A DNA stretch of 64,000 bases. Origin: Verrucomicrobiota bacterium. Its GTDB lineage: Bacteria; Verrucomicrobiota; Verrucomicrobiia; Limisphaerales; UBA8199. The position numbers were made by a program, and so were the translations under genes. The stretch lies in the NCBI GenBank assembly GCA_012517205.1, contig JAAYVL010000153.1, positions 1 to 64,000 on the forward strand, written 5' to 3'. Below the pieces are notes generated by a model. That model was not told the origin of the DNA. It saw only the letters and a list, made by a program, of their open reading frames with translations, and ran no database searches. This document shows, one piece after another, positions 1-64,000 of the stretch (its first letter is position 1; each line of letters starts with the position of its first letter).

Positions 1-243
1 CTGCCCCATCCAGGGCCGGCTGGGAACGTGCAGCGCCGCGGCGTTCCAGCGCTCGCGCTGCGCTTCGCTGAGCTTGAGGCCCCACTCCCGCGAGGAGATC
101 CCGAAATACGACCGTGCGGCCGCTTTGCGGTTAGAAGGCCGGTCCCGGGGAACGGTGCGCCGCCGGGCGCACACGCCGAAGGGGGATTGGTAATAGGTTT
201 CCGCGCCCAGGCTGCCCGTGCGCGGAGCGGATAGTATTTTCAT
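1..243 (-). CDS. Conserved hypothetical protein, N-terminal part (runs off the window)
   Basis: This gene is absent from the ORF track because it has no stop in the window. Reading the reverse strand from the ATG at 243 gives 81 uninterrupted codons starting MKILSAPRTGSLGAETYYQS. An AAGGAA ribosome-binding site lies about 8 bases upstream of the ATG. The visible part is basic and ends with a stretch like LKLSEAQRERWNAAA, a layout I associate with small verrucomicrobial proteins of unknown function that may be phage-like or surface related. No catalytic motif is visible. It is transcribed away from the sigma54 regulator gene. The frame is well supported; the function is unknown. Confidence 0.6.
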   Translation of the reverse strand, partial: MKILSAPRTGSLGAETYYQSPFGVCARRRTVPRDRPSNRKAAARSYFGISSREWGLKLSEAQRERWNAAALHVPSRPWMGQ

Positions 244-571
244 AACGTAGTTCCTTTTTGTTGTTTTTTTATTGTCGTTCTGTCATCGCCTCGGAGGGCG
301 ACTCGGCTTCCTGCCATTCCTTGGGCTGGAAGTCCCCGCCGCCGCCACCCCGAGCCCACGCGGGAAGGCTGGCGGGTAGGGTGTCTTTGCGCAAGGGCGA
401 ATTTGGGAGGAATTGGCGATGGCAGGCCGGTGCAGGGCACCGTGTAAGGGCACGCGGCCTGCAAGGGGCGGCATCATCGCTTTTAGCGCCTTAGCGAATG
501 TTGGCTGCAACACCAACCTGGTTGTTGAGTGGGGCTGGCGAGGGGCGGTCTCTGGATGTACACTAGCCGCG
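244..571. other. Intergenic region between divergent genes
   Basis: The region separates the leftward partial gene from the rightward sigma54 regulator. The only notable signal is a GGGAGG box at 405-410 placed well for an ATG at 419, which would add 51 residues to the regulator. Those residues are low in helix-forming character and look unlike a PAS domain, so I treat this part as non-coding. No tRNA and no confident promoter was seen. Confidence 0.4.
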
Positions 572-1888
572 ATGCTGGATAACTTGTTGGATTATATTCC
601 CGATGGCGTTTTCACGGTGGACGCAGAGTGGCGCGTGACGTTTTTTAATCGCGCCGCGGAGCAGATTACCGGGATTCGGCGCGCCGAGGCGGTGGGGCGC
701 CGGTGCTGTGATGTTTTTCGGGCGAGCATTTGCGAGAGTGCGTGCGCGTTGAAGCAGACGCTTTCCACGCATCGGCCGGTGGTGAACAAGGTGGTGTATA
801 TCATTGACGCGCGCGGGCAAAAGATACCGATCAGCATTTCGACGGCGGCGATGAAGGATGGACGCGGGCGCGTGGTGGGCGGAGTGGAGAGTTTCCGGGA
901 CCTGCGGGTGGTGGAGACGCTGCACCGGGAATTACAGCAGCAGAATTCCTTCGCCGACATCATCGGGCGCAGCGCGGCCATGCAACAGGTTTTTGAGCTG
1001 CTGCCCGAGATTGCGGAGAGCGACAGTGCGGTGCTGATCGAAGGAGCCAGCGGGACGGGCAAAGAGTTGTTTGCGCGCGCTTTGCACAACCTGTCGCGGC
1101 GGCGGTCGAAGCGGTTTGTGGCGCTTAATTGCGGCGCGCTGCCGGATAACTTGCTGGAATCGGAGCTGTTTGGCTACAAGGCGGGAGCATTCACGGATGC
1201 GCGGCGCGACAAGCCGGGGCGTTTTGCGCTGGCCGAGGGCGGCACGATTTTTCTGGACGAGATTGGGGATATTTCCCCGGCGATGCAGGCGCGATTGCTG
1301 CGGGTGTTGCAGGAACGGGTTTATGAGCCGCTGGGCGGAGTGGAGCCCGTGAAGGCCGATGTGCGTTTTATTACGGCCACCAACAAGAACCTGGGCCAGC
1401 TCGTGGAGCGGGGGCGGTTTCGCGAGGATTTATTCTACCGCATTCATGTCATCCGGCTGGAGCTGCCGAGCCTGCGAGACCGGCGGGAGGATATTCCGCT
1501 TTTAATTGATCACTTCATCGCGCGGTTCAACCGGCTCAAGGGCAAGGATATCGGGGGTGTTTCCGACGCGGTGCTGGCGCGGTTGATGGAACACGACTTT
1601 CCGGGGAACGTGCGGGAACTGGAGAACATTATTGAGCACGCCTTTGTGTTGTGCCGGGGTGGCGTTATTGAAATGAAGCACCTCCCTCCGCCGCTGCGGG
1701 GCAGCGCGTTGGGGGAAGCGCTCCGGTTGGGCCGGGCGATGACTCTGAAATCCATGGAAAAGTTGCTGATTCAGGATGCCCTGCGCCGGAATCGGGGGAA
1801 CCACCAAAAGGCGGCTCAGGAGCTGGGCATTAATCCCAGCACGCTTTTCCGGAAAGTCAAAGCGTTGAGGCTGGCAAAGCGAGGTTGA
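572..1888 (+). CDS. Sigma54-dependent Fis-family activator with an N-terminal PAS domain
   Basis: An enhancer-binding protein of 438 residues that would activate sigma54 promoters by ATP hydrolysis. A PAS-like sensor covers about residues 1-110 and carries Cys 45, 46, 54 and 58, a spacing that could hold a metal or Fe-S centre (inference). The AAA+ domain follows at about 130-365, with Walker A GASGTGKE (158-165), the sigma54-contact loop as GAFTDA (205-210) rather than GAFTGA, and Walker B TIFLDE (225-230). GNVRELEN and a Fis-type helix-turn-helix close the protein. I chose the ATG at 572 because PAS homology begins there; TTG 413 or ATG 419 would add an unconvincing leader. Its gene sits directly upstream of an ORP-like cluster, where a sigma54 regulator is also found in Desulfovibrio, so it is probably the cluster's activator. 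Confidence 0.85.
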   Translation: MLDNLLDYIPDGVFTVDAEWRVTFFNRAAEQITGIRRAEAVGRRCCDVFRASICESACALKQTLSTHRPVVNKVVYIIDARGQKIPISISTAAMKDGRGRVVGGVESFRDLRVVETLHRELQQQNSFADIIGRSAAMQQVFELLPEIAESDSAVLIEGASGTGKELFARALHNLSRRRSKRFVALNCGALPDNLLESELFGYKAGAFTDARRDKPGRFALAEGGTIFLDEIGDISPAMQARLLRVLQERVYEPLGGVEPVKADVRFITATNKNLGQLVERGRFREDLFYRIHVIRLELPSLRDRREDIPLLIDHFIARFNRLKGKDIGGVSDAVLARLMEHDFPGNVRELENIIEHAFVLCRGGVIEMKHLPPPLRGSALGEALRLGRAMTLKSMEKLLIQDALRRNRGNHQKAAQELGINPSTLFRKVKALRLAKRG

Positions 1889-1891
1889 GCA

Positions 1892-1907
1892 TGGCACACT
1901 TAAAGCA
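1892..1907 (+). promoter_or_regulatory. Candidate sigma54 (-24/-12) promoter of the ORP-like cluster
   Basis: The sequence TGGCACACTTAAAGCA matches the sigma54 layout TGGCAC-N5-TTGC: the -24 hexamer is perfect and the invariant GG and GC dinucleotides are at the exact required spacing. Only the two bases before GC (AA instead of TT) depart from consensus. The predicted start, about 12 bases after the GC, falls near 1918, just ahead of the ATG at 1925. It lies just after the stop codon of a sigma54 activator, which strengthens the call. Confidence 0.6.
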
Positions 1908-1924
1908 AATGGTCTGGTCATAAA

Positions 1925-2245
1925 ATGAAACTGGGCATTATTCTTTCACAGACAGAGCCAGAAACGGTCTTTAACGCACTGCGGCTGGCGAACTATAGTT
2001 TGCAGCAGGGGGACAGGGTGAAGATATTCCTAATGGGCAAGGGAGTGGAATTGGAGCAGATTCGCGATCCGAAATTTGATGTTCAGGGACAAGCGCGGGC
2101 GGTTCTGGACGCGGGCGGGCAGTTCCTGGCCTGTGGCAGTTGCCTGAAATTGAGGGAATCGGCAGGGTCGGAAGTGTGTCCGCTTTCAACGTTGCAGGAC
2201 CTGTATGAACTTGTTCGGGATTCGGATCGGCTGGTGACCTTTTGA
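1925..2245 (+). CDS. DsrE/DsrF-like small sulfur-relay-type protein
   Basis: A 106-residue cytoplasmic protein of the DsrE/F-like fold, whose relatives carry or relay sulfur or respond to redox state. The N-terminus LGIILSQTEPETVFNALRLA is the usual first strand and helix. Further on are a CGSC motif (Cys70 and Cys73) and Cys85 in SEVCPLSTLQDLYELV, a pattern typical of the uncharacterised DsrE group in anaerobes. It is the first gene after the candidate sigma54 promoter, with almost no leader and no clear Shine-Dalgarno sequence. It overlaps or abuts the next gene, suggesting translational coupling. The family call is solid; the substrate is unknown. Confidence 0.75.
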   Translation: MKLGIILSQTEPETVFNALRLANYSLQQGDRVKIFLMGKGVELEQIRDPKFDVQGQARAVLDAGGQFLACGSCLKLRESAGSEVCPLSTLQDLYELVRDSDRLVTF

Positions 2246-2247
2246 GC

Positions 2248-2919
2248 ATGGGGAGGGGCCTGAAAACGGAAAACCGGCCGCAGCGCCCGGCGAAACGCGC
2301 GGCAGACCCCGAGATGGCGGCCAACCGCCGGCTGCTGCTGAAACGCGAGGCCCGGCTGCGGCGGTTTGGCTATGACTCGCGGGTGGGAATTCAGTTTGTG
2401 CTGGCGCAGGCACTGCCGCTGGGAGGGAAGGTGCTCGAGGTGGGAACGGGCAAGGGGCGTTTCCTGATCCGGTTGGCGCGCCATGTCAAGGCCGTGGTTA
2501 GTGTGGATGTCTCAGCCGAGGAACAACGATGCGCCCGCCTCAACGCAAGGAATGCGGGCGTGGAAAGGAAGATTCAATTCGTGCTGCGGGATGCGCGCCG
2601 GCTGCCGTGGGCGAACGAAACTTTTGATGCGGCGGTCACCATGAACGCCATGCATCACATCGCGAATTTCGGGCAGGTGCTGCGGGAAATGCTGCGGGTG
2701 GTGAAGCCCGGCGGCAAGATTGTGTTGGCGGATTTCAGCCCGCGGGGGTTTCAGATTATCGCGCGGGCGCATCGGGATGAGGGGAGGACGCATCCGCGCG
2801 AGTTCTATGACTTTCGGGCGCTGGCGCAGACGCTGCGAAAACGCGGATTGGCCACGCGGCTGCGCAAAGGGGCAAACCAGGAGGTGCTGATCGGTCGGCT
2901 CCCGGCGGCTGCGGCGTAA
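2248..2919 (+). CDS. Class I SAM-dependent methyltransferase
   Basis: A 223-residue methyltransferase. Motif I is KVLEVGTGKGRFL, followed by the acidic strand VVSVDVS, a D-A-R-R-L-P-W loop, and AVTMNAMHHI and GGKIVLADFSPRGF as later core motifs. This is the UbiE/methyltransferase-11 type; the acceptor cannot be read from sequence. The ATG at 2248 starts just after the DsrE stop codon, and a TTG at 2242 overlapping that stop is an alternative. Methyltransferases recur in ORP-like clusters and a second one lies at 7799, so the cluster carries two. There is no membrane segment, so it should be cytoplasmic. Confidence 0.75.
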   Translation: MGRGLKTENRPQRPAKRAADPEMAANRRLLLKREARLRRFGYDSRVGIQFVLAQALPLGGKVLEVGTGKGRFLIRLARHVKAVVSVDVSAEEQRCARLNARNAGVERKIQFVLRDARRLPWANETFDAAVTMNAMHHIANFGQVLREMLRVVKPGGKIVLADFSPRGFQIIARAHRDEGRTHPREFYDFRALAQTLRKRGLATRLRKGANQEVLIGRLPAAAA

Positions 2920-2921
2920 GT

Positions 2922-4847
2922 ATGGTGAAACGAGGGCCAGCCCCAATCAGGGGACATGCTACGCGACGTGACTTTCTCCGGCGGGCGGCGGGCGCAACTT
3001 CCTGTCTGCTGATGCAAGGATTGGGCGTCGTGGGAGGCGCCGGCCAGACCCGCGAGCGGCGAACGAATATGCCAGTTCCGGTTTCCGGAGCGGCAGTGAG
3101 TGGCCGACCGGGAATAGTTCCAGGCGCTCCGGTCACGGTGATTACACAGCCGGTTTCCACTGATGCCAATCCGCGCGCGCGGGCCTGGGGCTACCTCACG
3201 GAGGTCCTCAGCCGCGCCGGCCTGTTTTACGAGACCCTCCCAGCGAGCCAGGTGGAATCACTGTTTCGGCGCGCGAAAAGCGTCGTGATCCTTGCCGGCG
3301 ATTTGCCGCTGACGCAACCGCAGCGAGCGGCGCTTGCTCAGTGGGTCAAGGAGGGCGGGGCGCTCATCGGCCTGGGAGGAGCCTCCGGTTTGGAGGAAGT
3401 ATTTGGGGTGGCCGGGGGAATCCCGGTGGCGGAGGGGTGGATAAAGGTCACGGCTGGAGAACACCCCTTAACGGCGGGGTTGCGCAGTTCTCTGCATGTC
3501 TTTGGCGGGCGCGCACTGAAGAAGAGTTCGGCAACCGTTCTGGCAGAACTGCAAACGGGCAACGGCATTTCCAAAGGGAGCGCCATACTGGAGAACCGCT
3601 TCGGCACGGGCCGAACCGTTTTGTTGGGCCCGGATTTGCTCTTCTCGATTGTTCACATCCAGCAGGGGCTGAGGGTGCTGCAAGATGGCAGGCCCGCGCC
3701 GGATGATTCGGCTCCGGTGAACGAGGGGCTGCTCAAGACCGAAGACGGCCTCGTATTGGATTGGCAGCGGGACCGATCCCCGGTGCCGCCGGATGGCGGA
3801 CCGCTTTTCCTGGAGCCGATCAGCGATGAGTTGCGCGAACTCATTCTGCGAAGCGTTTTTCACCTGGCCCGACAGCAGGCGATCCTGCTGCCCGTGTTGT
3901 GGTATTGGCCGCGCTCACTCAAAGCGGTAGCGCAGCTATCACATGACTCGGATGGGAATGACCCGCAAAAGGCGGCGGCTTTGCTGGAAGTGATGAATCG
4001 CAGCCGGCTGAAGTCCACTTGGTGCATCCTCTACCCGGGAGGCTATCCGGTTGAATTCTACCGCACGCTCGTGGAACAAGATTTTGAAGTCGCGTTGCAC
4101 TATGATGCCATGACGGGCGGGGAGCATACGGCATGGTCCCGAGACAACTTTCTGTTCCAACGGCGCTGGTTGATGAAGGAAGCCGGGCTGGAGCAGATTA
4201 CTACCAACAAGAACCATTACCTGCGCTGGGAGGGGCGCCTGGATTTCCTGCGCTGGTGTGAATCGGCGGGCATAGCTTCTGATCAATCGCGCGGACCGAG
4301 TAAAAAGGGCACCATTGGCTTTCCGTTGGGAGGTTCGCAGCCCTACTTTCCACTGGATGATGAAGCCGATTCGCCGCGGTTCCTCAACGTGCTCGAGGTT
4401 AACCTTCTGACGCAGGACTTGGTCATTACCTGTCCGCCGGAGTACGGCCAACCCTTGCTCGATTCCGCCGCGCGGCACCATGGCGTGGCGCATTTTCTTT
4501 TTCATCCCGCGCACATACGCAAGCCGGGGGTGGCGGATGCCCTTGCGGGCTTGGTGGACTACGGCCGGAGACAGGGATTGGAATGGTGGACCAATCGGCA
4601 GATTTGGCAGTGGGAAATGGCGCGCCGGAGCGTGGAGGCCCGCTTCCATTCCGGGAACGCCATCACGCTGCGGGCAGCCGCCAGTCTTCCGCAAGCTACG
4701 CTGTTGCTGTTGCGCTCACACCCCGCGAGCTGCGCTCTTGCTTTGAACGGGCGCCCGGCGGACCCTAAGCCTTGGGACTTGTATGGGTTTGAATTTGACG
4801 CGCTCACCGTGGATATTGGGGACGAGATTCGGGTGCAAACAATCTGA
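2922..4847 (+). CDS. TAT-exported protein with a deacetylase-like domain
   Basis: A 641-residue protein with a twin-arginine signal (TRRDFLRRAAG at residues 14-24, then a short hydrophobic run), so probably exported folded. Residues about 60-300 resemble a glutamine-amidotransferase-like fold (VVILAGDLPLTQPQRAALAQ, then GGALIGLGG). The C-terminal half has polysaccharide-deacetylase-like features: SHDSDGND as a first metal motif, VALHYDA, FLFHPAHIRKPG and a WW-rich end. It starts two bases after the methyltransferase stop. An exported carbohydrate-type enzyme is unexpected in an ORP-like cluster; it may simply share the transcript. The reaction is not assigned. Confidence 0.6.
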   Translation: MVKRGPAPIRGHATRRDFLRRAAGATSCLLMQGLGVVGGAGQTRERRTNMPVPVSGAAVSGRPGIVPGAPVTVITQPVSTDANPRARAWGYLTEVLSRAGLFYETLPASQVESLFRRAKSVVILAGDLPLTQPQRAALAQWVKEGGALIGLGGASGLEEVFGVAGGIPVAEGWIKVTAGEHPLTAGLRSSLHVFGGRALKKSSATVLAELQTGNGISKGSAILENRFGTGRTVLLGPDLLFSIVHIQQGLRVLQDGRPAPDDSAPVNEGLLKTEDGLVLDWQRDRSPVPPDGGPLFLEPISDELRELILRSVFHLARQQAILLPVLWYWPRSLKAVAQLSHDSDGNDPQKAAALLEVMNRSRLKSTWCILYPGGYPVEFYRTLVEQDFEVALHYDAMTGGEHTAWSRDNFLFQRRWLMKEAGLEQITTNKNHYLRWEGRLDFLRWCESAGIASDQSRGPSKKGTIGFPLGGSQPYFPLDDEADSPRFLNVLEVNLLTQDLVITCPPEYGQPLLDSAARHHGVAHFLFHPAHIRKPGVADALAGLVDYGRRQGLEWWTNRQIWQWEMARRSVEARFHSGNAITLRAAASLPQATLLLLRSHPASCALALNGRPADPKPWDLYGFEFDALTVDIGDEIRVQTI

Positions 4848-4876
4848 GAACCAATGAAATAAACCCCGCTCGCGGA

Positions 4877-5176
4877 ATGCTCAGCGACCACGACCAAAAG
4901 ATTCTGCCCCGCTGCCCCCGCCTTGGCCACGAAATCACCTTCGGTTATTGCCGCCGGGAAACAGGCGGCCGGCCCTGCCGGTTGATCTTAAACTGCTGGT
5001 GGGAACAATTTGATGTGCGCGGTTTCCTGCAAGCGCATTTGCCCGAGGACGAGATGGCGCAAGTCGAGCAAGCGCATGCCGCCGCACCCCCAGCCAAGAT
5101 TGTCAGCCTGATGGAGATAATTGACCAGGCGGCGCAGAGAATATCGGGCGAAAAGCCCGGCGGGGCTTCCGGTTAG
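4877..5176 (+). CDS. Small four-cysteine protein of unknown function
   Basis: A 99-residue protein whose N-terminal half holds Cys13, Cys25, Cys34 and Cys40 in the pattern CPRLGHEITFGYCR, then PC, then LNCWW, followed by FDVRGFL. The pattern fits a metal or Fe-S knuckle. Similar short CPRLG...YCR...PC...CW proteins are, from memory, found in delta-proteobacterial anaerobes. The C-terminal half is helical and charged with no cysteine. It sits 29 bases after the TAT protein, in the same direction, in the ORP-like cluster. I do not assign a function. Confidence 0.6.
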   Translation: MLSDHDQKILPRCPRLGHEITFGYCRRETGGRPCRLILNCWWEQFDVRGFLQAHLPEDEMAQVEQAHAAAPPAKIVSLMEIIDQAAQRISGEKPGGASG

Positions 5177-5314
5177 CATGGCAAAATGCAACGGGCGGCG
5201 CAGGTAGCTATTGCAGTCTGCGCTGCTTCCGGATCATTGCCCCAGCGGGTCGCCATGCCCAAAAGCCTGATTATAAGGGAGATTTAGTATAAAACGACCG
5301 GAGGGTGGCTTGGC

Positions 5315-5761
5315 ATGAATCCGGCATTAGGGAGGGTCGTGCTGATAGCGGTTCCCAACTGTCAGGGTCGCGTGTCGCCCGTATTCGACGTGGCGGCGCG
5401 ACTGGTATTGATTCGCTTAAAAGGCGAGGCCGAAGTCGAGCGCAAGGAGATAGTGCTCTTTGAAAAGCAGCCGGAAGGGATGCTTCACAGCCTGCAAGAA
5501 TGTGGGGTTAAGCTGGTGATCTGCGGGGCCATTTCGCGGGAGTTGCAGATGAAGCTGGAAAAGGCGGGTATTCGAGTCGTGCCGCAGATTTGTGGAGAAT
5601 TGGAGACGGTCATTACGGCTTTCCGACGGGGCACGCTGGGGCAGCGTGAATTTACGATGCCAGGGTGCTGCGGCCGACAGTGGGGCGCCGGCCGATGGCG
5701 GGGCCGATGTCGGCGGGGGCCTCATGGCAAGGCTCGGGGAAATTATGCTGCCTGGACTTAA
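5315..5761 (+). CDS. NifX/NifB-family (ORP-like) protein 1
   Basis: A 148-residue member of the dinitrogenase Fe-Mo cofactor biosynthesis domain family (NifX, C-terminal NifB, MTH1175, orange protein ORP). Residues 8-110 carry the fold: VLIAVPNCQGRVSPVFDVAA, LVICGAISRELQMKLEKAGI and a proline-glycine turn before the end. MPGCCGR followed by an Arg/Gly-rich tail is typical of this branch. A GGAGGG box lies 9 bases before the ATG. A 138-base gap separates it from the preceding gene, so a second promoter is possible, but I found no good -24/-12 there. No nitrogenase gene is nearby, so a role in a nif pathway is unlikely. Confidence 0.8.
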   Translation: MNPALGRVVLIAVPNCQGRVSPVFDVAARLVLIRLKGEAEVERKEIVLFEKQPEGMLHSLQECGVKLVICGAISRELQMKLEKAGIRVVPQICGELETVITAFRRGTLGQREFTMPGCCGRQWGAGRWRGRCRRGPHGKARGNYAAWT

Positions 5762-5806
5762 ACTGGCGGTGAAACAGACTGCGATTTTATTAGGAAACAC
5801 ATTGAT

Positions 5807-6169
5807 ATGAAAATAGCAATCCCTCTGACGGGAGGCCGATTGTCGGCTCACTTTGGGCACTGTGAACAGTTTGCCTTGATTGAGGCTGACCTTGCCTCCA
5901 AACAAATCCTGACCCAGACCCGGGTGGCCCCGCCGCCGCACGAACCGGGTTTACTGCCCCGCTGGCTCTATCTCCAAGGGGTCCAGACGGTTATTGCCGG
6001 GGGCATGGGAAGGCGCGCGTTGGATTTATTTGCCCAAAACGGCATCGCGGTACACGCCGGCGCGATAGATGATGCGCCGGAGAAATTGGCGCAGGCGTTT
6101 TTAAACGGGACGCTGAGCGGCGGGACTCCGACATGCGGCCATGATCACAAGCACACGCATTGCTCATGA
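5807..6169 (+). CDS. NifX/NifB-family (ORP-like) protein 2 with Cys/His-rich tail
   Basis: A 120-residue single-domain member of the same family: MKIAIPLTGGRLSAHFGHCE at the start, VQTVIAGGMGRRALDLF in the middle. The AHFGHCE segment is the family's usual His/Cys site, and the tail CGHDHKHTHC adds two Cys and four His, an obvious potential metal site. This branch is the one closest to orange protein and to the NifX-type companions of Mrp ATPases. Its stop codon overlaps the next start (ATGA), implying coupled translation and perhaps a hetero-oligomer. Metal identity cannot be read from sequence. Confidence 0.8.
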   Translation: MKIAIPLTGGRLSAHFGHCEQFALIEADLASKQILTQTRVAPPPHEPGLLPRWLYLQGVQTVIAGGMGRRALDLFAQNGIAVHAGAIDDAPEKLAQAFLNGTLSGGTPTCGHDHKHTHCS

Positions 6170-6525
6170 AAGTCGCAATTACTACTCAGGGACCGGATTC
6201 CGCTTCGCCGGTGGACCCTCGGTTTGGCCGGGCGCGGTTCTTTCGCATCGTGGATACCGAGAGCGGACAGCAGACGACGGTGGACAATGCAGAAGGGATG
6301 AACGCGGTTCAGGGGGCTGGCACGCAGGCCGTTCAGGCACTGGCCCGTCTGGGGGTTCAAGCGGTCCTTACTGGACATGTTGGCCCAAAGGCCTGGAACG
6401 CGCTGCAAGCGGCCAAAATCCAAATGTATTCCGTCACCAGCGGCTCGGCTGAAGCGGCTTGCCAGGCCTTTCTCGCGGGCCAGCTTTCGATGCTGACGCC
6501 AGCGGAAGCGCCGGGACACGCTTGA
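6166..6525 (+). CDS. NifX/NifB-family (ORP-like) protein 3
   Basis: A 119-residue protein starting MKVAITTQGPDSASPVDPRF, with GRARFFRIVD, NAVQGAGTQAVQALARLGVQ and VLTGHVGPKAWNALQAA, the MTH1175-type version of the fold. I chose the ATG at 6166, which overlaps the previous stop as ATGA, over the TTG at 6160 used in the track. It has no Cys/His tail, unlike its neighbour. Three consecutive paralogues of different branches suggest division of labour, as in the sulfate-reducer ORP cluster, which also encodes more than one such protein. Confidence 0.8.
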   Translation: MKVAITTQGPDSASPVDPRFGRARFFRIVDTESGQQTTVDNAEGMNAVQGAGTQAVQALARLGVQAVLTGHVGPKAWNALQAAKIQMYSVTSGSAEAACQAFLAGQLSMLTPAEAPGHA

Positions 6526-6607
6526 GGCAAAGCAGGCTGCCCGCCGCCAGGCCGGGCGAAAACCAAACTTCATCACGGAAAGAAACCAAGCTAGAAAGGA
6601 CAAAGTT

Positions 6608-6826
6608 ATGACACCAATGGGAGATGGGACCGGCCCGTTCGGACAAGGGCCAGTGGGTAAGAGGATGGGGCCTTGCGGCGGAGGAAGGCGTTGCGGCAGA
6701 GGCCAAGGCAGTCAAGGCCGGGGTCGGGGTGGCGGTCGAGGTTTCGGCCGCCGCCGTTGGCGCAGCGGGCCGCAAGGAAAAAACTTCAGGGCGGCAAACG
6801 CTCCAACCGAAAAGCAGTCTGGTTGA
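6608..6826 (+). CDS. Small Gly/Arg-rich DUF5320-like protein
   Basis: A 72-residue protein starting MTPMGDGTGPFGQGPVGKR, the hallmark of short DUF5320-type proteins that accompany NifX-family genes in anaerobes. The rest is a run of Gly, Arg and Gln with two cysteines (PCGGG, RRCGRG). AAAGGA lies about 7 bases before the ATG, a clear ribosome-binding site. The track also lists a longer ORF over the same bases in another frame; that N-terminus is a shadow and belongs to the ATPase frame only from 6849 on. Function unknown; the composition suggests disorder or nucleic-acid/protein contacts. Confidence 0.75.
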   Translation: MTPMGDGTGPFGQGPVGKRMGPCGGGRRCGRGQGSQGRGRGGGRGFGRRRWRSGPQGKNFRAANAPTEKQSG

Positions 6827-6848
6827 GAATCAAGACGCTCTCTTGGCA

Positions 6849-7802
6849 GTGAGGCTTGCGATAGCCAGCGGCAAGGGTGGAACGGGCAAGACCACCATTG
6901 CCACGAATTTGGCGATGCGACTGGCGCACCACGGCCAGGAGGTGGTGTATGTGGATTGTGATGTCGAGGCACCCAATGGCCATCTCTTTTTGAAGCCGGA
7001 TGAGGTCCGGGAATACCCGGTCAACCGGCTCGTTCCCCAGGTGAGCCAGGAACGATGCCAGCATTGTGGCGATTGTGGCCGAATTTGCCGTTACAATGCC
7101 ATCTTATGCCTGGCTGAGCGAACGCTGATTTATGACGAGTTGTGCCACAGTTGCGGCGGCTGCGTTCGGGTGTGCCCCACGCGGGCTATCACTGAGATAC
7201 CGCACTTTGTGGGGGTAGTTCGAATCGGCATTGCGGGCAAAGTTCAATTTGTGTCCGGCACCCTCAAGGTATCCGAGGCCAGCAGCCCGCCGGTTATTCG
7301 TGCCGCCTTACAAGCTATGCCGCCGTCGGACTGGGTGATCCTGGACGCTCCCCCCGGCGCGGCTTGTTCGGTGGTAGAAACGCTTCGGGACTGCGATTAT
7401 GTATTATTAGTAAGTGAGCCAACGCCCTTCGGATTACACGACCTTCAGATAGCGTTGGAACTGGCAAAAACATTGGCGGTGCCATGTGGGGTAGTCGTCA
7501 ATCGGGCTTATTCCTCCATGGCCGAGCTCCGGGAATTATGTGGACAGGCGCAGGTGCCTGTTCTGGGGGAGATTCCTGATGATTTGGCCATTGCCCGCGC
7601 ATATTCCCGGGGCCAACGGATCATTGACGTGGTGCCGGGATTGCATCGGACTTTTGACCACTTGCTGCTTCGGTTGCTGGAAGAGCTTCAACCGAATGTA
7701 CTGCCGTTTCGGACGCGGCAGGATTTAGAACAAGCTATCTACGCAAACGATCGAATGGAGGCGACAAATCTAAACGAACCGGGCCGGCTGATGGCGACAT
7801 GA
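6849..7802 (+). CDS. MinD-type P-loop ATPase with inserted 2x[4Fe-4S] ferredoxin domain (copy 1)
   Basis: A 317-residue Mrp/MinD-superfamily ATPase. The deviant Walker A SGKGGTGKTT is at residues 7-16, and VDCDVEAPN and WVILDAPPGAAC supply the other nucleotide-binding motifs. About residues 55-120 insert a bacterial ferredoxin with CQHCGDCGRIC and CHSCGGCVRVCP, enough for two [4Fe-4S] clusters. I start it at GTG 6849, giving VRLAIASGKGG; the track's start at 6624 lies inside the previous gene. Its end overlaps the next start by four bases. Such paired ATPases are core members of the ORP complex in Desulfovibrio. Confidence 0.85.
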   Translation: MRLAIASGKGGTGKTTIATNLAMRLAHHGQEVVYVDCDVEAPNGHLFLKPDEVREYPVNRLVPQVSQERCQHCGDCGRICRYNAILCLAERTLIYDELCHSCGGCVRVCPTRAITEIPHFVGVVRIGIAGKVQFVSGTLKVSEASSPPVIRAALQAMPPSDWVILDAPPGAACSVVETLRDCDYVLLVSEPTPFGLHDLQIALELAKTLAVPCGVVVNRAYSSMAELRELCGQAQVPVLGEIPDDLAIARAYSRGQRIIDVVPGLHRTFDHLLLRLLEELQPNVLPFRTRQDLEQAIYANDRMEATNLNEPGRLMAT

Positions 7803-8449
7803 AAGACGAAGCTTCCAAGAACATGCAGAGCGTGTCCGGAACAATGCGGAAATATTGGAAGTCCTGTGAATCGGAGTTTTGGCAGAACGTCTTTCGCGTT
7901 GAAACAGATTATTTATTGAAGCATTTAAAGGGCTGCCAAACCGTCTTAAGTGTTGGCTGCGGCCCGGCCGTTATCGAAGCTGCGCTGGGCAAGCATGGCT
8001 ACCAAGTTACGGGGGTAGATATCGAGCCAGGAGCTTTAAGGGAGGCTTCAGGCGCGGTGAAAATGGTGGTCGCCCGGGCAGAAGATTTGCCCTTTCCCGC
8101 GGCCGCCTTCGAGGCGGTAATTTTTGTAACCTCCCTGCAATTTATCGAAGATTATCGAGCAGCCGTGGTGCAGGCGGCGCGGGTATTGCGCGAGAGCGGG
8201 CAGCTTATCGTGATGCTGCTTAATCCCGCATCGGCGTTTTTCCAACGGAAACTCTGCCAACCGCACTCGTACGTGCACTGGATTCGGCATACAGACCTCG
8301 AGGAAATCCAATCGGTCATCAGCGAGCAGTTCGAGGCGCAGACGGAGTATTTCCTCGGCATAGACGGCGCGACGTTGTTTGAGACTCGGGATCCTGCAGG
8401 AGCAGCTCTATTCGTCATTCGAGGCACAAGGAAGGCCGCATCCCTATGA
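7799..8449 (+). CDS. Class I SAM-dependent methyltransferase (between the two ATPases)
   Basis: A 216-residue methyltransferase-11-type protein. Motif I is VLSVGCGPAVIEAALG, the acidic strand is VTGVDIEPG, then ARAEDLPFPAAAFEAVIFV and RVLRESGQLIVMLLNP. It overlaps both neighbouring ATPase genes by four bases (ATGA), so it is almost certainly co-translated with them and part of the same functional unit. The acceptor is unknown. It is distinct from the methyltransferase at 2248. Confidence 0.78.
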   Translation: MKDEASKNMQSVSGTMRKYWKSCESEFWQNVFRVETDYLLKHLKGCQTVLSVGCGPAVIEAALGKHGYQVTGVDIEPGALREASGAVKMVVARAEDLPFPAAAFEAVIFVTSLQFIEDYRAAVVQAARVLRESGQLIVMLLNPASAFFQRKLCQPHSYVHWIRHTDLEEIQSVISEQFEAQTEYFLGIDGATLFETRDPAGAALFVIRGTRKAASL

Positions 8450-9375
8450 CGGAACTGGTTGTTCTCAGCGGCAAAGGCGGCACCGGCAAAACCAGCGTGA
8501 CGGCGTCGCTAGCTGCTTTGGCCGAAGCACCAGTATTAGCAGATTGCGACGTGGATGCCTCCAATCTGCCACTGGTTCTGGCTCCACGCATCCAGCACCA
8601 CGGGACATTCTCCAGCGGACTACGAGCTCGTATTCAATCCAGTCGCTGCTCCGTCTGCGGCCAGTGCGAAGAGTTATGCCGATTTAATGCCATTTCCTAC
8701 TATGAATCCGCCAACGACGATGAAGCCGGCGCATTCCGGGTGGATCCCATTGCATGCGAAGGCTGTGGTGTTTGCGCTCACTTCTGTCCAGAAGGCGCCT
8801 TGGAAATGATTCCAAGCGACGGCGGTGAATGGTTTTTGTCGGAAACCCGCTTGGGACCATTGGTCCACGCGCGCCTGCGGCCCGGACAGGGGAATTCTGG
8901 CAAATTAGCAGCGCTCGTTCGTGAAAAAGCACGCGAAACGGCACGCGCCAATGGTCGCGAACTGGTCCTGATTGATGGCCCGCCAGGCATTGGTTGCCCG
9001 GTCATCGCCAGCATGACAGGAGCTACGAACGTGTTGGTGGTTACGGAACCGACGGTCGCCGGCAAGTACGACCTGGAACGAATCCTTGCGTTGATCCGGC
9101 ACTTCAACCTCCCTGTTTCGGTATGCATAAACAAGTATGATTTGAATTCGGCGATGGTGGCACAAATCGAGCGCTACACTGCGGAACTCGGGGCAACCAC
9201 TGTCGGGCGGATTCCCTATGATCCTGCCGTGACTGCAGCCCAACGTCGTGGCATCTCGGTTGTGGAACTCAACCAGGGTCAGGCGGCGCCTGCTATCGTT
9301 GAATTATGGAAGACTCTATCCGAAAAATGCCTCAACCTGACGCCTGGTCACTATCAGCCGATTTCGGCCGGCTAA
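8446..9375 (+). CDS. MinD-type P-loop ATPase with inserted 2x[4Fe-4S] ferredoxin domain (copy 2)
   Basis: A 309-residue paralogue of the ATPase at 6849: LSGKGGTGKTSVTASLAAL near the start, ADCDVDASNLP, and LIDGPPGIGCPV. The ferredoxin insert has CSVCGQCEELCRFNAI and CEGCGVCAHFCPEGAL, with a slightly longer linker than in copy 1. Two such ATPases, each with its own clusters, match the arrangement known for ORP clusters, where they are thought to act as a heteromeric pair. It is the last gene of the run; a 219-base gap follows. Confidence 0.85.
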   Translation: MTELVVLSGKGGTGKTSVTASLAALAEAPVLADCDVDASNLPLVLAPRIQHHGTFSSGLRARIQSSRCSVCGQCEELCRFNAISYYESANDDEAGAFRVDPIACEGCGVCAHFCPEGALEMIPSDGGEWFLSETRLGPLVHARLRPGQGNSGKLAALVREKARETARANGRELVLIDGPPGIGCPVIASMTGATNVLVVTEPTVAGKYDLERILALIRHFNLPVSVCINKYDLNSAMVAQIERYTAELGATTVGRIPYDPAVTAAQRRGISVVELNQGQAAPAIVELWKTLSEKCLNLTPGHYQPISAG

Positions 9376-9594
9376 AAAGTACTGACGCCGTCACCATGCG
9401 AACTTTTGTAGAAATCAGTGTCTTTTGCTTGCATTTGCGCGCTCAACGGAATTTCCATGTTGGCAACAGGAAAACCTGAAGGTTCCCAGGCTGTTACCGG
9501 GTTTGTTTGTGAAAATTGTAACTTTTCCCCTTCTGTTGGATCAGTTTAACCAGACACGTATTTATAAAACAGTAATTACAACCATAGACAAAAC

Positions 9595-10302
9595 ATGACA
9601 ACCGCATCCGTAGCACCTGAAACTACTTCCGCCGCCCGTATTCCGTTGATTGGCGAAACAGCACCGGCCTTCGAGGCCCATACCACGCAAGGCCCGATTA
9701 GCTTTCCGAAAGACTATGCCGGCAAGTGGGTCATTCTCTTTAGCCATCCGGCTGACTTCACACCGGTTTGCACCACGGAGTTTATGACTTTTGCCACGAT
9801 GATGCCGGAGTTTAAACAACTGAACTGTGAGTTGGTGGGGCTCTCAATAGATAGCCATTACGCCCATATTGCGTGGTTGCGCACCATCAAAGAGAAAATC
9901 AAATACAAGAATATGGCCGATGTCGAAATCGTCTTCCCGGTGATCTCGGATGTGAAAATGGAAGTGGCGAAGGCTTACGGGATGGTGCAACCCGGGGCCA
10001 GCAGCACGGAGGCTGTGCGGGCTGTGTTTATTATTGATCCCAAGGCCATTATTCGCGCGGTGCTGTATTATCCGTTGTCCAATGGGCGTAATTTCCCTGA
10101 AATCAAACGGTTGTTGATCGCTTTGCAAACCACGGACAGGCATGGTTGCGCCACCCCGGCGGATTGGCAACCTGGCGACGATGTTATCGTGCCACCCCCG
10201 GGTTCTTGTGGCACCGCCAAACAGCGCGTAGAGAAGCCGGCCCCGGATGCTTATGCCCTTGACTGGTTCATGACGTTCAAAAAGCTTCCAAAAGATAACT
10301 AG
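9595..10302 (+). CDS. Peroxiredoxin (AhpC/TSA, Prx6-like)
   Basis: A 235-residue thiol peroxidase reducing H2O2 and organic peroxides in the cytoplasm. The peroxidatic cysteine is in ADFTPVCTTE (Cys59). DHxxW-type archaeal/bacterial Prx6 features follow: AYGMVQPGASSTEAVRAVFI and RAVLYYPLSNGRNFPEI. Additional cysteines at 185 (DRHGCATP) and 205 (GSCGTAK) are placed like the resolving cysteines of long Prx6 enzymes. Length fits the family. It stands alone after the ORP-like cluster with its own 219-base upstream region; a CoA-binding protein follows. Confidence 0.88.
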   Translation: MTTASVAPETTSAARIPLIGETAPAFEAHTTQGPISFPKDYAGKWVILFSHPADFTPVCTTEFMTFATMMPEFKQLNCELVGLSIDSHYAHIAWLRTIKEKIKYKNMADVEIVFPVISDVKMEVAKAYGMVQPGASSTEAVRAVFIIDPKAIIRAVLYYPLSNGRNFPEIKRLLIALQTTDRHGCATPADWQPGDDVIVPPPGSCGTAKQRVEKPAPDAYALDWFMTFKKLPKDN

Positions 10303-10368
10303 GCTTGGCGGGAAGGAACTGCACGGTTGGCGTTGTGCAAGGCTTCCCCGCGGCGGAAAGGAAATATC

Positions 10369-10734
10369 ATGAATGTGGCCGTTTTAGGAGCTAGCAACAA
10401 GCCTGAGCGCTATAGCTTTAAAGCCGTGCGGATGCTTCGTGAGCATGGACACACGCCGTTGCCAATTCATCCGGCGCTGGCGGAGGTGGACGGTTTGCCG
10501 GTCTTTCCTTCGCTCGAGATGGTTTCGACCCCGATTGATACGATCACGGTTTATCTCTCGCCTCGCAACCAGCAGCCTATCGTCAAAGACCTGCTGAGCA
10601 GCGGTGCGCGCCGCGTTATTTTCAACCCCGGCTCTGAGAACCCGAGTTTGGCTGACCAACTCCGCCAATCTGGCAAACAGGTCGTGCATGCCTGCACCCT
10701 GGTATTGTTAGCCACCGGTCAGTTCGCATCCTGA
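10369..10734 (+). CDS. CoA-binding (Rossmann) domain protein
   Basis: A 121-residue single-domain protein of the CoA_binding_2 family: VAVLGASNKPERYSFKAVRML, TPLPIHPALAEVDGLPVF, VYLSPRNQQPIV and RVIFNPGSENP. The fold matches the CoA-binding half of succinyl-CoA synthetase alpha; the molecular role of the stand-alone form is not established. I moved the start from 10327 to the ATG at 10369, where an AAAGGA box is well spaced and family homology begins. It is 66 bases after the peroxiredoxin stop, so co-transcription is plausible. Confidence 0.78.
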   Translation: MNVAVLGASNKPERYSFKAVRMLREHGHTPLPIHPALAEVDGLPVFPSLEMVSTPIDTITVYLSPRNQQPIVKDLLSSGARRVIFNPGSENPSLADQLRQSGKQVVHACTLVLLATGQFAS

Positions 10735-10844
10735 AGGACCTGCGACGGCGCACCAAAACGGGGTATCGGGGCAAGGACGGCCGCGCGCAACTGCCTTAAT
10801 GCAATCGCTGGCACTTCCGCTCGTTCTTATGCTATAAATAGCCG

Positions 10845-11717
10845 ATGACTCTACCAACTGCACTGTTACTCGGCTACTGCCTGCTCGCCCTGCTGGCAGC
10901 CTTAATTGGCGGCATGATGCCCTCTTTGATCAAGCTGACGCATACCCGCCTTCAATTCGCCGTCAGTTTGGTTGCTGGTTTGATGTTGGGATTGTCGGTG
11001 CTTGGCCTTCTTCCGCATGCCACGCATGAGTTGGGGTCAGTTCACCAAAGCACTTCCTGGCTGCTGGCGGGATTCCTGATCATGTTTCTCTTGCAGCGAT
11101 TTGCACCCTTTCACCATCATGATGTCCCTGAAGGAAGTCCCCCCGAGCCTTGTGGGCATACTCATTCGCTGGCCGAGAGATCGGCGCGCGGCCTCAGTTG
11201 GATTGGGTTGGCGTTCGGATTATCTCTCCACTCGGTGTTTGATGGATTGGCGATGGCCGCGGCAGTGACCGCTGACGCGCAGACACCGCGCGGTGGAGCC
11301 TTGGGGCTTGGCACGGCTTTAGCCGTCATTCTACACAAACCTTTCGGGGCCCTGGCGATTACGACGCTAATGACTGCCAGCGGGGCAGGACGCGCTTTAA
11401 GAAACTGGGTTAACTTGGCATTCGCTTGTGTGACTCCGTTGGGAGCGATGCTTTTTTTCCTTGGGGCTGGGCCGTGGGCGGTGGTGCATCCCTCCTGGCT
11501 TGGTTGTGCCCTGGCTTTTTGTGCCGGAACCTTTCTCTGCATTGCCTGCGCCGACTTGCTGCCGGAATTGCAGTTTCATACGCATGATCGCTTTAAACTT
11601 TCCCTGGCATTAATCATCGGCTTAGGTATCGCTATTTTCATAGGGCAGTTGAAACTTCCAGGCCACGGCCACAGTTCAAACCACCCCAAGACAGAACACT
11701 TGCATCCTCCCAGATGA
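10845..11717 (+). CDS. ZIP-family divalent metal transporter
   Basis: A 290-residue inner-membrane protein with about eight hydrophobic segments. The signature metal site of transmembrane helix 4 is GLSLHSVFDGLAMAA (His129, Asp133), and helix 5 has AVILHKPFGAL. In canonical ZIPs the latter reads HKxPE; here the glutamate is replaced (HKPFG), so one half of the binuclear metal site may be altered. The loop between helices 3 and 4 holds HHH and HTH metal-handling stretches, as usual. It is translationally overlapped by the next gene. Zinc is the likeliest substrate but is not proven. Confidence 0.78.
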   Translation: MTLPTALLLGYCLLALLAALIGGMMPSLIKLTHTRLQFAVSLVAGLMLGLSVLGLLPHATHELGSVHQSTSWLLAGFLIMFLLQRFAPFHHHDVPEGSPPEPCGHTHSLAERSARGLSWIGLAFGLSLHSVFDGLAMAAAVTADAQTPRGGALGLGTALAVILHKPFGALAITTLMTASGAGRALRNWVNLAFACVTPLGAMLFFLGAGPWAVVHPSWLGCALAFCAGTFLCIACADLLPELQFHTHDRFKLSLALIIGLGIAIFIGQLKLPGHGHSSNHPKTEHLHPPR

Positions 11718-12178
11718 GCTCCACCTTTTTTGAGCGGGGCGGCCTTTGGATGCTCGGCCAGAATCTGTTGCTAGTATTTGTCGGAGCAGGCGGTTTCTTC
11801 TATCGCAACCATTGGCACCATGTTCTTCTCGCCAGATGTGGCGCTTTTCTGCTCCTGTTCGCTGCGGGTTGTGGCTTGGCGGGCGCGATTAGCCTGGGCC
11901 GGAATCTAACGCCATTCCCCAGACCTTCGCAGAGCGGTCGCTTGGTGCAGACTGGTATTTATCAGTTTGTACGCCATCCCCTCTACGTTGCCGTGTTTTG
12001 CGCCTCGGTAGGCTGGGCGCTGTTTTGTGCCAGTTGGCCTGCGCTATTGGCGGCTTTGGTTTTAGCGCCGGTTCTCGACGCCAAAGCGCGGCGCGAAGAA
12101 CGCTGGCTCCAACAGCAATTCCCCGAATATGCCAGCTATGAACAGCGGGTGCGGCGCTTTATTCCCTGGGTTTATTGA
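11714..12178 (+). CDS. Isoprenylcysteine-carboxyl-methyltransferase-like membrane protein
   Basis: A 154-residue membrane protein of the ICMT/PEMT fold, with four hydrophobic segments. The SAM-binding core is recognisable: LVQTGIYQFVRHPLYVAVF followed by ARREERWLQQQFPEYASYEQRVRRFIP. Bacterial members are mostly uncharacterised; prenylcysteine is not the substrate in bacteria. It overlaps the ZIP gene by four bases and so is likely coupled to it. Convergent with the histidine kinase downstream. Confidence 0.75.
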   Translation: MSSTFFERGGLWMLGQNLLLVFVGAGGFFYRNHWHHVLLARCGAFLLLFAAGCGLAGAISLGRNLTPFPRPSQSGRLVQTGIYQFVRHPLYVAVFCASVGWALFCASWPALLAALVLAPVLDAKARREERWLQQQFPEYASYEQRVRRFIPWVY

Positions 12179-12200
12179 ACCAAATACCCGGGCTGACTGT

Positions 12201-13661
12201 TTACGTCGGCACGGACAATGTCATCAGTACTTCCAAGCCGCGAGGCTTTCGATTTTTAGCGCTCACCGTTCCCCGGCATGCTTCGACGCAAGCCTTTACT
12301 ATCGCCAGTCCAAGACCAGTTCCCCCGGTAGTGCGGCTACGCGATGGTTCTCCTCGGAAGAAAGGATCGAAAACCTGGGGCAGGGACTCTTCGGGTATGC
12401 CTGGGCCTTCATCAGCAACCCCTATTATAACTGTATCGTCCTTGCGCTCGGCCGTGATGGTGATGGGGCCCGCTGGATCAGCATAGCGTAAAGCATTGCG
12501 AATCAGATTTGCCAACGCACGAAAGAGCAACTCCGGCTGAGCCATGACCGTCAGACCATCCGGCACTTGAACGTGCAAACGATGGGTTGGCACTGCCTCC
12601 TGTTCCAAAACTCGCTGGACAGTGGTGGCAAGATTAACCGGCTCGAGTTGAACCGCTTGCGGTGTCAGCCCGGCTTTGGAGAACGAGAGAAGCTCGTTTA
12701 CCAGGCGCGACATTTGCTCCACCTCCTCGCGCAGGTCATGCATGTATGTCTGCTGTTTATCATCCGTTCGCTGTTCTAGAATGCCAAGAGCTACCTGGAT
12801 GCGCGCCAGAGGGGAGCACAATTCATGGGCAATATCGCCCAAAAACCGCTTTTGGCCCGTTACAAAGCCCGCCAGGCGTACGGCCATACGATTGATCGCC
12901 AGCCCCAGCCGGCCCAGTTCATCGCCTCGCCGATCATTGACCCGCGTCTCAAACCAACCCTCGGAAATTTGCTCGGTAGCGCGAGTCATCTGTGAAAGCG
13001 ACCGGGTTATGCCTCTGATCAAAGGCAACCAAAACAGCACCGAAAAGACTAATGCTCCCACTCCCACCATCACCCACGGCGTGGGGTCAAAAAACAAACC
13101 TCCAGCACTGAGCGAGCTTGAATTTAGCAGAAGAGTTAGTGGCCAGGGACGGCTGGTGCCAGGCTCAGCCAGAGGTAAACGAATGCCAATCCAATATCCC
13201 GTTGGATTGCTGGTGCGCACAACAAACCGCGCCTCCGGCCTGACGTCGGATTCTTCTCGCGTCCAACGAGGCCCTCGCCCAGGCGGCGGGCCGCGCCTCA
13301 CCCCCGCGCCTGGATTGGGCCGTTCGGCGACCTTAGCCGCCACTTCGGTTGGCAGGTCCATGGTTGCACCGGCCACTTGAGAACCGTCCGGACGAAAGAG
13401 GAAGAATTGCACTTGATAGGCTTTGCCGAAACGCTGGAGAACTTCGTCCCAGGAACTAACGGACTTGGCTTTGAGTTCGTCGGTAATTACATCGCTGACC
13501 GCTTGCACGCGTCCGCCCGCGCGTCCTGCCAGCAAGGAATCCAATCCAAACTGAAATTGTAATCGGACAACGAGATGTATCGCCGCACCTAGAACCGCCA
13601 GGTTCAGGAGCAGCCAAATGAGAATTTTTGGCAACAGCGGAAAACGGAGGTGCAAAAGCAT
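12201..13661 (-). CDS. Membrane sensor histidine kinase
   Basis: A 486-residue sensor kinase. Transmembrane helix 1 is about residues 10-30, a periplasmic domain of about 165 residues follows (proline/arginine-rich near 120), then helix 2 near 200 and a HAMP segment. The phosphoacceptor box is LGDIAHELCSPLARIQ, the N box NLIRNALRYADPAG, and G boxes GVADEGPGIPEE and TGGTGLGLAIVKA. It lies 12 bases after the response-regulator gene and is surely its partner. The HELCSP box is the form seen in CpxA-type kinases, which sense envelope or metal stress; that role is inference. Confidence 0.88.
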   Translation of the reverse strand: MLLHLRFPLLPKILIWLLLNLAVLGAAIHLVVRLQFQFGLDSLLAGRAGGRVQAVSDVITDELKAKSVSSWDEVLQRFGKAYQVQFFLFRPDGSQVAGATMDLPTEVAAKVAERPNPGAGVRRGPPPGRGPRWTREESDVRPEARFVVRTSNPTGYWIGIRLPLAEPGTSRPWPLTLLLNSSSLSAGGLFFDPTPWVMVGVGALVFSVLFWLPLIRGITRSLSQMTRATEQISEGWFETRVNDRRGDELGRLGLAINRMAVRLAGFVTGQKRFLGDIAHELCSPLARIQVALGILEQRTDDKQQTYMHDLREEVEQMSRLVNELLSFSKAGLTPQAVQLEPVNLATTVQRVLEQEAVPTHRLHVQVPDGLTVMAQPELLFRALANLIRNALRYADPAGPITITAERKDDTVIIGVADEGPGIPEESLPQVFDPFFRGEPSRSRTTGGTGLGLAIVKACVEACRGTVSAKNRKPRGLEVLMTLSVPT

Positions 13662-13673
13662 AAATACGCGCCA

Positions 13674-14429
13674 CTAGGCGTCAGGATTGATCAGCATGTA
13701 GCCCGCACTTCGCACCGTGCGAATGTAGCGCGGGTCCCGGGCATCATCGCCCAGCTTGCGGCGCAGCGTCGAGACGTGCACGTCAATTGAGCGGTCGAAT
13801 ACGTCGTAGTGCCGCTCCCGGATTTCCTCCAGCAGTTGCTCGCGCGACTTGACCCGCCCCCGCGCGCGCGCCAGGGCCGCCAGCAAATCAAACTCGACGG
13901 GGGTGAGCGTCAGCGGCTGGTTCGCCAGCAGCGCGACGCGTGAGGCGTGGATCACGCGCAGTGCTCCGACCTGGATTTCGGGTTCGTTTTGTGGTTGCGC
14001 GCTCACTACTGTGCGCGAGGAGCGTCGAACCACCGCGCGAAGTCGGGCGAGCAGTTCACGCGTCGAGAAAGTCTTGGGCAAGTAATCGTCCGCGCCAATC
14101 TCCAGTCCTACAATCCGGTCGGGTTCCTCGCCCCGCGCAGTCAGCATGAGCACGGGAACGTCGGACGTGCGCCGCAGTAGCCGGAGCACCTCGAAACCAT
14201 CCATGGCGGGCAACATGACATCCAGGATGATAGCCTGGAACTGCCCCGTTTGCGCCTTCTCCAGCCCTTCCGGCCCCGTATGCGCCGCTTCGACTTCAAA
14301 ACCCATTGGCTCCAGGTAATCCCGAATCAGCCGACAGAGTTTCTTGTCGTCGTCAATAATCAGCAACCGGGGCTTTATCTCCCCGGCCTGCGGGCGCCTA
14401 GCTCCTTCCGTTAGCATCTTTGGTTCCAC
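13674..14429 (-). CDS. OmpR/CpxR-type response regulator
   Basis: A 251-residue regulator. The receiver domain has LLIIDDDKKL as acidic pocket, ILDVMLPAMDG with the phospho-acceptor Asp, LTARGEE and the usual lysine (DYLPKTF). The DNA-binding winged helix is at the C-terminus: LTPVEFDLLAAL, SIDVHVSTLRRKLGDD and YIRTVRSAGYML. The track start MEPKML gives about 20 extra residues before the receiver; MLTEG four residues on is another choice. It is transcribed first in a two-gene operon with the kinase and divergently from the EF-hand gene, whose promoter it probably controls. Confidence 0.88.
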   Translation of the reverse strand: MEPKMLTEGARRPQAGEIKPRLLIIDDDKKLCRLIRDYLEPMGFEVEAAHTGPEGLEKAQTGQFQAIILDVMLPAMDGFEVLRLLRRTSDVPVLMLTARGEEPDRIVGLEIGADDYLPKTFSTRELLARLRAVVRRSSRTVVSAQPQNEPEIQVGALRVIHASRVALLANQPLTLTPVEFDLLAALARARGRVKSREQLLEEIRERHYDVFDRSIDVHVSTLRRKLGDDARDPRYIRTVRSAGYMLINPDA

Positions 14430-14478
14430 AGGTTATCTTAGCGTGCGTGCGCTGATTGACGCCAACTTTTACAATACC

Positions 14479-14526
14479 TTAACAATTTTCTCCCGCGGCA
14501 CACATAAAAGCTTAACATTGCGGGAG
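14479..14526. promoter_or_regulatory. Candidate operator between response regulator and EF-hand gene
   Basis: In the 185-base divergent gap, TTAACA occurs at 14479-14484 and again at 14512-14517, 33 bases apart (about three helical turns on one face). A perfect 7-base inverted repeat, CTCCCGC at 14490-14496 and GCGGGAG at 14520-14526, interleaves with it. Direct repeats read by OmpR-type dimers are a normal design, so this is the best candidate for autoregulation. Function is inferred. Confidence 0.4.
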
Positions 14527-14614
14527 TCTATTTTCTATAGGGGCCAGTAGTTTGAACGGCGTGGCCGACTCAAGCCTGGCCAAACATAAGAACATAGAAA
14601 ACAATAGAAAACGT

Positions 14615-15133
14615 ATGAAACAGACAATAACACTAGTTATCGGGCTGGTCCTTGCCGGCGGGGTACTAACCGTTGGCGCTCAACCTGGCCAGGGACGAGG
14701 CGCAGGAGCCCAACACCGACGCGGGGCGCAGCAATTCCCGCCTCCGATTGCAGTCACCTTCGACATTGACTTGGACGGTGTGCTGTCGGCGGCGGAAATA
14801 CAGCAGGCTCCGAGTCGTTTGTTAAAGCTCGACCAGAATGGGAACGGACAACTTGAACAGCAAGAGTTGTGCTCTGGGGGGGGAGGCCCAGGCGGGCAGA
14901 CCTGCATGTGGGGGGGGCAGGGCATAGGGCGCCGCGCCAATGGCAACGGTCAAAACGCGGTATTGCTTGCCCTTTTCGACAGCAATAAAGATGGACTCCT
15001 TGATTCCGCGGAGATCAATGGTGCCTCGGCGGTTCTCAAGGCCCTGGATAAGAACAACGATGGGCAGGTAACTGCCGCGGAAATCCGCCCATTGCCGGGG
15101 CGAGGGCAAGGCCGTCCGTGGGCTCAAAAGTAA
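14615..15133 (+). CDS. Exported EF-hand protein with four calcium-type loops
   Basis: A 172-residue protein with a signal peptide (MKQTITLVIGLVLAGG, cleavage near VGAQ). Four 12-residue EF-hand loops are visible: D50-E61 (DIDLDGVLSAAE), D73-E84 (DQNGNGQLEQQE), D122-E133 (DSNKDGLLDSAE) and D145-E156 (DKNNDGQVTAAE). A Gly-rich linker with two cysteines separates the pairs. I start it at ATG 14615, not 14552, because the signal peptide begins there. The linker is encoded through two runs of eight G, which could slip. It is divergent from the two-component system and is probably its target. Calcium binding is predicted, not shown. Confidence 0.78.
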   Translation: MKQTITLVIGLVLAGGVLTVGAQPGQGRGAGAQHRRGAQQFPPPIAVTFDIDLDGVLSAAEIQQAPSRLLKLDQNGNGQLEQQELCSGGGGPGGQTCMWGGQGIGRRANGNGQNAVLLALFDSNKDGLLDSAEINGASAVLKALDKNNDGQVTAAEIRPLPGRGQGRPWAQK

Positions 15134-15173
15134 TCAGCAGTAGGCTCGGGATACACCTTAAGTTTAGGCCGAG

Positions 15174-15216
15174 GGCAACCGGGCGCAAAGCCAAGCCTTG
15201 CGCTCCGGTTGTTGCC
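15174..15216. terminator. Hairpin between convergent genes, likely bidirectional terminator
   Basis: GGCAACCGGGCGCAA at 15174-15188 faces TTGCGCTCCGG at 15198-15208 and GTTGCC at 15211-15216, forming a long stem with a small bulge and a short loop. It lies between the EF-hand gene and the convergent tyrA gene. There is no T-run, so strength as an intrinsic terminator is uncertain. Confidence 0.45.
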
Positions 15217-15276
15217 GTCGTTGACTGAAAGGAACGCCCCTCTGAAGCAAGCCCGAGCATACTCTTCCCCGAAGCG

Positions 15277-16461
15277 TCAGAATCGGTGAACAAGCTTTTC
15301 GACCAGGAACGTACTCTCGCGCATCGCCTGCTCGCTGAAAGGGCCAAACCATTCGGCGATCTGGCGAAAGCGGGCGATAAATTCAGTTTTGTCGCCTCGT
15401 TCGACAAGGCTAAGGTTCTTTTGAAGGGATTCGAGATAATCTTTTAGCAGTGCCTGACGCTCCGGTGTGGCGAAGATAATTTCGGCATAAAGTTGAGGAT
15501 CCTGGGCGAAGAGGCGGCCGACCATCGCCAATTCCAAGCGGTAAATCGGGCTGGAAAGTTCCAGGGTGCGCAACACGGGCACCCCTCGCGAGCATAAAAA
15601 TTGACCAAAGGTAAACGTAGCAAAGTGGCGCAAAGCCTGGACGATCCCCATAATCTCATCGTGCTCGGAGGCAGGTGTCTCAACCAATACGTTGCCCCAT
15701 AGAGTCAGTTGATCCAGAAACCATTGGCATTTGCTCAAGGAACGCCCCGGGCTGAAGACAACGATTTGTTTGTCCATGGTGACTGTCGCCGGGCCAAAGA
15801 GGGGGTGTAAGCCGACGACCGGGCCGGCATGTCCTCGGAGCATAGCTTCCAGGGGTTTACGCTTAAGGCTCGTAATATCAGTCAGCACGCAAGCGGGCGG
15901 GAGGTATTTGCCTATCTGCAGCGCAATGGACGGCGTGATTTCTATAGGCACTGCCAGCAGGCACAGATCAATCTCGGTTGTCAACGAGCGTACTTTGGGC
16001 CAATCGTCGCGATCCAGAACGCGGACCTCGTAGTCTGACTGACGAAGCCAGGTCGAGAAAAAGCGTCCCATGTTGCCAAGTCCGCCAACAATGAGAATTT
16101 TGGCGCCCGGCCGAACGCTGCGGCGGCTCAAGGTACTGAGTTGTCCAACGCGGGAATGCCGGAGCATCGTTCGGAATAGATCTTCCACGTAGTCAGGGTC
16201 TAATCCAGCCTGGGTTGCCTGGGCGCGGCGTGTGGAAATCAGGTTTTCTTCGCGTGCCGGGTGAAAAGTGGGCAGATCATGCCGTTTTTTGATGTCGGTA
16301 ACCTGTTGGATTATCCGACCTCGTTGGACCAGCAGGTCCACTAATTGCTGATCTATCCCGTCTATCTGCTCGCGCAAGGAATCCAAAGCAGACTTTGCGC
16401 CCTGCGCGGAACCGGAAGGCGTCGGCCCGGGCAGGCATGGTTTGGAACGCGGCTTAGACAT
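15277..16461 (-). CDS. tyrA: Fused chorismate mutase / prephenate dehydrogenase (T-protein)
   Basis: A 394-residue bifunctional enzyme for tyrosine synthesis: chorismate to prephenate, then oxidative decarboxylation to 4-hydroxyphenylpyruvate with NAD+. An AroQ-type mutase domain occupies about residues 27-105 (LDSLREQIDGIDQQLVDLL). The dehydrogenase follows with the dinucleotide motif ILIVGGLGNMGR and with GLHPLFGP, QALRHFAT and SSPIYRLELAMVGRLFAQDP. The last stretch matches the E. coli T-protein almost residue for residue as I recall it. This fusion is characteristic of gammaproteobacteria, so transfer into this lineage is likely. An N-terminal extension of about 25 residues is extra. Confidence 0.9.
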   Translation of the reverse strand: MSKPRSKPCLPGPTPSGSAQGAKSALDSLREQIDGIDQQLVDLLVQRGRIIQQVTDIKKRHDLPTFHPAREENLISTRRAQATQAGLDPDYVEDLFRTMLRHSRVGQLSTLSRRSVRPGAKILIVGGLGNMGRFFSTWLRQSDYEVRVLDRDDWPKVRSLTTEIDLCLLAVPIEITPSIALQIGKYLPPACVLTDITSLKRKPLEAMLRGHAGPVVGLHPLFGPATVTMDKQIVVFSPGRSLSKCQWFLDQLTLWGNVLVETPASEHDEIMGIVQALRHFATFTFGQFLCSRGVPVLRTLELSSPIYRLELAMVGRLFAQDPQLYAEIIFATPERQALLKDYLESLQKNLSLVERGDKTEFIARFRQIAEWFGPFSEQAMRESTFLVEKLVHRF

Positions 16462-16679
16462 GGCTAGCCTCCAAGTGATGTCCTGGAATAATCATTGCGC
16501 ATAAGGTAGCTAATGTTCGGGCGCTTGGCAAGGTGGACGGTTGGACGCGAAAAAAGGGGAGAACACTTTCGGATTCCTTGCGTTCAGATGCGCCGGATGG
16601 TTAGTGCTTGCGGCTTTCAGACCTCCGTCCCAGTGCGGTTTTTCGTGACGGAAGCGGGCTTTGGTATTAGGCTCGAGGC

Positions 16680-17297
16680 ATGTTGAGTCAACGTTGGCGG
16701 CCGGTATGTTGGGCCGGGGTAACCATCGGCGTAATTTGGCTGTTGGCGCTGGCCGGATACCGCCTTGTTGGAAATACTAAAATGACCGCGGCGAAGGTGA
16801 AAGAGTACGCCGAGTCCGTGGATATTAGCCAACTGAAGGATGATGCGCGGGCGAAGGCAATTCAAGGATTGGCTGACCGGCTGAATGCGCTGTCGCTGGA
16901 AGAGCGGCGCAAGGCGCGGCTGGAGCAGGAGGCATGGAACTGGTTCGACCAGATGACGGAGGCGGAACGCGCGGGTTTTATTGAAGCAACCATGCCGACC
17001 GGTTTCAAACAAATGCTGGTGTCGTTCGAGCAATTACCGGATGACAAACGGCGCAAAGCAGTAGATGACGCCTTGCGGCGGCTCAAAGAGGCGCGCGCCC
17101 GGGCCGGGCTTTCCCTCGGACGCCGCGGGACTAACTCCCCGCCCGTGCTGAGCGACGAGCTCGAGGCCCAGGTGCGAAAGATCGGACTTAAGACCTTTTA
17201 CAGCGAAAGTTCAGCGCAGACCAAGGCCGAACTGGCTCCGGTGCTTGAAGAGTTGCAGCGCGTTATGGAAAGCGGACGGCCATTCCGGGGGAGATGA
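16680..17297 (+). CDS. Membrane-anchored helical protein of unknown function
   Basis: A 205-residue protein with one N-terminal hydrophobic segment (about residues 11-27) followed by a long charged, Lys/Arg/Glu-rich helical region that may be coiled coil. [21 protein letters not shown] is a recognisable motif in Planctomycetes/Verrucomicrobia-type hypothetical proteins, from memory. The ORF stop overlaps the start of the pseudopilin gene, and pseudopilin, ABC ATPase and permease follow without gaps, so it is probably the first gene of that operon. Function not assigned. Confidence 0.65.
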
Positions 17298-17983
17298 GCG
17301 TATTCCGACGAAACCTTTCGCCCATGAATTCGGCTGTTGAGCAACGTACTGGCCCCGGTTCAGCCAGGGGAACCCGATCCAGACAGGAAACAATCCGGGG
17401 CTGGTTTGCGGGTGCCTTCACCCTGATCGAATTGCTGGTCGTGATCGCAATTATCGCCATCCTGGCCGCCCTATTATTGCCGGCTCTTAGCCGGGCAAAG
17501 GAATCGGGACAGGCTACGGTCTGCCTGAGTAACCTGCGCCAAATTGGGCTGGCGTTGCAAATATATGTGAGCGACAACCACAATCGGCTGCCGACCATGC
17601 GGGACCGATCGTTGACCACGCTGACCAACGAATTGCCCAGCCCGGATCTGGTGCTTTCGAACTACGTGGGGAATTTGAATGTATTTAAGTGCCCCTCGGA
17701 CAAATGGCCCGGAGATACGGCAAAACTCTTACCCGGGGCGGGCGCGACCTTCTACGAGCAAACCGGTTCCAGTTTTGCCTGGAACAGCCTGCTCAATGGC
17801 CGGGACGCAGAGCATCTGGTTGCGTTTGGCCTGAAATTTGATCCGCACCAGATGCCGTTGATGTACGACAAGGAGAAATTCCATATCGCCCGTGGGGCTG
17901 CCAAAGCGCAGAACTGGCTCTACGCGGATGGCCATATCAAGAACTTGCTATTGTTCGAAGGCACCATTCGAAAATATCCGTGA
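17294..17983 (+). CDS. Type II secretion pseudopilin-like protein (DUF1559-like)
   Basis: A 229-residue protein with the class III prepilin signature [16 protein letters not shown] after a 40-residue leader, ending in AGA, where a prepilin peptidase would cut before Phe. After the hydrophobic stalk, [18 protein letters not shown] and a C-terminal [11 protein letters not shown] match the DUF1559-type pseudopilins expanded in Planctomycetes and Verrucomicrobiota. These proteins are thought to be displayed in the periplasm. The gene overlaps both neighbours by four bases, linking it with the ABC exporter behind it. Confidence 0.82.
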
Positions 17984-18894
17984 GCGAACCGATGATTCAG
18001 CTCAAGCGCCTCAACAAGCAATTTGGCGCGCGCCAGGCGGTGAATAATTTGACGCTCGCCGTGCCGGCCGGCGAAATTTACGGGCTGCTGGGCCACAACG
18101 GCGCAGGCAAGAGCACGGCGATCGGGATGATGCTCGGGCAGGTCTGGCCCACCAGCGGAGAAGTGCTGATTTGCGGTTATGATGTCTCCGCGCATCGCCG
18201 GCAAGCCTTGCAGAAAGTGGGGGCGATTTTCGAAAGCCCGGCTTTTTACGACTATTTGAGCGCCGTGCGAAATCTGGAAATTCTAAGCTCCTACACCGCC
18301 CTGGTATCGCCACGACGCATTCAGGAAGTGATCGAATGGGTGGGGCTTAGCGGGCGGGAACGCTCTCTGGTGAGAACCTACTCACACGGCATGAGAGCCC
18401 GACTGGCCCTGGCCCAGGCGCTATTGCCGCAACCCGAATTGCTCATTCTCGACGAACCCAGCGATGGCCTGGACCCGGAAGGCATTCATGAGATGCGGCA
18501 GACAATCCTGCGGTTGCGCCAGGAACTAGGGCTGACAATTCTGCTTTCCTCTCATTTCCTCCATGAAGTGGAACAACTTTGCACGCGAATTGCCGTCTTA
18601 AACCAGGGCTGGATGGTTTTTGAAGGCGCACTGGCGGCCACCAAAACAAACGAGATCTGGGTGCGGCTTAAAACGAAGGATTTCGGGCTGGCGGTAAAGG
18701 AACTGCTGCAGGCGCGGATGATTACGCGGGATCGCGATGAATGTATGATCGCGTTGAGTCCCGGCGTGGAGACCGACCAGATTGTGCGGCGACTGGTAGA
18801 GCGCGCCATTCCGGTTTATGAAATAGTCCCGGCCGAGCAGACTCTTGAAGATTTCTACCTCTCGCTGATGGAGCGACAACGAAAGGCGCAGTGA
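17980..18894 (+). CDS. ABC transporter ATP-binding protein
   Basis: A 304-residue ATPase subunit. Walker A is GHNGAGKS, the signature is [15 protein letters not shown] instead of LSGGQ (normal for the CcmA/DrrA-type export ATPases), Walker B is [15 protein letters not shown], and the H-loop is [11 protein letters not shown]. It starts at a GTG that overlaps the preceding stop. Its partner permease follows with a four-base overlap. The substrate is not visible. A role in exporting or processing components near the pseudopilin is possible but only inferred. Confidence 0.85.
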
Positions 18895-19733
18895 ACATGT
18901 TTGACCTTCATTTGCGCAACGAACTCTGGAAGCTCTTTGGAAAGAAGCGCACGTATATTGGGTTTGGCGCTTTTCTACTGGCGCAAAACGCCATGCTGTT
19001 GGCGTTCAAATTTACCCGCTGGCAATCTGAAATGGAGCGGTTGCTGGAAGGCAACGGCTACCTGGCCCTGGAATACGTATCGGCGTTGACGGTAGCTTTG
19101 ATCATGCTGATTCCACAAATTGCGCTGCTGATGCCTCTCTACACGGCCCTGGTCGGAGGCGATCTGGTAGCCAAGGAGGTGGAAGATGGGACGTTGCGCA
19201 TGATCCTGTCGCGCCCTATTTCCCGGTTTCGGCTATTACTGGTGAAATGGCTGGCAGGGGGTATTTTTTCGGCGGCGCTGGTTGTGATGCTCGGCGTCAC
19301 GGCGCTCGGTTTTGCCCGCCTATGGTTTCCCTGGCAGGGAATGTTCGTGTTCATTCCCGGGCAGATTTTCAACGTATTGTCCCCGGCCGACGGTTTGCGG
19401 TTCTATGCCTTCTCGCATCTATTTATGACCCTTAATGCCTGCACGGTGCTGGGAATCGCCCTGATGTTTTCGAGCTTTAACATCAAGCCCGCTGCCGCCA
19501 CCATCCTGGCCTTATCGCTCTTGTTCGCTAACCTGGTAATGGAAGGCATCCCGTTTTTTGAGCGATATCACCAGTACTTGCTGACCTTTCATTTCCATGC
19601 CTGGCGTCTCGTGTTTTCACAGCCAATGCCCTGGGCGCAAATCGCGCAATCGGTCTGCGTTTTGCTCGCCGTTAACCTCACCACCTTTCTTATAGCCGCG
19701 GCTGCCTTTCAAGCGCGCGACATCAAATCGTAG
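18891..19733 (+). CDS. ABC-2 type permease
   Basis: A 280-residue membrane protein with about six hydrophobic segments and a conserved MSRPISRFRLLLVKW-like loop (ILSRPISRFRLLLVKW) that is standard for ABC-2 export permeases. It begins at a GTG overlapping the ATPase stop; an ATG two codons on is an alternative. With the ATPase at 17980 it makes a complete minimal exporter. No gene-specific motif tells the substrate. Confidence 0.8.
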   Translation: MNMFDLHLRNELWKLFGKKRTYIGFGAFLLAQNAMLLAFKFTRWQSEMERLLEGNGYLALEYVSALTVALIMLIPQIALLMPLYTALVGGDLVAKEVEDGTLRMILSRPISRFRLLLVKWLAGGIFSAALVVMLGVTALGFARLWFPWQGMFVFIPGQIFNVLSPADGLRFYAFSHLFMTLNACTVLGIALMFSSFNIKPAAATILALSLLFANLVMEGIPFFERYHQYLLTFHFHAWRLVFSQPMPWAQIAQSVCVLLAVNLTTFLIAAAAFQARDIKS

Positions 19734-22451
<2,718 letters not shown>

Positions 22452-22504
22452 CCCGTGCCCGCCGCTTTGCGCCACCTCCGGATTCACGCCCTTTAATTTT
22501 CGGC

Positions 22505-25147
22505 ATGCCAGACGATACCCCTCCCAACGATCCGCGTCCCGCTCTTACGCCGGCGTACGCCGCCCATGAGAAGATCAACAAGATCAACGTGGCGGAGGAG
22601 ATCAAAAACTCCTTCCTGGATTATTCGATGTCCGTGATCATCTCGCGGGCGCTGCCAGATGTCCGCGACGGCCTGAAGCCGTCGCAACGCCGCATTCTCT
22701 ATGCGATGCACGACCTGGGCGTGATGCCCAATCGCAAGCATCTCAAATGCGCCAAGATCGTGGGCGAAACGATGGGCAACTATCACCCGCACGGCGACCT
22801 GGCGATTTATCCGACGCTGGTGCACATGGCGCAGCCTTGGGCCATGCGCGAGCGGCTGGTGGAAGGGCAGGGGAACTTCGGCTCCGTGGAGGGCGATCCG
22901 CCGGCGGCGATGCGCTACACCGAAGCGCGGCTGGCGCCGCTGGGAGCGGTGCTGATGGAGGACATGGACAAGGATACGGTGGATTTCGTGCCCAATTACG
23001 ATGAGACGCGCACCGAGCCGACCGTTTTCCCCGCCGCGTTCCCCAATCTGCTGGTCAACGGCGGCACGGGCATCGCCGTGGGCATGGCGACCAATATGCC
23101 GCCGCACAACCTGGGCGAGATCGTGGACGGCATTTGCGCCCAGATTGACAAACCGGACATTACGCTCCGGGAGTTGATGCAGCACGTCAAAGGGCCGGAT
23201 TTCCCGACGGGCTGCATGATTTGCGGGCTGGAAGGCATCAAAAACTATTTCACGGATGGGCGCGGCAGCCTGAAGGTGCGCGGCAAAGTGGGGCTCGAGG
23301 AAATCAAAGGGGGGCGCGAACAGATCATTATCACCGAAATCCCCTTCAACGTGAACCGGGCGGTGCTGGTCGAACGCATAGCCACACTGGTCAACGAGAA
23401 AATCATCACCGACATCACCGGCGTGCGCGACGAGTCGGATGAAAACACGCGGATCGTCATTGAAATCAAGCGCGACGCGGTGCCCAAGGTGGTCATCAAC
23501 AATCTCTACCAGTACACCGCGCTGGAAAGCAGCTTTTCGGTCAACGCGCTGGCGATAGATCATGGCCGGCCCAAAACCCTGGGGCTGAAAGACCTGATTG
23601 GCTGCTACATCGAGCACCGGCGCGAGGTGGTGATTCGGCGCACCCGCTTCGAGTTGCGCCAGGCCGAGGAACGGGCGGAAATCCTGGAAGGCTATCTGAT
23701 CGCGCTGTCCAACCTGGACGAGTTTATCCGCATCATTCGCCATTCCCACACCCGGGAGGAGGCTAAAATCAAGCTGCTGGCTTTTGACTTCACCCGGGCG
23801 CAGGTGGAGACGCTTGGCATCCTGATTCGCAGCGAGGCGCGGCTGCTCAACGGGCGCTACTCGTTCAGCGAAGCGCAGGCCAACGCCATCCTGGAATTGC
23901 GCCTCTACCAGTTGACGGGCCTGGAAATCGACAAGGTCCGGGCCGAGTATCGCGCCTTGATCGCGCGGATCAAGGACCTGCTGGATATCCTCGCGAAGGA
24001 GGAAAGGGTGCTGGGCATCATCAAAACGGAGTTGCAAGCCATCAAGGCGAAGTACGCCACGCCGCGGGTAACGGAACTGGTGCCGGACGAGGGGGAGATT
24101 GCGATTGAAGACCTGATTGCGAACGAGGGCGTCATCATCACCCTCACGCATACGGGGCTGATCAAGCGGACGAACATCAGTTCCTACCGCGCCCAGCGCC
24201 GGGGCGGCAAAGGCGTGATCGGCATGACAACCCGCGAGGGGCCCACGGAGGAGGACGTGGATTTCATCGAGCACCTGTTCACCGCCAGCACCCATGATTA
24301 CCTGATGTTCTTTACGAACACCGGGCGCGTGTACGCCGAACGCGTGCATGAGATTCCCGACATGGGGCGGGCCGCCAAAGGCCGCAGCATCGCCAACCTG
24401 CTGGAACTGAAGGCCGGCGAGACCATCGCCGCGTTGATTCGCATTGAAGCCCGAACCGGCCCAAACAAGGAAGACATCACCTGGCAGCAGCCGGGGTTCC
24501 TGTTTTTCGCCACGCAGCAAGGCACGGTGAAGAAGACCCCGCTCACCGACTTCGCCAACGTGCGCAAAGACGGAATCATCGCCATTCGCATCGAGCCGGG
24601 GGACGCGCTGATTGACGTCAAGCTGACTTCCGGGCAGGACCAGGTGGTCCTGATCACGCGCGATGGCATGAGCATTCGCTTTGCCGAGGAAGACGTGCGG
24701 CCCATGGGGCGCCCGGCGGCGGGCGTGCGCGGCATCAACCTGGAGAAAGCCGATGCCGTCGTGGCCCTCGCGCTGGCGGTTCCTGACGCGACCTTGCTGG
24801 TGGCCGGCGAAAACGGCATCGGCAAGCGAACCCCCTTTGACCTGGCCCGGGAGGATGGAACGACCGAGCCGGTCTATCGCCTCCAGTCGCGGGGCGGCAA
24901 GGGCATCATTACGATGAAAGCCAATGAGAAGACCGGCGCCGTGGTGGGCGCCCTGACCGTTCAGGACGGCGACGAAGTTATGCTGATAACGGCAGGCGGG
25001 CAACTGGTGCGCACCTACGTGAAGGACATTCGGGAGACAGGCCGGAATGCGCAGGGCGTTCGGCTGATTAACCTGGCCGAAGGCGATCAACTGCAGGCTA
25101 TCGCGCCAGTGATCAGCGAGCAGCAGGAGAACGGTGCGGAAGAATAG
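22505..25147 (+). CDS. gyrA: DNA gyrase subunit A
   Basis: An 880-residue subunit that cuts and reseals DNA. The N-terminal half carries [33 protein letters not shown] and the catalytic tyrosine in MRYTEARL. Six-bladed beta-pinwheel repeats form the C-terminal third, and the GyrA-box is QRRGGKG (distinguishing it from ParC). I start at ATG 22505; the track's TTG 22448 overlaps gyrB and adds residues unrelated to the family. A very long antisense ORF in the track is a shadow of this gene. Confidence 0.96.
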
Positions 25148-25225
25148 CCGGGGGCAGCGCCGCCCGGCGGCAACCGCGGTCGCGGGAAACAGCCGCCGCC
25201 GCGAGGCGGGGCGCGTCGGGAAGAC

Positions 25226-25933
25226 TCAGGGCGACAGGCGCTCGATCCGCCAGGTGTTATCCGGCTGCCGGGTATAGCGAAACCGATCGTGGAGGCGGTT
25301 GGGGCGGCCCTGCCAGAACTCGATCCGCGCGGGCCAAAGCCGGTAGCCCCCCCAGAACGGAGGGCGGGGCACTTCCTTCCCGGCGTAGCGGGCTTCGATC
25401 TGCCGCCACTTCTCCTCCAGGGCTGCCCGATCCGGAATCACGGTGCTTTGCGGCGAGGCCCAGGCCGCCTCCTGGCTGCCCCGTGGCCGCGAATGGAAAT
25501 AGGCATCGGACTCCGCCGGCGGCAGTTGGCTGATTTCGCCCGCGATGCACACTTGCCGCTCCTGGTTCGACCAATAAAACACCAACGCCGCCCGGGGATT
25601 TCCAGCCAACTCCTGCCCTTTGCGGCTTTCGTAATTGGTGAAGAATACAAAGCCGCGCTCATCCACACCCTTGAGCAGCACCACCCGCGCCGACGGATGC
25701 CCATGCGAGTCCACCGTCGCCAGCGTCATCGCCGTCAGGTCGAGCGGCTCAGCGCCGCTGGCCAGGAGCAGTTTCTTGTAGAGCTTGATGCCAAACTTCC
25801 GCAGCCGCCCGCTGGCGCGGACTCCCGCCGCCTGCTCAAACCACTTCTTGAACTGGGCGATGGGATCCGCCTCCAAATCCCGCCGCCGCAGACCGGTCAG
25901 GTTGTATTCACGCCGCAAGTCCGCAATAGCCAT
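25226..25933 (-). CDS. pdxH: Pyridoxamine 5'-phosphate oxidase
   Basis: A 235-residue FMN enzyme that oxidises pyridoxine or pyridoxamine 5'-phosphate to pyridoxal 5'-phosphate. It begins MAIADLRREYNLTGLRRRDL as usual; then come ARVVLLKGVDERGFVFFTNYESRKG (FMN contact), ALVFYWSNQERQVCIAG, YFHSRPRGSQEAAWAS, and WGGYRLWPARIEFWQGRPNRLHDR with the terminal substrate-contact Arg. About 20 residues (VRASGRLRKFGIKLYKKLLL) are inserted after the first helix compared with E. coli PdxH. Convergent with gyrA. Confident on function. Confidence 0.92.
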   Translation of the reverse strand: MAIADLRREYNLTGLRRRDLEADPIAQFKKWFEQAAGVRASGRLRKFGIKLYKKLLLASGAEPLDLTAMTLATVDSHGHPSARVVLLKGVDERGFVFFTNYESRKGQELAGNPRAALVFYWSNQERQVCIAGEISQLPPAESDAYFHSRPRGSQEAAWASPQSTVIPDRAALEEKWRQIEARYAGKEVPRPPFWGGYRLWPARIEFWQGRPNRLHDRFRYTRQPDNTWRIERLSP

Positions 25934-26017
25934 AACCCAAAATCAAAACCCCGCCCGTTATCCCGCCAGGCGGGAGCCGGGGAGTGAGGGCGAATCGCGC
26001 ATACAGGCGTCGCCGGG

Positions 26018-26584
26018 CTACGACTGCGCGGCCGAACTGGCAGGCATCATCCCCGTCTTGCGCGCATAATTGAAGATGCCTCCGGCATCCACCACGGGCC
26101 GCACATCCCCCAGGGACTTAAACGGATAGACCTTGCCCGAATCCTTGCTGGTGACGGTGCCGGCATCCAGATCCACCGTCACGACCTCGCCTGTTTTGAG
26201 GGCGTCGCAGAGCCGTTCGACGGTTTCGCAGGGATACAACTCGCCCGTGGCAACGGCATTGCGGAAGAAAATGCGCGCAAAGCTTTCCGCCAGAACGACC
26301 TTGCAGCCCGCGGAACCCAACGCAATCGGCGCATGTTCCCGCGAGCTGCCGCAGCCAAAATTGCGCCCGGCCACCACGATCGGATATTGGCTGTCGAGCT
26401 GGCCTTCGTCCACATAACGCTTCGGATACGCCGATTCCGGCAATCCCGCGAAGGCGTAAGCCCCCAGCTTTTCGTACTCCTGCGGAATCGTCGGCACGAG
26501 ATTCAAGTATTGCGCCGGGATAATCTGATCCGTGTCTATATTATCCCGCACCACAAAGACTGGTCCGGCAAAAACAGATTGCAT
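26018..26584 (-). CDS. leuD: 3-isopropylmalate dehydratase small subunit
   Basis: A 188-residue swivelling-domain subunit of the leucine-pathway isomerase. It has VRDNIDTDQIIPAQYL near the start, the signature GRNFGCGSSREHAPIAL, and ARIFFRNAVATGEL. I start it at ATG 26584; the track extends it a further 129 codons upstream, across a dispersed repeat, with residues unrelated to LeuD. The large subunit LeuC is not in the window. Catalytic [4Fe-4S] ligands belong to LeuC, so none are expected here. Aconitase-type small subunits are the alternative, but length and signature fit LeuD. Confidence 0.88.
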   Translation of the reverse strand: MQSVFAGPVFVVRDNIDTDQIIPAQYLNLVPTIPQEYEKLGAYAFAGLPESAYPKRYVDEGQLDSQYPIVVAGRNFGCGSSREHAPIALGSAGCKVVLAESFARIFFRNAVATGELYPCETVERLCDALKTGEVVTVDLDAGTVTSKDSGKVYPFKSLGDVRPVVDAGGIFNYARKTGMMPASSAAQS

Positions 26585-26756
26585 GAGCCCAACTTGGACG
26601 ACGGCCAGCCCATTTTCAATCAGATATTGACAGGAATCTACTTTTCGAACGCCTGCCTGGATAACTCGTCCGCCCAAAGGAACGGCTAAAACTGGACGCA
26701 ACCTCGCACCCCAAACCCGAATAAAGCCGAAAGCCAACTCCAACCAAATCCTGCCG

Positions 26757-26974
26757 AACTGTCCAATTATTGGACACTTGCCTGCTTTCGGCCTCAATAG
26801 CCATTTCCAATGCCAGATTTCGCCTAACCTGCATAATTTCACGGACATCCATAGATACCAGCTGGCCGTGTACAAGGGGTGTACAAGGGGAGTACAACGG
26901 ATGCTCAGCAGAGGAACAATGAAAAATCCGTTGTGCATCCGGTGAGCATCCCTTGTACACCCCTTGTACACGGC
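26757..26974 (+). repeat. Dispersed palindromic repeat, copy A
   Basis: Copy A has two parts. The 17-base palindrome TGTCCAATTATTGGACA begins at 26760. Exactly 105 bases later begins a perfect 25-base inverted repeat, starting GCCGTGTACAAGGGG (26865-26889) with its partner at 26950-26974. Nested inside are a second pair (GGATGCTCA and TGAGCATCC) and a third (ACAACGGAT and ATCCGTTGT). Copy B at 54610-54816 keeps all the conserved blocks in the same orientation. It lies upstream of leuD and is not coding. No transposase is nearby. Confidence 0.8.
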
Positions 26975-27141
26975 GCTTTGAGATGGTATCGAGAGGGTGG
27001 GGGCAGGGAAGTGCCGACGAGAGCGTGCCAGGGCAGGGGACGGTATGGCCTTAAAAACTATCGGAAACGACGAAATTTACAGGGACAACGGATTGACATT
27101 GCTTTCCCGGATGGTTTTCGGCATCCTTGCCTGTGAAACCT

Positions 27142-27357
27142 ATGAAGCAGAAGGGTCGAATCGCTGTCGCGCCACTGGCTACTGGCCAGGTTTGGCGGAT
27201 GGCGGATTCACATCTTCATGTTGACCTCGTAGGCAAGCACCTGGTCCATTACAAGCTCATCAAGCGCGACGCCAAGCGCACCCCCATGTCGCTTTCCAAC
27301 AAGAAGACTGTGGAGAAATACCTCAGGACCAACAAAGCCGTTTTGGTGCAGGGATAA
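27142..27357 (+). CDS. Small conserved hypothetical protein
   Basis: A 71-residue protein, MKQKGRIAVAPLATGQVWRM to VEKYLRTNKAVLVQG. The core GQVWRMADSHLHVDLVGKHLVHYK and the basic SLSNKKTVEKYL end resemble short proteins I recall from Verrucomicrobiota with no known role. I take the ATG at 27142, because the track start (27127) lacks the family feel. There is no convincing ribosome-binding site. The stretch 26975-27141 upstream, and 27358-27630 downstream, show no other gene. Confidence 0.5.
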   Translation: MKQKGRIAVAPLATGQVWRMADSHLHVDLVGKHLVHYKLIKRDAKRTPMSLSNKKTVEKYLRTNKAVLVQG

Positions 27358-27630
27358 ACGCATTTGCCCCAAAAACGGGGTGGCCTGGCAGAAAAGAGAC
27401 AGAGCGTGCTGGCGGCGGGCTGCGCACCTCAAAACCGAGTCGTTCCCCCGAGGAGTCCGTGCCTTCGCCCCCCAAAGGCTCACCCCCAATATACGACGCT
27501 CTCTTTAAGCTCCGGTTAAAGACTCCGCCCGCTGGGAACACCATGCCCTGCGGACACAAGCCTGTATTCAGCCGCCCCGGAGATTTTATCCCGGCTTGTC
27601 TTTTCGCCAACTCCGGCTTAACAGGGAAAC

Positions 27631-28980
27631 ATGAACCGCAGACAATTCATCCAAGCCGGTGCGGCGGGATTGGCGTTGGCGTCCCTCGGCGGCTATGCCG
27701 CTGAATTCGCAGACCAGAAGAAGCGTGTTGGCCTCATCGGCTGCGGTTGGTACGGCAAGAGTGATTTGCTCCGCCTGATCCAGGTTGCGCCGGTCGAGGT
27801 GGTCTCGCTATGCGACGTGGATAAGCAGATGCTCGCCGGGGCGGCGGAGATCGTCGCCGCGCGCCAGGCCTCCAGGAAGGCGCCCCGCACCTATCATGAC
27901 TACCGGGAGATGCTCCGCGAAAAGGACCTGGAGATTGTCCTGATCGCCACGCCGGACCATTGGCACGCCCTGCCGATGATCGCCGCGGTGGAAGCCGGCG
28001 CGGATGTTTATGTGCAGAAGCCAATCAGCGTGGATGTGGTCGAGGGGCAGGCCATGCTGGCCGCCGCGCGCAAGCATAAACGCGTCGTGCAGGTCGGCAC
28101 CCAGCGCCGCAGCACCCCGCATCTCATCGAAGCCCGGGACGCCATTCTGCGCGAGGGAAAGCTTGGCAAAATCGGGCTGGTGGAGATTTACAGCTATTAC
28201 GGCGGCGGCGCCGGAACGGAGCCCGAGGACAGTGCGCCGCCCGATTACCTTGACTGGGAGATGTGGACCGGCCCGGCGCCTCTGCGTCCCTACAACCGCA
28301 TGAAGCACCCGCGCGGCTGGCGATCGTTCATGGAATATGGCAACGGCACCGTCGGCGATCTCTGCATCCACATGCTCGATGCGGCGCGCTGGATGCTGGG
28401 TCTTGGCGCGCCGCGAACGGTCAGCTCCGCCGGTGGCATTTTCGTGCGCCAGGGCCGGAAGGCCAACATCGCCGACACCCAAACCGCGATCTTCGACTTC
28501 GGCGATTTGCAGGTGGTCTGGCAGCATCGCCGCTGGGGCCAATCACCCGACCCGCGCTATCCCTGGGGCATTACGTTCTGGGGAGAGAAGGGACATCTCA
28601 AGGCCAGCATTAACAGCTATACCTTTGTGCCCGCCGATAACCGTCCCCCTCTGCACCGCGAAGTGACGATGGAGTTGGAGCAATACCCCGAGGACCGGGA
28701 GGAAAAGGAACTGGAAAAACAAGTCGCGCCCGCGATACGGGGCCACATGAAAGACTTTCTGGCCGCCATTGCCACGCGTGGCAAGCCCGTAGCCGATATC
28801 GAGCAGGGGTATATTTCCACGACGGCCTGCATCCTGGCCAACCTGTCCATGAAGCTGGGCCGCAGCCTGGCGTGGGACGCCGCACGGGGGCGCGTGGTCG
28901 GTGATGAGGAAGCCAACGGTCTCCTGGCACGGCCCTACCGCGCGCCCTGGGAGCATCCCGAGCCGTTGAAATTCAGTTAG
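27631..28980 (+). CDS. TAT-exported Gfo/Idh/MocA-family oxidoreductase (1)
   Basis: A 449-residue NAD(P)-dependent oxidoreductase of the Gfo/Idh/MocA family, acting on sugars or cyclitols. A twin-arginine signal (NRRQFIQAGAAGLALASLGG) directs it across the membrane. The Rossmann motif is VGLIGCGWYGKSDLL, followed by CDVDK and ATPDHWHALP. The usual catalytic EKP triplet reads QKP (VYVQKPISVDVVEG), a substitution also seen in some family members. Residues from about 290 on form the substrate domain. It converges on a second family member at 29027. Exported members of this family are expanded in Planctomycetes/Verrucomicrobiota. Confidence 0.85.
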   Translation: MNRRQFIQAGAAGLALASLGGYAAEFADQKKRVGLIGCGWYGKSDLLRLIQVAPVEVVSLCDVDKQMLAGAAEIVAARQASRKAPRTYHDYREMLREKDLEIVLIATPDHWHALPMIAAVEAGADVYVQKPISVDVVEGQAMLAAARKHKRVVQVGTQRRSTPHLIEARDAILREGKLGKIGLVEIYSYYGGGAGTEPEDSAPPDYLDWEMWTGPAPLRPYNRMKHPRGWRSFMEYGNGTVGDLCIHMLDAARWMLGLGAPRTVSSAGGIFVRQGRKANIADTQTAIFDFGDLQVVWQHRRWGQSPDPRYPWGITFWGEKGHLKASINSYTFVPADNRPPLHREVTMELEQYPEDREEKELEKQVAPAIRGHMKDFLAAIATRGKPVADIEQGYISTTACILANLSMKLGRSLAWDAARGRVVGDEEANGLLARPYRAPWEHPEPLKFS

Positions 28981-29026
28981 TCCCGGCCCGCCGGGTGGGC
29001 CACCGCTTCCGGCGCCGCCGCCGCGC

Positions 29027-30532
29027 CTACACCTTCGCCGGCACGACAAACGGTGGGCGATAAGGGCGCGTCAGCATTTCGTTGGCCGCCCGGTTTCCCG
29101 CAAAGCGTTCTTTCCGGGGGTCAAACTTGAGCGGCATCCCCAACCACACCTTGTCCTTCGCCAGATCCACGCCGTTGGCATCCAGATGCCCGGCCATGCG
29201 GTCAAAGGCCTCGGCCAGGCTCCGGTTATCCGCAAGCGCCTGCCGGATTTCTCCCGGCGCCTTTTGCGCCCCCAGCCGATAGGAGATATTCCCGGTATGA
29301 ACCAGGCCCGCCGACAAATGGCCTTCCAGGATCTCCGCGTTGAGCGCTTGGACGTTGCGGCTCCGGACAGCGGCGATCCAGTTGCCATGATGGCCGCCCG
29401 ATTCCGCCGTCAACCCCACCGGAGTCTTCACCGAATCGGCCGCGGCCTTCTTTCGGCCCGTGAAGCGCGTGATTTCCTTGCCGTCGCGGTCATAGATGAT
29501 CGCTTCGGTATAGCTGGGGACTACCACGCTGCCATGCTCGCACTCGATGACGTTGCCGATGCTCACGCCCCGGTAGTTGTCCATCTTCCAGCCCTGGCTT
29601 TGCGCCGCCTGGTCGTGCGGCAAGCCGCGCACTTCAAAGAGCAGCGGGGTTTTGTATCCGTGATAGACAATGAGAGTGTTGGGGGTTTCGGCGGAATCCT
29701 GGTAGCCCAGGCGCCCGCCAATGGCTTGCGTGAAGGGCGCAATGGTCTTTTCGCCCAGAAACCAGCGGGCAATATCCAACTGGTGCGGGCCCTGGTTCCC
29801 ATAATCGCCGTTGCCGTAGTTCCAAAACCAATGCCAGTCGTAGTGAATCGTCCCATTGCCGGTTTTGCGGCGCGGTGGTTCGTTTGGGGCCGGGCCACAC
29901 CAGAGATCATACTCGATGTAAGCGGGCACCGGCTGCGGCCCATCCACCGTTCCGATACTCCTGCGGGCCTTGTAACAAAAGCCGCGCGCCAGCAGAATCC
30001 GGCCCAGGCGCCCCTCGCGCACATACTGCACCGCCTCCTGCAGCCCTCCTGACGAACGGCACTGCGTGCCGCATTGGACGATGCGCTTATATTTGCGGGC
30101 CGCTTCAACCATTTTGCGGCCCTCGAAAAGGTTGTGGCTGGCCGGTTTCTCGACGTAAACATCCTTGCCCGCCTGGCAGGCCCACACTGTTGCCAGCGCG
30201 TGCCAATGGTTCGGCGTCGCGATGGAAACCGCGTCCACATCCTTGTTGTCGAGCACCCGGCGCAGATCGGTGCAGGCCTGGACGCTGCTGCCCAGTTCCC
30301 GGGCCTTGGCTTCCAGCACCTGGCGGTCCACGTCGCAAATAGCCACCACCCGCACGCCGCTGAGCCTGTTCAGGGCCTTGATATGGCCGGCGCCCTGGCC
30401 GCGAAAGCCAATCACCGCAACGCGGATGTCGTCATTGGCCCCGACAGCCCGGCTCCAGGTGCGAGCGTCCAGACTGAAAGCGGCGGCGCCGAGGGCAACG
30501 GTTTTGAGGAAATCACGACGATTCAGGTTCAT
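29027..30532 (-). CDS. TAT-exported Gfo/Idh/MocA-family oxidoreductase (2)
   Basis: A 501-residue family member. The TAT signal is NRRDFLKTVALGAAAFSLDA. The Rossmann region has RVAVIGFRGQGAGHIKAL and ICDVDR, then ATPNHWHALATVWACQAGKDVYVEKPAS with the intact catalytic EKP. The substrate domain contains YEYDLWCGPAPNEPP-like residues (YIEYDLWCGPAPNEPP) and GNQGPHQLDIARWFLG. The pair at 27631 is a diverged paralogue, pointing at it tail to tail. The substrate is not readable. The N-terminal heavy cofactor is bound before folded export, as is usual for TAT enzymes. Confidence 0.85.
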   Translation of the reverse strand: MNLNRRDFLKTVALGAAAFSLDARTWSRAVGANDDIRVAVIGFRGQGAGHIKALNRLSGVRVVAICDVDRQVLEAKARELGSSVQACTDLRRVLDNKDVDAVSIATPNHWHALATVWACQAGKDVYVEKPASHNLFEGRKMVEAARKYKRIVQCGTQCRSSGGLQEAVQYVREGRLGRILLARGFCYKARRSIGTVDGPQPVPAYIEYDLWCGPAPNEPPRRKTGNGTIHYDWHWFWNYGNGDYGNQGPHQLDIARWFLGEKTIAPFTQAIGGRLGYQDSAETPNTLIVYHGYKTPLLFEVRGLPHDQAAQSQGWKMDNYRGVSIGNVIECEHGSVVVPSYTEAIIYDRDGKEITRFTGRKKAAADSVKTPVGLTAESGGHHGNWIAAVRSRNVQALNAEILEGHLSAGLVHTGNISYRLGAQKAPGEIRQALADNRSLAEAFDRMAGHLDANGVDLAKDKVWLGMPLKFDPRKERFAGNRAANEMLTRPYRPPFVVPAKV

Positions 30533-30791
30533 AATAGTATTGTATTGTCTTTGGATTCAGTAGGGGAAGGCGGAGGTCAATTCAACTCCTTTTTCCTTAA
30601 CTGGCAGAAAACCGCGCACTGTCTGCCAGCCGCCAGGCATTCCGCGAGACCCTTTTTGCGACGCTGAGAGGGCCCCTGGAGCATCGGGCACTTCAGCTCC
30701 ACAGCAGCCGATTCGGCAAGGAGGAGCACTTTCGCATTCGCTTGACGGAGATGGGCTTTCCATCATACGATAGATCTATATAAACAGTTAG

Positions 30792-31154
30792 AGCCCAATC
30801 CCGCGCCTCTCCATCCAGGCTCTGCGCCAGCGCAAAGCTCACCGCCTGCGCTCCCTCAAGCTGCCGCCCCGCCTCATTTACACCTCCCTGCTGGAACGGT
30901 TCCTGACCTGCGGGCGCCCCCACTGCTCCTGTCATCAAGGCCACAAACACGGTCCCTTCTTCTACCTCAACCGCTGCCTGTCCAAAGGTCGCATGAGCAG
31001 CCTGCTGCTCAAATCCGACGCTCAGATCACCCAAGCCCGCCAAGCGGTCCAGGCCTACCGCCAGGTGCTCGCAGCTCTCGACCAACTCTCTTGGATCAAT
31101 CTGGAACTGCTGCGGCGCGATGAGCCCTTGTTCGGGAAACCAACCCCAGTATGA
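30792..31154 (+). pseudogene. DUF6788-like accessory protein of a transposon, start codon lost
   Basis: This open stretch is not in the track because it has no start codon. It reads RLIYTSLLERFLTCGRPHCS, then CHQGHKHGPFFYLN, and ends INLELLRRDEPLFGKPTPV before a TGA at 31152. This is the recognisable DUF6788-type small protein that precedes certain transposase genes. In frame, a TAG at 30789 closes the upstream end and no ATG, GTG or TTG precedes the conserved part, so the N-terminus is broken. Its stop overlaps the start of the decayed transposase. Confidence 0.65.
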
Positions 31155-32399
31155 GACTGCGTCAGTTCGCCGCCTATGTTCGCAAAGTCTTTCGCCTCCA
31201 CCGGCTGGCCGGCCGCATCAGCGGCTCCCGTTGTGACCCCGACATCCCCCTCGGCCATCTGGTTAAGTTTGGACTTCGGTGCCGTGTTCACCCCCCCCCC
31301 CAGCTTTCTTCAACTCCAAAGCGAGCCGCGCCGGAAAGCCTGGCGCAACACGCTGGGCTACGCCAAGCCCATCCGCGATGATGCCCTGGCTTATGCCACC
31401 GCGCGGATGCGGTTGGAGCCGTTGCGGACCGCGCTGGCGACCACCAACAAAGTGCTCAAGCGCAACAAGGCTTTCGTGCGCAATCAGATGAGCGGCCTGC
31501 TGGCTCTGAACATTGATGCCAATGAACATTTCAAGAGCCGGAGCCACTGCTGTCCGCAGTGCCTGCAACGCCAGCTCACGGTCAAGAATGCTCAGGGCCA
31601 GGAGGAAGAAGTTACCGAGTATTATCACAAAGAGGTTTATGCCCAACTCAGCGGACCGGCCTGGAACACGCTGTTGGATGGCGAACCCCTGCGTCCGGGG
31701 AGGAGGGCGGGCGGTGGCGTTGCGCTTGTTGGGCCGGCGGCGGCGTCTCTATGGCGTGCGCTTCCTGGATGTGGTCGTGGCCGATGCCGGGTACGCCAAG
31801 GGGCCGTTCCTCAAAGCGGTGACCGCTTTGGGCTGGGCCCTCGTCGTGGTGCTCAAGCAAGGGGATTACGACGTCTACCAGGAAGCCTGGGCCTTGACCC
31901 AAGGCCAACCCACCCACCAGTTCCGACAAGAGGAGCGCGAGGTCCGCCTTTGGGAAGTGCGCAGCCTGACCTTCTCCAAAACCTATGGCCGAGCCGTACG
32001 GGGGGTGCAGGCCGAGAAGAAATGGACCCAGTTCAAGGTCGTGGGCGGCAAAAAGATACCCGTTCCCAAACAGTCCGACTGGTTATGGGGGGTGACCGAG
32101 GACCTCGGCGGCTATGGTGGCCGGACCATTGGGAACCTGGGGCACGGTTGGTGGCGGATCGAGAACTACGCCTTCAACGTCCTGGCCCAGCACTGGCACC
32201 TGCGGCACTGCGCCCATCATGATCCGACTTCGATCCTAGCCTGTTTGCTCATTACGCTGCTGCCCTCAACCTGTTTCATGCCTTTGTTCTGCTCTAGGGC
32301 AAACTCTATCGGCAGGGCAAGATCACCCTGCAAGAACTGCGCCTGCAACTCTACCGGGCCGTTGAACACGGCTCGCTCCTGCTCCTGTTCAGCGGGTGA
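31151..32399 (+). pseudogene. Decayed transposase with several frameshifts
   Basis: The reading frame begins MRLRQFAAYVRKVFRLHRLA at 31151, leaves frame at a run of eleven C (31291-31301), continues in a second frame (LGYAKPIRDDALAYATARMR, later VTEYYHKEVYAQL), shifts again near 31710 to RFLDVVVADAGYAKG and GGRTIGNLGHGWWRIENYAF, and again near 32245 to YAAALNLFHAFVLL, which has an in-frame TAG. The pieces together resemble a DDE transposase of the IS4/IS1634-like group. At least three shifts and one stop mean it is inactive. Confidence 0.75.
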
Positions 32400-32689
32400 G
32401 CGCAAGGATAGGCTTTCGGCCGTCTGTTCTTTGATACTTCAAAACTGGCCGGCGGACCTTCACACAAGAAGTGTGTACTGGTGGAACGGGCGCGGCCCCC
32501 TCGACCGACTCGAAGGAACCTCTCGCCCCAGTTTTCCCAGCGCGAGTGCCGCCCCAATCATGGTGGAGACCAGCATACGGAATTTCTGCCGGGGCGGATG
32601 CGGGGTTGCCGTGCGCGGCGGTTTGCAGTATGCTCGGCCGCACGATGGCTTACATGGACAGGCCGGTCTGGCGGCGGAACTAAAGGTGC

Positions 32690-33520
32690 ATGGCGCGGCA
32701 AAGACATAACGTGCTACCTGGCTTCAGCCTGACGATGGGCTTTACGCTTTTCTACCTGGGCGCAATTGTTCTGATTCCTTTTGCCGCCTTGGTTTTGCGC
32801 GCGCTGGAGCTGTCGTGGCTGGATTTCTGGCGTTTGGCGACGACGGAACGGGCGCTGGCGGCGTATCGGCTGACGTTCGGGGCATCGCTGATTGCCGCGG
32901 CGGCCAACGGGGTGTTTGGCACGCTGCTGGCCTGGGTGCTTGTGCGCTATCATTTCCCCGGCCGCCGCAGTCTGGATGCGCTCATTGATTTCCCGTTTGC
33001 GCTGCCCACCGCGGTGGCAGGATTGACGCTGGCCAGCCTGTTTGCCCCCGACGGCTGGCTGGGGCGTTACCTGGTGCCGCTGGGAATCAAAGGTGCGTTT
33101 ACGCCGCTGGGGGTGGTAATTGCGCTGACGTTTGTGGGGCTGCCTTTTGTGGTGCGGACGCTCCAACCGGTGTTGCAGAACCTGGAGCGGGAGGTCGAGG
33201 AGGCGGCGGCCACGCTGGGCGCGGGCCGGTTGCGCACGTTCGCGCAGATCATAGCCCCAACGCTGCTGCCGGCGGTGCTGACCGGGCTGGCGCTAGCGTT
33301 TGCCCGGGCCGTCGGGGAATACGGGTCCATTGTATTTATTTCGGGCAACCTTCCCTTCAAGACGGAGATTGCGCCGTACTTGATCGTGCAGCGCCTGGAA
33401 GAATATGACTACACGGGAGCGATTGCGCTGGCGGTGGTGCTGCTGGTCTTTTCGTTTCTGCTGCTCGGGGCCATCAATTTGCTGGAACAGTGGTCCCGCC
33501 ATGCGCGCCGCCCCGCTTGA
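32690..33520 (+). CDS. cysT: Sulfate/thiosulfate ABC transporter permease CysT
   Basis: A 276-residue inner-membrane permease with six predicted transmembrane helices. The conserved segment PFALPTAVAGLTLASLFAPDGWLG and the EAA loop LEREVEEAAATLGAGRLRTFAQIIAPTLLPA, followed by RAVGEYGSIVFISGN, are typical of CysT (CysU). It is followed by cysW and cysA in the expected order. Upstream lies a decayed transposon rather than a binding-protein gene. The ATG has no strong Shine-Dalgarno sequence. Specificity (sulfate, thiosulfate) is inferred from family; molybdate permeases (ModB) are single genes, so unlikely. Confidence 0.88.
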   Translation: MARQRHNVLPGFSLTMGFTLFYLGAIVLIPFAALVLRALELSWLDFWRLATTERALAAYRLTFGASLIAAAANGVFGTLLAWVLVRYHFPGRRSLDALIDFPFALPTAVAGLTLASLFAPDGWLGRYLVPLGIKGAFTPLGVVIALTFVGLPFVVRTLQPVLQNLEREVEEAAATLGAGRLRTFAQIIAPTLLPAVLTGLALAFARAVGEYGSIVFISGNLPFKTEIAPYLIVQRLEEYDYTGAIALAVVLLVFSFLLLGAINLLEQWSRHARRPA

Positions 33521-33524
33521 GGTT

Positions 33525-34430
33525 ATGACGACCTTTTTCCCAGGCAAGCGTGGAACGGCGCCGCGCGCCGCGCAGCGAGGCGTGGAGGAATCGTCGCTGG
33601 CGAAGTGGACGCTTATTGGCATTGCCCTGGTTTTCTGCGTGGGGTTTCTGCTGCTGCCGCTGCTGAACGTCTTTGCGCAGGCCCTGGCGAAGGGGGGGGC
33701 GCATTATTGGCGTTCGCTGACGGAACCAGATTCGCGGGCGGCCATTCGCCTCACACTCATGGTGGCCGCCATCTGCGTGCCGCTCAATGTGCTGTTTGGA
33801 TTGGCGGCGGCGTGGGCCATTGCCAAGTTCGAGTTCCGGGGCAAGCCGTTTCTGGTCACGTTGATAGATTTGCCGTTTTCGGTTTCGCCGGTCGTGGCCG
33901 GGCTGATGCTTGTCGTGCTGCTGGGGCAGCAAGGTTTCTTTGGCGAATGGCTCGCGGCGCATGAGATTAAAATTATTTTTGCGGTGCCCGGCCTTGTGCT
34001 GGCGACGGTATTCATCACCTTTCCTTTCGTCGCCCGGGAGTTGATTCCCGTAATGCAGGCCGCCGGCACGGAGCAGGAAGAAGCGGCGCTAACGCTGGGG
34101 GCCAGTGGCTGGCAGACATTTTGGCACGTCACGCTGCCTTCGGTGAAGTGGGGCCTGATCTACGGGGTCATCCTTTGCAACGCGCGCGCGATGGGAGAGT
34201 TTGGCGCCGTCTCGGTTGTTTCCGGGCACATTGCCGGACTCACGGAGACGATGCCGCTGCGGGTGCAGGCGCTTTACGAGGGCGCGACCACGGCGACCAC
34301 GGCGGCGGCGTTTGCGGTGGCCAGCTTGCTCGCCTTGCTGGCGCTGCTTACCCTGGGGGTCAAGAGTGCCCTGGAATGGCGGCAGGCACGGGCGGAGCGG
34401 ATAGCCGCCAGCGGGGCAGGCCAACGATGA
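33525..34430 (+). CDS. cysW: Sulfate/thiosulfate ABC transporter permease CysW
   Basis: A 301-residue permease partnering CysT. It has LIDLPFSVSPVVAGLMLVVLLG, the EAA loop EQEEAALTLGASGWQTFWHVTLP, and RAMGEFGAVSVVSGHIAGLTETMPL, the CysW hallmark. The true start is ATG 33525 (MTTFFPGK) or 33501, not 33405. A short hydrophilic N-terminal extension precedes the first helix. Its stop overlaps the cysA start by four bases. Confidence 0.88.
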   Translation: MTTFFPGKRGTAPRAAQRGVEESSLAKWTLIGIALVFCVGFLLLPLLNVFAQALAKGGAHYWRSLTEPDSRAAIRLTLMVAAICVPLNVLFGLAAAWAIAKFEFRGKPFLVTLIDLPFSVSPVVAGLMLVVLLGQQGFFGEWLAAHEIKIIFAVPGLVLATVFITFPFVARELIPVMQAAGTEQEEAALTLGASGWQTFWHVTLPSVKWGLIYGVILCNARAMGEFGAVSVVSGHIAGLTETMPLRVQALYEGATTATTAAAFAVASLLALLALLTLGVKSALEWRQARAERIAASGAGQR

Positions 34431-35530
34431 GCATAGAACTGCAAGGCGTCACCAAGAAGTTCGGCGATACCGTGGCCGTCAACAACGTCAGCTTTTCCGT
34501 TAGGGAAGGCGAGTTAATGGCCCTGCTGGGCCCGAGCGGCGGGGGGAAGACCACGGTGTTGCGGCTGGTAGCGGGGCTGGAAATGCCGACGGCGGGAGAC
34601 GTATTTATCCGCGGCCGGCGGGTGAATGATTTATCGGTGCAACAGCGGAACATAGGGTTCGTGTTTCAGAATTATGCCCTGTTCAAGAACATGAACGTGT
34701 TCCGGAATATTGCTTTTGGCCTGAAGATTAAAAAGTGGAAGCGCGCCCGGATGCAGGCGCGGATTGAGGAGCTGTTGAAGCTCTTTGGGCTGGAGGGGTT
34801 GGAACGGCGCTACCCGCACCAGTTGTCGGGCGGCCAGCGCCAGCGGGTGGCCATCGCCCGGGCGCTGGCGCCGCAACCAAGTGTTTTATTGCTGGATGAG
34901 CCGTTCGGCGCTGTGGACGCCCGAATTCGCCAGGAACTGCGGGAATGGCTGGTGACGCTGCATCATGATTTGAACGTGACGACGGTGTTCGTCACGCACG
35001 ATCAGGAAGAAGCATTGGAGGTCGCCAACCGCATCGTTATCTTTTCCGGCGGCGTTCTGGAGCAGGTGGGCACCCCGCGCGAGGTTTATGACCAACCGGC
35101 GAATGAGTTCGTCGCGCGCTTCATCGGCGCGATGAATGTGCTGGAAGCGAAAGTGCGGGAGGGCGTGGCGCGCATCGGCGAACTGGAGTTCCCCGCCTCC
35201 GGCGAGGCCGAGGGGCAGCAGGTACGAGTGGGGTTTCGTCCTTATGCGGTGCAGGTTTCCGCGGATCTGACACGTTATCGCTATCACGCGGTATTGCAGC
35301 ATACGTTTTTCCTGGGGGTGCTGCTGCGGCTCGAATTGGAGTTGCCCAGCGGGTTGACCCTCCGCGCCCGCATGACCAAGGAAGACTACGCGCAGCAGGG
35401 GCTGGAGGATGGGCGGCGCGTCTCTTTCCAAATCCGCCAATACCGCCTGCTCGCCGGAGAGGCGGCGGCGTTGGGGCCGGAGGCCGAGTTGCAGCCAGAG
35501 ACGCCGCCGGTGCTGGGAGACTATATTTGA
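34427..35530 (+). CDS. cysA: Sulfate/thiosulfate ABC transporter ATP-binding protein
   Basis: A 367-residue ATPase. Walker A GPSGGGKTT, Q-loop FVFQNYALFKNM, signature LSGGQRQRVAIARALA, Walker B VLLLDEPFGAVDA and H-loop FVTHDQEEALEVA are all present. The C-terminal TOBE-like region, ending VGFRPYAVQV and a basic tail, fits CysA. The track start at 34121 is wrong, since those residues are a shadow of cysW; the ATG at 34427 overlaps the cysW stop. It completes a three-gene transporter lacking a visible binding protein. Confidence 0.9.
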   Translation: MSIELQGVTKKFGDTVAVNNVSFSVREGELMALLGPSGGGKTTVLRLVAGLEMPTAGDVFIRGRRVNDLSVQQRNIGFVFQNYALFKNMNVFRNIAFGLKIKKWKRARMQARIEELLKLFGLEGLERRYPHQLSGGQRQRVAIARALAPQPSVLLLDEPFGAVDARIRQELREWLVTLHHDLNVTTVFVTHDQEEALEVANRIVIFSGGVLEQVGTPREVYDQPANEFVARFIGAMNVLEAKVREGVARIGELEFPASGEAEGQQVRVGFRPYAVQVSADLTRYRYHAVLQHTFFLGVLLRLELELPSGLTLRARMTKEDYAQQGLEDGRRVSFQIRQYRLLAGEAAALGPEAELQPETPPVLGDYI

Positions 35531-35664
35531 GCGGCAGATTCCGGGAGGTGCCGGCGCTTTCCGTTGCGGTTTGCGCTGCCAACAGCCGGCAGTTGACGCG
35601 AGGCTTCGTTCCGGGATAAGGTGTGAGCGGCAATGGCACTATGCCTTCCATACTAACCAAACGA

Positions 35665-36525
35665 ATGAGATCATCTGTGAATTATAATTCATCTTCCGCT
35701 TTGAATCGCCGCGAGTTTATCGGGGCAGTCGGCCTTACCGCCATGGTTCTGGGAACTGCGCCCTGGGCCCAGGGCGCCCCGGGCAAAAAGATTCCAATTG
35801 GGCTGCAACTCTATTCGCTGCGCGAACAGTGCAAGACCGACTTGCCGGGTATGTTGGCGGCCGTAGCAAAAATCGGATATCGCGGTGTCGAATTTGCCGG
35901 GTATCATGGCCGCAGCGCGAAGGAATTACGCAAGCTGCTTGACGATCATGGCCTGGTCGCCTGCGGCACGCATACGCCGTACGAATCTGTGTTGCCGAAT
36001 AAGCTGGAAGAGACGGTCGAGTTCAACCGCATCCTGGGCAACAAGTTTCTCATCGTTCCCTGGATGAGCGAGGCGAAGTCCAAGCAGGAATGGCTGGATC
36101 GGGCGAAACTGTTCAACGAAATCGCCGACAAAGTGAAGGCCCAGGGCATGTGGATCGGCTACCATGCGCACGCCCATGACTTCAAGCAGATTGATGGGGT
36201 ATCAGCCTGGGACCTGTTCTTTGGCAACACCAAGCCCACGGTGGTCATGCAGCTCGACACCAGTAATTGCCTGGCCGGAGGGGCGGACCCAGTCGCCGTG
36301 CTGAATCGGTATCCCGGGCGGGAGCAGACGATTCACCTCAAAGCCCACGGTGGCGGACCCGATGCCGTCATAGGCGAAGACAAAGTGGATTGGAAGTCGG
36401 TTTTTGCCTTTTGCGAGCGCAAGGGCAAAACCCAGTGGTATATTGTCGAGCATGAGAGTGCGCGGGATCCCCTTGATGCGGTCGCGCGCTGTTTCGAGGC
36501 GCTGCGAAAATTCGGCAAAGTGTGA
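35665..36525 (+). CDS. TAT-exported sugar phosphate isomerase/epimerase-like protein
   Basis: A 286-residue TIM-barrel (xylose-isomerase-like) protein. The signal is twin-arginine: LNRREFIGAVGLTAMVLG. The barrel has GLQLYSLREQCKTDLPGML, GYRGVEFAGYHG, a metal-ligand set GYHAHAHDF, VMQLDTSNC, HLKAHGGG and VEHESARDP. Such proteins are common in Planctomycetes/Verrucomicrobiota beside Gfo/Idh/MocA oxidoreductases. Starts at 35623 (GTG) and 35641 are possible; I prefer 35665. The substrate is unknown. Confidence 0.75.
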   Translation: MRSSVNYNSSSALNRREFIGAVGLTAMVLGTAPWAQGAPGKKIPIGLQLYSLREQCKTDLPGMLAAVAKIGYRGVEFAGYHGRSAKELRKLLDDHGLVACGTHTPYESVLPNKLEETVEFNRILGNKFLIVPWMSEAKSKQEWLDRAKLFNEIADKVKAQGMWIGYHAHAHDFKQIDGVSAWDLFFGNTKPTVVMQLDTSNCLAGGADPVAVLNRYPGREQTIHLKAHGGGPDAVIGEDKVDWKSVFAFCERKGKTQWYIVEHESARDPLDAVARCFEALRKFGKV

Positions 36526-36589
36526 GCTGAAAAGCCTGGCGCAACATTGCGTCCGCCGTGGCCCGGTTAATCGCTCGGGCAAGCTCCCG

Positions 36590-37549
36590 TCAGCGTCTCC
36601 CGCGCCCGGAGTTCGGTAGTTTTTGGGCGAATACGCCGAGGTGGTTGGCCACTCTGCGCTCAACCCCAACCGGTAATCCGCACGGGCGGTTTAGCAGTTC
36701 CGGAGAGCCGTCCGGGCCTTCGATGACCAATGCGGTGCTGCCGCCGCCGTCCAGGTTTAGCGCGTTGTAAGCCCCGAGTTTACGCATCCATTCCGCCGTC
36801 TCCGCCGTGGTGGTGCCCTCGCTGTAGCCACTTTGCCGGCCATCAATTGCGACAAGGTAGAGGTAGCGCAAATTACGGCTGATTCCCACTGCGGAGCGCG
36901 GGTGGCGGCTGACCATCGTGCCATTGTTCGTGCCATTGATCAGCAGGGCATGGAATCCGCTCAGGCCATTATAGGCTCCTCGGACGTCCACTGGTGAACG
37001 TGCCACCCAAGCCCGCCGGTCCTGGCTGATCAGGAGCGCGTCCCAATCATGCCGGGATTGATAGAGGTCTCCGCGAGACAATGACAGGCCCTGCACGCGG
37101 GTCGGATCACCCCGCTGTTTGGCAAATACGTCAAAGATTGAGCCATTGAGCGCGGCTTGGCATTTAAACTCACTTAGAAACTCGGAAGTGGTACGGCCTC
37201 CCCAGGCGTTGGTGCCGTTGCCGATCCGCGGTGTGACCAGAAAACGGATGGTCGGTTCACGCAGATCTATCCGAACTGCCCGAACTTGCAGGCGTCGAGG
37301 AACCTTGGTCGCGCCCTCGCATATTTCCACGCCCCGAAAGATCGGTTTCCAGCGCGAAAGCGTGGCTTGAGCGACGACATCGGTCGGTTTTGCGGCCGGG
37401 GCATTGGTAATTACGACCACTCGCGCGGCTGGCACGGAAGGTTGGCAATTCGCCACTAGCGGCGCGAGCGCGACCATAAAAACGGCGATTATCTGGCAGC
37501 TCCCCGGTCGCCGATACATCTTGCCGCAGCCATTCATTTTGGATTTCAT
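36590..37549 (-). CDS. Phosphodiester glycosidase (NAGPA/DUF2233) family protein
   Basis: A 319-residue exported protein. A hydrophobic leader (IIAVFMVALAPLVANC) may be a signal peptide; the cysteine is not in a good lipobox. The catalytic domain has VRAVRIDLREPTIRFLVTP, KCQAALNGSIFDV, HALLINGTNNGT and the hallmark LNLDGGGSTALVI, the phosphodiester glycosidase family (NAGPA, DUF2233) that removes a sugar cap from a phosphodiester. The ORF track adds 126 residues at the N-terminus that read antisense through a tRNA gene; these are false. I start at ATG 37549, with 37537 as an alternative. Confidence 0.78.
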   Translation of the reverse strand: MKSKMNGCGKMYRRPGSCQIIAVFMVALAPLVANCQPSVPAARVVVITNAPAAKPTDVVAQATLSRWKPIFRGVEICEGATKVPRRLQVRAVRIDLREPTIRFLVTPRIGNGTNAWGGRTTSEFLSEFKCQAALNGSIFDVFAKQRGDPTRVQGLSLSRGDLYQSRHDWDALLISQDRRAWVARSPVDVRGAYNGLSGFHALLINGTNNGTMVSRHPRSAVGISRNLRYLYLVAIDGRQSGYSEGTTTAETAEWMRKLGAYNALNLDGGGSTALVIEGPDGSPELLNRPCGLPVGVERRVANHLGVFAQKLPNSGRGRR

Positions 37550-37806
37550 CGGCGGCAACCCTAACATTCCGCTCAGAGAAATAGCAACGGCAGGTTCGCC
37601 ATGCTCATCTTTGCTTTTTTCGGGGCTTGCGCTTGGGCTGGGAATTGTGGCACAGTGGCAGCGTGTTAAGACGGAAGTGAGTCTTGCGCCTGTTGAGCGT
37701 GCCTGCGTGCGAGGGAGCCGGGGCACTGCCCAAGGCCACAATGTGGTCGGGTCATCGGGGAGCAGCGTACGGGGTTCGCTGCGCGGACTGAACGGGCGGC
37801 GGGGCA

Positions 37807-37882
<76 letters not shown>

Positions 37883-38463
37883 CCGCAATTCCTCCGTGGC
37901 AATCAAGGGTTTCTGAACATCGGCCATCCTCCGTATCAGAATTTGCCCGCGGACTAAAATTTAGGCGGGCTCAGTTGAAATAAAAGAGCCGCGGTTTTAC
38001 GTTGAGGGAGGTATTGCCTTTCCAAAAGCGGAGACATTTTTATTTCGCTGTCTCCACCTGCAGATCTCTCGCAGGTTGCCCTCCGCCAGCACTCGCTGCT
38101 ATTTCTGTGAAAGATTAATACAAGTTGAGGAGGTGGCTCTGGGGCTGATTTGAGTTTGCGGGGTTGCTCCTAGCGTTGTTGACTCACGGCCACCAGTTCG
38201 ACTGGCCTGAAAATAGCAGACGGGAGGACGTAAGCCGCAGGGTAATCTGTCGTTTCTCAAGGTTATGCCCGGAAAAAGCTGTTCATAAACTGAGATGCGG
38301 TTACAACGAATTGACAACGAATCGAGGCTTGACTGTTTTAGACGCGGTTCATAACTTCTATGCTAGAACGGTACAAATTGCTGGTTCGCCAGTTCGCGAA
38401 AGTCGGAAGAGCCTTATCTACCGACTTTTTTATTCCCCCGTGAGGGGTTGCCGTTGAAAATTT
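37883..38463 (+). other. Non-coding leader upstream of nusA
   Basis: About 580 bases without a supported gene. Just after the tRNA, GCCCGC (37945-37950) and GCGGGC (37965-37970) flank an AT-rich loop and may end the tRNA transcript. TTGACA at 38311-38316 and TTGACT at 38329-38334 are possible -35 boxes and TATGCT at 38359-38364 a possible -10, but no pair has ideal spacing. A terminator-like hairpin lies at 38399-38431. The 97-residue ORF in this stretch has no family character. rimP, which normally precedes nusA, is absent. Confidence 0.5.
38399..38431 (+). terminator. Terminator-like hairpin in the nusA leader
   Basis: AAAGTCGG (38399-38406) pairs with CCGACTTT (38421-38428) around a 14-base loop, and the T-run extends to 38431. 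It looks like a rho-independent terminator just 32 bases before the nusA start. A terminator here would be an attenuator of the nusA-infB operon; NusA itself affects such termination, so autoregulation is plausible but inferred. Confidence 0.6.
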
Positions 38464-39744
38464 ATGAACGCCGACTTTTTAGCAGTCTTGGAATTCTGGG
38501 AGCGCGAGAAGGGCCTCAGTCGAGAGGTCCTGACCGCTGCGGTCCAGGAAGCTCTGTTGTCCGCCGCGAAGAAAGCGGTTGGCCCGGCGCGGGAATTGCG
38601 TGTGGATATAGACCAGAAGAGCGGGGATATACGCGCGTTTGCGAAGCTGCAGGTAGCAGAAAGAGTCATTTCCAGGCATGGCCAGATTGCGCTTTTCGAC
38701 GCCCGACGGATAAAAGCGGACGCGCAAGTGGGAGATGAGTTGGAGGTGGAAGTGACGCCTGTGGGTTTTGGCCGCATCGCCGCCCAGTATGCGCGGCAGG
38801 CGCTGATGCAGCACATTCGGCGCGCGGAAAAAGCACTGATTTTTACCGAGTTCAAAGACCGCGTGGGCGACGTTGTTAGCGGGGCGGTTCGGCGTTTCGA
38901 TCGGTCCGACGTGTTTGTGGATTTGGGGAAATACGAAGCGTTGCTGCCCAACCGGGAGCGCGTGCCGACCGAAGAATATCAACTGGGAGAGCGGATTCGC
39001 TGTTATGTCAAAGCGGTGGAAGAAGGCCCGCATGGCCCCGAGATTATCCTGTCTCGTTCCGATCCGCGCTTTGTCGTCAAGCTGTTTCAGATTGAGGTTT
39101 CGGAGATCAATGATGGCACCATTGAAATCAAGGGAATTGCTCGTGAGCCGGGTTTCCGGACCAAGCTGGCGGTGTGGACGCGTGACGAGAAAGTAGATCC
39201 GGTAGGCGCCTGTGTTGGATTGCGCGGGCAGCGCGTCAAGAACATCGTGCGTGAACTCAATAACGAGAAGGTGGATATTATTCGCTGGGATGCGAATATA
39301 AAGAACTTTATCACTAACGCACTGGCGCCGGCCAAGTTAAAGGCCTTCGAGATAGACGAGGCCCACAAGCGAGTCAAAATTACGGTTAGCGCGGACCAAC
39401 TTTCCCTGGCCATTGGCAAGCGGGGTCAGAACGCGCGGTTGACCTCGAAGCTGACGGGTTGGCAGGTGGACATCGAGCCGGAAGTAGTGGTGACCAAAGG
39501 GTTCGAGGAAAAAGTGGCCGAAGCGGTGGATTCCCTGGCGGCGATTACCGGGATTACGCGGGAGCAGGCGGATGTGCTGGTGCATCATGGATTGACACGG
39601 CTGGAGGATTTGTTGCAGGCCGATGAAAGTGACTTGGCGGAAATCCCGGGTTTGGGCGATCAGGGGGCGGCTATTTTGGAAGCCGCGCGTGCTGAGGCGG
39701 CCCGACGTACGCTCAAAGTTGGTGAAACTCCAATTTCCAATTAA
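38464..39744 (+). CDS. nusA: Transcription termination/antitermination factor NusA
   Basis: A 426-residue RNA polymerase-binding factor. The N-terminal polymerase-contact domain covers residues 1-130; an S1 domain follows (KDRVGDVVSGAVRRFDRSDVF); then KH1 and KH2 with VGLRGQRVKNIVRELNNEKVDII and SLAIGKRGQNARLTSKLTG. A helix-hairpin-helix end (LLQADESDLAEIPGLGDQGA) is present, as in NusA of several phyla. The ATG at 38464 follows the leader hairpin. infB follows 99 bases on; with rbfA and nrnA it makes the usual processing-translation operon. Confidence 0.95.
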   Translation: MNADFLAVLEFWEREKGLSREVLTAAVQEALLSAAKKAVGPARELRVDIDQKSGDIRAFAKLQVAERVISRHGQIALFDARRIKADAQVGDELEVEVTPVGFGRIAAQYARQALMQHIRRAEKALIFTEFKDRVGDVVSGAVRRFDRSDVFVDLGKYEALLPNRERVPTEEYQLGERIRCYVKAVEEGPHGPEIILSRSDPRFVVKLFQIEVSEINDGTIEIKGIAREPGFRTKLAVWTRDEKVDPVGACVGLRGQRVKNIVRELNNEKVDIIRWDANIKNFITNALAPAKLKAFEIDEAHKRVKITVSADQLSLAIGKRGQNARLTSKLTGWQVDIEPEVVVTKGFEEKVAEAVDSLAAITGITREQADVLVHHGLTRLEDLLQADESDLAEIPGLGDQGAAILEAARAEAARRTLKVGETPISN

Positions 39745-39843
39745 TTCGAGTTGATTATACTGGTATTGTCAGAAAGTCTTACGATTTGGGATCGAGCCCC
39801 GTGAAAGCTGCATAGCAACCTGGGTTTGAGGTGATAGAGAAAT

Positions 39844-42360
39844 ATGCCCGTTCGGATATACGAAATTGCAAAGAAACTCGGCTGGGAGAGCAAGCAAGTT
39901 CTCGCCAAGGCGAAGTCTCTGGGCATTACCACTGCGCGGGTAGCTTCCAGTTCATTGGACAAGATAACGGCTGAATACCTCGAACTGGAGATTCTCAAAG
40001 AGCATCCGGAGCTTGCCGAACCGGCTCCGGTTCCGGCGCAAGAAACCTCACCAATCCCGGTTGAACAGCCGACAGAAACTGCCGCTGCGCCACCGGTAAT
40101 CGAGATCAAGCCGAGCGTGGAGCCCGAAGTAGCGGAAGCGGTGGTTCCGCCGGTGATAGAGGAACTTCCCGCTATTCCAGCTCCGGAAGCGGAGGTGGCG
40201 GACGTGCCAAGCGAACCCTCGCTCGCGCCGCAAGTTGTGGCGGAGGTTCAACCTCAACCACAATTGGAATCAGCCGTGGTAGAGCCGCCACCGCCGCCGG
40301 TTTTCAAGGTGGGCGACAAGGTTGGATTCATTCAGTTGCGGCCGAAGCCGCCCCCCAAAGGGAGCGAAAGATCAGGTGCACAAAAAGCGCCGCCTCGAGG
40401 GGCAAGTCCAGGGAAGAAGGCCGACTTTTTTCCACGCGAAGGCGGCTCTGGTGGACGAACCGGCACGGTGGCTTCGGGGACGACGGGGGGCAAAGGAGTA
40501 GGGGTTACGAAAGGGGCGGTGGCGGCGAAAGCCAGTGCCGAAGCCAAGTTGCAACTGCCGCTCGATGCCCAGGTTATTACTATCAAGCCGCCGATCGTAG
40601 TGCGAGATCTGGCGGAACAGCTTAAACAGAGGCCGTTCAAGATCATTGCGGACTTGATGGAATTGGGCGTGTTAGCCAGCGTCAACCAGGCTATTGACGA
40701 GAAAGAGGCGCAGAGGATTTGCGCCAAGTATGGCTACCGGTTTGAAGCGGAAAGGCGCGTGCGCGACGGTGGGCTTCATAAACCTATTGGCCCCACGATT
40801 GATCAGGATCCGGAAGATAAAGCCGAGGATTTGATTCCGCGGCCTCCGGTGGTGACCATCATGGGCCACGTTGACCACGGCAAGACCACCTTGCTTGATG
40901 TAATTCGCAAGGCCAATGTTGTCGCCAGCGAAGCGGGCGGCATAACGCAGCACATTGGTGCTTATACGATTTCCTTCCCGCACCCCGACCGCAAGAAGGC
41001 ACTGGCCCAAGTTACATTCCTGGATACTCCGGGGCATGCTGCCTTTAGTTCAATGCGGGCTCGTGGGGCGAATGTGACTGACGTGGTTGTGCTGGTCGTA
41101 GCTGCCAACGACGGAGTAATGCCGCAAACCCTAGAGGCGCTCAGCCACGCGCAGGCAGCTAAAGTGCCGGTGCTGGTCGCAGTGAATAAAATAGACCACC
41201 CCAACGCCAACGCCTTGAGGGTTCGTCAGCAATTGCAGGATAAAGGGCTGGTTCCGGACGATTGGGGTGGCGACACTATTTTTGTGGATGTTTCCGCGCT
41301 GACAAAACAGGGCGTGGACAAGTTGATCGAAATGATCCTGCTCCAAGCCGATCTGCTGGAACTCAAGGCCAATCCCAATCGGCGCGCTAAGGGGAATGTG
41401 ATTGAATCAGGTCTGGAGCCGGGAGGACCTACGGCTACCGTGCTGGTGCGCAAAGGCACCTTGCGCGTCAGCGATGTGGTGCTTTGCGGGCAATACTATG
41501 GCCGCGTGCGAGCGTTGATCAACGAAGAGAGCAAGCGCCTGAAAGAAGCCGCGCCTTCGGTGGCGGTGAAGATCCTGGGCTTGAATGGCGTGCCGGAAGC
41601 GGGGTTGGAGTTTAATGTAGTAGAGAATGAGAAAGCGGCGCGCGAACTTGCCGAGCAGCGTATTTTGGAAGCCCGGGCGCTGGGGCAGGAACCTGCGCGC
41701 GCCAAGGTCACTTTGGAGAATCTCTTTGACCGTCTCGATTCGAGTTCGGGCAAGGAACTCAAGGTGGTGGTCAAGGCTGACACGCAAGGCTCGGTCGAGG
41801 CCATCGTGGATGCCCTCAAAAAGATCGAATCGGACAAGGTATCGCTGGAAGTCATTCATAGCGCCGTCGGCACCATCACCGAATCTGATGTGGCGCTGGC
41901 CTCAGCTTCGAATGCTGTAATTCTGGGTTTTCACGCGCGCATTGACAGTGGCGTGGCTGACCGGGCCAAGCACGAAGGCGTGCAGATCAAGCAATATGCC
42001 ATTATTTATGAGCTGATTGACCAGGTAAAAGAAGCGATGGCCGGATTGCTGGAACCGCTGGTGAAGGATATCACGGTCGGCGCAGCGGAAGTGCGCAAGA
42101 TTTTTGAACTGTCCAAAGGCGCCCCGGTGGCCGGGTGCATGGTTGTTAGCGGCCGCATTGCCAAGGGGAAAGTTCGGGTGCGACGGCGCAAAGAGATCAT
42201 TTATGAAGGAATCGTCCAGTCGCTGCGTCGGTTTCAGGACGAGGTCAACGAGGTGCGTGCCGGTATGGAATGTGGCATTCGGATCGAAGGGTTCCGTGAA
42301 TTTCAGATTGGCGATAGCATCGAGTGCTACACGATGGAAAAAATCGCCCAGAAGTTGTGA
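39844..42360 (+). CDS. infB: Translation initiation factor IF-2
   Basis: An 838-residue GTPase that places initiator tRNA on the ribosome. An IF2N-type domain opens it ([25 protein letters not shown]), a long Pro/Ala/Glu-rich linker follows (residues about 60-200), then a second IF2N segment and the G domain: G1 [12 protein letters not shown]3 DTPGHAAF, G4 NKID, and G5 SAL. Domain II and C-domains complete it ([19 protein letters not shown]). Linker length is normal for the phylum. It overlaps no neighbour and lies in the nusA operon. Confidence 0.96.
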
Positions 42361-42469
42361 AAATCGTAGCAGCGGAGGCGCTGAATTGCCGGGCTAATTG
42401 GGTTAGCAATGTCTGCCCGTCTTGCGGCCAGCGAAGGTTTGCCATTACCTCCTAACGGATCGATCAGAC

Positions 42470-42835
42470 ATGGTTTCTCTCAGGCTCCAACGCGTGCGCG
42501 AATTGCTGAAGCGGGAGATCGGCGAGGTCATTCGCCGGGAATTCCAAGTCAGCGAGGCGGGTTTGATCACGGTCAACGATGTGGAGGTGGCTGGTGACTT
42601 GAAGTCGGCGTTTGTCTTCATCAGCATCCTGGGCAGTGCCGACCAGCAGCGCCAGGGATTAAGCCTGCTGCGACAACATCGCCGGCGTATTCAAGAATTA
42701 GTGGCAGGAGCGGTTATTTTGAAGTACACACCGCGGCTGCGCTTTCTGGTGGACGATTCTATCGCGCGCGGGAACCGTGTGCTGGAGATCATCGAGGAAT
42801 TGGAAAAGACCCTTCCGGAGGAGCCCCCGGAATAA
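42470..42835 (+). CDS. rbfA: Ribosome-binding factor A
   Basis: A 121-residue KH-fold protein that assists 16S rRNA 5' end maturation on the 30S subunit. SLRLQRVRELLKREIGEVIR opens it, then LITVNDVEVAGDLKSAFVFISIL and the RPRLRFLVDDSIARGNRV-like end. I start at ATG 42470; the track's earlier start adds sixteen residues before the family begins. It sits between infB and nrnA, the standard order. Confidence 0.9.
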   Translation: MVSLRLQRVRELLKREIGEVIRREFQVSEAGLITVNDVEVAGDLKSAFVFISILGSADQQRQGLSLLRQHRRRIQELVAGAVILKYTPRLRFLVDDSIARGNRVLEIIEELEKTLPEEPPE

Positions 42836-42881
42836 CCGTTCGAAACGGAAATTGCTGCAGTGCTGAGGTTGTTTTCACTAA

Positions 42882-43865
42882 ATGAGACCACACCCCAGGA
42901 TTATTGATCGCATCATCGCAGGCCTTCAGGAAAGCCGGACAATTTGTGTAGCGGGGCATATTCGACCGGATGGGGATTGTGTCGGGTCGCAACTTGGATT
43001 GACGCTCGCGCTGCGCAACGCCGGCAAGCAAGTAGTGTGCTGGAATGAAGACCGCATCCCGCAAAAGTACGAATTTCTTGATGCGGACGGCATTATCCAG
43101 AAACCAATGCCCGGATTGGAATTTGACTGCGTGGTTGCGGTGGATGCCGCCACATTCGATCGCTTGGGCTCGGTCGGGCAATACATTAGCCGGCGCAAGC
43201 TCTTCATCAACATTGACCACCATGAGAGCAACTCACGGTTCGCTGACCTCAACTGGGTTTCGGTGCGCGAACCCTCTACCGGAGAACTGGTTTACCGGCT
43301 GCTGAAGATTGCGAAATGGCCCATCACTCGGCGCATCGCCGACTGTCTGTTCACGGCGGTATCCACGGATACAGGCTCGTTTCAGTATGCCAGCACCCAG
43401 CCCGGCACGTACCACGTAGCAGGTGAATTGGTGAGCCGCGGCGCCAATCTGGCCAGGATCTGTAATGAAGTGTACCAGTCTTATCCGCTCTCCCGTGCCC
43501 GGTTGCTGCGCCATATCTACAGCCACTTCCGTCTGGCACATCAAAATCAGATAGCCTATTTCTGGCTCAAAAAGGCTGATTTAACCCGCACCGGGGCCGA
43601 TAGCAGCGACACCGAAGGGTTGATTGATCATATCCGCGCCATCGCCCCGGTTGTGGTGGCTTGCGTTTTCGAGGAAGTAGAGCCGGAACTGACCCGGGTC
43701 AGCCTGCGCTCAAAAAGTGCGAAGGTGAATGTAAGTGAAATCGCCGCTCAATTCGGAGGCGGAGGACACTCCGCAGCGGCTGGAGCGCGTATTCTCGGCA
43801 AACCCCTTTCCGTGCAGCGGAAGGTCATCGGAGCAGTCAGGCAGATGCTCAACTCGATTCACTGA
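42882..43865 (+). CDS. nrnA: DHH-family phosphoesterase (NrnA-like)
   Basis: A 327-residue bifunctional oligoribonuclease/pAp phosphatase. DHH motifs are RPDGDCVGSQLGL, VAVDAA, DHHESNSRF and STDTGSFQYAS, and the DHHA1 end carries FGGGGHSAAAGA. The reaction hydrolyses short RNAs and 3'-phosphoadenosine 5'-phosphate. The position after rbfA is the usual one. Truncated versions of the operon often continue with truB; here a convergent 6-phosphogluconolactonase gene follows instead. Confidence 0.9.
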   Translation: MRPHPRIIDRIIAGLQESRTICVAGHIRPDGDCVGSQLGLTLALRNAGKQVVCWNEDRIPQKYEFLDADGIIQKPMPGLEFDCVVAVDAATFDRLGSVGQYISRRKLFINIDHHESNSRFADLNWVSVREPSTGELVYRLLKIAKWPITRRIADCLFTAVSTDTGSFQYASTQPGTYHVAGELVSRGANLARICNEVYQSYPLSRARLLRHIYSHFRLAHQNQIAYFWLKKADLTRTGADSSDTEGLIDHIRAIAPVVVACVFEEVEPELTRVSLRSKSAKVNVSEIAAQFGGGGHSAAAGARILGKPLSVQRKVIGAVRQMLNSIH

Positions 43866-44014
43866 TTCGACGCCGTTTCTTAACACGTACCTATTGTTCG
43901 TGTGGGCCGGTAGGGATGGTCCTACCCATGGAGAACGAGTCTTTATAGAAACGGTAACGAATGGAACCCCTTGGCGAGGTGCGATATGACCTCATCGCGG
44001 CTGCCTGACGAATT

Positions 44015-44704
44015 TCAGAGCTTTCCCGCTGCCGCCGGATCGGCCAATACCAGAGTTCGGTCGCGGCGCACACGGCTAGCCGGGATCGTCAGCTCTCCCT
44101 CACACAATCGTAACAGCATCTCCGCTTTGTCCGCGCCCGTCACCACCCACAGGATGCGTCGTGCGCGATTGAGAATCGGATAGGTCAACGTCATTCGCCG
44201 ACGGCCCTGGTAAGGTTGGGTTGGTGCCACGTCCGCTTCCGTGACTTGGAGCACCGGATCGCCCGGTATCAATGACGCGGTGTGCCCGTCCGCGCCAAGG
44301 CCCAGGTGGACGAGGTCAAGAACTGGCGGAATGCCGGCGATTCCCTGCAGTACGTGAGCGTAGTTTCGGGATGCCGTTTCGAGGTCCGGAAAATCCACAG
44401 GCATAGCCTGGATTTGTTTCGCGAGCAGCGAGACGCACCCCAGCAAACTCTCACGCAAGTGAACAAGATTTCGGTCTGGATGTTCCGGTGGTGCCACCCG
44501 TTCATCTACCTGCACCACGTAGACGCGATCCCACGGAACTTGCTCGCACGTTAACGCACGCAGCATTTTCCAAGGCGTGCGGCCCCCGCTGACGGCCAGG
44601 ACGAATCGACCCCGCGCCGCCACGGCTTCCCTAGCCGTGCAGGCGATTTCCCTGGCCGCCGCGGCGGCGACCGCCTCGACGTCCGGTTGCACACGAATTT
44701 CCAT
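44015..44704 (-). CDS. pgl: 6-phosphogluconolactonase
   Basis: A 229-residue hydrolase of the oxidative pentose phosphate pathway. It has the NagB/GPI-like features AVSGGRTPWKML, VYVVQVDERVAP, LDLVHLGLGADGHTASLIPG and RMTLTYPILNRARRILWVVTG. I start at ATG 44704; the track extends 22 residues into a small inverted-repeat element (44714-44819). It follows pgi and pgm in the same direction, an expected set for glucose 6-phosphate handling. Confidence 0.88.
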   Translation of the reverse strand: MEIRVQPDVEAVAAAAAREIACTAREAVAARGRFVLAVSGGRTPWKMLRALTCEQVPWDRVYVVQVDERVAPPEHPDRNLVHLRESLLGCVSLLAKQIQAMPVDFPDLETASRNYAHVLQGIAGIPPVLDLVHLGLGADGHTASLIPGDPVLQVTEADVAPTQPYQGRRRMTLTYPILNRARRILWVVTGADKAEMLLRLCEGELTIPASRVRRDRTLVLADPAAAGKL

Positions 44705-44713
44705 GATGCCGGC

Positions 44714-44819
44714 TAGAGCGGTTTCACTGGCCTCGTAGCCGTTTGGTGGCCAAGAACAGGCTGTAAACATTGGCGATTAAAGATTCTGCGGCGGCCACAG
44801 TTTAGTTTAAACCGCTCTA
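44714..44819. repeat. Small inverted-repeat element between pgi and pgl
   Basis: TAGAGCGGTTT at 44714-44724 and its perfect reverse complement AAACCGCTCTA at 44809-44819 bound a 106-base segment. Both ends carry TA, the insertion target of IS630/Tc1-type elements, so a MITE-like origin is possible. The right arm overlaps the pgi stop codon (44817-44819), and the left arm ends 10 bases before the pgl start. No coding capacity inside. Confidence 0.5.
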
Positions 44820-46457
44820 ACGCTTTTTCAACCGCCGATAGCGACAAATAAGATTGTTTGTGGAACTGTCATGCTTCAGCTCCGGATCACCCGTACTTTC
44901 CAGTTCAGCAGCGATATTCTGCGCCAGCACTTTGCCGAGTTGGACGCCCCATTGGTCGAAAGAGTTGATGTTCCAAATTACGCCTTGGGTGAAAACAACA
45001 TGTTCATAGAGTGCCACGAGCGCACCCAGCGTGGTGGGCGTGAGGCGTTCAGCCAGAAGGGTGTTTGACGGGCGATTGCCCGTGAATACCCGGTGTGGTA
45101 CGAGCCAACTCGGCGTGTCCCGGACCTCCTCTGGCCTCAGGCCAAAAGCCAGCGCCTCACCTTGCGCAAAGGCATTTGCCAGTAGCAGTTCATGATGATG
45201 CCCTAGCGGCACGAGTTCCTGAGCAAATGCGATGAAATCGCACGGAATAAGCCGCGTTCCTTGGTGAATCAATTGGTAGAATGAGTGCTGCCCGTTGGTT
45301 CCCGGTTCGCCAAAATAGACGGGGCAAGTATCATAATTTACCGCTTGGCCATCCAAGGTGACGTTCTTGCCGTTGCTTTCCATGGTCAACTGTTGCAAGT
45401 AAGCCGGAAAGCGTTTGAGGTACTGTTCGTAAGGCAGAACCGCCACCGCCGGCGCTCCAAAGAAGTTGTTGTTCCAGATGTTCAGCAAGGCCATGATCAC
45501 CGGCAGATTCCTCTCAAACGGTTCCCGGCGGAAATGTTCGTCCATTTGGCGGAAGCCGTCCAACATCGCGCGGAAGTGCTCCGGGCCTATGGCTATCATT
45601 GTGGAAAGGCCAATCGCTGATCCCATGGAGTAGCGGCCGCCAACCCAATCCCAAAAGCCAAACATGTTGGTCGTATCTATGCCAAAGTCAGCCACACGCT
45701 GGGCTTGGGTGGAAACGGCGACAAAATGTTTTGCGACCGCTTTTTCATCCGCGCCCAATCCATTGAGCAGCCACTGACGGGCGCTTCTGGCATTTGTAAT
45801 AGTCTCCAGTGTATTGAACATCTTGGAGGACACGATGAACAGCGTCTCCGCCGGATCCAAGCCCCGAGTCGCTTCCTCCAAGTCGCTTCCATCTATGTTA
45901 GAGACAAATCGGAAGGTTATAGTCCGGGTGCTGTAATGCTTGAGGGCTTCATAGGCCATCACCGGGCCGAGGTCGGAGCCTCCAATGCCAATGTTGACAA
46001 GATTACGGATCGGTTTGCCGGTGTACCCCTTCCAGGTCCCACACCGAACGCGATCGGCAAAATCAGCCATCCGGTCGAGAACCGCATGCACTTCCGGCAC
46101 CACATTCCGGTTGTCCACGAGCATGGACTCACTCCTGGGGGCGCGCAAAGCTACGTGCAGGGCGGCGCGATCTTCGGTGAAATTAATCTTATCCCCGCGG
46201 AACATCGCTTCAATGCGTTCGGACAATCTGGATTCCCGCGCCAGTTGCAGGAGAAGTTTAATCGTTTCGTCCGTGATACGATTCTTGGAATAGTCCAGGA
46301 ACCATCCTGCGGCTTCGGCATTTAGCCGTTCCCCGCGCTGCGGATCGTTAGCGAAGAGATCCCGCAAATGCCATTGGCGGGCAGTCCGAAAATGCGCAGC
46401 CAGCGTCTTCCAGGCATCGCGCTCTACAAGAAATTTGGGGCTAACAGTAGGATTCAT
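44817..46457 (-). CDS. pgi: Glucose-6-phosphate isomerase
   Basis: A 546-residue isomerase. Motifs: [81 protein letters not shown], and the C-terminal catalytic stretch [20 protein letters not shown]. All active-site motifs are intact and length matches the usual 540-560. The gene lies 43 bases behind pgm and is followed by pgl. Its stop overlaps an inverted-repeat arm. Confidence 0.95.
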
Positions 46458-46500
46458 GATTCTTGATCGCCCCGGCCGTTAAGCGAAGGCCGGCGGCCTT

Positions 46501-48183
46501 TTAGTCATTCAAAGCAAGGCTGACAATGTTCTGCGCTTCATGGACAATAGCTTCCAAGTGTTTCTCATCGCAGAAACTTTCGGCATAAATCTTGTAAAGG
46601 TTCTCGGTGCCAGAAGGTCGGGCGGCGAACCAACCATTGGCTGCCACCACCTTTAACCCACCGAAGGGTTCATGGGATCCCGGCGCGTGCGTCAGCCTGG
46701 CAATGATGGTTTCACCCGCCAGGCTCGGCGCCTTGACCGCTTCGGGTGATAGTTTTGCCAGGCGCGCTTTCTTCTCTGGGGTGATTGCAGCGTCAATTCG
46801 CGTGTAGAAAGGCACCCCAAGTTCCATAGTGAGCATCTGATAATGCTCTCCCGGATCCTTACCGGTGCAGGCCGTAATCTCTGCAGCCAACAAAGCCAGC
46901 AAAATGCCATCTTTATCCGTAGTCCAAACTGTTCCTTCACGCCGCAAAAAGCTGGCCCCTGCACTTTCCTCGCCGCCAAAACAAAAGGAGCCTTCAAACA
47001 GCCCCGATGCAAAATACTTGAATCCCACCGGCACCTCGATCAACGTCCAGCCCAGTTTTCGCACTACGCGATCAATCAGGCTACTGCTGACCAGCGTCTT
47101 GCCCACCGCAGCCTTAGGATTCCAGTTTGGCCGGTGACTGAGCAAATAGTGAATGGCCACTGCTAAATAGTGATTTGGATTCAACAACCCTGCCGACGGT
47201 GTAACAATGCCATGCCGATCAGCGTCCGGGTCGTTGCCAAAAGCCACTTGGTAATGCTCCTTCAATCCAACCAATCCGGCCATTGCGTAAGCACTTGAAC
47301 AATCCATACGAACTTTACCATCATGGTCCACTGGCATGAATGAAAAGGTCGGATCCAGCCGCGGGTTAACCACGGTGAGGTCCAACTTATAGATGGAGTT
47401 TATCATTTCCCAGAACGGCAGTGAGGCCCCACCCAGCGGGTCCACCCCTAACCGAAGTCCGCCCGCATGAACCGCATCCATGTCAATGGCATTACGCAAA
47501 TCCTGGACATACGCTAAAACGAGATCTTCCTTGTGAGTGGTTGCCGCCGAAAGTGCCCGGTCGAATGGGATCCGGCTCACACCAGCATTGCCGTCGCGTA
47601 GCAGTTCATTAGCCCGCCGTTCAATCCATTTCGTAACCCCTGTGTCCGCCGGGCCGCCATTTGACGGATTATACTTAAATCCGCCATCCTCCGGTGGGTT
47701 ATGCGATGGTGTAATAACAATACCATCCGCCAAGGCTTCCTTACGGTTCCGGTTATAAACCAGAATAGCCCGCGAGATAACCGGAGTGGGGGTTACGCCA
47801 TCGTTGCGCTGAATGATCACCTCGACATTATTGGCGGCCAGTACTTCGAGGGCGGAGCGTTGGGCCACCCCCGAAAGCGCATGTGTATCCTTGCCCATGT
47901 ACAGCGGCCCACGGATACCTTGGCAACGCCGATAATCACAAATCGCTTGAGTAATCGCTAGAACGTGAGCTTCGGTAAAAGTCCCGCGCAGCGGACTGCC
48001 ACGATGCCCCGACGTGCCGAAACTGACCGCTTGGTTGCGGTTGCCGGGGTCAGGTTTCTGGTGGTAATATTCGCGCGCAAGTTGCTTGAGGTCCACCAGT
48101 TTTTCCCGCGGTATGAGTTTGCCAGCGAGCGGTGAAGCTCCCGTCGGCTTATTTGTATTGCTGCTAACCATCGCGAGACTCAT
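46501..48183 (-). CDS. pgm: Phosphoglucomutase (alpha-D-glucose phosphate specific)
   Basis: A 560-residue enzyme that interconverts glucose 1- and 6-phosphate. Active-site features: [16 protein letters not shown] near the N-terminus, the phosphoserine loop [27 protein letters not shown] as metal loop, [15 protein letters not shown], and [14 protein letters not shown] at the end. I start at ATG 48183 because the track's extra 36 residues precede the family start; ATG 48171 is also possible. First gene of pgm-pgi-pgl, which would feed glycogen or sugar-nucleotide stores into central metabolism. Confidence 0.93.
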
Positions 48184-48533
48184 AAAGGGAAATCTACGCC
48201 GATTCAATATTAACTGTTGTCCCAAACTAACTTTAACCTGATTTGCCGGATACGCTGAACTTTCAAACTCCTGTGGACTTTCGAAAACCAACTAAACGAA
48301 ACCGCAGCGATTCAGTTGGGTGGTTCAACTGCCTGCCCTCATTTCATCCCAAAAAACTAGGTTGCGGTGGTTTTCATAGAGGGTGAAGCGGTCTGGTTCC
48401 AAGCTGAGAGGCTCGGAATCGCGGGACTGGAATTGAACTCTCCGCAGTTGGCTTCGGCCAGCGTAATACCACTTCTCTATAATAATCAGAACAATATGCT
48501 TGCGATTTGGAAGGGGATGTGAGACGCATCGGC

Positions 48534-49590
48534 ATGGCCCGAGCCCGACTCAAACTGACCGTCCTTCCGGCCCAGAAAGCCGAGTTGGAACAACGATTCA
48601 AGGCGGCGAACAACGTTCGCCAGCGTCAACGACTCCAAGCGATCCTGTTGGCCACCACGGGGCGGCACGGCTACCGAGACATCGCCCAGATAGTGGGCTG
48701 TGCCCCGAGCACCTTCGCCCTGTGGCTCAACAAGTATCTGGCCGGCGGGGTGGAGGAATTGCTGCGCCGGGACACGCCCCCCGGTTCGAGCAGTCCGATC
48801 GGGGCCCCCGCCGTGCAGGAAGCGTTGGTGGCAGGCTTGAAATCCGGGCGTTGGCGCACGGCGGGACAGGTCGCCGCTTGGCTGCAGGAGGAACACGGGA
48901 TCAAGCGGGCGGCCAAATCCCTGTATCGGTGGTTGGGAAAAGCCGGAGGCGCGCTGCGGGTTCCGCGCCCTGCCCACGTGTTGCAGAACCCGTTGGCCCG
49001 CGCCGCCTTCCGCGCCGAGTTGGAGGAACGGCTTAAACGGCTGGCCTTGCCCAAAGATCGACCGGTGAAGATCTGGGTGGCCGATGAAAGCCGGTTTGGT
49101 CTGCATACGCACCGTCGGCGTTGTTGGACGCTGCGCGGGCAGCGGGTGGTGATTGCGCAACAGCAGCGCTATGAGTGGGAATATGTATATGGGGCCCTGG
49201 AAGGGTTGACGGGGCAGGCTCAGTTCCGGTTTATGCCTTCGGTCGGTCTGGACTTCAGCCGGGATTTTCTGGGGCAAATTGCCGCCCGCGATCCGTTTGC
49301 CGAGCCTGTGGTAATTGGGGATCAGGCCGGTTTTCACCCGCGCGCGGAGGATAAGCATCTGCCCCAACGGGTTCATCTGCTTCCCTTGCCCCCCCTACAG
49401 CCCAGAACTCAATCCTATCGAGGGGCTATGGGACCAAGTGCAGGACATCACGTGCAATCAACGTCACACCAGCTTGGACACTTTGGAGGAATCGCTGACC
49501 CGGGCGCTGCGCCCATTCTGGGAAACGCCGGCCAAAGTCTTATCCCTCATTCACCACTGGCTTCACGCTAAAGCAAACGCTACGCTTTGA
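48534..49590 (+). pseudogene. IS630-family transposase, frameshifted
   Basis: Reads MARARLKLTVLPAQKAELEQ, a helix-turn-helix (RDIAQIVGCAPSTFALWLNK), and the DDE domain with WVADESRFGLHTHRRRCWTL. At a run of seven C near 49389-49395 the frame breaks, and the true end (YSPELNPIEGLWDQVQDI, the third catalytic acid) continues in the +1 frame to 49590. One C too many, or programmed slippage, explains it. IS630 elements may use frameshifting, so the element could be functional, but loss is likelier. The neighbour at 49633 is another member. Confidence 0.7.
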
Positions 49591-49632
49591 CCCACTGTTC
49601 CGATTCACGGTGAGAAATGGTATGACATATAA

Positions 49633-50247
49633 AAAAAGACACTCCGCGCCAGCGAACAGGATCGGTCGGACATAGCGCAGGTCCGCCGAGAATGGAAACG
49701 TCGCCAGGCCGGGTTGGATCCGGCAAAACTGATCTTCCTGGATGAATCCGGAGCCAAGACCAACATGACGCGCCTGCGCGGCAGGGCATTGCGAGGGCAA
49801 CGCGTGCATGCCAAGAGTCCGCATGGTCATTGGCGAACCACCACGATGTTATGCGCCATACGGATGGACGGTTCCACCGCCTGCATGGCCGTGGACGGGC
49901 CGACCGATACGGAGGTGTTTCGAGCTTATGTGGAGGGCGTATTGTGTCCCACCGTTAAAGAAGGAGACATGGTGGTGATGGACAATCTCTCCCCTCACAA
50001 AAGCGAAGCAACCCGCTCGGTGCTTAAGGCTGCGGGTGCCCAAGTGATGTTTCTGCCTGCCTATTCGCCGGACCTCAATCCGATCGAGAACATGTGGAGC
50101 AAGGTTAAAAACCACCCCCGTGGCCAAGAGGCACGCAGCGACTCGGAACGGATCGGGGCAATAGCCTCAGCTTTGAAGACTATCACACGTCAGGATGCAA
50201 CAAACTGGTTTGCCCATTGCGGTTACAGTTTTATTAATTTGCTCTAG
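49633..50247 (+). pseudogene. IS630-family transposase, 5'-truncated
   Basis: An open stretch from just after an in-frame TAA (49630), reading KKTLRASEQDRSDIAQVRRE, LDPAKLIFLDESGAKTNMTR, VVMDNLSPHKSEATRSVLKA and AYSPDLNPIENMWSKVKNH. The DDE core is complete: DES, DN, and NPIEN. The helix-turn-helix half is missing, so it is a fragment. It is a different subgroup from the preceding copy (about 40 bases apart), so two insertions met here. The track start 49714 is internal. Confidence 0.72.
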
Positions 50248-50268
50248 CGTTCGTTGGGAGCCCCGCGG

Positions 50269-51282
50269 CTACGGGCGATGGGAATGCGCGTAGGCGCAAA
50301 GGGCGCGGAGATTTTCGTGGGGAGTATCACGGGGAACTTCACAACCGGCACCGACGATGAATCGCGGCCCGGCCTGGCGGTGGCATTCCGCTATGGCCCG
50401 GGTGACGTCGTCCGGATTCCCATTGCGCAGAATGGTGACCGGGTTCAGGTTGCCAAGCAGGACGGGATCCGGCCCCATCTTTTGCCGCGCCTCGGTGAGC
50501 GGGGCTAGGGAGTCCAGGTCAATAATATCACAACCGAGCCGGCTCATGCCCTCCAGTATCTGGCGGGTATTGCCACAGATATGCAGGCGGACCCGGCCGC
50601 CAAGGGCGTGGATGCCGTCCACAAGCTGCTTTTCGTAAGGCCAGACAAACTCGTTGTAAATCCCCGGGCCGACGAGCGACGCGGCGGCATCGCCAACGCC
50701 GATGATGTCCGCCCCGGCCTTGATCTGCTCGCGCGCAAACCGCAGCTCCATTTCAATAACGAAAGCGAAGAGGTCGCGCACAAAAGCCGGGTCATCGTAG
50801 AAGTCCATCATCAGGGTGTTAATGCCGCGCAGGTCGGCGGCTTCGGCGATGGGCCCCTCGACCCAGCCCTCAATGATCATTTCCTTCCCGACGCGCTGCT
50901 GGTACAACTCCAGCGCCTTGAGGGCGTTGTGCATACGGCCGCCGCCGCGCGGGTCCGGAACTTTCAGGGAGAGCAGCCGGGCCTTATCCGCCAGCAGGGA
51001 CTGGCCTTCCACGAGCGCGACGGGCTGATGATCGAAATACTCCACCGCCGCGCCGCAATCCGCCGCCTCGCGTGCGGGATCGGACATGGTGTTGACGTAG
51101 TCGAAGCCGAAGGCCTCCGCGGTGCGAATTTGCCCCTCGACCAGCACCCGGTAGTCGGTGCAGTAATCACGGTAGCGCGCGCCGATCAGCGAGCCGGCGA
51201 ACATCATGGTGATGGGCATGAGCGGCAGCCGGTCAACCGGCTGGCCGGCCAAGTGCGCCAGAACTCGCTCCCGGCGGGTCAT
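50269..51282 (-). CDS. Uroporphyrinogen decarboxylase-family methyltransferase (MtaA/MtbA-like)
   Basis: A 337-residue protein of the UroD/MtaA superfamily. It starts MTRRERVLAHLAGQPVDRLP and has YVNTMSDPAREAADCGA. A zinc-type site typical of the MtaA/CmuA/MetE-like branch is visible: LHICGNTRQILEGM (His-x-Cys) and GAGCEVPRDTP (Cys). That set binds the thiol acceptor in corrinoid methyl transfer; true HemE lacks it. It follows the homocysteine-methyltransferase-like gene by 6 bases and the corrinoid protein further upstream. Likely role is methyl transfer between corrinoid protein and a donor or thiol acceptor. Confidence 0.78.
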   Translation of the reverse strand: MTRRERVLAHLAGQPVDRLPLMPITMMFAGSLIGARYRDYCTDYRVLVEGQIRTAEAFGFDYVNTMSDPAREAADCGAAVEYFDHQPVALVEGQSLLADKARLLSLKVPDPRGGGRMHNALKALELYQQRVGKEMIIEGWVEGPIAEAADLRGINTLMMDFYDDPAFVRDLFAFVIEMELRFAREQIKAGADIIGVGDAAASLVGPGIYNEFVWPYEKQLVDGIHALGGRVRLHICGNTRQILEGMSRLGCDIIDLDSLAPLTEARQKMGPDPVLLGNLNPVTILRNGNPDDVTRAIAECHRQAGPRFIVGAGCEVPRDTPHENLRALCAYAHSHRP

Positions 51283-51288
51283 CGGCGG

Positions 51289-52164
51289 TCAGCGATGGCG
51301 CAGGGCGCGCCCGGCGGCGACAATAAACTCGGGCCGCGTGCCGCAGCACCCCCCGACCAGGTTGGCACCCGCCTGAACCAAGGCCGGAATAGAACCGGCA
51401 AACTCCTCGGGAGTCGTAGTGTAGCGGGGTTGCCCGGCCACCATAATCGGCAGCCCGGCATTGGGCTTCATCCAAATGGGCCGGTCAGTGACCGCGCGCA
51501 TTCGCCGGCAGATCCCGATGAATCCGGCGGCCCCCTGACCGCAGTTGGCGCCGACGACATCCGCGCCCGCCGTGATCAGCGCCTGGACGGCTTGCTCGGG
51601 CGTATTTCCCATCATGGTGCGATCCTTTTCTTTGCCGCTGTCGAAGACCATGCTGGCCACGACCGGCAGGCCCGTCTCGCGCGCGGCGCCGATGGCCACC
51701 GTGGCCTCCGCCAGGTCGGACATCGTTTCGACAACCAGCGCGTCGGCCCCGGCGCCGGCCAGGGCGCGGGCCTGCTCGCGGAAGGCCGCCCACAGCTCGG
51801 CTTCGGTGACATCGCCGTTCATGAGCAGTTTGCCGGTCGGGCCGATCGAGGCGAACACGCGGGCGCGGCCAGCGGCGGCCTGGCGCGAAATCTCCACGCC
51901 GCGCGCGTTGATCTCGCCGGCTTGATCTCCGGCAGCCGCTTCGGCAAGGCGGATGCGGTTGGCGCCGAAGGTATTGGTGAGAATCACCCGGCTGCCGGCG
52001 GCCACATACGCCGCGGCAACTTCGCCGACGCGCTCCGGGTGGGTGAGGTTCCAAAGGTCCGGCGTCTCCCCCGCGCCCAGGCCCCGCGCCTGAAGTTCGG
52101 TGCCCCATGCGCCGTCGGTTATGACCGGCCCCTGGGAAAGGAGTTCCTCAAGAAGCGGATGCAT
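51289..52164 (-). CDS. Homocysteine S-methyltransferase-like protein
   Basis: A 291-residue protein of the homocysteine methyltransferase domain (MetH N-terminal module, Mmum/BHMT). Motifs: ITDGAWGTELQARGL, RVILTNTFGANRIRLAEA, VVETMSDLAEA, GANCGQGA with the first zinc Cys and VGGCCGTRPEFI with the Cys pair. It is a stand-alone module rather than full MetH. I start at ATG 52164; the track start at 52353 covers the corrinoid gene in another frame. Coupled with a corrinoid protein, it looks like part of a split, corrinoid-dependent methionine-forming system. Confidence 0.85.
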   Translation of the reverse strand: MHPLLEELLSQGPVITDGAWGTELQARGLGAGETPDLWNLTHPERVGEVAAAYVAAGSRVILTNTFGANRIRLAEAAAGDQAGEINARGVEISRQAAAGRARVFASIGPTGKLLMNGDVTEAELWAAFREQARALAGAGADALVVETMSDLAEATVAIGAARETGLPVVASMVFDSGKEKDRTMMGNTPEQAVQALITAGADVVGANCGQGAAGFIGICRRMRAVTDRPIWMKPNAGLPIMVAGQPRYTTTPEEFAGSIPALVQAGANLVGGCCGTRPEFIVAAGRALRHR

Positions 52165-52192
52165 GGCCGGCGGAGAAACCCGTGCCGCGGGA

Positions 52193-52831
52193 TCAGGCCA
52201 CTCCCACGGCCTTCTTGGCCAGGGCCACGGCGCCCACCGCGTTCTCGCTGTAGCCATCCGCGCCGATTTCGTCGGCGTATTTCTGGGTAATGGGCGCGCC
52301 GCCGATGAGAACCTTGACCTTGCCGCGCACGCCCGCCTGGGTGAGCGCGTCAATCGTGGTCTTCATGGCGGGCATGGTCGTGGTCAGCAGGGCGGACATG
52401 GCCACAATGTCGGCCTGCTTGGCATTGACCGCTTCAATAAACTTCTCCGGGGAAACATTGACGCCCAGGTCGAGAACCTCAAAACCGCCGCCCTCGAGCA
52501 GGGAAGCGACCAGGTTCTTGCCGATATCGTGCAAATCGCCTTTGACGGTGCCGATGGCGACGCGCCCAACCGGCTTGTCGCCGCGCGCGATCAGGAGCGG
52601 CCGGATGAGCTCGAGGGCGCCCTTCATGGCGCGCGCGGAGATGAGCAACTCGGGCACGAAATACTCGTTCGCCTCGAAACGGCGTCCCACCTCGTCCATG
52701 GCGGGCACCATGTGTTCGTTGACCAGCTTCAGCGGGTCAATCCCGGCGGCCAGGGCTTCTTTGGTGATTAGTTGGGCGGTCTTGGCGTCGCCGCTTACCA
52801 CGGCATCGTAGAGTTGTTTTAGATCCGGCAT
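52193..52831 (-). CDS. Corrinoid (cobalamin-binding) methyl-carrier protein
   Basis: A 212-residue protein. A helical cap comes first (LKQLYDAVVSGDAKTAQLIT, VPAMDEVGRRFEANEYFVPELL), then the B12-binding Rossmann domain with GTVKGDLHDIGKNLV (Asp-x-His-x-x-Gly, the lower cobalt ligand) and GGAPITQKYADEIGADGYSENA. This is the MtaC/MtbC/DMT-corrinoid type, as in methanogen and acetogen methyl transfer. AAGGAA lies before the ATG at 52831. It begins a three-gene run with the methyltransferase genes. A RamA-type activase is not seen in the window. Confidence 0.9.
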   Translation of the reverse strand: MPDLKQLYDAVVSGDAKTAQLITKEALAAGIDPLKLVNEHMVPAMDEVGRRFEANEYFVPELLISARAMKGALELIRPLLIARGDKPVGRVAIGTVKGDLHDIGKNLVASLLEGGGFEVLDLGVNVSPEKFIEAVNAKQADIVAMSALLTTTMPAMKTTIDALTQAGVRGKVKVLIGGAPITQKYADEIGADGYSENAVGAVALAKKAVGVA

Positions 52832-52897
52832 GAAGTTCCTTTTAATACGATTTGCACACGTTGTTGCGGCCACACTAGGCGGGGAAGATATTTCGAG

Positions 52898-53563
52898 TCA
52901 ACGCCGAATTGCAGATTTTGGCGTCCGCCCCGCACGCCTGGCGCAAGTGGCAAAGGCGGCCGGCGCTCTTCGCCCGCCGGGCTGGGTTATCCGGACCGGC
53001 AGGGCCTCCGGGCCGGGCGCAGCGTCCAGGGGCAATTCCGTCAGCAACTGCCACACCGGCTTCGCCTGGCCGGGAAGCACCAGGTCCGGCGCAATTTCGC
53101 TCAACGGCTGGAGCACAAAGCGGCGCAGGTGGGCGCGCGGATGGGGTAGCGTCAGCCGCTGGCTGGCGCGGGTTTCGCGGCCAAACGCAATCAAATCCAG
53201 GTCGAGCGGGCGCGGTTCGTTCATCACTTTCTTTGGCCTTCGGCCAAAGGCGCGCTCCAGCGCGCGCAGGCGCGTCAGCAACGCTTCCGGGGTTGCCCCC
53301 CGCCGCGGCGCAAAAGCCACGACCGCGTTCACGAACGCCGGCGAGCCCGGAGGACAATCTACCGGTTCCGTTTGCCACAAGGAGGACTTGCGCAAGGGAT
53401 GCCGGGAGAATTGCCGCAAGCAGGCCATCGCCCGCAGCACATTCTGCCGCGAATTCCCCAGGTTTGAGCCCAGGGCCACGATGGCCCACTCCCCGAGGTC
53501 CGCTGTTTCTTTCCGCGCGGCCGGACGGCGGGGGCGGGCGGGGCTTTGTCTTTTCGCCTTCAT
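52898..53563 (-). CDS. folK: 2-amino-4-hydroxy-6-hydroxymethyldihydropteridine pyrophosphokinase
   Basis: A 221-residue folate enzyme that transfers pyrophosphate to the pterin. Family motifs: WAIVALGSNLGNSRQNVLRA, TEPVDCPPGSPAFVNAVVA, KKVMNEPRPLDLDLIAFG and LPHPRAHLRRFVLQPLSEI. A basic, proline/arginine-rich N-terminal extension (about 25 residues) precedes the domain. It overlaps dapB by four bases and lies 66 bases ahead of the corrinoid gene. Length is greater than E. coli FolK (159), mainly at both ends. Confidence 0.88.
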   Translation of the reverse strand: MKAKRQSPARPRRPAARKETADLGEWAIVALGSNLGNSRQNVLRAMACLRQFSRHPLRKSSLWQTEPVDCPPGSPAFVNAVVAFAPRRGATPEALLTRLRALERAFGRRPKKVMNEPRPLDLDLIAFGRETRASQRLTLPHPRAHLRRFVLQPLSEIAPDLVLPGQAKPVWQLLTELPLDAAPGPEALPVRITQPGGRRAPAAFATCARRAGRTPKSAIRR

Positions 53564-54294
53564 TTAAGCCCCAGCACGTGCTGCATATCGTAGAGCCCGG
53601 GCGGTTGCTTCACCGCCCACACCGCCGCCCGCAGCGCGCCCTCGGCAAACGTCTCCCGCGTGGAAGCCTTATGGGTCAGTTCAACGCGCTCGCCCGCGCC
53701 GGCAAAAATGACCGTATGGTCCCCCACCACGTCGCCGCCGCGCACGGAGTGCAGGCCGATCTCCTCCGCCGGACGCTCGCCCACGATGCCGGCGCGTCCA
53801 TGCCGCAGGACCTGACCAAGCTGCTGCTGGCGGACCTCCGCCAGAATCTCCGCCAGCGTCCGCGCCGTCCCGCTGGGCGCATCGCGCTTCAGGCGGTGGT
53901 GCATTTCAACAATCTCCAAATCAAAGCCCGCTCCCAGTATCTCCGCCGCCTTGCGCGTCAGCCAGAACAGGGTGTTGATGCCCGTGGAAAAGTTCGAGGA
54001 CAGCACCACGGGGATTCGCGCCTGGCAACCGGTGATCTGCGATTTCTCCAGATCCGAATGGCCGGTAGTGCCGACGACCAGCGCCTTCCGATGCGCGGCA
54101 CACAGGGCCGCAATGCCTGGGGAGGCACTGTGCAGGCTAAAATCAATGACCACCTCCCCCCGGTCCAACACCGAACGCAGGTCGTCGCCCTGGTCAATCA
54201 GGCCGACAATTTGCAAATCCGAATGATGCGCGGCGCAGGCGGCCAGCGCCTGGCCCATGCGGCCTTTCGAGCCCGTGATGATGATCTTCGTCAT
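53560..54294 (-). CDS. dapB: 4-hydroxy-tetrahydrodipicolinate reductase
   Basis: A 244-residue reductase of lysine and peptidoglycan precursor synthesis. The dinucleotide motif is KIIITGSKGRMGQALAAC, then VGTTGHSD and the substrate loop EMHHRLKRDAPSGTARTLAE, and VRGGDVVGDHTVIF. I start at ATG 54294 (track 54327). Its product follows that of DapA, which is encoded at 57071 with dapF. Translational overlap with folK suggests co-expression. Confidence 0.92.
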   Translation of the reverse strand: MTKIIITGSKGRMGQALAACAAHHSDLQIVGLIDQGDDLRSVLDRGEVVIDFSLHSASPGIAALCAAHRKALVVGTTGHSDLEKSQITGCQARIPVVLSSNFSTGINTLFWLTRKAAEILGAGFDLEIVEMHHRLKRDAPSGTARTLAEILAEVRQQQLGQVLRHGRAGIVGERPAEEIGLHSVRGGDVVGDHTVIFAGAGERVELTHKASTRETFAEGALRAAVWAVKQPPGLYDMQHVLGLK

Positions 54295-54609
54295 ACGTGG
54301 CGCGCCGCGCGGGGCGCGTCCGCCCACGGACCACGCGGCGCACGGCGCTTTGCCGTCCCAATACGCCCGTCGCCGGGGGAAAAGTCAAACGGATAAGCAA
54401 TAGCCCTTTACGCCCCCAAGCGCCCCGGATACGGCAAGGATGGTGGGAAATTGGCCTGGAGGCTCGTCCGGCAGGTGCCGCGATAGCCAGAACCCGCCCA
54501 GGCGCAGGCTCGCATTTTTGCGGCGGCAGAAATCCCCCGATGTTTTGCTCAATAGCCCATGTTCGGAACCGGAATAATGCCAGACGCCGCAACTCACCAC
54601 CCGTCGCAG

Positions 54610-54816
54610 AACTGTCCAATTATTGGACACTAAGCTGTTTTCGCCCCTGCAAATCCTTCCCAAGGCCACTTTGAATTTAACCCGCGTAATTTCAGGCCCA
54701 TAAATAGCCACCAACTAGCCGTGTACAAGGGGTGTACAAGGGATGCTCACCGGGAGAACAACAGAAAATCCGATGGGCATCCGGGGTGCATCCCTTGTAC
54801 ACCCCTTGTACACGGC
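54610..54816 (+). repeat. Dispersed palindromic repeat, copy B
   Basis: Same design as copy A at 26757: TGTCCAATTATTGGACA from 54613, then, exactly 105 bases on, the 25-base perfect inverted repeat GCCGTGTACAAGGGG... (54718-54742, partner 54792-54816). The inner loop differs and one 11-base unit present in A is missing. It occupies the gap between dapB and the NupG-like gene (54295-55035), which otherwise has no gene I can support. Both copies are intergenic and in the same orientation. Confidence 0.8.
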
Positions 54817-55035
54817 TGGAAGGGATGGGGGCAGGAGGGGATAGGGAAGAGGTAGGGATGCCGTTATTGGGAAGGGATTTGGGAATGGAATTCCGGCTGG
54901 TACTGAAGGCTGGGCGATTGCGGCGAGTTTTTCTCTTGAGCCGGGGCAAGGTTCCTGCCATAAGAAGCGCATTGTGGATGGCCCTTCTTTCGAGGGCGAT
55001 CAATGGCATCAACCGAAAACGATCAGGAGTATAGA

Positions 55036-56595
55036 ATGACAGACAACAAAGTGCGCTGTGTTTACCCGAGGCTGCAGTTGGCCTATCTGCTGCAATTTGC
55101 GATTTGGGGGAGTTGGTGTGTGGCCTTGGGCGGCTATTTGAACGGGAAGATGAGCGGCCCGCATATTGGCTACCTGTATATGGCGATTCCGTGGGGGGCG
55201 ATTATTGCGCCGATGTTTATCGGGCCGATTGCGGATCGGTATTTTTCCGCTCAAAAGATGCTGGGGCTTCTGCACCTGATCTCAGGGGCGGCGCTGGTGG
55301 CGAGCGGCGTGATTTGCGCGCAGGCCGAGGCGGGGGCGGCGGCTGGCACGGTCTCGATCCCCTTCGGGCCACTGATGGCGTTGATGTTGATTTCCGGGGT
55401 CTGCTTTATGCCGTCCATCCCGCTGATTAACACGGTGGTGTTCAAGCACATACCGGATTCAGCCAAGGCGCCCAAGGTCTTTATCTTTGGGACGGCCGGC
55501 TGGATTATCGTGAACCTGGTCGTGGAAGTCTTCGGGGGAGGGGCGGCTCGTCCTAATTTCTTTTTCATCGGTGGCGGCTGCGGGCTGTTCCTCGGGCTTT
55601 ACTCATTTACATTGCCGGATACTCCGCCCAAGGGGGCGCCGGCGAAAGGAGCCCGGACGGATACTTTCGGCCTGGGGGCCTTGTCGTTGTTGAAGTCCCC
55701 CACGTTTAGCGTCTTCATACTTTGCGCGTTCATGGCGAGCATTTTCGGGAGCAACTACTTTTTCCCGTCGGTGGTGCCCTATCTGAGCGAGTATGGTTAC
55801 CCGGCGCCGGTGGCACTGGGCACGCTCAACCAGTTTTCCGAGCTGTTTTTCATGGCAATCCTGCCGTTTTGCGTCGCCCGGATAGGGCTCAAGTGGGTGC
55901 TGGTGATTGGCATGGGTGCCTGGGCGGCCCGCTATTTCATCTTTACGCTGGCGGGGTTCCAGTTTGCGCTGATCGGGTTGCTCTTCCACGGGATGGGGTA
56001 TGCGTTCCTTTATGTGGCGGCCTATATGTTTGGCGACCGGGTGGCCCCGGCGCATCTCAAGGCGAGCGTCCAGAGTTTGCTGGCGTTTTTGCTGTTGGGA
56101 GTCGGCCAGGTGCTCAGCGGTTACGCGTTCGGCTACCAGTTTGACCGCAATGCCCCGGCCATCACCAAGACGGTGGCGGTCGAGGAAGGGCAGCCGGGGA
56201 AAGCGCTCCCGGCATGGAATGACCCGGCGATGGAAACCTCGGCTTGGCGTTATTTGGACCTGACCAAGTCGGTCAAATATCTCTGTGGCGATAAGAACGT
56301 ATTCAACTTCGGGGAGCACCTCGGGATGTACACCCAGCCGGACGGTTCCATTGACCTGGATAAGCTGCCGGAAAACTGGGAAGCGGGCGGGGTGAATTAC
56401 ACCCGGGCAGAGTTGAAGGCGACGTTCGAGCGGATTGGGACCAAGGTCACCCGCGAGGACTATTTGAAAGCCCAGCGGCACAACTGGAAGGGGTTCTTCA
56501 TTCCGGCAGCCATTTTCGTGCTCGTGTGGACGCTCTTGTTCAGTGTGTTTGGCCGGCAGCCGGCGGCGGCGCCGGCTGAGCCCGCGAAGAGCTAA
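55036..56595 (+). CDS. Nucleoside/H+ symporter-like MFS transporter (NupG-type)
   Basis: A 519-residue inner-membrane transporter with about twelve hydrophobic segments. LQLAYLLQFAIWGSWCVALGGYL and YMAIPWGAIIAPMFIGPIADRYFSAQKML match the NHS family (NupG, XapB). A hydrophilic extension of about 100 residues (MTDNKVRC start is short; the extra lies before the last helix, with KNVFNFGEHLGMY) is unusual. An AGGAG box 7 bases before ATG 55036 fixes the start; the track start 55003 is longer. Substrate is probably a nucleoside or sugar-like compound, inferred. Confidence 0.78.
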   Translation: MTDNKVRCVYPRLQLAYLLQFAIWGSWCVALGGYLNGKMSGPHIGYLYMAIPWGAIIAPMFIGPIADRYFSAQKMLGLLHLISGAALVASGVICAQAEAGAAAGTVSIPFGPLMALMLISGVCFMPSIPLINTVVFKHIPDSAKAPKVFIFGTAGWIIVNLVVEVFGGGAARPNFFFIGGGCGLFLGLYSFTLPDTPPKGAPAKGARTDTFGLGALSLLKSPTFSVFILCAFMASIFGSNYFFPSVVPYLSEYGYPAPVALGTLNQFSELFFMAILPFCVARIGLKWVLVIGMGAWAARYFIFTLAGFQFALIGLLFHGMGYAFLYVAAYMFGDRVAPAHLKASVQSLLAFLLLGVGQVLSGYAFGYQFDRNAPAITKTVAVEEGQPGKALPAWNDPAMETSAWRYLDLTKSVKYLCGDKNVFNFGEHLGMYTQPDGSIDLDKLPENWEAGGVNYTRAELKATFERIGTKVTREDYLKAQRHNWKGFFIPAAIFVLVWTLLFSVFGRQPAAAPAEPAKS

Positions 56596-57070
56596 ATGGG
56601 AGCCGGTCCCCGAGGGGCGCGGCATCGAGCGCCACGGCTGGCGGCGAGGGTTCGTCGCGCGCCGGCGCGGCGGTTTTGGTGAAAGGCCGCAAATGCGAGG
56701 GTGCGTGATAGGGGCTGCTGCCGGCTGGCCGCCTTTGGCGCGGACTGCTGCTGGGGTGGCAGGGATGTCGTGGGCTGCAGTCCAGTAGCGCCCCGCCGAG
56801 GGCGGTCGGGGGCCTGCCGGCACGGTTTCTAAAGGGGCGGCCTTGCGAAGGCGAGTCGTTCCTGACCGGGGATTTATCCGTCTCCGTGCCCCAAACAGCC
56901 GTCGGCTATCCGCGCACGCCCGCATTGTCGCCGCGCAGGCGGCGCTCTTCCAAACAAACCGCTTGGGGGACAGGCTCTAAACGGGGGGCTGCTCTATCCG
57001 GTTTGGAGCGTGGAGTGCGGGGTGCGGCCTCGCGCACGGCGCGACCCCGGATCGCCGGCGGCCTTGTTGC
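56596..57070. other. Intergenic region between convergent genes
   Basis: About 475 GC-rich bases between the NupG-like transporter and dapA, which face each other tail to tail. Short GC-rich inverted stretches could fold into terminators, but no T-run identifies one. I find no gene, tRNA or repeat of the two families described here. Confidence 0.4.
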
Positions 57071-57961
57071 CTACTTCAACACTCCCACTGCCTTCATCGT
57101 CGCCTGCAGAACCCGCCGTTTTCGCGGGGGCAGGGGCACGAGGGGCAGGCGGTATTCCTCTTTGATCAGGCCGAGCATCGCCAGAGCCGCCTTTACGGGA
57201 ATCGGGTTGGTCTCGAGGAACAGGTCTTTGAAAAGCGGGTAGTATCGTTGGTGCAGCTTGAGGGCCGTTTCGGTTTTGCCGGCGGCAAACGCGCGCACCA
57301 TGCGCGCAACCTGGCGCGGGATGACATTTGAGGCCACGCTGATGACGCCCTGCGCGCCCACCGCCATGAACGGCAGGGTGAGCGAATCGTCGCCGCTGAG
57401 AATCACGAAGCGCGGCCCGAGCGCGGCCCGCAACTGGCTCACGCGGTCCGCGTGGCCGCCCGCTTCCTTGATGCCGATGATGTTCCGGCATTCGCGCGCC
57501 AGCCGCCGGGTGGTGTCCACGCCGATTTCGACGCCGCAGCGGCCGGGGATGCTGTAGAGCATGAGGGGCAGGCGCGTGCTCCGCGCGACCTGGCGGAAGT
57601 GCTGGAACAGGCCTTCGGGCGTGGGTTTGTTGTAGTAGGGCGCCACTTGGAGGGAGCCGTCGGCCCCGGCTCGCTCCGCCTGTTCCGTCAAAAAGACCGC
57701 TTCGCTGGTGGAATTGCCTCCCGTGCCCGCGAGCACTTTAATTTGCCGCCGCGCAAACTTTACGGCCAGCGCAATGAGGTGGACGTGCTCGTTGTAATCC
57801 ACCGTCGGCGATTCGCCGGTGGTGCCCACGGGGACGATTCCGTCCACGCCCGCCTGCACCTGGAGTCGGACCAGCCGTTCCAGCGCCAGCTCGTCAATCG
57901 CGCCGTTCCGGAACGGCGTCACCAGGGCGGTGTAGGTTCCGGCAAACATCCTAAAGCTCAA
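57071..57961 (-). CDS. dapA: 4-hydroxy-tetrahydrodipicolinate synthase
   Basis: A 296-residue aldolase that condenses pyruvate and aspartate semialdehyde. TIM-barrel motifs: GTYTALVTPFRNGAIDE, GIVPVGTTGESPTV, VAPYYNKPTPEGLFQHF and the Schiff-base lysine in NIIGIKEAGG. It overlaps the dapF gene by 11 bases and lies downstream of it. With dapB nearby this gives most of the mid-pathway in one region, split by the transporter gene. Confidence 0.93.
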   Translation of the reverse strand: MSFRMFAGTYTALVTPFRNGAIDELALERLVRLQVQAGVDGIVPVGTTGESPTVDYNEHVHLIALAVKFARRQIKVLAGTGGNSTSEAVFLTEQAERAGADGSLQVAPYYNKPTPEGLFQHFRQVARSTRLPLMLYSIPGRCGVEIGVDTTRRLARECRNIIGIKEAGGHADRVSQLRAALGPRFVILSGDDSLTLPFMAVGAQGVISVASNVIPRQVARMVRAFAAGKTETALKLHQRYYPLFKDLFLETNPIPVKAALAMLGLIKEEYRLPLVPLPPRKRRVLQATMKAVGVLK

Positions 57962-58760
57962 TCCTTCCTTCGAAGACGAATTCCGCGGGGCCGCTCAGCC
58001 GCACGTCGGCAAATTCCCCGCCTTCATCCTTGAAGCTGACTTCCAATTCCCCGCCGCTGCGGACCTGGATTCTGACGGGGGACGAGAGGCCGTATCGCCG
58101 CGCCGCAATCAGCGCCACGGCGGTCACCCCGGTGCCGCACGCCAACGTTTCGCCCTCCACTCCGCGCTCGAAGGTTCGCACCCGGAGGTGGTTGGGCCCC
58201 AGCCGTTGCGCAAAATCCACGTTGGTGCCCTGGGGGCCGAAGTGCGGGTGCTGGCGGATTTCCGGCCCGAGCTGCGCCATCGCCACTCGATCGGTATCCG
58301 GCACGAAGATTACCGCGTGCGGCACTCCCGTATTGATCGAATGAATCGTTTCCGTGCCCGTGGAAAGCGGCACCGGTTCATTAAGCCGCAGATCCCGGGG
58401 GCGGGTCAGGTTGACGGTGACGCGCTCGCCCTGAAAGCTCGCGGTGATGATGCCCGCCCCGGTCTCGAAGGTGAGTTCGCCCGGCGGCCCGGTCAGCCGT
58501 TGCACGAACCGGGCAAAACAGCGCGCGCCGTTGCCGCACATCTCGCCGGAGCTTCCATCGCAGTTATAGAACTCCCAGCCCCAGTCCGCCTGGCCCGAGG
58601 GGGAGGGGCCCAGGAGTATGACGCCGTCCGCGCCCACTCCCCGATGCCGGTCGCAGAGGCGCACGATTTGATCGCGGGTGAGCCGGACTTTCTGTGCCCG
58701 GTTGTCAACCAGCACAAAGTCGTTTCCCGCGCCGTTCATTTTGGTGAAGTCCAGAACCAT
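57951..58760 (-). CDS. dapF: Diaminopimelate epimerase
   Basis: A 269-residue epimerase converting L,L- to meso-diaminopimelate. FTKMNGAGNDFVLVDNR opens it, with GEMCGNGARCFARF (catalytic Cys) and GVEGETLACGTGVTAVAL (second catalytic Cys), both intact. I start at ATG 58760 because family homology begins there, not at 58826. The end overlaps dapA by 11 bases, so the two are one transcript. Cytoplasmic; no cofactor. Confidence 0.93.
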   Translation of the reverse strand: MVLDFTKMNGAGNDFVLVDNRAQKVRLTRDQIVRLCDRHRGVGADGVILLGPSPSGQADWGWEFYNCDGSSGEMCGNGARCFARFVQRLTGPPGELTFETGAGIITASFQGERVTVNLTRPRDLRLNEPVPLSTGTETIHSINTGVPHAVIFVPDTDRVAMAQLGPEIRQHPHFGPQGTNVDFAQRLGPNHLRVRTFERGVEGETLACGTGVTAVALIAARRYGLSSPVRIQVRSGGELEVSFKDEGGEFADVRLSGPAEFVFEGRIEL

Positions 58761-58822
58761 TAAGCGGAAGGCTAAGGCGTGGCGGGGCAAGTGTCGAGAC
58801 GGGAGTCGCGCCGATGGCGGCA

Positions 58823-60118
58823 TCACAGCCTAAGCAGGATGCCGGCGCGGGTCGCGCTCCACGTGATGACCATGATCAGAAGGGTCAGGACGCCGGCGTT
58901 CAGGGCGCCGGGCCAGCCGCTATGGTATTGCCACAGCAAGCCCGGCAGGCCCAGCACGGTAAAGAAGTTGGCGAGAATGCCAGGCAGAATGTAGGCCAGC
59001 AGCGCGTTCTGGCCGATGGGCACCAGCGGCCTGGCCCAGCGCTGCAGGTGGCCCAGGTCCATAAGGCAATACACGAACAAAAACGCCAGGCAGCAAAGCC
59101 CGCCGGTGACCAGGGTGTAGGAATCCGTCGCGGCGGTTTTATTGATGCCATGCAGCGGGCGGAGCAGGGTGCCCGCGAGGTAGAGCCCCAGCCCAAACCC
59201 CAGCAGGAACCGAACCCGGACGGCGGGCCGGAGCGCGGCTGCTTCCCCCACGAAACTATTTCCGACCAGCACGCCAATCATGACATTGGCAGCCGTGCTG
59301 CCCAGAACCGGCCCGACCCCGACGAAGCTGCGGATGGGGCCTAGCCAATCGAGCACGCCGTGCTTGTCGCCGATGTAAAGCGCGATCAGAAAGCCGAGCA
59401 TGCCCATGAGCGCAACGGAGCTGCCGCGAAATGCCAGGTAGGCCAGGCAGCAGACGAGATAGGCCCAGCCAATCAGGCCCAGAATGCCCCACCAGGCATG
59501 TTGCAGCCAGACAACCTGCCCCTCCGCATTCTGGCCGCGGAAAGCAATCAGCAAACCTGCCAGCACGAGGGCGGCCAGGGCGCGCAGCCCCAGGAAAATC
59601 CGCTGTTTCATGCGCGGCGCGACGGCAGGATAACTATTCCACAGCGCCACGACCGCCAGCATGGCCAGCAGAAACCAAAGGCTTTTGCTCAGGCCGGTGG
59701 CGTCGGCCGAGTAATAACTCGAATTGACCATGATGACCCCGACGAACAGCAGCGCGGCGGAGCGCGTAACCACGCGCCGCAGCAGAGAGAATCCGGATTC
59801 GCCCCGGGCCATGCGCTTATGCAGCGCCAATGGAATTGCGACGCCGACGATGAACAGAAACCCTGGAAACACCACATCTACAAACGTATAGCCTTCCTGT
59901 TCCGGGGGCAGGTGTTTGGCCCACGCGGGGATGTTTTTCACCCCGGCGAGATAGTTGACGAGCGTCATTGCCAGGATCACCAGGCCGCGGAAGGCATCCA
60001 GCGAGACCAGGCGGCCGGGCGCGCCCGCGGACGGGACGCCGGAGAGGCCCGGGGATGCGCGGTGCGGCAAAGTCTGCAGGATGGCGGCAGAAGCGGGGGC
60101 AGCCGGCGACGGTTTCAT
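58823..60118 (-). CDS. Membrane acyltransferase of the HGSNAT/NagX (DUF5009) type
   Basis: A 431-residue integral membrane protein with about eleven hydrophobic segments. RLVSLDAFRGLVILAMTLVN and TFVDVVFPGFLFIVGVAIPLAL are the hallmark of this acyltransferase group (YeiB/NagX, DUF5009, related to heparan-alpha-glucosaminide N-acetyltransferase). Its relatives acetylate glucosamine at the membrane. I start at ATG 60118, since the track's extra 92 residues are low-complexity and not in the family. It is 62 bases from dapF and read in the same direction. Confidence 0.8.
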   Translation of the reverse strand: MKPSPAAPASAAILQTLPHRASPGLSGVPSAGAPGRLVSLDAFRGLVILAMTLVNYLAGVKNIPAWAKHLPPEQEGYTFVDVVFPGFLFIVGVAIPLALHKRMARGESGFSLLRRVVTRSAALLFVGVIMVNSSYYSADATGLSKSLWFLLAMLAVVALWNSYPAVAPRMKQRIFLGLRALAALVLAGLLIAFRGQNAEGQVVWLQHAWWGILGLIGWAYLVCCLAYLAFRGSSVALMGMLGFLIALYIGDKHGVLDWLGPIRSFVGVGPVLGSTAANVMIGVLVGNSFVGEAAALRPAVRVRFLLGFGLGLYLAGTLLRPLHGINKTAATDSYTLVTGGLCCLAFLFVYCLMDLGHLQRWARPLVPIGQNALLAYILPGILANFFTVLGLPGLLWQYHSGWPGALNAGVLTLLIMVITWSATRAGILLRL

Positions 60119-60216
60119 GCTCCGCAATCTGAACCAATCGCGGGCCGGCGACAAGCAGAAGCCGCTGGCGGGCGGATGCTCTGTTCTGCCCGGCGGGCGG
60201 GCGCCCCGGATACTCC

Positions 60217-60254
60217 AAGCCCGGGCGCAACTCCAGGGAGTCACGCCCGGGCTT
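60217..60254. repeat. Strong inverted repeat in the 60.1-60.8 kb gap
   Basis: AAGCCCGGGCG (60217-60227) and CGCCCGGGCTT (60244-60254) are a perfect 11-base pair of arms. Inside, ACTCC and GGAGT form a second stem, so a very stable hairpin is expected. It sits about 100 bases upstream of the acyltransferase start. Without a T-run on either strand it is not a classic terminator; a protein site or RNA structure are alternatives. Confidence 0.55.
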
Positions 60255-60459
60255 ATTCCCAGGACAGGGCAGCTTTCATACCTTTCCCCGCCGCCCCTGG
60301 TCTTTAATCCCCACAAACACCACCAACTCTCGCGCGGTATCCAGAACCGCAAGAGTAAGTTAACGCAAAGCCCCCGGGAGGTATAGTCAGCCAATGGCGG
60401 ATTATTTTGTAAGGGAAATCCTTATCGATCGGGGGCCGACGCGCTCTGCTTCCTTTCCC

Positions 60460-60490
60460 AAAAAAAAGCGCAGTCAGCGAAGACCGCGCT
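60460..60490 (-). terminator. Rho-independent terminator on the minus strand
   Basis: Read on the minus strand, AGCGCGGTC and GACTGCGCT form a stem with one mismatch around TTCGCT, followed by eight T (60467 down to 60460). This is a clear terminator, yet no gene lies upstream of it on that strand within the gap. It therefore suggests an unannotated short transcript from about 60490-60790, or an attenuator ahead of the acyltransferase gene. Confidence 0.6.
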
Positions 60491-60717
60491 AAGGGCGGGC
60501 GGCGCGGAGGTAGAGCGTTTCCGGCCGCCATCAGCCTGTTCCGTTTAACGGAATACAGCACTATCCTTTCTCGTTGGAGAGGCCGCAATGCCAATAAATA
60601 CGCAAGCAACCGCTGTGTAGTTCTACGGATAAAAGCGCCGCGGCGGGAACAGGCCGGGGGCAGCCTCCCAGCCAGGGGGGGGGCGCGCCTGATGGCCAGA
60701 TTTTGGCACCGCGCGGA

Positions 60718-60745
60718 TTGACATTACCGATTGGGTTAGTATGCT
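60718..60745 (+). promoter_or_regulatory. Sigma70-type promoter of pilB
   Basis: TTGACA at 60718-60723 and TATGCT at 60740-60745 are separated by 16 bases, close to the ideal housekeeping promoter. The start would be near 60752, with a leader of about 40 bases to the GTG at 60792. A run of nine G (60675-60683) lies about 35 bases upstream of the -35 box. Confidence 0.6.
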
Positions 60746-60791
60746 GCTACACAAGTTTCTAACGACATTCGTGCGTAGCATAAAATAAACT

Positions 60792-62510
<1,719 letters not shown>

Positions 62511-62641
62511 ATGCCCCGCCGGAAAGCAACGCAATGAGCAGTGTGACGAAAGCGCGGCGGCGCTGTCCAATGATTCAAAGCCCGGGGACGGTGCAGCGGG
62601 GTGGCGCGCCGGCGGGAACCGCCGCTTAACTGGATTCAAGC

Positions 62642-63763
62642 ATGTCTTACTCAATGTCCGATCTGTTGCAGTTGGTCGTCTCCGAAGGAGCGTCCGACCT
62701 CCACATCCGCGTGGGCACGGCGCCCGTCATCCGCGTGCACGGCATTTTGCACCGGGTGGAAGGCCCCTCCTTGTCGCCGGAAGACAGCGAAGAACTGATG
62801 CGCAGCATCACCTCGGAAGACCACATCCAGCACGTGCGCGAGCGCGGCGGCGCCGACTTCGGCTTTGCCTTTGGCGATATGGCCCGCTTCCGCGTCAGCG
62901 TGTTCAAGGAAAAGGGCAACTTCGGCCTGGTGCTGCGCCAGATTCCCAACAAGATGCTCACCATGGAGCAGATCGGGCTGCCGCCCTCGGCCAAGGAACT
63001 GCTCTACAAGCCGCGCGGCCTGGTGCTCGTGACCGGCCCCACCGGCTCGGGCAAGACCACCACGCTCGCGTCCATGATCAACATCATCAACGAAGAACGC
63101 GACGAGGCGCACATCGTCACCATCGAAGACCCCATCGAGTACTACCACAAACACAAGAAAGCCCTCATCACCCAGCGCGAAATCGGCGTGGACGTGCCGA
63201 ACTTCGCCGAGGCGCTCCGGCGCGTGCTGCGCCAGGACCCGGACGTGATCCTAGTCGGGGAAATGCGCGATTTGGAGACCATTGACGCGGCCATCACGGC
63301 GGCCGAGACCGGGCACCTGGTATTCGGCACGCTGCACACCACCGGCGCCGCCAAGACGATTGACCGTCTCGTCAACGCTTTCCCCACGAACCAGCAGGAG
63401 CAAATCCGCATCCAGCTCTCCACCGTCTTGCAGAGCGTCATCTCCCAACTGCTGATCCCGCGCGTGGACAAGCCGGGGCGCGTGGCGGTCTTCGAGATCA
63501 TGATGAACACCCCGTCGGTGGCCGCCTTGATTCGCGACAACAAGACCTTCCGCATTCAGTCCGACATCCAGACCGGCGCCAAATACGGGATGGTGACGCT
63601 GGATAGCTTCCTGATTGACAAATACCTGGCCGGGATGATTGCCCGCGAGGAAGTGATCACCAAGTCCCAGGACCCGGTTACCATCCAGGCCAAACTGCAG
63701 GAGCTGGAGCTGGCGGCGGCGGTGGGCGCCGACGCGCAAGCCGTGGTCGAAGGAAAAGTGTAA
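62642..63763 (+). CDS. pilT: Type IV pilus retraction ATPase
   Basis: A 373-residue retraction ATPase. [17 protein letters not shown] is the PilT N-terminal PAS-like domain; Walker [67 protein letters not shown] and AIRDNK-like end ([19 protein letters not shown]) follow. Length fits (about 345-380). It follows pilB by 131 bases. The pair suggests twitching or retractable pili. Confidence 0.93.
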
Positions 63764-63775
63764 TCCCGCCGTCGT

Positions 63776-64000
63776 ATGTCCGAAGAGATTCACGATCCCC
63801 TGCTGGCCCTGATCAAATCCCAAGGCCTGATTGACGACCTGCAGTACGAGGAGGTGCTCGGCGAACTCAAGCGCACCGGCAAGCCCGTGGCGCAAATCCT
63901 GACGGACTTTGGCCTCCTGGACTTGGACACCGTTCTGCAGGTCATCGCGGATCACCTGGGCGCTTCGACCGTGACCATCCACGAGCGGGATTTGACGCCA
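63776..64000 (+). CDS. Second PilB/GspE-like ATPase, N-terminal part (partial)
   Basis: 75 codons from ATG 63776 with no stop before the window edge. It begins MSEEIHDPLLALIKSQGLID and continues YEEVLGELKRTGKPVAQILT with GLLDLDTVLQVIADHLGA, the MshEN-type N-terminal domain of another assembly ATPase. It lies 12 bases after pilT. Identity as PilB paralogue or GspE cannot be told from this part. Confidence 0.65.
   Translation, partial: MSEEIHDPLLALIKSQGLIDDLQYEEVLGELKRTGKPVAQILTDFGLLDLDTVLQVIADHLGASTVTIHERDLTP

Follow-up and report, generated by a model that had tools for sequence, protein, structure and literature searches.

A probably secondary −24/−12-like element behind a sigma54 activator gene and the probable promoter of an ORP-type cluster in a Verrucomicrobiota genome

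Which −24/−12 element serves the ORP-type gene cluster that follows a sigma54 activator gene is the question raised by this locus. An earlier note placed the promoter at position 1892, between the activator gene and the cluster, and described it as near-perfect. The stretch analysed here (the window) is positions 1–64,000 of contig C91 in a 3.6-Mb genome of 181 contigs, in which rpoN is found. The features discussed are collected in Table 1.

Table 1. Positions of the activator gene, the candidate regulatory sites, and the cluster genes in the window
Feature	Positions	Strand	Basis or remark
Sigma54 activator (EBP), PAS-AAA+-Fis HTH, 438 aa, GAFTDA loop	572–1888	+	Pfam matches and orthologs
−24/−12-like site, possible weak accessory promoter	1892–1906	+	Predicted +1 at 1918
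DsrE/DsrF-like gene dsrE	1925–2245	+	PF02635
SAM-dependent methyltransferase	2251–2919	+	Profile match; directly follows the activator gene in relative L057
641-aa ORF, no Pfam match	2922–4847	+	Between the activator and the ORP genes
99-aa conserved ORF	4877–5176	+	Frequently located just before the activator palindrome in relatives (L114, L119, L122); also follows the activator in L120
Activator-type palindrome TGGCAAAATGCAA, putative UAS	5179–5191		Best in the whole 64-kb window, 18.0 bits
−24/−12 site TGGCATGAATCCGGC, TGGCAT-GAATC-CGGC, main candidate ORP promoter	5311–5325	+	Predicted +1 at ~5337
NifX/ORP-domain gene, likely GTG start at 5339	5339–5761	+	PF02579; predicted leader ~2 nt
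NifX/ORP-domain gene	5807–6169	+	PF02579; MrpORP ORP domain, 120 bits
NifX/ORP-domain gene	6160–6525	+	PF02579; MrpORP comparison
MinD/Mrp-type ATPase with inserted 4Fe-4S ferredoxin domain	6624–7802	+	Domain match, MrpORP comparison
Second MinD/Mrp-type ATPase with 4Fe-4S domain	8446–9375	+	Domain match, MrpORP comparison

The activator has full-length orthologs with 57–91% identity throughout the order and beyond, and the GAFTDA loop is kept in most of them. GAFTDA is also the form given for DVU2106, which activates the Desulfovibrio vulgaris orp operons (PMC4641369). The features by which we recognized an ORP regulon are found here: a GAFTDA-bearing sigma54 activator that has AAA+ and Fis domains, adjoining genes for ORP-domain proteins and MinD/Mrp Fe-S ATPases (the composition of Orp is taken from PMC6345978), and a palindrome upstream of a −24/−12 promoter (5179–5191, and in relatives). 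The GAFTDA loop and the adjoining NifX/ORP-domain and MinD/Mrp-Fer4 ATPase genes support the assignment of the protein, as judged from sequence, to the DVU2106 kind.

For 13 of 59 orthologs, the 260 bp that follow the activator gene contain a sigma54 site matching at 9/10 or more positions, compared with 0.65 in shuffles; none was found on the opposite strand of these regions. Divergent sigma54 sites lie upstream of the activator at 14 of 58 loci, whereas none was found upstream of the activator in the window. A divergent gene for a thioesterase, which we take from its sequence to be PaaI-like, is placed under such a site in L056, L057, L058, L062, L064, L066, L068, L071, and L077; the leaders predicted for these divergent genes of the relatives are 2–10 nt. 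In L056 and L057, TAGACT is located ~7 nt before the activator ATG. This hexamer is a possible −10 element and, as such, would give the activator a very short leader, too.

The site at 1892 (TGGCACACTTAAAGC) reads TGGCAC-ACTTA-AAGC. Its geometry is as the earlier note had described: the GG (1893–1894) and GC (1905–1906) dinucleotides stand at the exact GG-N10-GC spacing, the site lies directly behind the activator gene (3 bp after the ORF stop at 1888, stop+3), and transcription starting at the normal distance, at 1918, would begin 7 nt ahead of the dsrE ATG at 1925. The term near-perfect does not hold, since the −24 half matches at 6/6 positions but the −12 half is AAGC instead of TTGC (2/4), giving 8/10 overall.

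The comparison with chance, which the earlier note had regarded as a check, gives a divided answer. Sites with two or fewer mismatches from TGGCACN5TTGC number 74 in the window, compared with 90.7 in shuffles. With a sigma54 scoring matrix built from 42 sites belonging to this regulon, site 1892 scores 11.8 bits (the weakest training site, 12.0 bits) and ranks third among 127,972 positions in the window, while ~4.75 sites as good are found per 64 kb in shuffles. The top sigma54-like site of the window, TGGCACGGCTTTAGC at 11309–11323, scores 15.4 bits but is located within an ORF (10845–11717). TGGCACN5AAGC has two copies in the genome versus eight for the reversed control pattern. Genome-wide, TGGCACN5TTGC with one mismatch gives 268 matches versus 212 for the reversed control, which carries little information on single sites; its three exact copies were uninformative on inspection, one of them lying in overlapping open frames. 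On the other hand, the probability of finding a site like 1892 by chance in the 36-bp gap between the activator gene and dsrE (~30 start positions) is ~0.001, a post hoc estimate.

A mini-ORF (MAHLKQMVWS and a stop codon, 1891–1923) overlaps the −24/−12-like site, carries GAGG 6 nt before its ATG, and stops 1 nt ahead of the dsrE ATG. If site 1892 matched the motif by chance only, transcription of dsrE and the genes after it would depend on read-through from the promoter that serves the activator gene, and the mini-ORF could couple translation to dsrE on such transcripts. The shuffle-like motif frequency and the shortness of the gap agree with this reading. We consider it unlikely, in view of the low positional probability and the conservation of the element in two sister genomes.

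In the two nearest relatives, L056 (G007) and L057 (G001), the same element is found at exactly stop+3 (TGGCACGGTCCAAGC and TGGCACGGTTCAAGC, respectively). Between these two, 18 of the 19 bp of the element are identical, compared with 51% identity at 4-fold degenerate sites. The window shares 14 and 15 of the 19 bp with them, and TGGCAC and AAGCA do not differ among the three genomes, a retention arguing that site 1892 is not a mere product of chance. The gene after the element differs in each genome (dsrE in the window, the 4877-type ORF in L056, and the methyltransferase gene in L057). These observations suggest that the element is probably under constraint in the small clade of the window and its two nearest relatives, where it may act as a weak promoter or be the remnant of a binding site.

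Instead of a promoter, the element at stop+3 may be an activator-binding site that has degenerated, or another dyad. The region in L056 forms a perfect 6-bp dyad (GCTTGG-CACGGT-CCAAGC), TGGCACGGTCCAA is palindrome-like with one mismatch, true palindromes are located 2–5 bp after the activator stop in L080 and L095, and the stop+3 element is the best match to the palindrome matrix within window positions 1–2100. However, its score (6.5 bits) is low, random stretches of 160 bp giving similar values (90% quantile, 7.6), and the dyad is broken in the window, yet TGGCAC and AAGC are kept. A binding site or dyad at this position is thus rather improbable.

The reading closest to the earlier note takes site 1892 as a working sigma54 promoter with a start at 1918, driving the whole cluster from dsrE to the ORP genes as one operon. 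The exact −24 half, the correct spacing, the position behind the activator gene, and the conservation at stop+3 in both nearest relatives are consistent with such a role. The score is close to those of the weakest real sites, and GAGC serves as the −12 half in L080 and L081. In L119 and L125, too, a sigma54 site immediately follows the activator and precedes other genes, and short leaders are normal in this regulon, as described later. Against the one-operon reading stand the AAGC sequence of the −12 half and the chance-level frequency of the motif. No activator-type palindrome was found 60–220 bp upstream of site 1892 (best score 3.8, within noise), and the same region upstream of the stop+3 element in L056 and L057 also lacks one. 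Since several strong divergent sigma54 sites in relatives have no near palindrome either, this absence counts against site 1892 without excluding it. In addition, dsrE orthologs elsewhere do not have such a promoter, and the conserved promoter at 5311 is separate. Overall, transcription of the whole cluster from 1892 appears doubtful.

As an anchor for phylogenetic footprinting, dsrE was rejected; its orthologs occur in several phyla with neither an adjoining activator nor a good −24/−12 site upstream. Relatives of DsrE are found in tandem in G010 (two copies, L047 9729–10395), and one is located inside the same activator-ORP neighbourhood in G233 (L122 9072–9389).

A palindrome, TKGCA-N3-TGCMA, recurs beside the activator orthologs. 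The sequences flanking the activator genes contain 16 strict copies (TTGCA-N3-TGCAA), compared with 0.1 in shuffles and 0–1 for five control palindromes, and none was found inside the activator genes. In the 3.6-Mb genome, the strict pattern has two occurrences, one at 5179 and the other inside a gene that is presumably murF, as named from its translated ORF; being coding sequence, the latter was not accepted as a regulatory site. Several relatives (L121, L131, and L132) have weak palindromes only.

The palindrome at 5179 is followed at a distance of 132 bp (88–138 bp in most relatives) by the −24/−12 site at 5311, which sits directly before the first of the three NifX/ORP-domain genes. Taken alone, this site is weak (7/10, 10.1 bits), since chance would give ~16 sites of this quality per 64 kb. 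However, most relatives have sites of 8–10/10 at the orthologous position, mostly with the palindrome ahead of them, which supports site 5311 despite its weakness. The conserved promoter of the ORP genes is most likely the 5179/5311 pair and not 1892, where the earlier note had placed it. Site 1892 would drive only the lineage-specific genes between the activator gene and the 5311 promoter (dsrE, the methyltransferase gene, and others). A weak accessory promoter at 1892 is conceivable because the site is retained in the two nearest relatives, though we lean somewhat against it.

The distance between the promoter and the first start codon should be noted. A start of the NifX/ORP gene was searched for 6–69 nt behind each promoter; in each order-level genome that was found, it lies 12–15 nt behind the best site. 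In L100, the single phylum-level match, the distance is 36 nt. Across 19 genomes including the window, the distance from the C of the −12 half to the start is 13 nt in 13 genomes, 12 nt in four, and 15 nt in two, and the start codon is GTG in 16 and ATG in three. No Shine-Dalgarno-like motif precedes the start in 16 of the 19, and six of the 19 genomes have no alternative in-frame start upstream. The mean identity of the 13-nt spacers is 32%; a fixed length combined with a nearly random sequence points to selection on spacing. Sigma54-dependent transcription usually starts 12 nt after the C of the −12 half, to within a base or two, so that the predicted leaders are 1–4 nt and the transcripts would be essentially leaderless. 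In the window, the annotated start, ATG 5315, was rejected because it lies inside the −24/−12 element, while GTG 5339 coincides with the first residue of the ORP domain (the ORP domain of MrpORP aligns from residue 1).

The leader was thus rightly called very short in the earlier note, but it is not unusual here: short leaders are typical of the regulon, and the 7 nt predicted from site 1892 would fall within its range. Among the larger ORFs of the window, 8 of 51 have a Shine-Dalgarno-like motif at the first start, compared with 4 of 51 control stretches, and this scarcity makes leader-independent translation plausible. A search for leaderless sigma54 genes in general gave no obvious excess, with matches at 12–14 nt from the −12 half to ATG in 135 of 196 genomes versus 131 at 24–26 nt. 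All leaderless mRNAs of Sinorhizobium meliloti start with AUG, and leaderless mRNAs with a GTG start are disfavoured in well-studied bacteria. On balance, we slightly favour a sigma54/enhancer operon with its promoter fixed ~13 nt from the start codon across the order and producing a leaderless mRNA that mostly starts with GTG, in bacteria in which Shine-Dalgarno sequences are scarce; the transcription switch would then also set translation. Within partial coverage of the literature, no paper whose title or abstract concerns a leaderless sigma54/RpoN arrangement was found.

From these observations, we consider the following scheme likely. The activator encoded at 572–1888 would be a regulator dedicated to the ORP-type iron-sulfur cluster and would most likely bind the palindrome at 5179–5191. 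By looping of ~130 bp, it would drive sigma54-RNA polymerase at 5311–5325, and transcription would start ~2 nt ahead of GTG 5339 of the first NifX/ORP gene to give an essentially leaderless mRNA. Site 1892 would be a second, weaker, lineage-specific −24/−12-like element, which may make the dsrE-methyltransferase genes co-inducible. Comparison of sequences establishes the activator family, the palindrome, the promoter motif, and the constant spacing, while binding, looping, the start site, translation without a leader, and any activity of site 1892 are inferred.

The D. vulgaris orp1 and orp2 operons are controlled by the one-component sigma54 activator DVU2106 (Fievet 2011, 2014), which has palindromic sites at −88 and −131 (PMC3897727). 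The system in the window resembles them in its one-component, GAFTDA-bearing sigma54 activator, in the presence of ORP and ATPase genes, and in palindromic activator sites ~90–130 bp upstream of −24/−12, the last likeness being one of palindromic form and distance. The divergent arrangement is also found in many relatives. In the window, however, the activator and ORP genes are co-directional with extra genes between them, and no divergent promoter was found. Moreover, Shine-Dalgarno sequences are mentioned for the orp operons (Fig. S1 legend, PMC3897727), whereas the leader predicted here is 1–4 nt. In Deinococcus-Thermus, −10 regions adjacent to open reading frames lead to leaderless mRNA (PMC12340547); unlike those −10-type promoters, the promoter here is of the −24/−12 sigma54 type, and the starts are mostly GTG. 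The likeness to Desulfovibrio drawn in the earlier note therefore stands for the kind of activator and for sigma54 control of an ORP-type cluster, but not for 1892 as the promoter; the DVU2106-like system had been recognized, and a secondary or decayed element was probably picked.

The analysis carries the sigma54 regulation of ORP-type clusters, as established in Desulfovibrio, over to a distant order represented mainly by fragmented assemblies. It supplies a defined motif for activator binding and a probable location of the promoter, and further points to conserved, nearly leaderless sigma54 transcripts, as predicted from the fixed spacing. If this is true, one transcription switch would also set translation by the leaderless route.
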